From: an uncultured Alphaproteobacteria bacterium
GTDB lineage: Bacteria; Pseudomonadota; Alphaproteobacteria; HIMB59
Assembly: GCA_902617515.1 (NCBI GenBank)
Contig: CACMWX010000010.1
Coordinates: forward strand, 1-37,265
Length of the DNA stretch: 37,265 bases
Direction of reading: 5' to 3'
Shown here: positions 1-37,265 of the stretch, in pieces
Layout of the letters: each line of letters starts with the position of its first letter
How positions within the stretch are numbered: position 1 is the first letter of the stretch
Notes under the pieces: model-generated
Databases searched by the model: none
What the model was told of the DNA's origin: nothing
What the model saw: the letters and a program-made list of their open reading frames with translations, nothing else
Translations under genes and position numbers: made by a program

Positions 1-1010
1 GAGGGTCCTATTTAATGTCAATGGGAAGTATCACTGCATGGAATATGCCTAATCGGCTCACCTATTTATATACAGTACCAATGTTTCACTGTAATGGCTG
101 GGGGTACCCATGGACTTTGGCGATGCTCCATGCCCGTGTAATATTTATACGAAATATAGTTGTTAAAGAAATTTTTGAATTAATCGATGAATATGAGGTG
201 ACTCATTTTGGAGGTGCTCCTATCGTATTAAATATGATAGCAAATGCCCCTTCAGATGATCAAAAAGCACTGAAAAATAAAGTTTATGTTATGACTGCTG
301 GTGCACCGCCTCCTAGTTCAATTCTTCAAAAAATGGAGTCTTTAGGCTTTGAGGTTATGCATGTATATGGACTGACTGAAACTTATGGCCATGTCGTTCA
401 TTGTGCTTGGAATAAGGACTGGGATAATTTAGCAGATGAAAAGCGATCTGAGCTAAAAGCCTATCAAGGGGTTCGCTATCCACATACAGAAATGGTATCG
501 GTCATAAACCCAGAAACACTTGAACCTGTTCCTTCCGATGGGAAAACCATGGGGGAGATTATGATCCGAGGAAATACTGTCATGATGGGGTACTATAAAA
601 ATGAAGAGGCTACTAAAGAGTCGATGAAAAGCGGATGGTTTCACTCGGGCGACTTAGCAGTAATGCACCCTAGTGGATATATTCAAGTTAAAGATCGTTC
701 AAAAGATATTATTATTAGTGGTGGTGAAAATATATCATCTGTAGAAATTGAAAATATTATTACAAAGCACCCTGCAGTATCATTAGCAGCAGTTGTTGCT
801 AGACCTGATGAAAAATGGGGTGAGACACCCTGTGCTTTTATAGAATTAATTGAGGGTCAAACGGTAGAAGAAGATGAGTTAAAGAAATTTTGTAGAGACC
901 ACTTAGCTGGTTTTAAAATGCCCAAAACTTTTGTATTTCAGGTCTTACCAAAAACATCAACTGGTAAAATTCAAAAGTACGAGTTAAGAGAAACAGTCAA
1001 AAATCTCTAA
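1..1010 (+). CDS. Acyl-CoA synthetase (AMP-binding, ANL family), 5' truncated by window edge
   Basis: Activates a carboxylic acid with ATP and joins it to CoA. The reading frame is open to the left edge: bases 3-14 encode Gly-Ser-Tyr-Leu in frame before the Met at 15, matching the HRG(A/S)YL segment of this family, so that Met is internal and the N-terminal third with the P-loop lies outside the window. Visible motifs, numbered from the Met at 15, are PMFHCNGWGYPWT (~22-34), the YGLTET adenylate motif (~118-123), the GWFHSGDLA hinge-side motif (~207-215), the KDRSKDIIISGGENIS hinge (~226-241) and the PKTSTGKIQK catalytic lysine near the end. The PMFHCNGW-type subgroup contains medium-chain fatty acyl-CoA ligases and DmdB (3-methylmercaptopropionate-CoA ligase of DMSP demethylation). 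DmdB would suit a marine bacterium but cannot be told from its relatives here. The stop codon overlaps the stop of the convergent small gene. Base composition is less AT-rich than most of the window. Confidence 0.93.
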   Translation, partial: GSYLMSMGSITAWNMPNRLTYLYTVPMFHCNGWGYPWTLAMLHARVIFIRNIVVKEIFELIDEYEVTHFGGAPIVLNMIANAPSDDQKALKNKVYVMTAGAPPPSSILQKMESLGFEVMHVYGLTETYGHVVHCAWNKDWDNLADEKRSELKAYQGVRYPHTEMVSVINPETLEPVPSDGKTMGEIMIRGNTVMMGYYKNEEATKESMKSGWFHSGDLAVMHPSGYIQVKDRSKDIIISGGENISSVEIENIITKHPAVSLAAVVARPDEKWGETPCAFIELIEGQTVEEDELKKFCRDHLAGFKMPKTFVFQVLPKTSTGKIQKYELRETVKNL

Positions 1011-1207
1011 TTTAATTTTTTATTTTTATCTTCAGTATTTATCACTTTAATAGCTTTTAGTTTTTTATAACACATGTAACAGACAAGATTATGATGACTT
1101 TTAATTAAATTTTGAACTTTCTTAGGAGCTGTTCGAATTTCAGATTCAATATACACACTATCCATGACTGATAGCTCTCCCTCGCAATATTTGCATTTCT
1201 CAGCCAT
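1007..1207 (-). CDS. Small double-CxxC protein, putative zinc ribbon
   Basis: This 66-residue protein is not recognised as a named family. It has two CxxC pairs, C5-x2-C8 and C43-x2-C46, spaced as in a small zinc ribbon or knuckle, with a charged Lys-rich tail and no signal peptide or membrane segment. Its ATG lies 2 nt after the stop of the photolyase antenna-domain gene, so it is probably the last gene of the pxpB-pxpC-photolyase operon. Its stop overlaps that of the convergent acyl-CoA synthetase. The four cysteines and tight operon spacing argue that it is real. A zinc-bound accessory role for the split photolyase is only inference from position. DUF2256, a small Cys-rich family I recall near some photolyase genes, does not fit: its characteristic Cys/Trp pattern is absent. 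Confidence 0.6.
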   Translation of the reverse strand: MAEKCKYCEGELSVMDSVYIESEIRTAPKKVQNLIKSHHNLVCYMCYKKLKAIKVINTEDKNKKLN

Positions 1208-1209
1208 GA

Positions 1210-1605
1210 CTAATATTTTAAATTTTTCTTAATTTTGTTCCAATACTGAAAAAATCTTTTTGCTGGATGAAGATAATTCTCATGCAATAAGAAGTAATCG
1301 GGTAACTGCTCTAAATCATATTTTTCACCTAATTTTTGAAATAAATTTTGGTAAATAGGTCTAAAAGTAGATTTTGTTATAATTTTGGATATGGTGTTTT
1401 GGTTATGAATTTCTTGCAATATCTCATATGTATTACCTCTATAGATTTCAGCCCCTGCCTCTTTAGCTAAAAAGTATCTATTTTCAATGATTTTGTCACT
1501 AAGCTCATAGCCTTCAGTTAAAGTATCATCAAAGATGTAAACAGGATTACCCTCAATACCGGCTGGCACTCTCATAAACTCGTCATATAAATAAATTAAG
1601 TTCAT
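1210..1605 (-). CDS. Stand-alone photolyase N-terminal (antenna, Rossmann-like) domain protein
   Basis: This 131-residue protein resembles the N-terminal alpha/beta domain of DNA photolyases/cryptochromes. Features are a first strand followed by NPVYIFDD (residues 20-27, as in the PVxPVFIxDP region), R43-YFL, a segment around 50-60 (AGAEIYRGNTYEI) matching the R-G-(D/N)-hydrophobic part of photolyases, and a C-terminal stretch (DYFLLHENYLHPAKRFFQYW, ~103-122) matching the H-x-x-LL-x-P ... F-x-x-W-x end of the domain. In photolyases this domain holds the antenna chromophore. It lacks any FAD-binding part; that part is encoded just upstream and overlaps it by 4 nt (ATGA), which suggests translational coupling and a complex. 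Similarity is weak in the middle, so the assignment leans on the neighbour. No signal peptide. Confidence 0.65.
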   Translation of the reverse strand: MNLIYLYDEFMRVPAGIEGNPVYIFDDTLTEGYELSDKIIENRYFLAKEAGAEIYRGNTYEILQEIHNQNTISKIITKSTFRPIYQNLFQKLGEKYDLEQLPDYFLLHENYLHPAKRFFQYWNKIKKNLKY

Positions 1606-2339
1606 AAATTGGGAAAGAGCCTCGAGCTAATTTCTTCATAGCTGCCATCTATTTCTCTATTCTTCTCAGGTATAATATCTATGCTTTTGTGACAGTATTT
1701 GTGAACATTTTCTAAATTAAATATATAAGGTTTTCCTGCAAAGGTACTCGCGATCCACTGCCAAGAGAAGTTATTACTTGCAATATCTCCATCAAGTAAA
1801 TGACTCATAAAAAACTTCGCTCCAGCTTGCCATTTCACTCTTCTAAAGTGTATAATATAAGAAGCCAAATACATACGTGCATGGTTATGAAGGTACCCAG
1901 TGCTAGTGAGTTGCTCGATGAAAATATTAATAATCTGTGTTGGTGTTGTTGCTGACATAACATCCTCAGGCAAGTTATCTTGATATTCTTGAGCTTGAAA
2001 TCCAGTTTTATATTCTTCAACATCTGTCCATAGTTGATCAGGATGATGGTAGGCATAGCTTCTCCAAAAATCTCTCCATGCTAATTCTTGAATAAACTTT
2101 TCACTCTCAACAAAATTATATTTTTCTCGAATATATTGAAAGAGCTCTTTGTTAGTGATGATTCCATATTTTATATGGGCTGATAATCTTGAAATTTGTC
2201 CATTCAAAAAGTTTCTTGTTTTTGCATAGAGAGCAGGATTAAAAGAATTGAATTTTTCCAGTGCATCATGTCTTGATAACATGGTGCTATTCGAATTTTT
2301 CGATATTGGTATTAGATCTTGAACACTTGAGATTTTCAC
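1602..2339 (-). CDS. Photolyase/cryptochrome FAD-binding catalytic domain protein, no antenna domain
   Basis: The protein is 245 residues, about half a normal photolyase (~450-480), and corresponds to the C-terminal helical FAD-binding domain. Motifs: SRLSAHIKYGIIT (50-62), ELAWRDFW (85-92), TGYLHNHARMYLAS (147-160), DGDIASNNFSWQW (183-195), ASTFAGKPYIFN (197-208). Aligned by motif to E. coli PhrB, residues that contact the pyrimidine dimer (E274, W277, N341, M345, W384) correspond to E85, W88, N152, M156 and W195. The flavin-contacting D-G-D-x-A-x-N-N block is intact, and two Trp of the electron-transfer chain match W170 and W193. The usual W-x-x-G-x-T-G-x-P-x-(V/I)-D-A segment before the HNxxRM motif is replaced by an unrelated stretch (~126-145). 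The start is GTG: no in-frame ATG exists before an upstream stop. It lies 24 nt after pxpC. Light-driven CPD repair is likely; a sensory role is possible. Confidence 0.88.
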   Translation of the reverse strand: MKISSVQDLIPISKNSNSTMLSRHDALEKFNSFNPALYAKTRNFLNGQISRLSAHIKYGIITNKELFQYIREKYNFVESEKFIQELAWRDFWRSYAYHHPDQLWTDVEEYKTGFQAQEYQDNLPEDVMSATTPTQIINIFIEQLTSTGYLHNHARMYLASYIIHFRRVKWQAGAKFFMSHLLDGDIASNNFSWQWIASTFAGKPYIFNLENVHKYCHKSIDIIPEKNREIDGSYEEISSRLFPNL

Positions 2340-2363
2340 TTTTAATTATACATAAAATCTGTG

Positions 2364-3242
2364 CTAATAGATTGTTTGTAAATCGAAGGTGATTTTGGTT
2401 TCAGGGGGGAGCTGAGAGATTCTTGAAATATCCACTTCATTTAAAATTGCAATTTTTGGATACCCGCCAGTACAAGGAATGTCCCGCATTAATACAATGG
2501 GTTGCCCATCACTTGGCACTTGAATAGACCCAGGTAATATTCCTTCAGACAAAATATCATGAGATTTAGAACTAATGAGACTCTCACCTTTGAGCCTGAT
2601 ACCCATTCGATCACTTTGATTAGTTATTGTAAAAACACCGCTAATAAAAGATTGTAGAGTATTGTCTGAGAAATATTGAAGTTGAGGACCGGGATAAACT
2701 TTGAAATTGGTTACCTTTTCTAAATCAGGTTTTGGTATAGAGATAAGATCCCAAGAGCTTACATCTTTGTTAATGTGAAATATATCTTCATCATTTAAAG
2801 GTCGATTAATCGAACCTATTCTTGCTTTTGTGTCAGTAGAGTAGCTATTAAGACAAGGCTCTAATCCAAGTCCATGCTCAAAAGCTATGTATCCATATAC
2901 TGAGTCTATTGTATTGTGAATAATCAATTCATCGCCCTCAAATAAATTAATACTTTTATAGGACTGGCACTCAAGCTGGCTGTTGTTATTTTTCTGAATA
3001 CTCATATTACAATTACCACCAATACAAATCTTAACAGATCCTTCTTTTACTTTTATTGAAGGCCCCACATAAGCAAATTCTAGAAATTGATTTTGATGAT
3101 TGGGTATAATTTTTTGTAGCTCTGTAATAATTCTTTGGTCCATTGCTCCACTTGGTGAAATTCCTAAGTGCTGATATTGAAATCTTCCAAAGTCTTGTAT
3201 CGTTGAATGAGTCCCTGCACGAGTGATTATGATTGAGTTCAT
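2364..3242 (-). CDS. pxpC: 5-oxoprolinase subunit C (biotin-dependent carboxyltransferase/KipA family)
   Basis: Subunit of the prokaryotic 5-oxoprolinase PxpABC, which uses ATP to open 5-oxo-L-proline to glutamate. The N-terminus I-T-R-A-G-T-H-S-T-I-Q-D-F-G-R matches the family's V-x-x-x-G-x-x-T-x-x-Q-D-x-G-R block, followed by GISPSGAMD (~28-36). The C-terminal half has SDRMGIRLKG, EGILPGSIQVPSDGQPI and GGYPKIA, the best-conserved motifs of the family. Length 292 compares with a usual 300-330. The ATG overlaps the stop of pxpB by 4 nt (ATGA), showing a coupled pair. A cysteine-bearing GGNC segment near residue 88 sits where related proteins have a Gly-rich loop. It could also be annotated KipA-like, but pxpA is next door, which supports oxoprolinase. 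Confidence 0.92.
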   Translation of the reverse strand: MNSIIITRAGTHSTIQDFGRFQYQHLGISPSGAMDQRIITELQKIIPNHQNQFLEFAYVGPSIKVKEGSVKICIGGNCNMSIQKNNNSQLECQSYKSINLFEGDELIIHNTIDSVYGYIAFEHGLGLEPCLNSYSTDTKARIGSINRPLNDEDIFHINKDVSSWDLISIPKPDLEKVTNFKVYPGPQLQYFSDNTLQSFISGVFTITNQSDRMGIRLKGESLISSKSHDILSEGILPGSIQVPSDGQPIVLMRDIPCTGGYPKIAILNEVDISRISQLPPETKITFDLQTIY

Positions 3243-3958
3243 GACGAGTATTCCTTGATCAATTCATTTAATGAAAAATTATATTTTCTAATTTTTTCAA
3301 ACTCTGAAAGTGATACGGAGTAAAATTTTACTTCATCACCTGGAAGAAAAAGGGAAGGGTAAGAACTTTGTAAATCAAAAATATCAAAAGGTATTTGTCC
3401 AATTATATTCCAACCTCCAGGTGAAACTTTTGGATATATACAGGTATGGTTTTTTGCTATACCAATGGATCTAGCAGGAATTTTTACCCTTGGAGTAGCT
3501 AACCGCGGTGTGATTAATTGGGAGGGAACATCCCCTAAATACGGAAACCCCGGCATGAAGCCTATATAATATGTATAGTAACGAACTGATGAGTGAAGAT
3601 TGATAACCTCTTCTTTTGTAATCTGGTGTAGTTTTTGGATGATCTTTATATCTAAAGCAAAATCTTCATTATAACATGCCGGTATCTCCCATGTTTTAGT
3701 GACTTTTTTGTTAGTTTGCGAGTTTGTATCTTTCATTTTCATACTAATTTTGTCTTTATTTTGATCTCTAATTTTTGAATTTTCAAAAATTACAACTATT
3801 TTATTGAATGATGGAATAATGTTTAGTGATGGAAGATTAAGGTTTGAAATATTTAAAAATGTCTCATTTACCTCCTGTGATATAGATTTTGAGGTTTCAT
3901 TCCCAAAATCTAAGACTAAACCCCGATCCCCATAAGAATTTATTCCTTTGAAATACAC
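3239..3958 (-). CDS. pxpB: 5-oxoprolinase subunit B (KipI/allophanate hydrolase subunit 1 family)
   Basis: Partner of PxpC in the 5-oxoprolinase complex; soluble, cytoplasmic. The diagnostic C-terminal block is clear: YIGFMPGFPYLGDVP (~131-145), PRLATPRVKIPARSIGIA (~150-167) and YPKVSPGGWNIIGQ (~174-187). The N-terminal third is divergent and Lys/Asn-rich around residues 66-85, where a loop seems expanded. The start is a GTG; the next upstream in-frame codons give no ATG. Only 20 nt separate it from the divergent pxpA start, so its promoter must lie inside pxpA's 5' coding region. It heads a tightly spaced minus-strand operon through pxpC, the two photolyase genes and the small CxxC gene. Confidence 0.92.
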   Translation of the reverse strand: MYFKGINSYGDRGLVLDFGNETSKSISQEVNETFLNISNLNLPSLNIIPSFNKIVVIFENSKIRDQNKDKISMKMKDTNSQTNKKVTKTWEIPACYNEDFALDIKIIQKLHQITKEEVINLHSSVRYYTYYIGFMPGFPYLGDVPSQLITPRLATPRVKIPARSIGIAKNHTCIYPKVSPGGWNIIGQIPFDIFDLQSSYPSLFLPGDEVKFYSVSLSEFEKIRKYNFSLNELIKEYSS

Positions 3959-3978
3959 ACTAATATCATAATGTAACT

Positions 3979-4755
3979 TTGGTGCATTTGAATAAAATTA
4001 ATTTAAATTCTGATATCGCAGAAAAAGATCTCAGTTTTTTCGAGACTGTTGATGCGCAGTTAATAAATAAAATTAGCTCTGCTAATCTTTCCTGTTTATA
4101 TCATGGGGGATCAAAAGACGTTGTTTTTAAAGCACTAAATTACTGTAAAACAAAACGTGTTTCAGTTGGTGCGCATATTTCTTTTTTAGATAGAGATAAT
4201 TTTGGGCGCACAAAAATTAATTGGAACAAAAAATTAATCCAAGAAATTGTCAAAGACCAGTTAATGTTTATGCATAATCTTGCCTCTAATATTAATTTTC
4301 CAGTAACACATGTTAAGCTTCATGGAGCTTTGAGTAATATGGCATGCGTTGACCAAGACCTTTCTAGTGAAATAGTAGATGTTTTAAAAAAAAATTACCC
4401 ATCAATGATATTACTTGCACCTGCTTTAAGTGAACTTGCTAAAATCGGTATGAATTGCAACATACCCACCGCCCTTGAGATTTTTGCAGATCGCACTTAT
4501 GAAGATGATGCTACTTTAACACCTCGTTCCATTAATGACTCTTTGATAACAGATCCTAGAAGCGCCAAGGAGCATGTAAAAGCCATGCTTATACAAGGAG
4601 GGATTATTTCACGTAATGGTGATACTCTAAAAACAAATATTCATTCAGTGTGCGTTCACAGTGATACGCCAAATAGTGTTGAAATTTCTGAACAAATTTG
4701 CATACTCCTTCATGAAATGAAGATAAAAAAAGCAGCTCTTCCAGAATTTTTCTAA
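3979..4755 (+). CDS. pxpA: 5-oxoprolinase subunit A (LamB/YcsF family)
   Basis: Catalytic-barrel subunit of 5-oxoprolinase (ATP-dependent hydrolysis of 5-oxoproline to glutamate with PxpBC). Motifs: INLNSDIAE at the N-terminus (family D-L-N-x-D-x-G-E, here with Ile-Ala), VGAHISFLDRDNFGR (~56-70), THVKLHGALSN (~109-119), EIFADRTYEDDATLTPRS (~167-184) and CVHSDTPNSVEI near the C-terminus. Length 258 is normal. There is no ATG start: in-frame candidates are TTG 3979, GTG 3982 and TTG 3988; the last would give MNKINLNSD, closest to the family's usual short N-terminus. No clear Shine-Dalgarno was seen. Unusually, it is divergent from pxpBC rather than in one operon with them. A gamma-glutamylcyclotransferase-like gene follows after 7 nt. 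Confidence 0.92.
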   Translation: MVHLNKINLNSDIAEKDLSFFETVDAQLINKISSANLSCLYHGGSKDVVFKALNYCKTKRVSVGAHISFLDRDNFGRTKINWNKKLIQEIVKDQLMFMHNLASNINFPVTHVKLHGALSNMACVDQDLSSEIVDVLKKNYPSMILLAPALSELAKIGMNCNIPTALEIFADRTYEDDATLTPRSINDSLITDPRSAKEHVKAMLIQGGIISRNGDTLKTNIHSVCVHSDTPNSVEISEQICILLHEMKIKKAALPEFF

Positions 4756-4762
4756 GACTAAA

Positions 4763-5260
4763 ATGAATAATTATTTTTTTTACGGCACTCTTCGCTCTAT
4801 TGCAATATTAGAGAAGGTTATAGGAGGAAAAACTGATCACTTAAAAATAACTGAAGCTTTTGCACCAAAAAGTGAATTGCGTTTAGTCATTAATGAAAAC
4901 TTCCCTGTAATAATCTTCGGTGAAAATTATTCTGGCGTTGAGGGTATAGTGGTTAAAGGATTAAGAGAAGAAGATATAGCACGTATACGTTTTTTCGAGG
5001 ATGTAGAGTTTTCTCCTAAAACAATGATTATAGACATAGGGGGAATTCATGAAGAGGTTAATTATTTTTCACAAAAAGGAGTTGAGCCCTCTTTAGACCC
5101 TTGGTTCTATGATGAGTGGAAAGAAAAAGAGGAAGCTTTGTCCCTAGTGACAACTGATTTTTGGATGCAACTTTACGGAAAATATACAGCTGAAGAGGCA
5201 GATCAATATTGGAATGACGTAAAAAAGCAGGCATATCATCATTACCTCTCACAACAATGA
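4763..5260 (+). CDS. Gamma-glutamylcyclotransferase-like (AIG2/GGCT fold) protein
   Basis: 165 residues with the GGCT/AIG2 fold signature: N-terminal FFYGTLRS (Y7-G8-T9-L10) forming the glutamyl-binding loop, a mid-protein G-V-E-G-I-V-V strand (58-64) and RFFEDVEF (~76-83), whose E79 sits where the family's catalytic acid occurs. Such enzymes cyclise gamma-glutamyl groups to 5-oxoproline, exactly the substrate of PxpABC, and the gene is 7 nt downstream of pxpA. The C-terminal ~45 residues (from DPWFYDEW) are acidic, aromatic and Trp-rich and extend beyond the minimal ~120-residue domain. The substrate (gamma-glutamyl peptide, amine or glutathione-derived) cannot be read from sequence; some AIG2-like proteins have other or unknown functions. 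Its stop overlaps the next ATG by 4 nt. Confidence 0.82.
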   Translation: MNNYFFYGTLRSIAILEKVIGGKTDHLKITEAFAPKSELRLVINENFPVIIFGENYSGVEGIVVKGLREEDIARIRFFEDVEFSPKTMIIDIGGIHEEVNYFSQKGVEPSLDPWFYDEWKEKEEALSLVTTDFWMQLYGKYTAEEADQYWNDVKKQAYHHYLSQQ

Positions 5261-5814
5261 AAATTATCAATTTAATTTTCTTAATTTCTATATTTTTTAC
5301 ATTTAGTTCTTTATCTGATGAAACAACAAGTTGGGAATTATTAAAAGAGGGCGGTAAAGTAGTTTTTATTCGTCACGCATATGCTCCTGGAGGCGGTGAT
5401 CCCAATAATTTTGAATTATACGATTGTTCAACACAAAGAAATTTAAATGAACAAGGAATTAATCAATCTAAACGAATGGGTATATTATTTTCTAAATATT
5501 CTATTCCAATAGACTCTGTTTATTCCAGCGAATGGTGTCGTTGCAAAGAAACCGCTCGTCTGGCATTTGGAAATTTTGAGAGTTTAAGTGCCTTAAATTC
5601 AACATTTTCAGCTGATTATCAAAAAAACTATTCAAAACAAATGTCTGAATTAAATCAATTCATTAAAAATTGGGACGATAGTCAAGGTAATTTAATTTTT
5701 GTAACCCATTATGTAATTGTTGGTGGTTTTCTTGATTATTATCCAAGTTCAGGAGAAATGGTGATAACAGATAAATCTCTATCAGTTCTTGGCACTATTA
5801 AAATAAATTTTTAA
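5257..5814 (+). CDS. Exported histidine phosphatase family protein
   Basis: Branch of the phosphoglycerate-mutase-like superfamily. Residues 1-20 form a signal peptide (MKIINLIFLISIFFTFSSLS), so it is probably periplasmic. The catalytic core is VVFIRHAYAPGGGD (R39-H40; the usual RHG/RHA motif reads RHA here), DCSTQRNLNEQG (~56-67), SVYSSEWCRCKETA (~87-100) with the family's S-S-x-W-C-R-x-x-E-T-A block, and VTHYVIVGG (~149-157) with the second catalytic His (H151). Length 185 fits the exported SixA-like subgroup. It overlaps the upstream GGCT-like gene by 4 nt, so the two are co-translated. Its stop overlaps the stop of the convergent hupE-like gene. The substrate is unknown; its link to 5-oxoproline metabolism is positional only. 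Confidence 0.87.
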   Translation: MKIINLIFLISIFFTFSSLSDETTSWELLKEGGKVVFIRHAYAPGGGDPNNFELYDCSTQRNLNEQGINQSKRMGILFSKYSIPIDSVYSSEWCRCKETARLAFGNFESLSALNSTFSADYQKNYSKQMSELNQFIKNWDDSQGNLIFVTHYVIVGGFLDYYPSSGEMVITDKSLSVLGTIKINF

Positions 5815-6914
5815 AAGAATACTCTTTCAATAAACCAATATAAACCAATCATTGAAATTATAATCGAAATAGGAATTTGCAAAAATGCTCTATACCAACT
5901 CTGACGTGAAGGTATTATAAAAATAATTGATGCTAAGATAATAATTGCTATCTGTGCTATTTCTACACCAATGTTAAATGAGATTAAACTTAAAACAAGT
6001 TGACTAGTATTTAACCCAATATCTCCCAGCACAAACGCAAAACCTAAACCATGAATTAATCCAAAAATAAAAATTATTAAATACCGAAGTAAAGTTGAAC
6101 GTCTTTGAAATATATTTTCAATTGCAACATAGCTTATAGACAATGCTATTAACGGTTCAACAATAGTAGCAGGTATAAAAATTAAATTAAAACTAGCTAG
6201 AATAAGTGTGATCGAATGCGCAACTGTAAACATTGTGACTTGAAGTAATAAAGGTTTAAATTTGATGGCGTAAAAAAAGATACCTATTATGAATAAGATA
6301 TGGTCAAGTCCCTTAGGAACAATATGCTCTATCCCTAAAACTAAATATTCAATTGTTGTACTTAAAGCTGAAGACCGTGTCTGTTGGGATATGAGTGATG
6401 ATCTTTCAGCAGGTTGTAAATAAGTTGTAAATAAAACAGACTCTTTTGATAAATCCTCAAAATGTCTAATTACCACAGGACCCAATTCTTTTTCAAATTG
6501 AATGGTAAAAGACTCATCTTTTATTTCAAAACCTATGTTTAAAGTTGTATCTCTGGGAAATTCATAGTTTATTTCTTGAAAAGTATCTACATTTCTTAAA
6601 GAAAGCGGAATAGTTTCATCTCCGATATTGATTTTAATCTTATCTGTAAATTTGTTTTCATTTTCTATGACCATTTTCTCTACTTCTTCAGTGGAAAGGG
6701 CCCGTAACGCATCATATTTTTGAGATTGAGGTGAGTCGTTAGTATCCTGATATAAAGAGGCATCAATTTCAGAAAGAACAGTTTCAGCATTTAATTTAAA
6801 TTCGATTGATGCATTTCCTTCAATAATGGTAATATCCATCACCGCAGGTTTAATTTCGTGTGAATGCAGAGGAGAGCTCAATATTAAAATTAGAAAAAAT
6901 AAGTACTTAATCAT
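5811..6914 (-). CDS. HupE/UreJ family membrane protein
   Basis: Likely metal (nickel or related) permease-like protein of the inner membrane. I place the start at the ATG at 6914, not the upstream in-frame ATG at 6938, because it leaves a clean signal peptide (MIKYLFFLILILSSPLHS) and avoids overlap with the divergent gene; the protein is then 367 residues. The predicted mature N-terminus is HEIKPAVMD, matching the family's usual (A)HE-x-(R/K)-P-A start. A ~170-residue periplasmic beta-rich region follows, then about six membrane segments carrying GIEHIVPKGLDHILF, FTVAHSITL and GLIHGLGFA, the His-containing HupE/UreJ motifs. It diverges from a DUF4198 gene with a 6-nt gap, suggesting joint function. 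Transport substrate not determinable from sequence. Confidence 0.85.
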   Translation of the reverse strand: MIKYLFFLILILSSPLHSHEIKPAVMDITIIEGNASIEFKLNAETVLSEIDASLYQDTNDSPQSQKYDALRALSTEEVEKMVIENENKFTDKIKINIGDETIPLSLRNVDTFQEINYEFPRDTTLNIGFEIKDESFTIQFEKELGPVVIRHFEDLSKESVLFTTYLQPAERSSLISQQTRSSALSTTIEYLVLGIEHIVPKGLDHILFIIGIFFYAIKFKPLLLQVTMFTVAHSITLILASFNLIFIPATIVEPLIALSISYVAIENIFQRRSTLLRYLIIFIFGLIHGLGFAFVLGDIGLNTSQLVLSLISFNIGVEIAQIAIIILASIIFIIPSRQSWYRAFLQIPISIIISMIGLYWFIERVFF

Positions 6915-6920
6915 TCGGTC

Positions 6921-7754
6921 ATGTTTACCAAAATTCATCTAAAAATTCTTTATATTTTTTTGCTCTTTATTTCTTATTCTATTAGAGCAAATGCTCATGA
7001 ATTTTGGATTGAGCCCACACAATATCAAATTAATTATGACTTAATAAATGCTCACTTGAGAGTAGGACAAGAATTTCAAGGTATGGTTTTAATGTATAAT
7101 CCACAAGATTTTAAAACATTTAAAATATTATCTGGATACAAAAATAAAAAAGAAAAAATAAAGGGCATACTAGGTGATGTGCCTGCAATAAATATAACGA
7201 CTAATTTAGACAATTTATTAATTATTTATCATGAAACTAAAGATAAATATGTTGATTATAAAAAGTTTCAAAAATTCGAGGATTTTGTAAACGAAAAAGG
7301 TTACCAGCAACTAATCAATACTCATTTTGAGAAAGGATTTCCCGAAAGTAATTTTATTGAGAGTTATCGTCGTTATGCAAAATCTCTTATTACACTCAAT
7401 GGTAGTGAGGGGAAGGATAAAAAAACAGGACTTCTATTTGAATTTGTTTTAGACCAAAATCCTTACAAAGAATTGAATTTAAAGCAAATGAGTGGAACTT
7501 TATATTACAAAAAAAAACCACTAAAAAAAAATCTTGTTACAATTTTTTCGAAATATAAAAATACAAAGTTATCAATTGTAAATACCATAACGGATGATAA
7601 AGGAAAATTCACTTTTGATATTGAACCAGGAAGGGAATACCTTTTAGACTCAGTTGTGATTTATCCATTAAAAGCAGACCCAGAAAAAAATGAGCCAATC
7701 TGGCATAGTGATTGGGCATCAACAACTTTCTTAATACCTGAAAATAATCTTTAA
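6921..7754 (+). CDS. DUF4198-type periplasmic protein, possible metal-uptake component
   Basis: 277 residues with a signal peptide ending IRANA; the mature chain begins HEFWIEP, the hallmark start of DUF4198 proteins. This family includes NikK/NikM-type proteins that work with nickel and cobalt uptake systems, where N-terminal His residues help bind metal. The middle (~80-160) is Lys-rich and poorly conserved; a transthyretin-like beta region is suggested at ~185-245 (TLYYKKKPL ... TDDKGKFTFDIEPGREYL), and the end has W-H-S-D-W-A-S-T-T-F as in family members. It is divergent from the hupE-like gene, whose product also has a mature HE- start. I infer a two-part metal acquisition unit. An alternative is a general periplasmic adhesion or carrier protein. 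Confidence 0.78.
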   Translation: MFTKIHLKILYIFLLFISYSIRANAHEFWIEPTQYQINYDLINAHLRVGQEFQGMVLMYNPQDFKTFKILSGYKNKKEKIKGILGDVPAINITTNLDNLLIIYHETKDKYVDYKKFQKFEDFVNEKGYQQLINTHFEKGFPESNFIESYRRYAKSLITLNGSEGKDKKTGLLFEFVLDQNPYKELNLKQMSGTLYYKKKPLKKNLVTIFSKYKNTKLSIVNTITDDKGKFTFDIEPGREYLLDSVVIYPLKADPEKNEPIWHSDWASTTFLIPENNL

Positions 7755-7784
7755 TTATTATTAATTAGTATAAAATAGATAATA

Positions 7785-8120
7785 ATGATTTTTGCTTTAA
7801 AAGTTTTATTAGCTGCTCTTGTGATTGCATTTGCAAGTTGGCTTTCCGGTAAAAAACCTGAGCTATCTGGATTTATTATTGCTCTTCCAATAGCAAGTAT
7901 AATAGCCATAGTCTTCTCTTTCTTAGAGCATAAAAATACTGAAAATACTGTGATATTTGCAAAAAGCATTCTTATTGGAGTACCTGTCTCATACTTATTT
8001 TTCTTACCTTTTTTCTTTGCAAAAAATCTCAATATGAATTTTTGGTTAATTTACTTGATTGGATTGACTTTACTCGTAATAGGATATTTTGTTCATAAAT
8101 ATATTATGAGTTTAATTTGA
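7785..8120 (+). CDS. Small four-helix integral membrane protein, DUF3147-like
   Basis: 111 residues, almost entirely hydrophobic, with about four predicted membrane helices (roughly 3-18, 28-46, 60-77, 84-104). The segment L-x-G-x-x-I-A-L-P-I-A-S (~28-39), with helix-breaking Gly/Pro, resembles the DUF3147 pattern, but I cannot confirm the family. The gene starts 30 nt after the DUF4198 gene and its TGA directly abuts the ATG of the glutathione S-transferase gene, so it belongs to the same plus-strand series. No catalytic residues stand out. Function unknown; its position might suggest a link with the neighbouring putative metal uptake genes. Confidence 0.75.
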   Translation: MIFALKVLLAALVIAFASWLSGKKPELSGFIIALPIASIIAIVFSFLEHKNTENTVIFAKSILIGVPVSYLFFLPFFFAKNLNMNFWLIYLIGLTLLVIGYFVHKYIMSLI

Positions 8121-8735
8121 ATGTTTGAGTTATTTGCAGACTCAACTCCAAATGCAAGAAAAATTTCAATAATGTTAGAGGAGATTAATGAGAGTTATGA
8201 TTTGACTTTAATTAATTTAAATAAGGGTGAACAATTCAAAGAGGAGTTTAAAAAAATTTCTCCATTTTCAAAAATTCCTGTTTTAAGACATAATAACAAG
8301 ACCATATTTGAGTCTGGTGCTATCTTAATTTACTTGGCAAATTTATCAGGAAAATTTTATGGCTCAAATCAAAGTTTAACTACCCAGTGGTTGATGGCTC
8401 AAATGGGTTATATAGGCCCTATGTTAGGTCAGCATCATCAATTTCATTATTATAATCCCGGTAAAAGTGATTTTGGTGAAGATAGATATTTTAAAATTGC
8501 TGAAACGATATACAAAAATTTAGATGATCACTTATCTATAAATGAATATTTGGCAAATGAATATTCAATTGCAGATATTGCAACATTTCCTTGGATCGCT
8601 AGACATCCAATTCATGATATAGGTCTGAATAAATATATCAATCTATTGCGTTGGTATAATCAAATATCACTTAGACCTGCTGTCTTAAAGGGATATGATC
8701 TATTTAAAGATGGCTCAATACCACCACCCGCTTAA
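8121..8735 (+). CDS. Glutathione S-transferase family protein
   Basis: 204 residues. The N-terminal thioredoxin-like domain has F-A-D-S-T-P-N-A-R-K-I-S (5-16; the S-T-P-N-x-x-K pattern of YfcG/YghU-type enzymes, with Asn rather than Tyr or Ser near the thiol site), the cis-proline segment ISPFSKIPVL (~49-58) and ESGAILIYLA (~67-76) for the gamma-glutamyl part of GSH. The C-terminal helical domain has the N-capping-box-like segment SIADIATFPWI (~150-160). This is consistent with a cytosolic disulfide reductase or detoxification GST. It abuts the preceding membrane-protein gene without a gap and is followed 5 nt later by a DCC-family gene, another thiol-type protein, suggesting a small redox operon. 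The substrate is not predictable. Confidence 0.92.
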   Translation: MFELFADSTPNARKISIMLEEINESYDLTLINLNKGEQFKEEFKKISPFSKIPVLRHNNKTIFESGAILIYLANLSGKFYGSNQSLTTQWLMAQMGYIGPMLGQHHQFHYYNPGKSDFGEDRYFKIAETIYKNLDDHLSINEYLANEYSIADIATFPWIARHPIHDIGLNKYINLLRWYNQISLRPAVLKGYDLFKDGSIPPPA

Positions 8736-8740
8736 TCAAA

Positions 8741-9079
8741 ATGAAAGTATACTTTAATGGTTCATGTAATATTTGTAATGCAGAGATAAGTCACTATAAA
8801 AAGAAAACCTATAATATAAACTATGTTGATATTTCAAAAAATAAAGATGAGCATATAAATCATCTCTCCAAAAAAGATTTATTTAGAAGAATGCATGTAT
8901 ATCATGATGGAAAAATTTTTTCTGGATCAGAGTCCTTTTTAGTTTTATGGGATACAATTCCAAGATGGAGATACCTGTCTTTATTGTTGAAGCTACCGTT
9001 ATTTAGACAATTATGGAAAATTGCATACGAAGGATTAGCTTTACTACTTTATTTGAAAAACAAAAGGAAAATTGAGTAG
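8741..9079 (+). CDS. DCC family (DUF393) thiol-disulfide oxidoreductase-like protein
   Basis: 112 residues starting MKVYFNGSCNICNAEISHYKK, the DUF393 signature (x-D/N-G-x-C-x-x-C-x-x-E) with C9-x2-C12. Further family features are the Y-V-D-I-S segment (~29-33), F-R-R-M-H-V-Y (~48-54), G-S-E-S-F-L-V-L-W (~62-70) and a hydrophobic C-terminal end near residues 79-105. The family is thought to act in thiol-disulfide exchange; targets are unknown. The gene is at the end of the plus-strand GST series. Its stop codon lies inside the left arm of a perfect 13-bp inverted repeat (see the terminator entry), so transcription probably ends here. Confidence 0.9.
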   Translation: MKVYFNGSCNICNAEISHYKKKTYNINYVDISKNKDEHINHLSKKDLFRRMHVYHDGKIFSGSESFLVLWDTIPRWRYLSLLLKLPLFRQLWKIAYEGLALLLYLKNKRKIE

Positions 9080-9113
9080 AACCATTCTTGAAGAAAACCG
9101 CAAGAATGGTTCT
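9078..9113. terminator. Perfect 13-bp inverted repeat between convergent operons, likely terminator
   Basis: AGAACCATTCTTG at 9078-9090 is exactly complementary to CAAGAATGGTTCT at 9101-9113, with a 10-nt loop. It sits between the last gene of the plus-strand GST/DCC series and the end of the long minus-strand operon. Read leftward, the stem is followed by a fairly T-rich tract (ACTCAATTTTCCTTTT); read rightward, there is none. It therefore fits best as the terminator of the folC-terminated operon, possibly stabilising both 3' ends. Stem GC content is modest (5 of 13), so intrinsic termination may be weak. Confidence 0.5.
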
Positions 9114-9225
9114 GGAGGATTAAGGTTAGTTATTAATTCCTACTTTTCTAAGAAAATTTAGATCAATCAATAAATCTTTATAAATGGGGATATTTTTGCT
9201 TTTCGGCACTATATAGCGAGATAAT
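9114..9225. other. Short intergenic tail before folC end
   Basis: 112 nt between the 13-bp inverted repeat and the folC stop. It is AT-rich and contains a short palindrome (TTTTCT-A-AGAAAA, 9144-9156). I see no gene, tRNA or known RNA motif. It is the 3' untranslated region of the minus-strand operon. Confidence 0.5.
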
Positions 9226-10473
9226 CTAATTTTTTAAACGATTTAATTTTATCACTTCACCAATAAAATATAATGATCCTCCAAAATAAATTGTGGTCTG
9301 ATTTGAAGAGAGTTTATTAATCATTTTAAATGAAACTGTTAAGGAATTTGCAAAATAGAGCTTAAGGTATTTGGGCAGCAGATCCTCAGTAATAGAGTTT
9401 TCCTCGTTCATTTTAACAACAATTATTTTATTAAAATGATTTGATAAGTTAGAAAGCATCTGAATATATTTTTTATTATTTAAAAAGGAGCATATGAGTA
9501 TTTTCCTATTTATTGGTAATGATTTAATTAATGCTTTCATGCCATCGATATTGTGAAAGCCATCTAAGTAAATATTCTTATATTTCTTTATTTTTTTATT
9601 TAAAAGTCCGCTCTTTATTTGCTGCAATCTCCCAGGCCACTCACAATTCATCAACGCTTTTTCTGTTTTTTCTATTACAAAGTTTTCTTTCAATATATTC
9701 CTTGCTAAATGTATTGCTAATCCAGCATTAATTAATTGATGTGATCCTAATAAACTTAATTTTGATAAATTAACTCTTATATCATTCGATAAGTAAAAAT
9801 TAGATTTTATTTTCCAATGAATATTAAATAGATTTGCAGTTAATTTTCTCTTTTTTAATTGTGACTTAATATATTTCATAACATTTGTTTTCTGTCGATT
9901 AATAAAAATTGTACTTTTTGGATTTAATATTCCTAATTTCTCAAAAGCAATTTGATACAATGAATTTCCTAAATAATCTTGATGATCTAAAGAAATTGGA
10001 GTAATAGCTGCATACTTTGATTTTTTTAAAATATTTGTAGCATCAAACCTTCCTCCAAGCCCAACTTCTAATATTAGATAGTCAGCTTTATGGTCTTGAA
10101 AAGCTTTAAACGCCGCCGCAGTAGTAATTTCAAAAAATGTTATCAAATTTCCTTGATTTTTATCTTCGCAAAACTTCAAATATTTTAATAATTTTTGATT
10201 GGAAATTTCTTTTGACCTTAATTGAATTCTTTCATTAAATTTTACTAGGTGAGGTGTGGAGTATACGTGTGTTGAATAATCATGATGATTGAGAATTGAT
10301 TTTAAAATAGCTGCTGTTGAGCCTTTTCCATTAGTACCAGCTATATGAATGACTTTGGGCAGTAAATTTTCATCGAAATTGATTTTCTTTAAAAGTTTTT
10401 TAATTCTCCCTAAAGATAAATCTGAAAATTTTGGATGTAGATTTAGTAGCCTTTGAAAAATGGGATCTTTCAA
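9226..10473 (-). CDS. folC: Bifunctional folylpolyglutamate synthase/dihydrofolate synthase
   Basis: Adds glutamate to dihydropteroate and folates using ATP; Mur-ligase fold, cytoplasmic. The P-loop HIAGTNGKGSTAAI is at ~43-56; YSTPHLVKFNERIQL (~77-91) is the conserved S-P-H-L-x-x-x-x-E-R-I block; LEVGLGGRFDATNI (~135-148) and ITPISLDHQDYLG (~157-169) give the metal- and dihydropteroate-side motifs; the C-terminal ligase domain has Y-L-D-G-F-H-N. Length 415 is typical. The start is a TTG 4 nt after the accD stop; the frame upstream closes within accD's end without an ATG, and no Met lies before the P-loop, so TTG is the only sensible start. Last gene of the 14-gene minus-strand series; accD-folC is a common alphaproteobacterial pair. 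Confidence 0.96.
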   Translation of the reverse strand: MKDPIFQRLLNLHPKFSDLSLGRIKKLLKKINFDENLLPKVIHIAGTNGKGSTAAILKSILNHHDYSTHVYSTPHLVKFNERIQLRSKEISNQKLLKYLKFCEDKNQGNLITFFEITTAAAFKAFQDHKADYLILEVGLGGRFDATNILKKSKYAAITPISLDHQDYLGNSLYQIAFEKLGILNPKSTIFINRQKTNVMKYIKSQLKKRKLTANLFNIHWKIKSNFYLSNDIRVNLSKLSLLGSHQLINAGLAIHLARNILKENFVIEKTEKALMNCEWPGRLQQIKSGLLNKKIKKYKNIYLDGFHNIDGMKALIKSLPINRKILICSFLNNKKYIQMLSNLSNHFNKIIVVKMNEENSITEDLLPKYLKLYFANSLTVSFKMINKLSSNQTTIYFGGSLYFIGEVIKLNRLKN

Positions 10474-10477
10474 GAAT

Positions 10478-11323
10478 TTATTTTTTTACGAATGATAAAA
10501 CTTTTGAAAGTGTATGACTTAATTCTTTTCGATGGACAACCATGTCAACCATTCCGTGTTCAAGAAGATATTCCGCTGTTTGAAAATCCTCAGGTAATTG
10601 TTCTTTGATCGTCTCTTCGATAACTCTTTTTCCAGCAAAACCAATCATACTTCCTTTTTCAGCAATGATAATATCTCCAAGCATCGCAAACGAAGCACTC
10701 ACACCTCCAGTGGTAGGGTGAGTTAGAACACTCACGTAAGGAATTTTATGTTGATCTAGCATATTTACAGCTGCAACTGTTTTAGGTAGTTGCATTAAAC
10801 TTACAATACCTTCTTGCATCCTTGCACCTCCTGAAGAAGCAACAGATATAAATGGACAATTCAAATCAACAGCGTTTTGACAACCAATTTTAAATGCTTC
10901 ACCAACAAATTGACCCATTGAACCACCCATAAAATTAAAATCTAAAATAAAAACTACAACTTTTGTGCTTCCAATTTCACCTTTAGCTAAAATGGCGGCA
11001 TCTTTTTGATCAGTTTTCTTTTGTGCAGCTTTCATCCTGTCTGTGTATTTTTTAAGATCTTTAAATTCTAGAGGATCATTATTTTCAAAAGGTACCTCGA
11101 TTAATTCATAATTTTCGTTATCAAATAAATTTTTTAATCTACTATTTACATCCATCCCCATATGAAAGTCGCAATATGAACAAACATTTAGATTTTCTTT
11201 TAAATCACTAACATACAAGGTTCTTTCTCCACATCCACACTTGGTCCATAAATCAGACGGAGGATCTTTTCGATTGACAAGGGAGCTTAATTTAGGTTTT
11301 ACATAATCTGTGAGCCAGTTCAT
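10478..11323 (-). CDS. accD: Acetyl-CoA carboxylase carboxyltransferase subunit beta
   Basis: Beta half of the carboxyltransferase that makes malonyl-CoA for fatty-acid synthesis, acting with AccA, which is not in this window. The N-terminus carries the zinc ribbon, but its first pair is C29-x-C31 instead of the usual C-x2-C; the second pair is normal (C48-x2-C51). The nucleotide reading (AAG TGT GGA TGT GGA) confirms the shortened spacing. The carboxyltransferase core is intact: MGGSMGQFVGE (~152-162), SSGGARMQEG (~182-191), THPTTGGVSASFA (~218-230) and GFAGKRVIEET (~245-255). Length 281 is normal. It starts 2 nt after trpA and precedes folC by 4 nt, the trpA-accD-folC order of many Alphaproteobacteria. 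Confidence 0.97.
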   Translation of the reverse strand: MNWLTDYVKPKLSSLVNRKDPPSDLWTKCGCGERTLYVSDLKENLNVCSYCDFHMGMDVNSRLKNLFDNENYELIEVPFENNDPLEFKDLKKYTDRMKAAQKKTDQKDAAILAKGEIGSTKVVVFILDFNFMGGSMGQFVGEAFKIGCQNAVDLNCPFISVASSGGARMQEGIVSLMQLPKTVAAVNMLDQHKIPYVSVLTHPTTGGVSASFAMLGDIIIAEKGSMIGFAGKRVIEETIKEQLPEDFQTAEYLLEHGMVDMVVHRKELSHTLSKVLSFVKK

Positions 11324-11325
11324 TT

Positions 11326-12108
11326 TTAGATCTTAACCTCTTGAATAAATTTTTTAAGGCTTTTAAGGTACTTATTAAAATCCATCTTTATATCAAAATA
11401 TTTTTGAATTAGAGCTGAGCCAATTATAACACCATCTGCATTTGTTTTTTTGGATATATCAATAACATCTTTTTTAGACTTGATCCCAAATCCAACTAAA
11501 ACAGGAACAGAAGACATTCTTTTTATAGATTTAACATTTTTATTTATTTCTTTGTAATCTAATTTATTTGAACCTGTGATTCCAGTTGCGGATATATAAT
11601 AAATGAAACCTTTTGAATTTTTTAGAAGTTTTTGAGATCTTTTTTTATCAGTCATTGGAGAAATTAACTTGATCAAGTGTATGTTATTTTTAGACAATAA
11701 CTTTTTGATTTCATCTTCTTCTTCAAAAGGCAAATCAACAATTATTATACCATCAACAATACTTTTAATATTTTTGATGAATTTATTTAATCCAAATTTA
11801 CGGACAGTATTTAAATAACACATGATGACAAAAGATGTATTATTTTTAGATTTACTTAATTCTTTAATTAAATTAAGTGATTGTTGTGTAGATAATTTTG
11901 ATCTAAGTGCAAGTTTATTTGCCTCTTGGATAATAGGGCCATCTGCCATCGGATCAGAAAAGGGAAGCCCAAACTCAATAATATCTGGTTGATGAGATAA
12001 CATTTCATTAAAAACCTTTTTACTTTGATTTAGTGTAGGAAACCCACACGTCATAAATAACGAGAGTATTTTTTTCTTAGGAAGAGAGTCTAGATTATTC
12101 ATCTGCAT
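11326..12108 (-). CDS. trpA: Tryptophan synthase alpha subunit
   Basis: Cleaves indole-3-glycerol phosphate to indole for TrpB. The catalytic pair is visible in the segment [20 protein letters not shown], equivalent to E49 and D60 of the Salmonella enzyme (near residues 45 and 56 counted from the start chosen here). [10 protein letters not shown] and [10 protein letters not shown] near the C-terminus form the phosphate-binding loops. Length is about 260, as usual. A TTG at 12111, an ATG at 12108 and an ATG at 12102 are in-frame candidates; I choose the first ATG. All lie inside the end of trpB (14-nt overlap from 12108), indicating translational coupling with the beta subunit it channels indole to. 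accD follows 2 nt later. Confidence 0.97.
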
Positions 12109-13300
12109 CAAATCCTATTGCTTTAGCTGCAGTAAATAAATCTTTATCACCTCGTCCACACAAATTTAAAATTACAACTTTATTTTTATGTTTATTTTTA
12201 AATGCTTTAATTAAGTAGGCTAGGGCATGGGAAGGTTCTAGTGCAGGAATAATTCCCTCAAGTTTTGAACATGTTTGAAATGCTTCAAGAGCTTCTTTAT
12301 CAGTTATACCAAAGTATTTAACTCTTTTAATATCCTTTAAGTAGGAGTGTTCAGGCCCCACACCAGGATAATCGAGGCCAGCAGAAATAGAATGAGCCTC
12401 TTTTATTTGTCCATCATTGTCTTGTAAGACATAACTGTAACTACCATGTAAAATACCAGGAGTTCCAGATGTCATTGTAGCAGCTGTTTCTTCTGTTTTG
12501 GCGCCCTTACCAGCTGCCTCAACTCCAATAATCTTTACATTTTTATCATTCAAAAATGGATAAAATAAACCCATGGCATTTGACCCCCCTCCAACACAAG
12601 CAATCAAATAATCTGGTAGTTTTTTCTCTACTTTTAATATTTGTTCTCTAGCTTCTTTTCCAATTACTGATTGAAAATCTCTCACCATTTTTGGATAAGG
12701 GTGTGGACCTGCGGTAGAACCGATAATATAAAAAGTATCTCTGACGTTTTTAATCCAATCTCTCAAAGCTTCATTCATAGCATCTTTTAAAGATTTACTG
12801 CCAGACTCAACAGGAATAATGGTGGCCCCCAGAAGCTTCATTCTAAAAACATTAGGCTTTTGTCTTTCGATATCTTTTGACCCCATGTAAATATAACAAG
12901 GAAGACCAAAAAGAGCACAAACAGTAGCTGTTGCGACTCCATGTTGTCCAGCACCTGTTTCAGCGATAATTCTTGTTTTGCCCATTTTTTTTGCAAGGAG
13001 TATTTGTCCTAAGCAATTATTGATTTTATGTGCGCCTGTATGATTTAGCTCATCTCTTTTAAAATATATTTTTGGTCCATTAATATATTTAGATAAATTT
13101 TTAGCATAGTGCAAAGAAGAGGGTCTACCTACATAGTTTTTAAAAAGATCATTTAGTTCTTTTTTAAATTTTTTGTCTTTTTGAATTTTTTTGTAAGATT
13201 TATCTAAATCTAATAATAGGGGCATTAATGTTTCTGAAACATACATTCCACCAAACTCACCAAATCTTCCAATAGTGCTAGGTTGTTTATATTTTTTCAT
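12095..13300 (-). CDS. trpB: Tryptophan synthase beta subunit
   Basis: PLP enzyme joining indole and serine to tryptophan. The PLP lysine is K92 in [11 protein letters not shown] (85-95); other motifs are [15 protein letters not shown] near the N-terminus, [17 protein letters not shown] (~114-130), [10 protein letters not shown] (~235-244) for the cofactor phosphate, and LCGRGDKD close to the C-terminus. Length 401 is typical. Its ATG overlaps the trpF stop by 1 nt (TAATG) and its 3' end overlaps trpA. No trpE, trpG, trpC or trpD is adjacent, in line with the split trp genes (trpFBA separate) of Alphaproteobacteria. Confidence 0.98.
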
Positions 13301-13926
13301 TAATTATAAATTGATGAAATAATGCCATCTATCATAGTAAGGCTCTTTTCACCTGGTTGTTCCTCTACACCAGAATTTATATCAACAAAATCTGCGCCTG
13401 TTAAGCTAATTGCTTTTTTGATATTAGTGACATTTAGACCTCCTGATAAAATATAAGGAAGATCTCTAACATTTTTAAAATCAGACCAATCCCAAGTTTT
13501 ATTGTTTCCTCCAGGCATCTGATTTGCAGAGGGTTTTGCTTCAATCAGGAACTTATCTACATCAATTAACTCAGTTGTTTTAAAATCCTCAGGGGATATT
13601 GATTTATATATCTTTTTCTTAAAATTTTTTTTAACATCACTTATTAAGTTTTGATCTTCATTACCATGAAGTTGAATTGTATCAAAATCAAAAACTTCTA
13701 ACTTATTTTTAATTTCATTAATTGATGGATTAACAAAAACACCCACAAATTTATCTTTATGCGATTTAAAATATTGGTTAACTAGAGATAATGTGTCCAT
13801 ATCTATAAACCTTGGACTTTTTTCATAAAAAATTAATCCTTGATAAGAAATATTTAAATCAAGACAGTGATTAATAATAGCTGGATTATTTTGTCCACAA
13901 ATTTTTATTTTTATATTTTTCGCCAT
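13300..13926 (-). CDS. trpF: Phosphoribosylanthranilate isomerase
   Basis: Amadori rearrangement step of tryptophan synthesis; small TIM barrel. K-I-K-I-C-G (with C10 as catalytic Cys), [12 protein letters not shown] (~31-42), FVGVFVNPS (~60-68), IQLHGNED (~84-91), and the C-terminal phosphate loops LSGGLNVTN (~160-168) and [10 protein letters not shown] (~179-188) are all present. Length 208 is normal. The start is fixed by KICG close to the N-terminus, so the 41-nt overlap with the end of pyrF in another frame is real and not an annotation artefact. Downstream, the stop overlaps the trpB ATG by one base. Confidence 0.96.
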
Positions 13927-14593
13927 ATTTTTTTAATAAATCTAAAGGTCTTTTGCTTTCTATTAATTCTCTTCCTATTACGACAAAGCTTGCACCATCT
14001 TGTAAAGCATTATGAACAAAAGTAACTCTTTTTTGATCATCATTTTTAGCAAACATTTTTACACCAGGTGTTATTTTTATTAATTTATTAAACTTTCCTA
14101 AAACTTTCAGGTCATCACCTGAACAAATAAGGCCATGAATCTGTACATTATTTGCAATTTCAGTGAATTTTTTTACAAGTTTTTTCGTATTTCTCTCTTT
14201 ATATATTTTTTCACTATCTTTTCCATCTAAGCTAGTTAATAAGGTGACCCCTAAAATTTTAGTTTTAAGTTTATTTTTTTTAATTGAGCTTACTGCAGCT
14301 TTCATCATTTCGTTACCACCCGATATATGCAAGGTAAGAAAATCAGGATTTATTTTTGATAAAGAGTCTATCGCACTACTAACTGTGTTCGGAATATCAT
14401 GAAGTTTTAAATCAAGGAATAATTTACATTTCGACTTTTTAATTTCTGATATAAGCTCGTTTGAACGATTATTATAAAAAGCTCTATAACCTACTTTAAA
14501 ACCATAAACATAGGGATATAACTGTTTAACAATACTAATATTTTGAGTATTTGATTTAAGATCTAAAGCAATGAAAGATTTAAATTTTTTCAT
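13886..14593 (-). CDS. pyrF: Orotidine 5'-phosphate decarboxylase
   Basis: Last step of UMP synthesis. The hallmark catalytic array D-L-K-L-H-D-I-P-N-T lies at residues 61-70, with D61, K63 and D66 as the conserved D-x-K-x-x-D charges; FIALD at the N-terminus, ITPGVK (~170-175) and GASFVVIGRELIES (~198-211) complete the substrate loops. Length 235 is standard. Its last 14 codons are shared, out of frame, with the start of trpF, and its start overlaps the ihfB end by 14 nt. A pyrimidine gene inserted between ihfB and trpF is a common alphaproteobacterial arrangement. Confidence 0.96.
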   Translation of the reverse strand: MKKFKSFIALDLKSNTQNISIVKQLYPYVYGFKVGYRAFYNNRSNELISEIKKSKCKLFLDLKLHDIPNTVSSAIDSLSKINPDFLTLHISGGNEMMKAAVSSIKKNKLKTKILGVTLLTSLDGKDSEKIYKERNTKKLVKKFTEIANNVQIHGLICSGDDLKVLGKFNKLIKITPGVKMFAKNDDQKRVTFVHNALQDGASFVVIGRELIESKRPLDLLKKYGEKYKNKNLWTK

Positions 14594-14885
14594 TTAACTT
14601 TTTATTAATATATTCACTAGATTTGAATGTAAGCTTCCATTTAGAGGGAATATATATTTTCTTTTTATTTCTTGGGTTAGAACCGTATCTGGGCTTCATA
14701 TATTTAAATTTGAAAACACCAAAGTTCCTTAGTTCTACGGATACGTGGTTAGAAATATTTTTTTCTAAAATCTCAAAAAATCTATTAAATATCTCTTTAT
14801 TAATTTGAGGCGTTAAATCAATTTCTGATTGTAAATAAGTCTTTAAAATATCAGACTTATTCTTCTTTGGAGTCCTTATCCTCAT
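14580..14885 (-). CDS. ihfB: Integration host factor beta-type / HU-family DNA-bending protein
   Basis: A small basic nucleoid protein. The fold is visible as an N-terminal helical pair (KSDILKTYLQ ... INKEIFNRFFEILEKNI), then V-E-L-R-N-F-G-V-F-K-F and the DNA-intercalating beta-arm with R-Y-G-S-N-P (family P-R-x-G-x-N-P; the Pro kinks DNA), ending W-K-L-T-F-K-S-S-E. I choose the ATG at 14885 (101 residues); a longer frame to 14909 adds eight residues not expected in the family (usual length ~94-105). Even so the start lies 29 nt inside the end of rpsA. The position rpsA-ihfB matches the conserved proteobacterial pair, favouring IhfB over HU. Confidence 0.85.
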   Translation of the reverse strand: MRIRTPKKNKSDILKTYLQSEIDLTPQINKEIFNRFFEILEKNISNHVSVELRNFGVFKFKYMKPRYGSNPRNKKKIYIPSKWKLTFKSSEYINKKLNEKI

Positions 14886-16554
14886 CCAAAGCCTTACCAA
14901 GGATATCACCTAAAACTGAACCGGAAGATTTAGATCCATATTTTTCTAATAAACTTTGCTCTTCATCTATCTCAAGTTGTCTTATTGAAAGAGCAAATTT
15001 TCGATTGGTCAAATCTATAGAGCTTATTTTTGCATCTATTTTTTGACCTTCATTATATCTAGATATATTTTGTTCTTCTTTATTTTTAGAGAGCTCTTTT
15101 CTTCTAATTGTTGTTTCAATAAAGCTAGCTACCTCAACATCAATTCCATTATTGTTAATTTTTGTAATTGTAGCTGATACAATATCTCCTTTAGATTTAT
15201 CTTTGAAAAATTCATTAAATGGATCAGCGGATAGTTGCTTTATACCAAAGCTCACTTTTTCTTTTTCGGGATCTATTTCTATAATTTTAACCTGAATTAA
15301 TTGTCCTTTTTGATATTTCTTTAATGTTCTATCACCATTAGAGTCTGTCCATGATAAATCGTTCTTGTGTATTAGTCCGTCAATATTTTCATTGAGCTTC
15401 GCAAATATACCAAACTCAGTAATATTTTTAATCTCAGTTTCAATTATTTGATCTTTTTTGTATTCATTTAAAATATTTTCCCATGGGTTTGGTTCAGTTT
15501 GTTTAATTCCAAGACTTATTCTTTTTTTGTCTTTATCTATTTCTAAAATTTTAACTCTTATATTGAAGCCAACCTCAAGAATTTTATTTGGATGTATATT
15601 CTTTTTAGTCCAACTAATATCGTTTGAGTGAACTAATCCCTCTAAATCTTTTTCTGAAAGTTGAACAAAAGCACCATAGTCGGTAATGTGAGTAATTTTT
15701 CCATCATAGATTTCATCAAGTGTAATTTTATCCTCTATTTTCTCCCAAGGATCGTCCTTCAACTGCTTATAACCTAAACTAATTTTATCTGAGTCGTCTG
15801 AGACTTTTAGAATTTTAAATTCATATTTTTTACCAACTTCTAAAACATCTGATGGATGTCCAATTCTACTCCATGATATATCGCTTAAATGAACTAATCC
15901 ATCAATTCCACCTAAATCAACAAAAGCACCATAGTCTGTAAAAGTTTTTACTTTACCAGTGACAACAGAATTATTTTGTGACTTTTCTAGTATTTGATTT
16001 TTAATTTCTTTTTGTTTTTCTTCGAGAATAGCTTTTCTTGATACAACAATATTTCCTTTTGAGTAATCCATTTTAAGTATTTCAAATGTTTCTTCTGTCT
16101 TAATTAAGTGACTCACATCTCTTACAGGTCGAACATCGATTTGACTTAAAGGTAAAAATGCATTTGTTCCCATAATTTTTACATAAAGTCCTGCCTTAGC
16201 TTTACCCACTATAAAGCCTTTAACTCTCTCTTTTTTATCAAATAGTTTTTGAAGCTTCTCCCATGACTTCATTTTGATAGCTTTTTCATGAGAGACTTTA
16301 ACGTTTCCTTCTCTGTCTTCTAATTTTTCAACAAATACCTCAATGACTTGTCCAGTTTTTAGATCATCTGAAGATCCAGTATTAAGAAACTCCTCTTTAG
16401 GTATTTGACCTTCGCTTTTATATCCAATATCAACTGTAATGTGTTGCTCACTTATTTTAAGAATAGTTCCAGATATTATTTTATTTGCGGTGATTGTATT
16501 TTTAGTTCCGAATTGTTGATCTAGCAGTTTGCTATACTCATCATTAGATATCAT
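14857..16554 (-). CDS. rpsA: 30S ribosomal protein S1
   Basis: mRNA-binding ribosomal protein; 565 residues with six S1 (OB-fold) repeats. Repeat starts are visible at GTILKISEQHITVDIG (~29), KGFIVGKAKAGLYVKI (~114), TGKVKTFTDYGAFVDL (~200), DGKITHITDYGAFVQL (~285), TEIKNITEFGIFAKL (~373) and SATITKINNNGIDVEV (~456); repeats 3 and 4 are the most canonical (GLVH-x-x-DISW). It ends in an acidic tail (D-E-D-K-D-S-K-E-E). A 68-nt gap separates it from aroA, the largest gap in this series, and a plausible promoter lies there. A five-codon upstream frame overlaps its start (see findings). cmk, often located between aroA and rpsA, is absent. Confidence 0.97.
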   Translation of the reverse strand: MISNDEYSKLLDQQFGTKNTITANKIISGTILKISEQHITVDIGYKSEGQIPKEEFLNTGSSDDLKTGQVIEVFVEKLEDREGNVKVSHEKAIKMKSWEKLQKLFDKKERVKGFIVGKAKAGLYVKIMGTNAFLPLSQIDVRPVRDVSHLIKTEETFEILKMDYSKGNIVVSRKAILEEKQKEIKNQILEKSQNNSVVTGKVKTFTDYGAFVDLGGIDGLVHLSDISWSRIGHPSDVLEVGKKYEFKILKVSDDSDKISLGYKQLKDDPWEKIEDKITLDEIYDGKITHITDYGAFVQLSEKDLEGLVHSNDISWTKKNIHPNKILEVGFNIRVKILEIDKDKKRISLGIKQTEPNPWENILNEYKKDQIIETEIKNITEFGIFAKLNENIDGLIHKNDLSWTDSNGDRTLKKYQKGQLIQVKIIEIDPEKEKVSFGIKQLSADPFNEFFKDKSKGDIVSATITKINNNGIDVEVASFIETTIRRKELSKNKEEQNISRYNEGQKIDAKISSIDLTNRKFALSIRQLEIDEEQSLLEKYGSKSSGSVLGDILGKALDEDKDSKEE

Positions 16555-16588
16555 TAGTCATAATTTACCTTTCAAATTAAGTACGGTT

Positions 16589-16616
16589 CTTTTAAAGTTT
16601 TATTGATTTTTTTCAA
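16589..16616 (-). promoter_or_regulatory. Candidate sigma-70-type promoter for rpsA-ihfB-pyrF-trpFBA-accD-folC
   Basis: Reading leftward, TTGAAA (16616-16611) is followed after 16 nt by TAAAAG (16594-16589), 4 of 6 matches to the -10 consensus, leaving a leader of about 30 nt before rpsA. This is the only gap above 5 nt in the 14-gene minus-strand series, so an internal promoter here is expected. The region is so AT-rich that chance matches are common. Confidence 0.35.
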
Positions 16617-16622
16617 GAGAAA

Positions 16623-17921
16623 TTAATTACTAAATTGAGATATATCTTTGAAAAACGTTGGATAGCTTGTTTTTACACATGATTTGTCTTTTATTACATT
16701 GTTTTTTTTACAAATCATATTTGCAATATAAAAAGACATCAAAATCCTATGATCATCATTATGTTTAATTATAGCGCCACCTTTTTTAAAATAATTATTA
16801 CCAAAAATGTATAGATCAAAATTTTCGACTTTTGATTTTACACCAATTTTTTTCAGATTTTCATGTATAAGTAACAACCTGTTACTTTCCTTGACTGTAA
16901 GTTCTTTTAAACCCTTAAAAACCGTTAAACCATTGGCAAATGAAGCAGCAATAGATAAAATAGGTATTTCATCTACTTGAATAGGTATATCAGCAGGTTT
17001 AAGTATAGTTGAATTCAGGTTTTTCTTTTGTTCAATTTGTAGATCAGCAATAAACTCATTGTGAATTTTTCTTTTACGAATTACTTTGATATTCCCTCCC
17101 ATATTTTTTAAAGTTTTAATAAAACCAATTCTTGTCTTATTAAATAGAATATTTTTAACAATAAGCTTAGAACCTGGTCTTAAACAAGCAGCACAAATAA
17201 AAAATGCAGCAGAAGATGGGTCCCCAGGTACATTATAATTTATTGTTTTAAGTTCTTTATTATTTTTCATCTCGATAAATCTATGAATAGATTTTTCTTT
17301 AACTTTAATGTTATATCCCATAGACTTAAGCATATTCTCAGTATGATCTCTTGTTGTCTTAAACTCTTTGATCTTTACTATGCCATTTGTATTTAAAGCC
17401 GAGAGCATAATAGCACTTTTAATTTGAGCTGATGGTATAGGTATTTCAAATATTAAAGGCACTGCATTCCCAGTTCCTTTTAATTTTATTGGCGGCAAAA
17501 GATCTTTCTTTAGTTCAATTCTGGCACCTATTCTAGACAAATGTTCTGTAACTCTTTTCATTGGTCTTTTACTAAGAGATCTATCTCCCACTAATTTCAC
17601 TTCGATATTGTTTGATGAAATTAATCCTGATAACAGCCTTATACCTGTTCCTGAATTTCCAAAATCTATCTTTTGATTTGGTTGAAATAATCCTCCAGGT
17701 GGTACACCAAAAACAAAATATTTTTTATCTTTTTTTTTTATTTGAACACCTAATAATCTCATTGCTTTGAGAGTATTCAAGACATCCTCTCCTTCTAGTA
17801 AATTCGATATCTCAGACTTACCAATTACCTGTCCAGCTAAAATTAAAATTCTGTGGCTTATTGATTTATCACCCGGAGGAAAGTATGTGCCTTTTATAAT
17901 GCTCTTATTATCTAAAGGCAT
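16623..17921 (-). CDS. aroA: 3-phosphoshikimate 1-carboxyvinyltransferase (EPSP synthase)
   Basis: Sixth step of the shikimate pathway. Motifs: PPGDKSISHRILILAG (~16-31; Lys and Arg of the substrate site), FGNSGTGIRLLSGL (~87-100), RPMKRV (~118-123), SAQIKSAIMLSALN (~164-177), PGDPSSAAFF (~228-237), DEIPILSIAASFANG (~319-333) with the catalytic Asp, and LTVKESNRL (~343-351) with the catalytic Glu. Length 432 is typical. The S-A-Q-x-K-S-A and D-E-x-P motifs are closer to the class II EPSP synthases than to the E. coli type. Starts 4 nt after the lptB stop. It opens the block aroA-rpsA-ihfB, which here joins directly to the LPS transport block. Confidence 0.96.
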   Translation of the reverse strand: MPLDNKSIIKGTYFPPGDKSISHRILILAGQVIGKSEISNLLEGEDVLNTLKAMRLLGVQIKKKDKKYFVFGVPPGGLFQPNQKIDFGNSGTGIRLLSGLISSNNIEVKLVGDRSLSKRPMKRVTEHLSRIGARIELKKDLLPPIKLKGTGNAVPLIFEIPIPSAQIKSAIMLSALNTNGIVKIKEFKTTRDHTENMLKSMGYNIKVKEKSIHRFIEMKNNKELKTINYNVPGDPSSAAFFICAACLRPGSKLIVKNILFNKTRIGFIKTLKNMGGNIKVIRKRKIHNEFIADLQIEQKKNLNSTILKPADIPIQVDEIPILSIAASFANGLTVFKGLKELTVKESNRLLLIHENLKKIGVKSKVENFDLYIFGNNYFKKGGAIIKHNDDHRILMSFYIANMICKKNNVIKDKSCVKTSYPTFFKDISQFSN

Positions 17922-17925
17922 GTGT

Positions 17926-18642
17926 TTAGTTATAATTTTTACCTAAGTATATTTTTTTTACAAATTTATCGGAGACAATTTCATTTGGGCTACCAGATTT
18001 AATAATTTCACCATTATAAATTATATAACCATACTCAACTATACTTAAAGCCTCTTTAACATTGTGGTCAGTTATTATTATTCCAATATTCATTTTTTTA
18101 AGCATAGAAATTGTCGATTTCACTTCCTCTATTGCAATTGGATCTATACCTGCAAAAGGTTCATCCAACAAAAGAAATTTTGGGCTACTTGCCAACGCTC
18201 TAGCAATTTCAGTTCTTCTTCTTTCACCTCCAGACAATAATTTACCTTTAGTCTTCTGAAAATTAGTTAAAGAAAATTGTTTAATTAAATTCTCAGTGAT
18301 TTTAATTGAGTCGTATTTATTGTGAAATAACTCTGCAATTGAAAATATATTATCATATACATTTAAATCTCGAAAAATTGAAGCTTCTTGAGGTAAATAT
18401 GAAATTCCAAGTTTTGTCCTTAGGCTAAGACTTTTATCATTTAATACATGATCATCTAAAAAAATTTTACCTATATCAGCAGAAAGAAAACCCGCAACGA
18501 TATTAAAAAGAGTAGTCTTTCCACTACCATTTGGTCCTAGTAAACCATTAATTCTATTACTGCTAAACTCCATATTTACTTTATTAAGAGCTTTTTTCGA
18601 CTTAAAATTTTTACTTACATCTATAAGTTTAATTGTCTGCAT
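17926..18642 (-). CDS. lptB: LPS export ABC transporter ATP-binding protein
   Basis: ATPase of the LptBFGC motor that pulls LPS from the inner membrane. Walker A GPNGSGKT at 36-43, Q-loop around YLPQEASIF (~86-94), ABC signature LSGGERRR (~135-142), Walker B FLLLDEP (~156-162) followed by FAGIDP, and the H-loop IITDHN (~188-193). Length 238 is standard. Its ATG lies 14 nt inside the end of lptA. lptF and lptG are not in the window. In many Proteobacteria rpoN follows lptB; here aroA follows after 4 nt. Confidence 0.97.
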   Translation of the reverse strand: MQTIKLIDVSKNFKSKKALNKVNMEFSSNRINGLLGPNGSGKTTLFNIVAGFLSADIGKIFLDDHVLNDKSLSLRTKLGISYLPQEASIFRDLNVYDNIFSIAELFHNKYDSIKITENLIKQFSLTNFQKTKGKLLSGGERRRTEIARALASSPKFLLLDEPFAGIDPIAIEEVKSTISMLKKMNIGIIITDHNVKEALSIVEYGYIIYNGEIIKSGSPNEIVSDKFVKKIYLGKNYN

Positions 18643-19099
18643 TGTTTTCTAATAAAACTTCAACAAGAGACTCTTTGTTAGCTGAGTTTAATATTCTTTT
18701 GTTGTTGTCAATATCAGCAATTAACTCATTCCCTGTTAACAATCTTGTTGGTGATTCAATTGATACATTTCCAGTAAGCTTAATTATGTTGTCATCACGA
18801 GTGTAGATTGCATAGTTTCCTCTAAAAATTTCATCCTTAAACTCAATTAAAACATTTTCAAAAAGTTCAACAATAGTAAAAATTTCTTCATCATTTTGTT
18901 TTATATAATTGGCAATCATTTTATCAGAAAAGGCCACAAATTTATCATTTTTGAACTCAACACTACCATTTGCGGTATAGCTTTGATTTTCTGAGTCCCA
19001 AATAAGACTCTCACCTGCTTTAACATAGCTTTCAGAGTTGGCAGTAGAAAAAAAAATTACAAAGAAAGATAAGTAAAAGATTTTAATTATTAGTGACAA
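18629..19099 (-). CDS. lptA: LPS transport periplasmic protein LptA (OstA-like)
   Basis: Periplasmic bridge protein for LPS. I place the start at a TTG at 19099, because a strong Shine-Dalgarno GGGGAGG (19112-19106) lies 6 nt upstream, whereas the in-frame ATGs at 19135 and 19132 lie before that site and would add 11-12 basic residues. From the TTG the protein begins M-S-L-I-I-K-I-F-Y-L-S-F-F-V, a good signal peptide cleaved near S-T-A-N-S. The body shows the OstA pattern, such as YTANGSVEFKNDKFVAFSDKM and I-K-L-T-G-N-V-S-I-E. About 156 residues. It overlaps lptC by 17 nt (53 nt with the longer start) and lptB by 14 nt. Confidence 0.87.
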   Translation of the reverse strand: MSLIIKIFYLSFFVIFFSTANSESYVKAGESLIWDSENQSYTANGSVEFKNDKFVAFSDKMIANYIKQNDEEIFTIVELFENVLIEFKDEIFRGNYAIYTRDDNIIKLTGNVSIESPTRLLTGNELIADIDNNKRILNSANKESLVEVLLENNADN

Positions 19100-19511
19100 A
19101 TTCAACCTCCCCGAAAAAAATAATTTTACCATCATAATCTAAATTTTTAAAACCCTTAGCATTTAATGTACCCATAGAATTAATTACTTTTACAGGCTCT
19201 TCACTACTTGATATTTCTTTATTTAAGTTTATCGATATATTGTTCCCATAAATTTTATATTCCTTATTCTCGAGGTATGACTTTCCCTCTAAAAAAATCT
19301 TATTATCATCTATTTTATTTAATTTTTCTGAACCAATTTTAGTAATTCCAGATTTACTCAATACTATACTAGAAAAATTTTCTACTGTTATATTTTTTTG
19401 GCTAAAATTTTTGGTTAAAGAATTTTGATTGTAGAAGTAAATAAAAATTTGTAATCCCAAAATGAGAATTATTAAAAAATTAATTATTTTATAATTAAAG
19501 ATATTAGTCAT
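19083..19511 (-). CDS. lptC: LPS export system protein LptC
   Basis: 142 residues with one N-terminal membrane anchor (I-I-N-F-L-I-I-L-I-L-G-L-Q-I-F-I, ~9-24) and a periplasmic part of repeated short strands (ENFSSIVLSKSGITKIGSEK ... NKIFLEGKSYLENKEYKIYG ... LNAKGFKNLDYDGKIIFFGE), the LptC pattern of partially repeated beta-jellyroll strands. It is somewhat shorter than most LptC (~180-200). Identification relies strongly on position between kdsD and lptA/lptB, a widely conserved order. It overlaps kdsD by 8 nt and contains the Shine-Dalgarno of lptA within its last codons. Confidence 0.85.
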   Translation of the reverse strand: MTNIFNYKIINFLIILILGLQIFIYFYNQNSLTKNFSQKNITVENFSSIVLSKSGITKIGSEKLNKIDDNKIFLEGKSYLENKEYKIYGNNISINLNKEISSSEEPVKVINSMGTLNAKGFKNLDYDGKIIFFGEVEFVTNN

Positions 19512-20451
19512 TTTCTAAACATTTCTTTAAATTAACAATACCAATTGGCTTATTTTGCCTTGCTATTATAAGACTGGTGATAGAATGATTATTCATCAAA
19601 ACAATTGCTGAAGAAACTAGTAAATCACTTGTTGCAAGTACAGGTTTACTTTTCATAATGTTTGTAGCTTTTTCTTTAATATTAATTTTTGCTATTGATC
19701 TCCTTAAATCTCCATCTGTAATAATACCTTTAATTTTCATGTTTTTATTTAGCACAACAACACACCCATACTTTTTCTCTGTCATAACTAAAACAGCATC
19801 TATCACAGATGCATCAGATTGAATTGTTGGAATATCTGTATCCATTATTTCATTTAGTGTCATTAATTTTTTACCTATCTTGCCACCAGGATGAAGTTCG
19901 ATAAATGATTTTTTGTCGAATTTTCTTAAACTCAGTACTGCACAACAAAGAGCATCACCAAGAGCCAATGACATTGTAGTAGAAGTTGTTGGAATTGTTT
20001 TTAATTTATCAGCCTCTGAATGTACAGGTAACGTGAGATTAATGTCTGAATTTTTTGATAATAGACTTTTTTTAGAGGAAGTTATTGAAATAATTTTAAT
20101 TTTTTTTTTCTTACTAAAATTTATTAAATCCGCTAATTCATTTGATTCACCTGAATTAGACAAGATAATAAGAATATCATTTTTTTCAATTATGCCCATA
20201 TCTCCATGACTTGCATCAACCGGATTTAAATAAATTGCTGGTATTCCTGTTGAGGTGAATGATGCAGCAATTTTTCCAGCAATATTTCCACTTTTACCTA
20301 CTCCTGATACAATAACCTTACCGTTTTGTTTTGAAATTAACTCAACTGCTTCAACAAAATCTTTGTCCAAACTCTTTGATAGCTTGGATAAAGCAACAGA
20401 TTCTAATTGTATTACCTCTTGACCTATTATTTTTATTTTAGACTTATTCAT
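19504..20451 (-). CDS. kdsD: Arabinose-5-phosphate isomerase, KpsF/GutQ family
   Basis: Interconverts ribulose-5-phosphate and arabinose-5-phosphate for KDO synthesis. An SIS domain covers ~35-175, with V-S-G-V-G-K-S-G-N-I-A (50-60), YLNPVDASHGDMG (~75-87) and ILSNSGESNEL (~96-106); E-L-H-P-G-G-K-I-G-K (~184-193) is the family's linker, and two CBS domains follow to the end (~200-315). Length 315 is normal. Adjacent to RNase D (3 nt) and lptC (8-nt overlap), matching the alphaproteobacterial order and linking KDO supply with LPS export. Confidence 0.95.
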   Translation of the reverse strand: MNKSKIKIIGQEVIQLESVALSKLSKSLDKDFVEAVELISKQNGKVIVSGVGKSGNIAGKIAASFTSTGIPAIYLNPVDASHGDMGIIEKNDILIILSNSGESNELADLINFSKKKKIKIISITSSKKSLLSKNSDINLTLPVHSEADKLKTIPTTSTTMSLALGDALCCAVLSLRKFDKKSFIELHPGGKIGKKLMTLNEIMDTDIPTIQSDASVIDAVLVMTEKKYGCVVVLNKNMKIKGIITDGDLRRSIAKINIKEKATNIMKSKPVLATSDLLVSSAIVLMNNHSITSLIIARQNKPIGIVNLKKCLEND

Positions 20452-20454
20452 AAA

Positions 20455-21087
20455 TCATTTATGAGCGAAGATGTCTACACCTTCCCACCCTTGCAAATCT
20501 AAATCAACTCTTATTTCCATAAATTTCATTATGGATTTAAACAATCCAATTCTTTTTTGATTAAGCAACTTGTCGTTGAGAGAATTTTTTATATCTGACA
20601 AGTACAAAACATCATTCATAGCATATTCAATTTGTTTTTTGGTGAGTTTTTTTTTACTCCAATCAGATGACTGTTCTGTTTTATCTAATTGAATATCCAA
20701 TATTTCATCAACTAGATCTTTGAGACTATGCTTTGAAGAGTAGGTTCTAGTTAATTTTGAGGCAATTTTTGTACAAAATACATTTTTTACATTTATTTTT
20801 AAATTTTCTCTCAAAACTGCCATATCAAATCTTCCAAAATGAAAGATTTTCGTAAGATTGTTATCTTCTAGAAGAGTCTTGATATTTTTTGAAAATTTTG
20901 GTGACAAGTCATCTTCAAATTTAATTAAGTAAATTTTTTTATCTGTTTCATTTCGTAATTGTATTAGACAAAGTCTATCTCTTTTAATATTTAGCCCAAG
21001 TGTTTCAGTATCTATTGATATATCTCCTTTAAAAGATTTTAAAATTTTACTTGGCAGATCATTATGAAATAATTGATAATTTGACAT
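20455..21087 (-). CDS. Ribonuclease D-like 3'-5' exonuclease (short form)
   Basis: 210 residues with only the DEDDy exonuclease domain: ISIDTETLGL (D26, E28), HFGRFDM (D88) and YAMNDVLYL (Y155, D159) provide the four metal-binding or catalytic positions. The HRDC domains of E. coli RNase D (375 residues) are missing, as usual for the short RNase D paralogue encoded before lptC in Alphaproteobacteria. It heads the minus-strand series; only 35 nt separate it from the divergent NDUFA9-like gene, so the main promoter of a very long operon must lie in or near that gap. Confidence 0.92.
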   Translation of the reverse strand: MSNYQLFHNDLPSKILKSFKGDISIDTETLGLNIKRDRLCLIQLRNETDKKIYLIKFEDDLSPKFSKNIKTLLEDNNLTKIFHFGRFDMAVLRENLKINVKNVFCTKIASKLTRTYSSKHSLKDLVDEILDIQLDKTEQSSDWSKKKLTKKQIEYAMNDVLYLSDIKNSLNDKLLNQKRIGLFKSIMKFMEIRVDLDLQGWEGVDIFAHK

Positions 21088-21122
21088 CTTAGAACATATA
21101 TTTATATAAGATAGATATTATA

Positions 21123-22052
21123 ATGAAAAACAAAAATATCTTAGTTTTTGGATCTACAGGGTTTATTGGCAGAAGTCTCTCAAAAAGACTCTTACAAAGT
21201 GGCTACAAACTAATATGTCCAGTAAGAAATGCAAGCAGAGTTAAAAGAAATATACTTTCTGGAGATATAGGGCAGATAGAAGTAATAGAATTTGATATTC
21301 ATAATTTAGAGGAAATTAAAAGTTTAATTGCAAATGCAGATATAGTAATTAATTTGATTGGTATTCTATATGAAAAAAATAATTTATCATTTGAACTGGT
21401 TCATTATTTATTGCCAAAAAAAATTGCTAATTATTGTGAATTATACAAAAAACCTTTTATTCATATCTCTGGCTTAGGGTCAACTTTTCAAACAAAATCA
21501 AATTATCTAATTAGCAAAAAAATGGGAGAGGAATTTATTGAAAATAATAATACTAACCACATTATTATAAGGCCTAGTACAGTTTATGGTGAGGAAGATA
21601 ATTTCTTTAATCTATTTGGTAAAATGGCTAAAATTTTACCATTCTTACCTTTAATCAAAAATGGTATGACTAAATTCCAGCCAATTTATGTAAATGATTT
21701 AACTCTTCTTATTTTTAATTTGACAAATAATTTTGAAAAATACAAAAATTCTAATTTAGCAGCAGTTGGTAATGAGATATTTACTTTTAAAGAAATTTTA
21801 AGTCATATATTTGTATCTTTAAAAAAAAAGGAAAGATTTTTTTATATACCCTCTTTCCTCGCAATTCTTCAAGGCAAATTACTAGAAAAACTACCAAAAC
21901 CTTTATTTACATACGATCAGTATGTGACTCTTTCTCATGATAGTATCTCAGAGGGAAGTCAAAAATTGGTAACTGAAATTATGAAACAAGATTTATCAGA
22001 TATGAAGATCATTACCTCAGAATATCTAAAAAAGTTTATTGATAAAGTTTAA
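21123..22052 (+). CDS. NDUFA9-like NAD(P)-binding protein (complex I-associated, atypical SDR)
   Basis: 309 residues. Rossmann start K-N-I-L-V-F-G-S-T-G-F-I-G-R (4-17, G-x-x-G-x-x-G), N-L-I-G-I-L-Y (~75-81), HISGLGS (~115-121) in place of a full catalytic Y-x-x-x-K region, and IIIRPSTVYGEEDNFFNLF (~146-164), all as in the NDUFA9/39-kDa family, which binds NADPH and stabilises respiratory complex I in mitochondria and Alphaproteobacteria. Gln-Pro-x-Tyr-Val near residue 185 (FQPIYVNDL) is also typical. It converges, without intervening bases, on uppP, a neighbourhood often seen in Alphaproteobacteria. It is probably structural rather than catalytic. Confidence 0.9.
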   Translation: MKNKNILVFGSTGFIGRSLSKRLLQSGYKLICPVRNASRVKRNILSGDIGQIEVIEFDIHNLEEIKSLIANADIVINLIGILYEKNNLSFELVHYLLPKKIANYCELYKKPFIHISGLGSTFQTKSNYLISKKMGEEFIENNNTNHIIIRPSTVYGEEDNFFNLFGKMAKILPFLPLIKNGMTKFQPIYVNDLTLLIFNLTNNFEKYKNSNLAAVGNEIFTFKEILSHIFVSLKKKERFFYIPSFLAILQGKLLEKLPKPLFTYDQYVTLSHDSISEGSQKLVTEIMKQDLSDMKIITSEYLKKFIDKV

Positions 22053-22808
22053 TTAAGAAAAATAAAATAATAAAATTAAACCTAATAAAATTCTATAAAT
22101 CACAAAAGGTGTAAAGCCAATTTTATTTATCGCTTTAATAAATACAGATATTGTAAAATATGCTGCAAAAAATGTAGTAATGAAAATTAAAAATAGATTT
22201 TTATCTACAATAAAGTTATCAAATTCTTTAATATTAGAAAAAAAAGACAAACAAATTATAGGTATACCCATATATAAACTGTAAATAGATGAATATTTTC
22301 TATCTTCTCCAAATAATCTGAAAGCAATTATACAACTTCCAGCTCTACTGAAACCAGGTAAAAAGGCTAAACATTGAAAAAATCCAGCTAGAATAAATTT
22401 GGTACTTTTATTCTTAATTTTTAATTTAAATTTTTTTGATTTATCTGAAACATAGAGTAATATTGCTCCAGTTATTGAAGTGTATCCAATTAACTCTAAA
22501 CTAATATAATCTATTTTGTAAAGTTTGAGCACAAAACCGACGATAATTGCAGGCGCTGTTGCGTAGATTAATATTATCCAGTAAATTTTAATATTTGATT
22601 TTGAAAAATGTTTGTTTGCAAACAAATATAATAATAAAGCCAATAAAGAGGCAAAGTGTGCTGATGTTTCATATAAATAATTCCTAGATTCTAAGTTTTT
22701 AAAGAATATTTCTAAAATATTAAGGTGCCCACTAGAACTAATGGGGATAAATTCAGTAATTCCCTGTATTAAACCATAAAAAATATAAAAAATATTACTA
22801 TTAGTCAT
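22053..22808 (-). CDS. uppP: Undecaprenyl-diphosphate phosphatase
   Basis: Integral membrane enzyme that recycles the lipid carrier for peptidoglycan and polysaccharides. GLIQGITEFIPISSSGH (12-28; the E-F-x-P-x-S-S-S-x-H active-site loop) and FLPGFSRAGSCI (~148-159; P-G-x-S-R-S/A-G motif, with Ala where most have Ser) are both present. About 7-8 membrane segments; length 251 is slightly shorter than the usual 260-270. Divergent from gltD across a 94-nt region that carries an inverted repeat beginning 11 nt before its ATG. Confidence 0.96.
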   Translation of the reverse strand: MTNSNIFYIFYGLIQGITEFIPISSSGHLNILEIFFKNLESRNYLYETSAHFASLLALLLYLFANKHFSKSNIKIYWIILIYATAPAIIVGFVLKLYKIDYISLELIGYTSITGAILLYVSDKSKKFKLKIKNKSTKFILAGFFQCLAFLPGFSRAGSCIIAFRLFGEDRKYSSIYSLYMGIPIICLSFFSNIKEFDNFIVDKNLFLIFITTFFAAYFTISVFIKAINKIGFTPFVIYRILLGLILLFYFS

Positions 22809-22819
22809 AATTTATTATC

Positions 22820-22846
22820 ATTTATGAGTTTACTTAACTCATAAAT
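22820..22846. promoter_or_regulatory. Perfect 11-bp inverted repeat in the uppP/gltD divergent promoter region
   Basis: ATTTATGAGTT (22820-22830) and AACTCATAAAT (22836-22846) are exactly complementary around a 5-nt centre. The dyad lies 11 nt upstream of uppP and 57 nt upstream of gltD, just before TAATAAT (22852-22858), a plausible gltD -10 region, so it would cover the -35 zone. No T-tract follows in the gltD direction. This looks like an operator for a dimeric regulator; the regulator cannot be named. A hairpin in the uppP leader is an alternative. Confidence 0.5.
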
Positions 22847-22902
22847 CTTTGTAATAATACAATCCATTTATTTGTAGGAGAATAATGTAATATTTTATTA
22901 CC

Positions 22903-24315
22903 ATGTTAGAGTTTCATAAAAAAAAATCAAAGAATCCATCTAAAACTGAACCTGAAAAAAGAATAAAGGATTTTCAGGAGATATATAGTCAGTTTGATAA
23001 AAATGACTCTGTTGAACAATCCTCAAGATGCTCTCAATGCGGTATCCCATATTGTCAAATACACTGTCCTTTAAATAATAATATACCAGATTGGCTGCGT
23101 TATATTGCAGAAGGTCGATTAGAGGAGGCTTATCAAGTATCTGCTTCTACAAATGCATTTCCAGAGGTGTGTGGAAGAGTCTGTCCTCAAGATCGTTTGT
23201 GTGAGGGTAATTGTGTCGTCGAGCAGGCAGGCTTTGGAGCTATTACAATTGGTAACTTAGAAAAATACTTAACAGAAATAGCATGGGAAAAAGGATGGGT
23301 TAAAAACCTATCATCACAAAACCAACACAAACAAAGAGTTGCCATTATTGGCTCGGGCCCTGCGGGTATGGCTGCTTCAGCCTATTTATCTCAAAATGGA
23401 TATCAAGTAGATGTTTTTGAAAAAAATGACAGAGCTGGTGGTTTGATGATTTATGGCATACCAAACTTTAAATTAGATAAAAAAATTGTTGAAAGAAGAA
23501 CGGAGTGGCTTACAGAGAGTGGCGTTACATTCAATTTAAACACGGAAGTTGGAAAAAATATTTCCTTTCAAGATTTGGAAAAAGATTATGATGCGATATT
23601 AATTGCAACTGGAGTATACAAAGCTAGACAATTGGATATTGATACTTCATCAGTCAATAATAGTATTCCTGCTTTAGATTTTTTAATTGAGAGTAACAGA
23701 ACCGGGTTAGGTGACTCTCCCTCAAAAAATAAATATCTCACAGCAAAAGATAAACATGTAGTTGTTATTGGTGGAGGTGATACTGCTATGGATTGTGTCA
23801 GAACAGCGATTAGACAGCAGGCAAAAGAGGTTACTTGTCTCTACAGAAGAAATAAAGAAAATATGCCAGGATCAGCAAGAGAAGTTTTAAATGCAGAACA
23901 AGAGGGCATCAAATTTAATTGGTTATCTGTTCCTTCTAAAATTATCAGCGATAGCTCTACCGCAACAAGTATGACATACAAAGTGGCTACATTAGGTGAG
24001 GTGGACGAGAGTGGAAGAAGAAAACCAATCGACACTGGTGTTGAAAAACAAATAAAAAGTGACTTAATTATTCAAGCTCTTGGTTTTGAGCCTGAAGATT
24101 TAAACCATAATTTTAAAACAAATATTGAATTAACTAGCTGGAAAACGGTTAAAGTTGATTTTAAAAAGTTTCAAACTAGTAATCCAAAGATTTTTGCTGC
24201 AGGGGATATTGTTAGAGGCGCCTCTCTCGTTGTTTGGGCGATACATGATGGCCGAGAAGTTGCAAAATCTATTCATAATTTCTTACAGAATTCAAAAATT
24301 AAAAAAGCATCATGA
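22903..24315 (+). CDS. gltD: Glutamate synthase (NADPH) small subunit
   Basis: Delivers electrons from NADPH to GltB for glutamate synthesis from glutamine and 2-oxoglutarate. Two Cys clusters for [4Fe-4S]: C43, C46, C51, C55 and C90, C94, C100, C104. The FAD site is I-G-S-G-P-A-G (149-155) with the following E-K-N-D-R-A-G-G-L (~173-181); the NADPH site is V-I-G-G-G-D-T-A-M-D (288-297), with A-A-G-D near the C-terminus. 470 residues, as expected. The chosen ATG is preceded in frame by TAA and, before that, by another ATG with a better-placed GGAG (see findings). Overlaps gltB by 4 nt. The order gltD then gltB is the reverse of that in E. coli. Confidence 0.97.
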   Translation: MLEFHKKKSKNPSKTEPEKRIKDFQEIYSQFDKNDSVEQSSRCSQCGIPYCQIHCPLNNNIPDWLRYIAEGRLEEAYQVSASTNAFPEVCGRVCPQDRLCEGNCVVEQAGFGAITIGNLEKYLTEIAWEKGWVKNLSSQNQHKQRVAIIGSGPAGMAASAYLSQNGYQVDVFEKNDRAGGLMIYGIPNFKLDKKIVERRTEWLTESGVTFNLNTEVGKNISFQDLEKDYDAILIATGVYKARQLDIDTSSVNNSIPALDFLIESNRTGLGDSPSKNKYLTAKDKHVVVIGGGDTAMDCVRTAIRQQAKEVTCLYRRNKENMPGSAREVLNAEQEGIKFNWLSVPSKIISDSSTATSMTYKVATLGEVDESGRRKPIDTGVEKQIKSDLIIQALGFEPEDLNHNFKTNIELTSWKTVKVDFKKFQTSNPKIFAAGDIVRGASLVVWAIHDGREVAKSIHNFLQNSKIKKAS

Positions 24316-27300
24316 ACGATAATCCATTAGAAATTTTCAAAATAAATAGACAAAAACTAAAGGATAATCACGTCTATAATGAAAAATATGAACATGATAA
24401 TTGTGGTGTGGGTTTAGTTGCCTCAATAAGTGGTGAGTCAAGAAGAGATATAGTCGAAAAAGGAGTTGAGGCACTTAAGGCAGTATTCCATAGAGGTGCG
24501 GTCGATGCTGATGGCAAAACTGGAGATGGTGCTGGTATTATGTTAGAGGTTTCAAATTCTTTTTTCAGCAAACAAGTTTTAAAAATGGGTCACAGAACAA
24601 CTAAAGACTCTGTGTTAGGTGTGGGTATGATTTTTCTTCCTAAAAGAGATTTTGGAGCCCAAGAAAAATGTAGAGCTATCGTTGAATATGAAATAATAAA
24701 ATCTGGAATGAGTCTGTTCGGATGGAGACAGGTTCCTGTTAATACAGAAATCATTGGTGAAAAAGCTAACTATACTAAACCAGAAATTGAACAAATAATT
24801 TTTTCACCTAAAGAAAAAACACCTGATATCGAAAAGAAACTTTATTTAACAAGAAAAAGGATAGAGAACAAAATTAAAGCACAGAGTATAAATGATTTTT
24901 ATGTTTGCTCTTTATCGACACAAACAATTGTATATAAAGGTATGTTTTTAGCTGAACAGTTATCAGAGTTTTATCCAGATTTGCTTGATAATGAATTTAC
25001 ATCTAAATTTGCCATTTACCATCAAAGATATTCTACCAACACATTTCCTACATGGTCCTTGGCGCAACCATTTCGAGTTTTAGCTCATAACGGTGAAATT
25101 AATACTCTTAAGGGAAATATAAATTGGATGAGTGCACACGAACCAAGAATTACACACCCCTTTTTTAACGAGAGAATTAATGATTTGAAACCGATACTCG
25201 ATCCAGATGCCTCTGACTCGGCTTCGCTTGATGCTGCTTTTGAACTGTTTGTTCAAACTGATAGGGACATGCCGATGGCAAAATCAATGATAATTCCTGA
25301 GTCTTGGTCCAATCGATCTGATTTATCTGATCAATTAAAGGCTATGTACGCTTATTGTAACGCTGTCATTGAGCCATGGGACGGACCGGCAGCTGTCTGC
25401 GGAAATTTTGGAGATTGGATAATTTCCGGCATGGACAGAAACGGGTTAAGACCTCTTCGATACATACTAACGGATGACGACTTACTAATTTCAGGGTCTG
25501 AAGTTGGAATGATTAATATAGATGAGAAAAATATTACAAAAAAAGGCAGAGTTGGGCCTGGTGAACTTATAGCAGTAAATTATAAAGAAAATAAGTTTTA
25601 TGAGAGCTTTGAATTAAAAGAATTACTTAGTAAACGTAATAATTACTCAGATTGGAATCAAAAAACTATAAAGTTAGATAACATCTTATCTAATGACAAA
25701 ATTTACGAACCATCACCAGAGGATGAAGAAAATGTTTTTCAAATTGCAAAATCATTTAATTTAACATTAGAAACTCTTGATTTAATTTTAGATCCTATGG
25801 TTAAAACAGGACAAGAGGCTATTGGATCAATGGGAGACGACGCACCCTTAAGTGTACTTACTGAGAGATACCGAGGTCTTCATAGTTTCTTTAAACAAAA
25901 TTTTGCTCAAGTAACAAACCCTCCAATTGATAGCCTTAGGGAACAAGTTGTAATGAGTTTAAAAACTAGGCTTGGAAACCTTGGAAATATTGTAGAAGAA
26001 GACTCTGAACAATGTAATTTGGTACTTTTAGAGAGCCCTTTATTATTAGATAATGAACTTGAGACATTAAAAAGTCATTTATCAAAGCATACAACAGAGA
26101 TTGACTGTACCTATAAATTAAATGAAGAGACTAACTTCTTAAATGAAATCCAAAGAATATGTTCTGAGGCTGAACAGGCAGTTAGGTCTGGTTCTCAACA
26201 TCTAATCATTACTGATAATAATATTAATAAAGACAGAATTGCTTTACCAATGATACTTGCAACTAGTGCTGTACATAGTTATTTAATAAAAAATAATTTA
26301 AGGACTTTTACTTCTTTAAACGTTTCTTCTAGAGAGTGTCTTGACGTACACTACTTTGCAGTACTTATTGGTGTTGGTGCCACTACTGTTAATGCTTCTT
26401 TAGTGGAAAAACTCATTTCAAATAGGTATAAAAAAAATATTTATCAGAATACTGATTATCCTCAACTAATTAAAAACTTTAAAAAATCTATAGAGAAAGG
26501 ACTAAGAAAAATTATCAGTAAAATGGGAATTTCAGTAATTAGTTCATATCGCGGTGGAAGAAATTTTGAAATAATTGGCTTAAGTAGAAGCATGGTTGAG
26601 AGTTTTTTTCCAGGAATGTCTTCCAGAATTTCTGGTATCGGATTAGACGGTTTAGAAAAAAGAGTAAGGCGACAGCATGAGTTATCATTTAAATCTGATA
26701 ATGTAATTTTAGATATAGGCGGTGAGTATAGATTTAGAGCTAATAGCGAAGCACACGCTTATGAAGGTGTTTCAATACATATGCTTCAAGAAGCTGTAAC
26801 CAGAGACTCATATAACCTTTATAAAAAATATACTTCAAGAATTTATAGCTCCAAACCAATTCAAATAAGGGATTTACTTCAATTTAATGAAAGTAGCAAT
26901 TCTCTAAATTTAGATAATGTAGAGAGTATTTCTGAAATAAGAAAAAGCTTTGTATCCCCTGGAATTTCACTTGGTGCTCTTAGCCCTGAGGCTCATGAGA
27001 CATTAGCTATTGCAATGAACAGAATAGGTTCAAAGTCAGATAGTGGAGAAGGAGGAGAGGATGCAAGAAGATATTCCAAATTAAAAAATGGTGATAATCC
27101 AAGTTCAGCAATTAAACAAGTTGCAAGCGGAAGATTTGGTGTGACCGCAGAATATTTGAATAATTGTTCAGAATTAGAAATTAAAATAGCCCAAGGTGCT
27201 AAGCCTGGAGAAGGTGGTCAATTACCTGGATTTAAGGTTACTGATTTAATAGCTAAATTAAGACATAGTACAAAAGGTGTAACGCTTATTAGCCCTCCGC

Positions 27301-28826
27301 CACATCATGATATTTATTCTATAGAGGATCTTGCTCAACTTATTTACGATTTAAAACAAATCAATCCAATAGCAAAGGTTTGTGTAAAGCTGGTTGCGCA
27401 ATCAGGAATAGGAACTGTTGCAGCTGGTGTTGCAAAGGCTAAAGCTGATGTAATTTTAGTTTCAGGACACTCAGGTGGTACAGGAGCAAGTCCTCAGTCA
27501 AGTATTAAATATGTTGGCCTTCCATGGGAATTGGGAATAAGTGAGGTTCACCAAATTTTAGCTTTAAATGGTTTAAGAGACAAAGTTCTTCTTAGAACAG
27601 ACGGAGGTATCAAAACAGGAAAAGATATTGTTATTGCTGCAATATTAGGAGCTGAGGAATACGGAATCGGCACAGCTTCATTAGTTGCTATGGGATGTAT
27701 TATGGTCAGACAATGTCACTCAAATACATGTCCTGTTGGTGTATGTACCCAAGATGAAAAACTCCGTGAAAAATTTGGAGGCACTCCTGAAAAAGTTGTC
27801 AATTTGTTTTCATTTATAGCCGAAGAAGTCAGAGAAATTCTCGCCTCTTTAGGTTACAAATCCTTAAAGGATATTATTGGTAAAACAGAATTATTATCTC
27901 AAATTCATTATGGATCTAGTGATTTAGATAATCTTGACTTAAATCCTATATTAACAAAGATTGATGATGGTAAAATTTATGATTATCATTCAATAAAAAA
28001 ACGAAATGAAGTTCCAAAAACACTAGACGATCAGTTCGAAAAAGATGGAAAAGACTTTATTAATTCAGGTCAAAAAATTGAATTAACATACAATATACAA
28101 AATACATTAAGAACAATAGGAACTAAAATTTCATCTATAATTACAAGAAAATACGGAATGAATACCTTATCTGAAGATCATGTCACTCTAAAACTAAGAG
28201 GCTCAGCCGGACAGTCTTTGGGAGCTTTTGCTGTCAAAGGTCTTACTTTAAAAGTGTTTGGCGATGCTAATGACTATGTGGGCAAAGGTCTTTCTGGAGG
28301 AAAGATTATTGTTCAGCCAAGAAATTCTTTTACTCAACCTAGCCACGAAAATGTAATTATAGGAAATGTCACCCTTTATGGAGCTACTGATGGAAGGTTA
28401 TATGCATCTGGTCAAGCAGGTGACAGATTTTGTGTCAGAAATTCAGGTGCACTAGCAATTGTCGAAGGTTGTGGTGCTAATGGTTGTGAGTACATGACAG
28501 GTGGGTCTGCAATTATTTTAGGAGATGTTGGTGATAATTTTGGTGCTGGCATGACTGGTGGTTCTGCTTTTATTTATTCTGAACAAAAGAATATTTCTGA
28601 TTTGATGAACATGGAAACGATAGGACTTTATGAAATAGATAACAAAGATTGGAAAAATCTTCTTCTAGATCTTTTAAAAGATTTCTACAAAGAAACTAAA
28701 TCAAAAAGAGCTGAGTTTATTATTGAAAATTATGACTCTGAAATCAAAAAATTTGCTCACGTCGTTCCTGATGAAGTGATTGATAAACTAGAATTCCCAG
28801 TCACAAAAAAATCAAAAATAGCTTAA
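24312..28826 (+). CDS. gltB: Glutamate synthase (NADPH) large subunit
   Basis: 1504 residues, in four classic parts. The class II glutaminase domain starts at C31 in H-D-N-C-G-V-G, so a 30-residue propeptide is probably removed to expose the catalytic Cys. A central domain follows, then the FMN-binding synthase barrel (~820-1200) with LGALSPEAHETLAIAMNR, GEGGEDARR and KPGEGGQLPG, and the 3Fe-4S cysteines C1129, C1135 and C1140 in C-I-M-V-R-Q-C-H-S-N-T-C-P. The C-terminal beta-helix has repeated G-x-x-G-x-x-x-G. Ammonia is channelled from glutaminase to synthase. Full length; no damage seen. Forms an operon with gltD (ATGA overlap). Its end overlaps the stop of the convergent hydrolase gene by 4 nt. 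Confidence 0.98.
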   Translation: MNDNPLEIFKINRQKLKDNHVYNEKYEHDNCGVGLVASISGESRRDIVEKGVEALKAVFHRGAVDADGKTGDGAGIMLEVSNSFFSKQVLKMGHRTTKDSVLGVGMIFLPKRDFGAQEKCRAIVEYEIIKSGMSLFGWRQVPVNTEIIGEKANYTKPEIEQIIFSPKEKTPDIEKKLYLTRKRIENKIKAQSINDFYVCSLSTQTIVYKGMFLAEQLSEFYPDLLDNEFTSKFAIYHQRYSTNTFPTWSLAQPFRVLAHNGEINTLKGNINWMSAHEPRITHPFFNERINDLKPILDPDASDSASLDAAFELFVQTDRDMPMAKSMIIPESWSNRSDLSDQLKAMYAYCNAVIEPWDGPAAVCGNFGDWIISGMDRNGLRPLRYILTDDDLLISGSEVGMINIDEKNITKKGRVGPGELIAVNYKENKFYESFELKELLSKRNNYSDWNQKTIKLDNILSNDKIYEPSPEDEENVFQIAKSFNLTLETLDLILDPMVKTGQEAIGSMGDDAPLSVLTERYRGLHSFFKQNFAQVTNPPIDSLREQVVMSLKTRLGNLGNIVEEDSEQCNLVLLESPLLLDNELETLKSHLSKHTTEIDCTYKLNEETNFLNEIQRICSEAEQAVRSGSQHLIITDNNINKDRIALPMILATSAVHSYLIKNNLRTFTSLNVSSRECLDVHYFAVLIGVGATTVNASLVEKLISNRYKKNIYQNTDYPQLIKNFKKSIEKGLRKIISKMGISVISSYRGGRNFEIIGLSRSMVESFFPGMSSRISGIGLDGLEKRVRRQHELSFKSDNVILDIGGEYRFRANSEAHAYEGVSIHMLQEAVTRDSYNLYKKYTSRIYSSKPIQIRDLLQFNESSNSLNLDNVESISEIRKSFVSPGISLGALSPEAHETLAIAMNRIGSKSDSGEGGEDARRYSKLKNGDNPSSAIKQVASGRFGVTAEYLNNCSELEIKIAQGAKPGEGGQLPGFKVTDLIAKLRHSTKGVTLISPPPHHDIYSIEDLAQLIYDLKQINPIAKVCVKLVAQSGIGTVAAGVAKAKADVILVSGHSGGTGASPQSSIKYVGLPWELGISEVHQILALNGLRDKVLLRTDGGIKTGKDIVIAAILGAEEYGIGTASLVAMGCIMVRQCHSNTCPVGVCTQDEKLREKFGGTPEKVVNLFSFIAEEVREILASLGYKSLKDIIGKTELLSQIHYGSSDLDNLDLNPILTKIDDGKIYDYHSIKKRNEVPKTLDDQFEKDGKDFINSGQKIELTYNIQNTLRTIGTKISSIITRKYGMNTLSEDHVTLKLRGSAGQSLGAFAVKGLTLKVFGDANDYVGKGLSGGKIIVQPRNSFTQPSHENVIIGNVTLYGATDGRLYASGQAGDRFCVRNSGALAIVEGCGANGCEYMTGGSAIILGDVGDNFGAGMTGGSAFIYSEQKNISDLMNMETIGLYEIDNKDWKNLLLDLLKDFYKETKSKRAEFIIENYDSEIKKFAHVVPDEVIDKLEFPVTKKSKIA

Positions 28827-29548
28827 ATAAATTTAGATAGGGTTAATAAACTATCTTTATCAGATAGGCTATGATCTGCGTGTTTAATTAAAATATTTTT
28901 AAAGTTTTTAAATTTTTTATTAAAATTGAAACTATCATTATATCCATATGGAACAGCTTTGTCTTGACCACCATGAAGAAAAATAGTTTCTCCTAAAAAA
29001 TTACCCTTAATTTTTTTAATTAGATATTTTTTACTTCTTTTAAATAGTGCTGGAGAGTAATAATAAGCAAAATCAGAACTAACTTTTTGTTTTACGATCT
29101 TATTATTTTTAATTTTATTTTTCTGAAGAATATTAAAATTTTTCCAAATTAACTTTGTAGTAAAATCTGGTGCAGGGGCAATACCTATAAGTTTTGTAAC
29201 TTTTCTTGGATGTATCAAAGCATATATGATTGCAACCCATCCACCCATACTACTGCCAACCAAAATGAAATTTTTTATTTTTAAGTATTTTATAATATTG
29301 ACTAAATCATCATACCAATCACTGATACCAAAGTTAGTGAATTCACCACTAGATCTGCCATGTCCTTGAAAGTCGAAACACAAATATGAAATTTTATTTT
29401 TTTTGCAATAATTATTTAAAAAATTAGACTTTTTACCACTCTTATTTGATAATAAACCATGTAAAAAAATCAGAGTTTTTTTACTTCTTTTGTAATATCT
29501 ATAGGATATTTTAACATCATCTTTTTTATAAAAGCTTAGTTTTGACAC
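28823..29548 (-). CDS. Alpha/beta hydrolase family protein
   Basis: 241 residues, cytoplasmic, Lys-rich. L-I-F-L-H-G-L (26-32) gives the oxyanion region, F-D-F-Q-G-H-G-R-S-S-G (58-68) is the classic hydrolase block, V-G-S-S-M-G-G (97-103) supplies nucleophile S100, H-G-G-Q-D-K-A-V-P (~192-200) the acid, and K-H-A-D-H-S-L (~223-229) the catalytic His. Likely an esterase or thioesterase; substrate unknown. The start is GTG at 29548, since TAA lies two codons upstream and no ATG is available. That start overlaps by 7 nt the TTG start of the divergent glycosyltransferase, leaving no intergenic DNA. Confidence 0.87.
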   Translation of the reverse strand: MSKLSFYKKDDVKISYRYYKRSKKTLIFLHGLLSNKSGKKSNFLNNYCKKNKISYLCFDFQGHGRSSGEFTNFGISDWYDDLVNIIKYLKIKNFILVGSSMGGWVAIIYALIHPRKVTKLIGIAPAPDFTTKLIWKNFNILQKNKIKNNKIVKQKVSSDFAYYYSPALFKRSKKYLIKKIKGNFLGETIFLHGGQDKAVPYGYNDSFNFNKKFKNFKNILIKHADHSLSDKDSLLTLSKFI

Positions 29549-30636
29549 AGATTAAAAATACAAAAAAAATAACTTGTTTACAAATAATTCCAACCATGGG
29601 CATTGGAGGTATTGAGACTGGTGTGAGAGATATAGCAAAATACCTTAATAAAAAAAAAATTGATAATTATATTTTATGTGAAAGCAGCAACAAAAATTTA
29701 AATATTAAAGGTCTAAAAATAATAAAATTAGATAATTTAAAATTTAAAAACATTTTTGATCAAAACAAAATCAAAATGCAAATAAAACAATTAATTAAAA
29801 AAAAAAGAATAAATTTAGTTCATATATCTTCAAGGGCACCAGCTTTTTTTCTAATTAACTACATCAAAAATTTAAATATAAAAGTTGTTACAAGTGTTCA
29901 CAATAAATATGAGTCTAAATCATTTTTAAAAGATTGGTATAACAGTTTTTTATTGAAGGGCGATGCTATAATTTTTAACTCAAATTTTGTAAAAAAAACA
30001 TATGAGAATTATTTCAATGATAAAACTAATCTTCATGTTATTCCAAGAGGTGTAGACACCAATTACTTTTCACCATCGAGAAAAAAACCTATAGGTAAAA
30101 ATATTTTTATACCCTCAAGAATTTCAAGTTGGAAAGGGCATGAATTATTACTGAATTACTTCTCATTATTACAGCAAAAATACAAAGACACATTTAATAT
30201 TCACCTAGTATCTTTAAATAAAAGTAAAGAAGAAAAAAAAATACAATTACTAATCAATAAATTAAACATATCAAAAAAAATAATAATTCATAAACCCACA
30301 TTAGATATCAAAAATCTGTATCAAGGAGCATACTTGGTTGTAAATATCTCTAAAAGACCTGAAGGTTTTGGTAGAACTGTTTCTGAGGCATTATCCTTAT
30401 CTAAAGTTGTAATAGCCCCTAATCAGGGCGGGACTAAAGAGCAACTTTTTAATTTTAATAAAAATTTGTTATTTGATGTAAATTCTTTTCAATCTTTCCA
30501 AAAAACTTTTAAATATGCTCTAAAAAATTATGTTACGATATCGAAAAAAGGAAGATCCTATGTAAAAAAAAATTATTCATCTGATCTCATGTGTAGAAAA
30601 ACTATAGACGTTTATAATCATTTAGTTAATTTATGA
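29542..30636 (+). CDS. Glycosyltransferase family 4 protein
   Basis: GT-B-fold sugar transferase, probably for LPS or other surface glycan. The N-terminal acceptor domain starts L-Q-I-I-P-T-M-G-I-G-G-I-E-T-G-V (13-28; the Gly-Gly-x-E loop of GT4). The C-terminal donor domain has FIPSRISSWKGHELL (~189-203) and RPEGFGRTVSEAL (~272-284; the E-x7-E nucleotide-sugar motif), then A-P-N-Q-G-G-T-K-E. 364 residues. The TTG start is inferred because no ATG precedes the Gly-rich loop. One of the most A-rich genes here, with long Lys runs. It overlaps the following GT9 gene by 4 nt. Confidence 0.9.
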   Translation: MTQIKNTKKITCLQIIPTMGIGGIETGVRDIAKYLNKKKIDNYILCESSNKNLNIKGLKIIKLDNLKFKNIFDQNKIKMQIKQLIKKKRINLVHISSRAPAFFLINYIKNLNIKVVTSVHNKYESKSFLKDWYNSFLLKGDAIIFNSNFVKKTYENYFNDKTNLHVIPRGVDTNYFSPSRKKPIGKNIFIPSRISSWKGHELLLNYFSLLQQKYKDTFNIHLVSLNKSKEEKKIQLLINKLNISKKIIIHKPTLDIKNLYQGAYLVVNISKRPEGFGRTVSEALSLSKVVIAPNQGGTKEQLFNFNKNLLFDVNSFQSFQKTFKYALKNYVTISKKGRSYVKKNYSSDLMCRKTIDVYNHLVNL

Positions 30637-31541
30637 ATATTCTAGTTATTAAACATGGATCACTTGGTGATTTGGTCTTATCATTTGGCGCTATTAAAAC
30701 ACTAAGAGATAACTATCCACACTCCAAAATATACTTACTTACTCAATCTAACTATAAACAAATTTTTAAAAACTTACCTTATGTTAATGAAATTTTAGTT
30801 GATAATAGGATATCAATTTTCCCATCAGTAAAAAATATTTTGAAGAAAGTTAAAGAAAAAGAAATAGATTTATTAATTGATTTACAAAATTCAAATAGGA
30901 CAGAAATTTATAATTTGTTTATTAAGATATTTACAAGATGTAAAATCTTATCTGCAAGAAAATTTTCGGATTATAGTTATAGGCAAAAAAAACTTGGTGT
31001 TCAACACATCACTAAAAATCATCAAGAGCAATTAAAATATTTAGAAATAAATAACTACTTACAGCCCGATTTAAATTGGATGCTTAAAGGTAATACAATA
31101 CAATCAAAAAAAGTAATTTTTATCCCAGGAACATCTAAATCAGGAGAATATAAAAAATGGCCTTCAGATAAATATGCTCAAGTAGCTAAGTATTTAGTTA
31201 GCAGAAACTATGAAATTTATCTGACAGGCTCTGATTTGGATTTAAATACAATTAATGAAATAATTAAATTATGTCCAGAGTCTAAAAATAAAATTAATGA
31301 GTCAAAGATTGAAGATTTTTATCAATTATGTTTATCGTCTGAGTTAATCCTTACAAATGATACGGGGCCAGCTCACATCGCCGGTCTTACAAATAAAAAC
31401 GTGATTTGGATAGCAAATGACAACAAAATTTCACGGTCATGTTATCCACTTGGTGATAATTTACATAAGATTACAGCATCTAACGTAAAAAATATTAGTG
31501 TCAACAATATTATTAATAAAATAGATCAAATATTAAAATAA
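30633..31541 (+). CDS. Glycosyltransferase family 9 (heptosyltransferase-like)
   Basis: 302 residues. N-terminal I-L-V-I-K-H-G-S-L-G-D-L-V-L-S (3-17) is the GT9 signature (family R-x-x-x-G-D, here Lys-His-Gly-Ser-Leu-Gly-Asp with the catalytic Asp), followed by P-x-x-x-I-Y-L-L (~29-36), a donor-domain start VIFIPGTSKSGEYKKWP (~165-181) and NDTGPAHIAG (~244-253), the ADP-sugar-binding motif of ADP-heptose:LPS heptosyltransferases. The acceptor cannot be told (WaaC/WaaF-like or another sugar). Co-translated with the preceding GT4 gene. Both probably build LPS core or capsule. Confidence 0.9.
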   Translation: MNILVIKHGSLGDLVLSFGAIKTLRDNYPHSKIYLLTQSNYKQIFKNLPYVNEILVDNRISIFPSVKNILKKVKEKEIDLLIDLQNSNRTEIYNLFIKIFTRCKILSARKFSDYSYRQKKLGVQHITKNHQEQLKYLEINNYLQPDLNWMLKGNTIQSKKVIFIPGTSKSGEYKKWPSDKYAQVAKYLVSRNYEIYLTGSDLDLNTINEIIKLCPESKNKINESKIEDFYQLCLSSELILTNDTGPAHIAGLTNKNVIWIANDNKISRSCYPLGDNLHKITASNVKNISVNNIINKIDQILK

Positions 31542-31591
31542 TTTATATTTACAATTTATTTATCTTTGCTAATAATCCTAAGATGATTTTG

Positions 31592-31597
31592 TATAAT
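31592..31597 (+). promoter_or_regulatory. Candidate -10 element (TATAAT) for the infC operon
   Basis: A perfect TATAAT lies in the 114-nt leader between the GT9 gene and infC. A TTGCTA at 31566-31571 is 20 nt upstream, too far for an ideal -35; the bases directly before the -10 are TTG, which does not quite make an extended -10. Transcription would begin near 31604, giving a leader of about 50 nt before infC that contains an 8-T run (31631-31638) and no clear Shine-Dalgarno. Confidence 0.35.
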
Positions 31598-31655
31598 CAA
31601 ACAACAGGGCATTTATAATTGCAAACTTTCTTTTTTTTCCTTTACACATAATATT

Positions 31656-32201
31656 TTGAATAAACTCTTCCAAAGAAATAATAATTCTCGTGGTAAAAAA
31701 GATCTTCATAAGATAAATAATTTTATTTCTGCAGCTGACGTAAGAGTTATTTTAGATGATGGGGAGCAATTAGGAGTCATGAAAAAAAATGAAGCCATAG
31801 ACATAGCAAAAGGCAGAGGTATGGATTTAGTTGAAATAGCTCCAAATAATAATCCTCCTGTTTGTAAAATAGTTGATTATGGAAAATTTAAGTATCAAGA
31901 GCAGAAGAAAAAAAACGAAGCAAAAAAGAAACAAAAAGTAATTGAAACTAAAGAGCTTAAAATTAGACCTGGTACCGGAGAACACGACTACCAAGTTAAA
32001 ATAAGAAATGCTCAGAAGTTTTTAAAAGAGGGAAACAGAGTAAAATTTAGCTTGAGATTTAAGGGCAGAGAAATGGAACATTCTAATTTAGGTATTGATA
32101 TGCTTAAAAGAGTAAAAACCGATTTGGGAGAACTTATAAGAGTTGAAATGGAACCTAAAATTGAAGGAAGACAAGCTTTCCTCGTAGTTGCACCCAAATA
32201 A
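31656..32201 (+). CDS. infC: Translation initiation factor IF-3
   Basis: 181 residues, full length. The N-domain has INNFISAADVRVILDDGEQL (~21-40, the IF3 hallmark), followed by GRGMDLVEIAPNNNPPVCKI (~54-73) and VDYGKFKYQ; a Lys-rich linker follows (~83-97); the C-domain has ELKIRPGTGEHDYQVKI (~101-117) and FLKEGNRVKFSLRFKGREM (~122-140). There is no ATG start: TTG at 31656 is directly preceded by an in-frame ATT, so translation may begin at AUU or UUG. Rare starts are the known basis of IF3 autoregulation in E. coli (AUU). First gene of infC-rpmI-rplT-pheS-pheT-lepA. Confidence 0.96.
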   Translation: MNKLFQRNNNSRGKKDLHKINNFISAADVRVILDDGEQLGVMKKNEAIDIAKGRGMDLVEIAPNNNPPVCKIVDYGKFKYQEQKKKNEAKKKQKVIETKELKIRPGTGEHDYQVKIRNAQKFLKEGNRVKFSLRFKGREMEHSNLGIDMLKRVKTDLGELIRVEMEPKIEGRQAFLVVAPK

Positions 32202-32293
32202 ATTATATGATACTTAATTGACTTCAGTTAGTCGAAGGGGCTTTTAAAAGGGTATGCCTTAAGACTTTATTAAATTACTCAAAAGGAGATAAA

Positions 32294-32494
32294 ATGCCCA
32301 AACTAAAAACAAAAAGTAGCGTAAAAAAACGCTTCAAAACATCCTCATCAGGAAAATTAATTGTCGGTAACGTTGGTAAACGACATGGCATGTCTAAAAG
32401 AACAAACTCTTTTATCAGAAATTCTAAAGGTACTAGGGTCTTATCAAAATCTGCATCAATAATAATTGGGTCAATGATGCCATACTCAAAATAG
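32294..32494 (+). CDS. rpmI: 50S ribosomal protein L35
   Basis: 66 basic residues, starting [15 protein letters not shown], with [10 protein letters not shown] (28-37) as in L35. A clear Shine-Dalgarno AAAGGAG lies at 32282-32288, and the ATG at 32294 follows after 5 nt. The 92-nt gap after infC contains a TTGACT at 32218-32223 that could be a -35, and a CTTTTAAAAG palindrome at 32241-32250, but no convincing -10; read-through from infC is the simpler view. Confidence 0.97.
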
Positions 32495-32510
32495 GTAAAG
32501 GAGAGATATT

Positions 32511-32870
32511 ATGCCAAGAGTTAAAAGAGGTGTTACAGCAAGAACTAAACATAAAAAAGTTTTTGAATTTACAAAAGGTCATCGTGGTAGAAGAAAAAAT
32601 GTTTATCGAGTAGCAACACAAAGCATGGATAAAGCACTTCAATATGCTTATCGCGATAGAAGAAATAAGAAAAGAGATTTTAGAGGTTTATGGATCCAAA
32701 GAATTAATGCTGGTGTAAGAGAACATGGTCTAACTTATGCAAAGTTTATTAATGGACTAAAAAAAGCGAACATTGAAATTAATAGAAAAATTCTCTCTGA
32801 GATTGCATTTCATGAACCAGCTGCTTTTAAATCAATAGTTGAGAAAGCTAAGGCTAATCTAGCCAGCTAA
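32511..32870 (+). CDS. rplT: 50S ribosomal protein L20
   Basis: 119 residues, typical length. [11 protein letters not shown] and K-H-K-K-V-F (14-19), then [14 protein letters not shown] (~23-36) and [20 protein letters not shown] (~48-67) are diagnostic for L20, the early-assembly 50S protein that in several bacteria represses its own operon by binding the mRNA leader. The Shine-Dalgarno AAAGGAGAG just before the ATG is strong. It follows rpmI by 16 nt and precedes pheS by 7 nt. Confidence 0.98.
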
Positions 32871-32877
32871 ATTAAAA

Positions 32878-33927
32878 ATGGACATTAAAAAAGTCCTTAA
32901 TGAAGCTACAAAACAGATAGAGCGATGCTCTAGTCAACAAGAATTACAAAATGTCAAAGTAGCTTATTTAGGAAAAAAAGGAAAAATAACTGAGTTACTT
33001 AAAAGTCTTAAAGATTTATCATTAGAGGAAAAAAAGTCCACTGGTGCTAAATTAAATTCATTGAGAAAGGATATTGATGATCTTTTCAAAAATAAATTTA
33101 ATGGTTTAAAAGTTAAAGAAATAAATTCTAAATTAAAAAATGAATTTCTTGATATAAGTTTTCCTCCACCAAATTCAATTCCCTCTAAGGTCCATCCGAT
33201 ATCAAAAACTTTTGATGAGGTCATAAGTATTTTTGGATCAATGGGTTACTCTGTAGCTGAAGGCCCAGATATTGAGACTGATTATTTTAATTTTTCTGCA
33301 CTCAATATACCTGAAAATCACCCTGCTCGAGAAATGCAAGATACATTCTATATAGATGACACAGATAAAGATAATAAACCATATGTTCTAAGAACACATA
33401 CAAGTCCAGTTCAAATTAGAACTTTATTAAATGAAAAACCCCCAGTTAAAATAATTGCTCCTGGTAGGACCTATAGATGTGACTCGGACTCTACGCATTC
33501 TCCAATGTTTCATCAAGTTGAGGGTTTATTTATTAATGAGAATACAAACATGGGTGACCTAAAAGGAACTTTGATTGAATTTTGTAAACAATTTTTTAAT
33601 GTACAAAATTTAAAGGTAAGGTTTCGACCTAGTTATTTTCCTTTCACAGAACCTTCTGCTGAAATGGATATCGCTTATGAGATTGTTAACAACAAGATCC
33701 ACCTAGGCACAGGCGATCTTTGGCTTGAAATTTTAGGATGTGGAATGGTAAATCCCACAGTTTTAGAAAATTGCAATGTGGACACAAAAATTTATCAAGG
33801 TTTTGCTTTTGGAATGGGATTAGACAGAATTACAATGTTAAAATATGGATTAACAGATATCAGGTCATTTTTTAGCGGAAATTTAAATTGGATTGCTAAT
33901 AACGGTTTTAGCATAGGAGATTATTAG
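32878..33927 (+). CDS. pheS: Phenylalanyl-tRNA synthetase alpha subunit
   Basis: Catalytic subunit of the (alpha-beta)2 class II synthetase. 349 residues: an N-terminal coiled coil for tRNA (~1-85, with Y-L-G-K-K-G-K-I-T-E at 30-39), then motif 1 in FDEVISIFGSMGYSVAEGPD (~111-130), NHPAREMQDTFYI (~145-157), RTHTSPVQIRTL (~170-181), motif 2 around GRTYRCDSDSTHSPMFHQVE (~196-215), SYFPFTEPSAEMDI (~256-269; phenylalanine pocket) and motif 3 GFAFGMGLDRITML (~308-321). Its TAG overlaps the pheT GTG by one base, ensuring coupled synthesis of both subunits. Confidence 0.98.
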   Translation: MDIKKVLNEATKQIERCSSQQELQNVKVAYLGKKGKITELLKSLKDLSLEEKKSTGAKLNSLRKDIDDLFKNKFNGLKVKEINSKLKNEFLDISFPPPNSIPSKVHPISKTFDEVISIFGSMGYSVAEGPDIETDYFNFSALNIPENHPAREMQDTFYIDDTDKDNKPYVLRTHTSPVQIRTLLNEKPPVKIIAPGRTYRCDSDSTHSPMFHQVEGLFINENTNMGDLKGTLIEFCKQFFNVQNLKVRFRPSYFPFTEPSAEMDIAYEIVNNKIHLGTGDLWLEILGCGMVNPTVLENCNVDTKIYQGFAFGMGLDRITMLKYGLTDIRSFFSGNLNWIANNGFSIGDY

Positions 33928-36320
33928 TGAAGTTTAGTTATAGCTGGTTGTGCGATCATTTAGAAACAGATAAAAATGCAACTGAAATAGGTGATGCGCT
34001 AACAAATCTAGGACTGGAACTTGAGAGTTTAACTGATTATTCCTCATATTCAAAATTTGTTGTTGCAACAATTAAAGATTTTCATAAACATCCCAACGCA
34101 GACAGGTTGAATATCTGTACCGTTGATGATGGCACCAAGACTTACCAAGTAATATGCGGTGCAAATAATGTCAAGAAAGGACTAAAAGGTATATTTGCTA
34201 AAGATGGAATGTATATTCCAGGAACACAGATATATCTAAAAAAAGGTAAAATTCGTGGAGAAATTTCAGAGGGTATGCTTTTATCTGAGAGAGAGCTTAA
34301 TTTAAGTGATGATCATGATGGCATTATTGAGCTTTCAGATAATTTTGAAAATGGAACATCAGCGATTGATGCACTAAAATTAAACGACCCTGTTTTTGAA
34401 ATAGGTATTACACCTAACAGAGGGGACTGCCTTGGTGTTAGAGGAGTTGCTAGAGATCTTTCGGCTAAGGGTATCGGAAAACTAAAACCTCTAAAATATG
34501 AAAAAATTACAAAATTAGATTTTGAAAGTCCTATCAGTTGGAATATTGAAAATGATAATAATAGCTGTGAGTACGTAATAAGTAGGTATTTTAAAGATGT
34601 TAAAAATTCAGTATCTCCTGAATGGTTACAAAAAAAACTTATTAGTCTTGGACTAAGACCTATTAATGCATTAGTTGATATTACAAATTTTATAACCCAT
34701 GATTTAGGTAGACCTTTACATGTATTTGATGCTGATAAAGTTGGAAATAAACTTCATATGAGATTAGCTAAACCTAATGAAAAAATTCTTGCGTTAGATA
34801 ACAAAGAATACACCTTGGATAGCAATTCAACTGTCATAGCTGATAATAATAACGCTCTTGCTATAGCTGGAATAATCGGAGGTGAAAGTAGTGGATGTAC
34901 AGAGGATACAAAAAATGTATTTCTTGAAGTAGCTATTTTCGAAAAAGATAGTGTAGCAAAAACAGGAAGAGCTCTTGGAATAAATTCTGATGCTAGATAT
35001 CGTTTTGAAAGAGGTTTGGATAAAAAAATGGTTATTGAGGGTTTAAATTATGCGTCATACTTAATAAACAAAATTTGTGGAGGATCTGTAAGTAAAAATA
35101 TTGACTCTGGTAAGCTAGATACCAATGAACACAAAATTAAATATAAGTTTGATTATTTTGAAAAAGTAATCGGCATAAAGTTAGAACCAAAAAAACAAAT
35201 AAACATACTAAAAGATTTAAAATTTCAAATCAATCAAATCAACGATAAAGAGTGTGACCTTCTCGTACCTTCATGGAGAAATGACATTGAAAATAATATA
35301 GATGTGGTTGAAGAGGTGATTAGAATACATGGATATGAAAATATCACAGAGAGTATCCCATCACCCTCAGATGATGAGATTGTTAAGATTAATAATTCAT
35401 CAATAAATAAAAAATTTAAAGCAATAAAAAAACTAAAGAAAATATTAATATCAAATGGAGTTTCTGAGATTATAACTTTCTCTTTTCACTCTGCAAAGGC
35501 TCATGAAACTCTTTCAGGCGATAAATCATTAAAAATTTCAAACGCTATTAGTGACGATCAATCATTTATGAGAAACTCAATGATTTTTAATCATCTAGAA
35601 ACTGCAGAGATGAATTATAAAAAAGGCTATAAAAATATTCAAATATTTGAAATCGGACCTATTTATAATACATCCCAATCTCAAGAAAATATTCTATCAA
35701 TGCTTATATCATCTCAGGATAATACAAACACAATTTTCAAATCAGAAGACTTCAATTTTTATTCTATATCAAATCTTGTATCTAGATTAATAAGTTCGTT
35801 AAATTTTGATACAAAGCAGTTTAATATCTCAAGATCAACTTCAAATACTTTTCATCCAGGTCAATCTGCGGAACTAAACATGGGAAAGAAATTAATTGCT
35901 AGGTATGGAAAAGTTCATCCATTAATAATAGAGGAATTTCCCAAACTTAAAAATAGTTACGCAATTGAGTTATTTTTTGAAAATCTTCCAATCGACTCTA
36001 TTAGTAGAACTAATTCTTCCAACATTTTAGACTCCCAGTTTCAATTCAGTGAAAAAGATTTTTCATTTGTATTTGAAAAAGAGCAAAATCTTTTTGAAGT
36101 ACAAAGATACGTTAATGGTATTGACAAAAATCTTATAAAAAATGTTGAATTTTTTGATCTATATGAGTCAAAAGATTTAGGGGAAAATAGTAAAAGTGTA
36201 ACATTTAGAGTAACTATTCAATCAAAAGATAAAACACTTGATGAAAAAGACTTAGAGCAAATTCACAATAATATTTTAGAAAAAGTATCGAATAAATTCA
36301 AAGCAAACATTAGAACATAA
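33927..36320 (+). CDS. pheT: Phenylalanyl-tRNA synthetase beta subunit
   Basis: 797 residues, the usual full length. The GTG start uses the last base of the pheS stop. Domains in order: B1/EMAP-type tRNA-binding fold (~38-150; [10 protein letters not shown] ... V-I-C-G-A-N-N-V), B3/B4 editing region (~210-375; [17 protein letters not shown]), B5 (~400-475; W-R-N-D-I-E), a degenerate synthetase core (~490-680) and the C-terminal anticodon-binding FDX-ACB domain (~705-797). I saw no truncation or internal stop. The TAA overlaps the lepA ATG by one base. Confidence 0.97.
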
Positions 36321-37265
36321 TGGAAATTTCTAAAATTAGAAATTTTTCGATTATAGCTCATATCGATCATGGTAAATCAACATTAGCAGATAGAATGATA
36401 GAAATTTGTGGCGGAATGGATGATAGAACTAAAAAAGATCAAGTTCTTGACTCGATGGATATAGAAAGAGAAAGAGGTATTACTATAAAAGCTCAAACTG
36501 TCAGATTAAATTATAAAAATAAAAATGGAGAAGAATATCAATTAAATATACTAGACACACCAGGTCATGTTGATTTTTCTTACGAAGTTTCAAGATCCTT
36601 ATCTGCATGTGAGGGATCTGTTCTTGTTGTTGATAGCACACAGGGTGTAGAGGCCCAAACACTTGCAAACGCTTACCAGGCAATTGATGTCAATCATGAA
36701 ATATTACCTGTGTTAAACAAAGCTGACTTACCAGCATCTGAACCAGAGAGAGTAAAAGAAGATATTGAACAAACTATAGGAATAGATACATCTGAAGCTC
36801 AACTTGTTTCTGCAAAAACAGGATTAGGTGTTGATAGCTTATTAGACCAAATTATCGAAAAACTCCCAGCTCCACATACAAATGAAAATCATCTAAAAGC
36901 CCTGTTAGTTGACAGTTGGTATGATAATTATTTAGGAGTTACAGTTCTGGTTCGAATACTTGATGGTGTGATGAAAAAAGGAATGAAGGTAAAGTTTTTA
37001 TCAAATAATCAACAGTACAATATTGATAGAATTGGATATTTTACACCAGATATAAATTATTGCGATGAACTAGGTCCTGGGGAGATAGGTTTTATTAATG
37101 CAAGCATTAAGTCAGTTGCAGATTGCAAAGTTGGCGATACCATAGCAGAATTAAACGATCAAAAAGTTAAGCCGCTGCCCGGATTTAAGCCCTCATTGCC
37201 AGTTGTATTCTGTGGTATTTACCCAGTGGATACCTCAGACTATGAGAGATTGAAAGAAAGTTTTG
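36320..37265 (+). CDS. lepA: Elongation factor 4 (LepA), 3' truncated by window edge
   Basis: The first 315 of about 600 residues are visible, open to the right edge. GTPase motifs: G1 [10 protein letters not shown] (13-22), switch region with [14 protein letters not shown], whose I-T-I-K-A is typical of LepA rather than EF-G, then D-T-P-G-H-V-D-F (G3) and N-K-A-D (G4). Domain II begins near residue 190 ([20 protein letters not shown], a clear LepA segment). The ATG overlaps the pheT stop by one base (TAATG), so lepA is the tail of the infC-rpmI-rplT-pheST operon, an unusual place for it as far as I know. Confidence 0.97.

Follow-up and report, generated by a model that had tools for sequence, protein, structure and literature searches.

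The window analyzed in this study (i.e., the whole stretch of 37,265 nucleotides) is a contig of a 0.95-Mb genome that is 63% complete. On its minus strand, two ORFs encode photolyase-related proteins and overlap by the four nucleotides ATGA, as the preliminary description had reported (Table 1). The gene for the FAD domain comes first and that for the N-domain-like protein second, which is the reverse of the order in an ordinary photolyase. Ahead of the small-gene start, no Shine-Dalgarno-like sequence was seen by eye in the window genome, which would fit termination-reinitiation.

Table 1. Coordinates of the putative photolyase genes and associated features in the window.
Feature	Position	Strand	Description
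Large-chain gene	1602-2339	minus	245 aa, GTG start; predicted photolyase FAD-binding catalytic domain; lacks an N-terminal domain and the Fe-S cysteine set
Small-chain gene	1210-1605	minus	131 aa, ATG start; alpha/beta protein related, by profile comparison, to the photolyase N-terminal domain
ATGA, stop/start overlap of large and small genes	1602-1605	minus	
66-aa CxxC...CxxC protein gene	1007-1207	minus	directly downstream of small gene

By pattern search, the CxxC...CxxC ORF was found after the small gene both in the window and at the 10 genus loci listed, with no match to the pattern at L101 or L107; its product is a possible third member of the operon. The upstream region (2364-4755) contains the 5-oxoprolinase-subunit-like genes CT_A_B and CT_C_D (Pfam), as well as an ORF that we take to be LamB/YcsF-like, and the CT_A_B gene lies on the same strand as the photolyase gene and ends 24 nt before it. 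The host genome, at 63% completeness, already has four FAD_binding_7 genes (G000 C6, C11, C10, and C1), i.e., two with PF00875, one with DPRP, plus the window pair.

Conservation and co-inheritance of the two genes

Within the genus of the window, the large gene was found in 41 of the 52 genomes (E 3e-112 or better) and the small gene in the same 41. The match coordinates of the two genes have one base in common in 41/41 of these genomes, which corresponds to a 4-nt overlap, and the overlap was confirmed at the DNA level in 6 of the 41. It should be noted that the small gene appears frame-shifted near its end in G027 and is truncated by the contig end in G028. The absence of the pair from the other 11 of the 52 genomes, including G024 (93% complete) and G037 (92% complete), counts against the explanation favored below. 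Among 385 genomes of the class, the small gene occurs in 11, which are exactly those with the split-type large gene (E 1e-90 or better), and adjoins the large gene in all 11, four of which belong to the window genus; nine other genomes of this set contain single-chain relatives (ORFs of 379-466 aa). The two genes are neighbors, co-inherited, and overlap stop to start, and the pair is conserved well beyond the single genome from which the preliminary description knew it.

A tblastn-confirmed scan of genome contigs yielded 47 loci. The near-identical ones are in records of uncultured Alphaproteobacteria, Pelagibacteraceae, and HIMB59, while the distant ones, with large chains 49-54% identical, are from SAR116, a Rhodospirillaceae MAG, other alphaproteobacteria, and a Lentisphaerales MAG; the second gene at the distant loci encodes 140-152 aa with a clearer N-domain signature. 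When 22 pairs were compared, the overlap as computed was 4 or 8 nt in 19, and L159 becomes the 20th overlapping pair if a GTG start is used; the genes abut at L107 and are 14 nt apart at L158. For the pair in the Lentisphaerales MAG, either horizontal transfer or mis-binning may apply, and the ORFs beside it are presumably of planctomycete/verrucomicrobial types. In a scan of 349 genomes of the phylum, six had a match at E up to 1e-40, each being the window's own genome or one of the same class; since every row listed came from that class, other classes are tested poorly. One scan of viral contigs (query A1) gave no relative; ten phage records matched, all at about 29-33% identity.

Both genes are under purifying selection. 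Relative to four relatives whose large chains are 83-86% identical (dS about 1.1-1.3), dN/dS was 0.060-0.086 for both genes; the values of 0.08-0.27 obtained with closer relatives are based on few changes. A local frameshift or pseudogene was ruled out by the overlap in 41/41 genomes together with dN/dS, so that the earlier argument against a frameshift origin stands and the pair is not the product of a recent frameshift. Chance is likewise excluded because the pair is conserved and dN/dS is low.

In a search of 100 genomes of relatives, the pair was present in 41 and a single-chain-type match (E 1.2e-29 or better) in 33, i.e., in 32 of the 48 genomes of the sister family and in G024 of the window genus. 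At this threshold, none of the 100 genomes contained both types. This mutual exclusion suggests interchangeable roles, but may reflect one historical replacement. The single-chain relative of G024 (L115), where no pair match was found, groups with genes of other families (98/80 with L164), and the pair of G024 was possibly replaced by a single-chain gene through transfer.

Domain assignment of the two chains

The large chain matches FAD_binding_7 (Pfam 1e-24), and its closest solved structures are class I photolyases (E 3e-23), which bears out the earlier claim that the catalytic domain is encoded first. It has a single Cys, and its AlphaFold2 model is poor (pLDDT 53).

The small protein taken alone is much less easily placed. 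Nothing in Pfam scored above the cut-off (DUF3567, E 0.031; BTH_I0359, E 0.014), and a sequence search with the window small ORF gave no convincing match. When a profile of 22 small proteins was aligned with 15 ordinary photolyase N-domains by hhalign, the probability was 97.5% over 131 columns, and another set, comprising 24 PF00875 domains, gave 96.0% over 132 columns (E 4.8e-9). The small proteins of the genus matched the remaining small proteins at 99.0%. Since the profile of the genus alone gave 18.5-26% against photolyase N-domains, the assignment of the small chain runs through the family. The family also matched the C-termini of fused Deinococcus proteins at 99.6%. Of 300 column-shuffled controls, six exceeded a probability of 50 (2 of 100 in an earlier run) in alignments of just 4-14 columns, which were taken as end-gap artefacts, and the remaining 294 were at E 0.031 or worse; the reversed alignment of the small family gave 0.7%, and six unrelated flanking families at most 15.7%. 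The residues R117, F118, Y121, W122, and K127 are invariant across the 22 small sequences, and the conserved motif RFFxYWNxxxK forms the end of the protein. These profiles place the small chain in a family that is related to the N-terminal domain of photolyases.

The predicted fold is consistent with this relationship. The AlphaFold2 model of the small chain had a pLDDT of 83.6, with residues 105-114 under 50 and the next helix at about 52-65. Photolyase/cryptochrome N-terminal parts made up 47 of the best 50 VIA-align rows, and the best match was PhrB 4dja residues 2-178 (Z 10.6, rmsd 3.0, 123 residues). Thus, the detached N-domain-like partner put forward in the preliminary description was recovered by family profile and by predicted fold. 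The three other rows were Thermus thermophilus proteins (Z 8.2-8.3), which we take to be Usp proteins. Foldseek placed a Usp domain first by E-value (7ji4, 6.8e-4), with cryptochromes/photolyases at 1.3e-2 and worse, and Usp and photolyase N-domains have a common hhalign signal (91.2% over 78 columns), so the small gene might be a recruited Usp-like protein beside an FAD gene instead of a photolyase N-domain itself. This reading is very improbable in our view: the profile of the small family favors the N-domain (96.0% over 132 columns) over 21 Usp domains (63.0% over 36 columns), the fused Deinococcus C-termini do likewise (96.4 vs. 41.9%), and so do the Z scores (10.6 vs. 8.3).

Fused relatives and published photolyases of reversed order

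According to Haney et al. (2022), phr4 and phr5 of Synechococcus/Cyanobium are adjacent genes with reversed domain order, for which heterodimers or frameshifting were considered, and phr6 is a fused form; UV-survival tests were included (PMC9426592). The claim of the preliminary description that a co-encoded detached antenna partner was not well described is therefore not supported. The reversed two-gene order itself is already known from 2022, and the window pair is an Fe-S-free variant of this published architecture. Among the literature matches listed, judged from titles and abstract openings, no other report of a split or reversed photolyase and no paper on the pair in HIMB59/AEGEAN-169 appeared; further background papers are PMC9498864, PMC9649867, PMC9178010, PMC8948257, and PMC10308929.

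The window pair is like Phr4/Phr5 (Phr6) in that the FAD gene comes first, an adjacent N-domain-like gene comes second and a fused form exists. On Deinococcus plasmids, the two domains are fused in the same order (L126-L128, ORFs of 456-480 aa), while in Deinococcus sp. QL22 (L129) they are split with a 4-nt overlap. The hosts, however, are mostly alphaproteobacteria here, and most pairs overlap by 4 or 8 nt, whereas Synechococcus phr4 and phr5 are reportedly separated by seven G-C base pairs (PMC9426592). The labels Phr4/Phr5 and NewPHL, as used here, rest on architecture, on the cysteine spacing of relatives and on order.

The published Phr4 has C169, C254, C257, and C263, i.e., a spacing of 85-3-6 (PMC9426592). 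Four cysteines spaced 85-3-(4 to 8) are found in seven relatives, which are the fused L126-L128 (85-3-7), the split L129 (85-3-4), and L157-L159 (85-3-6 in L157 and L159, 85-3-8 in L158). In contrast, the four Fe-S cysteines are absent from the window and from all 18 rows of its clade. In a tree of 55 of the 67 matching ORFs (left out were L003, L113, L119, L139, L162, and L165 and the second ORFs of L103, L106, L108, L133, L142, and L153), these 18 rows form one clade (99/97), and a single loss of the cysteines is the simplest reading. Because the cysteines are absent, the window pair is a variant of the Phr4/Phr5 kind, not a strict member.

The neighbor of the pair clade is a group of single-chain, inverted proteins (100/98), labeled NewPHL-type by architecture, and the window pair lies outside it. 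Support is 94/82 for the branch joining the 25 rows of the pair clade and 95/78 for the one that includes Persicobacter, so this placement is not firm; the FAD domain of Phr4/Phr5 is reported beside Phr7 (PMC9426592). As described in PMC13274461 and PMC9426592, NewPHL has an inverted topology and repairs CPDs in single-stranded DNA. The window pair and the NewPHL/SPL/Phr7 proteins have in common that the catalytic domain comes first, the residues are CPD-type and there is no Fe-S set; their clades appear as neighbors in the tree, at the support just given. NewPHL reportedly goes back to Emmerich 2020, and SPL to Xu 2021, by the account of citing papers. The NewPHL-type relatives are, however, one chain of 379-466 aa where the window has two ORFs, and the similarity of their C-terminal domain to the small protein is weak, at 79.9% for the complete small family and 2.7% when the genus is used by itself. 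The Persicobacter C-termini matched the small family at 95.7%, and ordinary N-domains gave at most 18.2% with the single-chain and 5.4% with the Persicobacter C-termini. A class I CPD photolyase of the E. coli PhrB type has both domains and the active-site residues in common with the window pair, but is one chain with the N-domain first and belongs to a separate clade (100/100).

Active-site residues and the proposed enzyme

When the window sequence was aligned with 13 others, E85, W88, N152, M156, D183, and W195 did not vary and D185 was retained in 13 of the 14 (N in L101), so that the residues singled out in the preliminary description are indeed kept. E85, W88, HNxxRM, and N189 of the window match class I enzymes. 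We assigned what we take to be the E. coli equivalents of E85, W88, N152, M156, and N189; these five are CPD-type in the window and also in the Fe-S-bearing relatives, except L129 (Q for E). The active-site residues thus look CPD-type throughout, and the large chain was shown, as far as sequence comparison goes, to be the FAD and lesion-binding domain with such residues.

We regard the pair as a real, conserved, putative two-gene photolyase that is probably functional. The reading we favor, with somewhat better than even confidence, is a two-subunit, light-driven CPD photolyase. It would belong to an alphaproteobacterial branch, without Fe-S cysteines, of the Phr4/Phr5 type (Phr6 when fused), and would be a relative of single-chain NewPHL. 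Haney et al. (2022) instead predicted (6-4) activity for Phr4/Phr5. In their Synechococcus phr4 mutant, UV-C survival was 20-30 times lower while UV-B survival was normal, which they interpreted as (6-4) repair, and E. coli with phr4/phr5 survived UV-C 10-20 times better, with no gain after UV-B (PMC9426592). The UV-C effects in the two hosts count for the reading we favor. Fe-S cysteines, as in the prokaryotic (6-4) photolyases (FeS-BCP), are indeed present in the relatives L126-L129 and L157-L159. The mutant data and the CPD-type residues found here are in conflict, and the UV-C/UV-B contrast and the E. coli light/dark results count against the CPD reading, although they come from an Fe-S-bearing relative. 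That the window pair is a (6-4) photolyase nevertheless seems unlikely: its clade is without the Fe-S cysteines, and its class I-like residues differ from those of L003, the host's own DPRP-type protein, which has HHxxRL and no Asn at the N189 position. According to PMC12083526, water takes the place of this Asn in the prokaryotic (6-4) enzymes.

Light made no significant difference to the UV-C protection that phr4/phr5 conferred on E. coli (PMC9426592), which is odd for a photolyase. A role without light-driven repair, as a light sensor or as a protective protein acting independently of light, would accord with this result and with the Pfam FAD match of the large chain, which stops at 134 of 203. 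We consider such a role quite unlikely given that the dimer-contact residues are invariant in the 14 sequences, and Phr4/Phr5 may simply have been without cofactors or partners in E. coli.

In the CPD photolyase proposed here, the ATGA overlap would couple translation of the two chains, and the small chain would use its C-terminal RFFxYW helix, presumably equivalent to the FxPxW that terminates an ordinary N-domain, to dock onto the FAD domain. The small chain would thereby close the FAD side as a lid, with or without a bound pigment. Light would excite the reduced FAD and the dimer would be split, and by analogy with NewPHL the substrate might be mainly single-stranded DNA. We give about even chances to a form of this same two-chain enzyme in which the small subunit has a structural role only, as a lid that carries no antenna pigment; the chain is just 131 aa long, and in the model residues 105-114 and the next helix have low pLDDT, as if they became ordered only on the partner.

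More tentatively, reversed two-chain photolyases of alphaproteobacteria, Deinococcus, the Lentisphaerales MAG, and cyanobacteria may constitute a wide family of obligate heterodimeric CPD photolyases, in which the N-domain would be a detachable lid acting in trans and the Fe-S cluster, lost once in the window clade, would be dispensable and hence no (6-4) marker here. The natural split and fused versions make the role of the photolyase N-terminal domain testable by omitting one subunit, and raise the question of whether a neighboring gene has been overlooked beside some "short" photolyases. The Fe-S-free branch is also a test case for cluster function and bears on the (6-4) vs. CPD reading of Phr4/Phr5.

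Ordinary photolyase/cryptochrome-type ORFs were also observed close to some of the reversed genes. At L103, L106, L108, and L153, such an ORF lies on the opposite strand in the vicinity of the pair, and on the Persicobacter plasmids (L133 and L142) a single-chain reversed photolyase-like gene overlaps the start of one.
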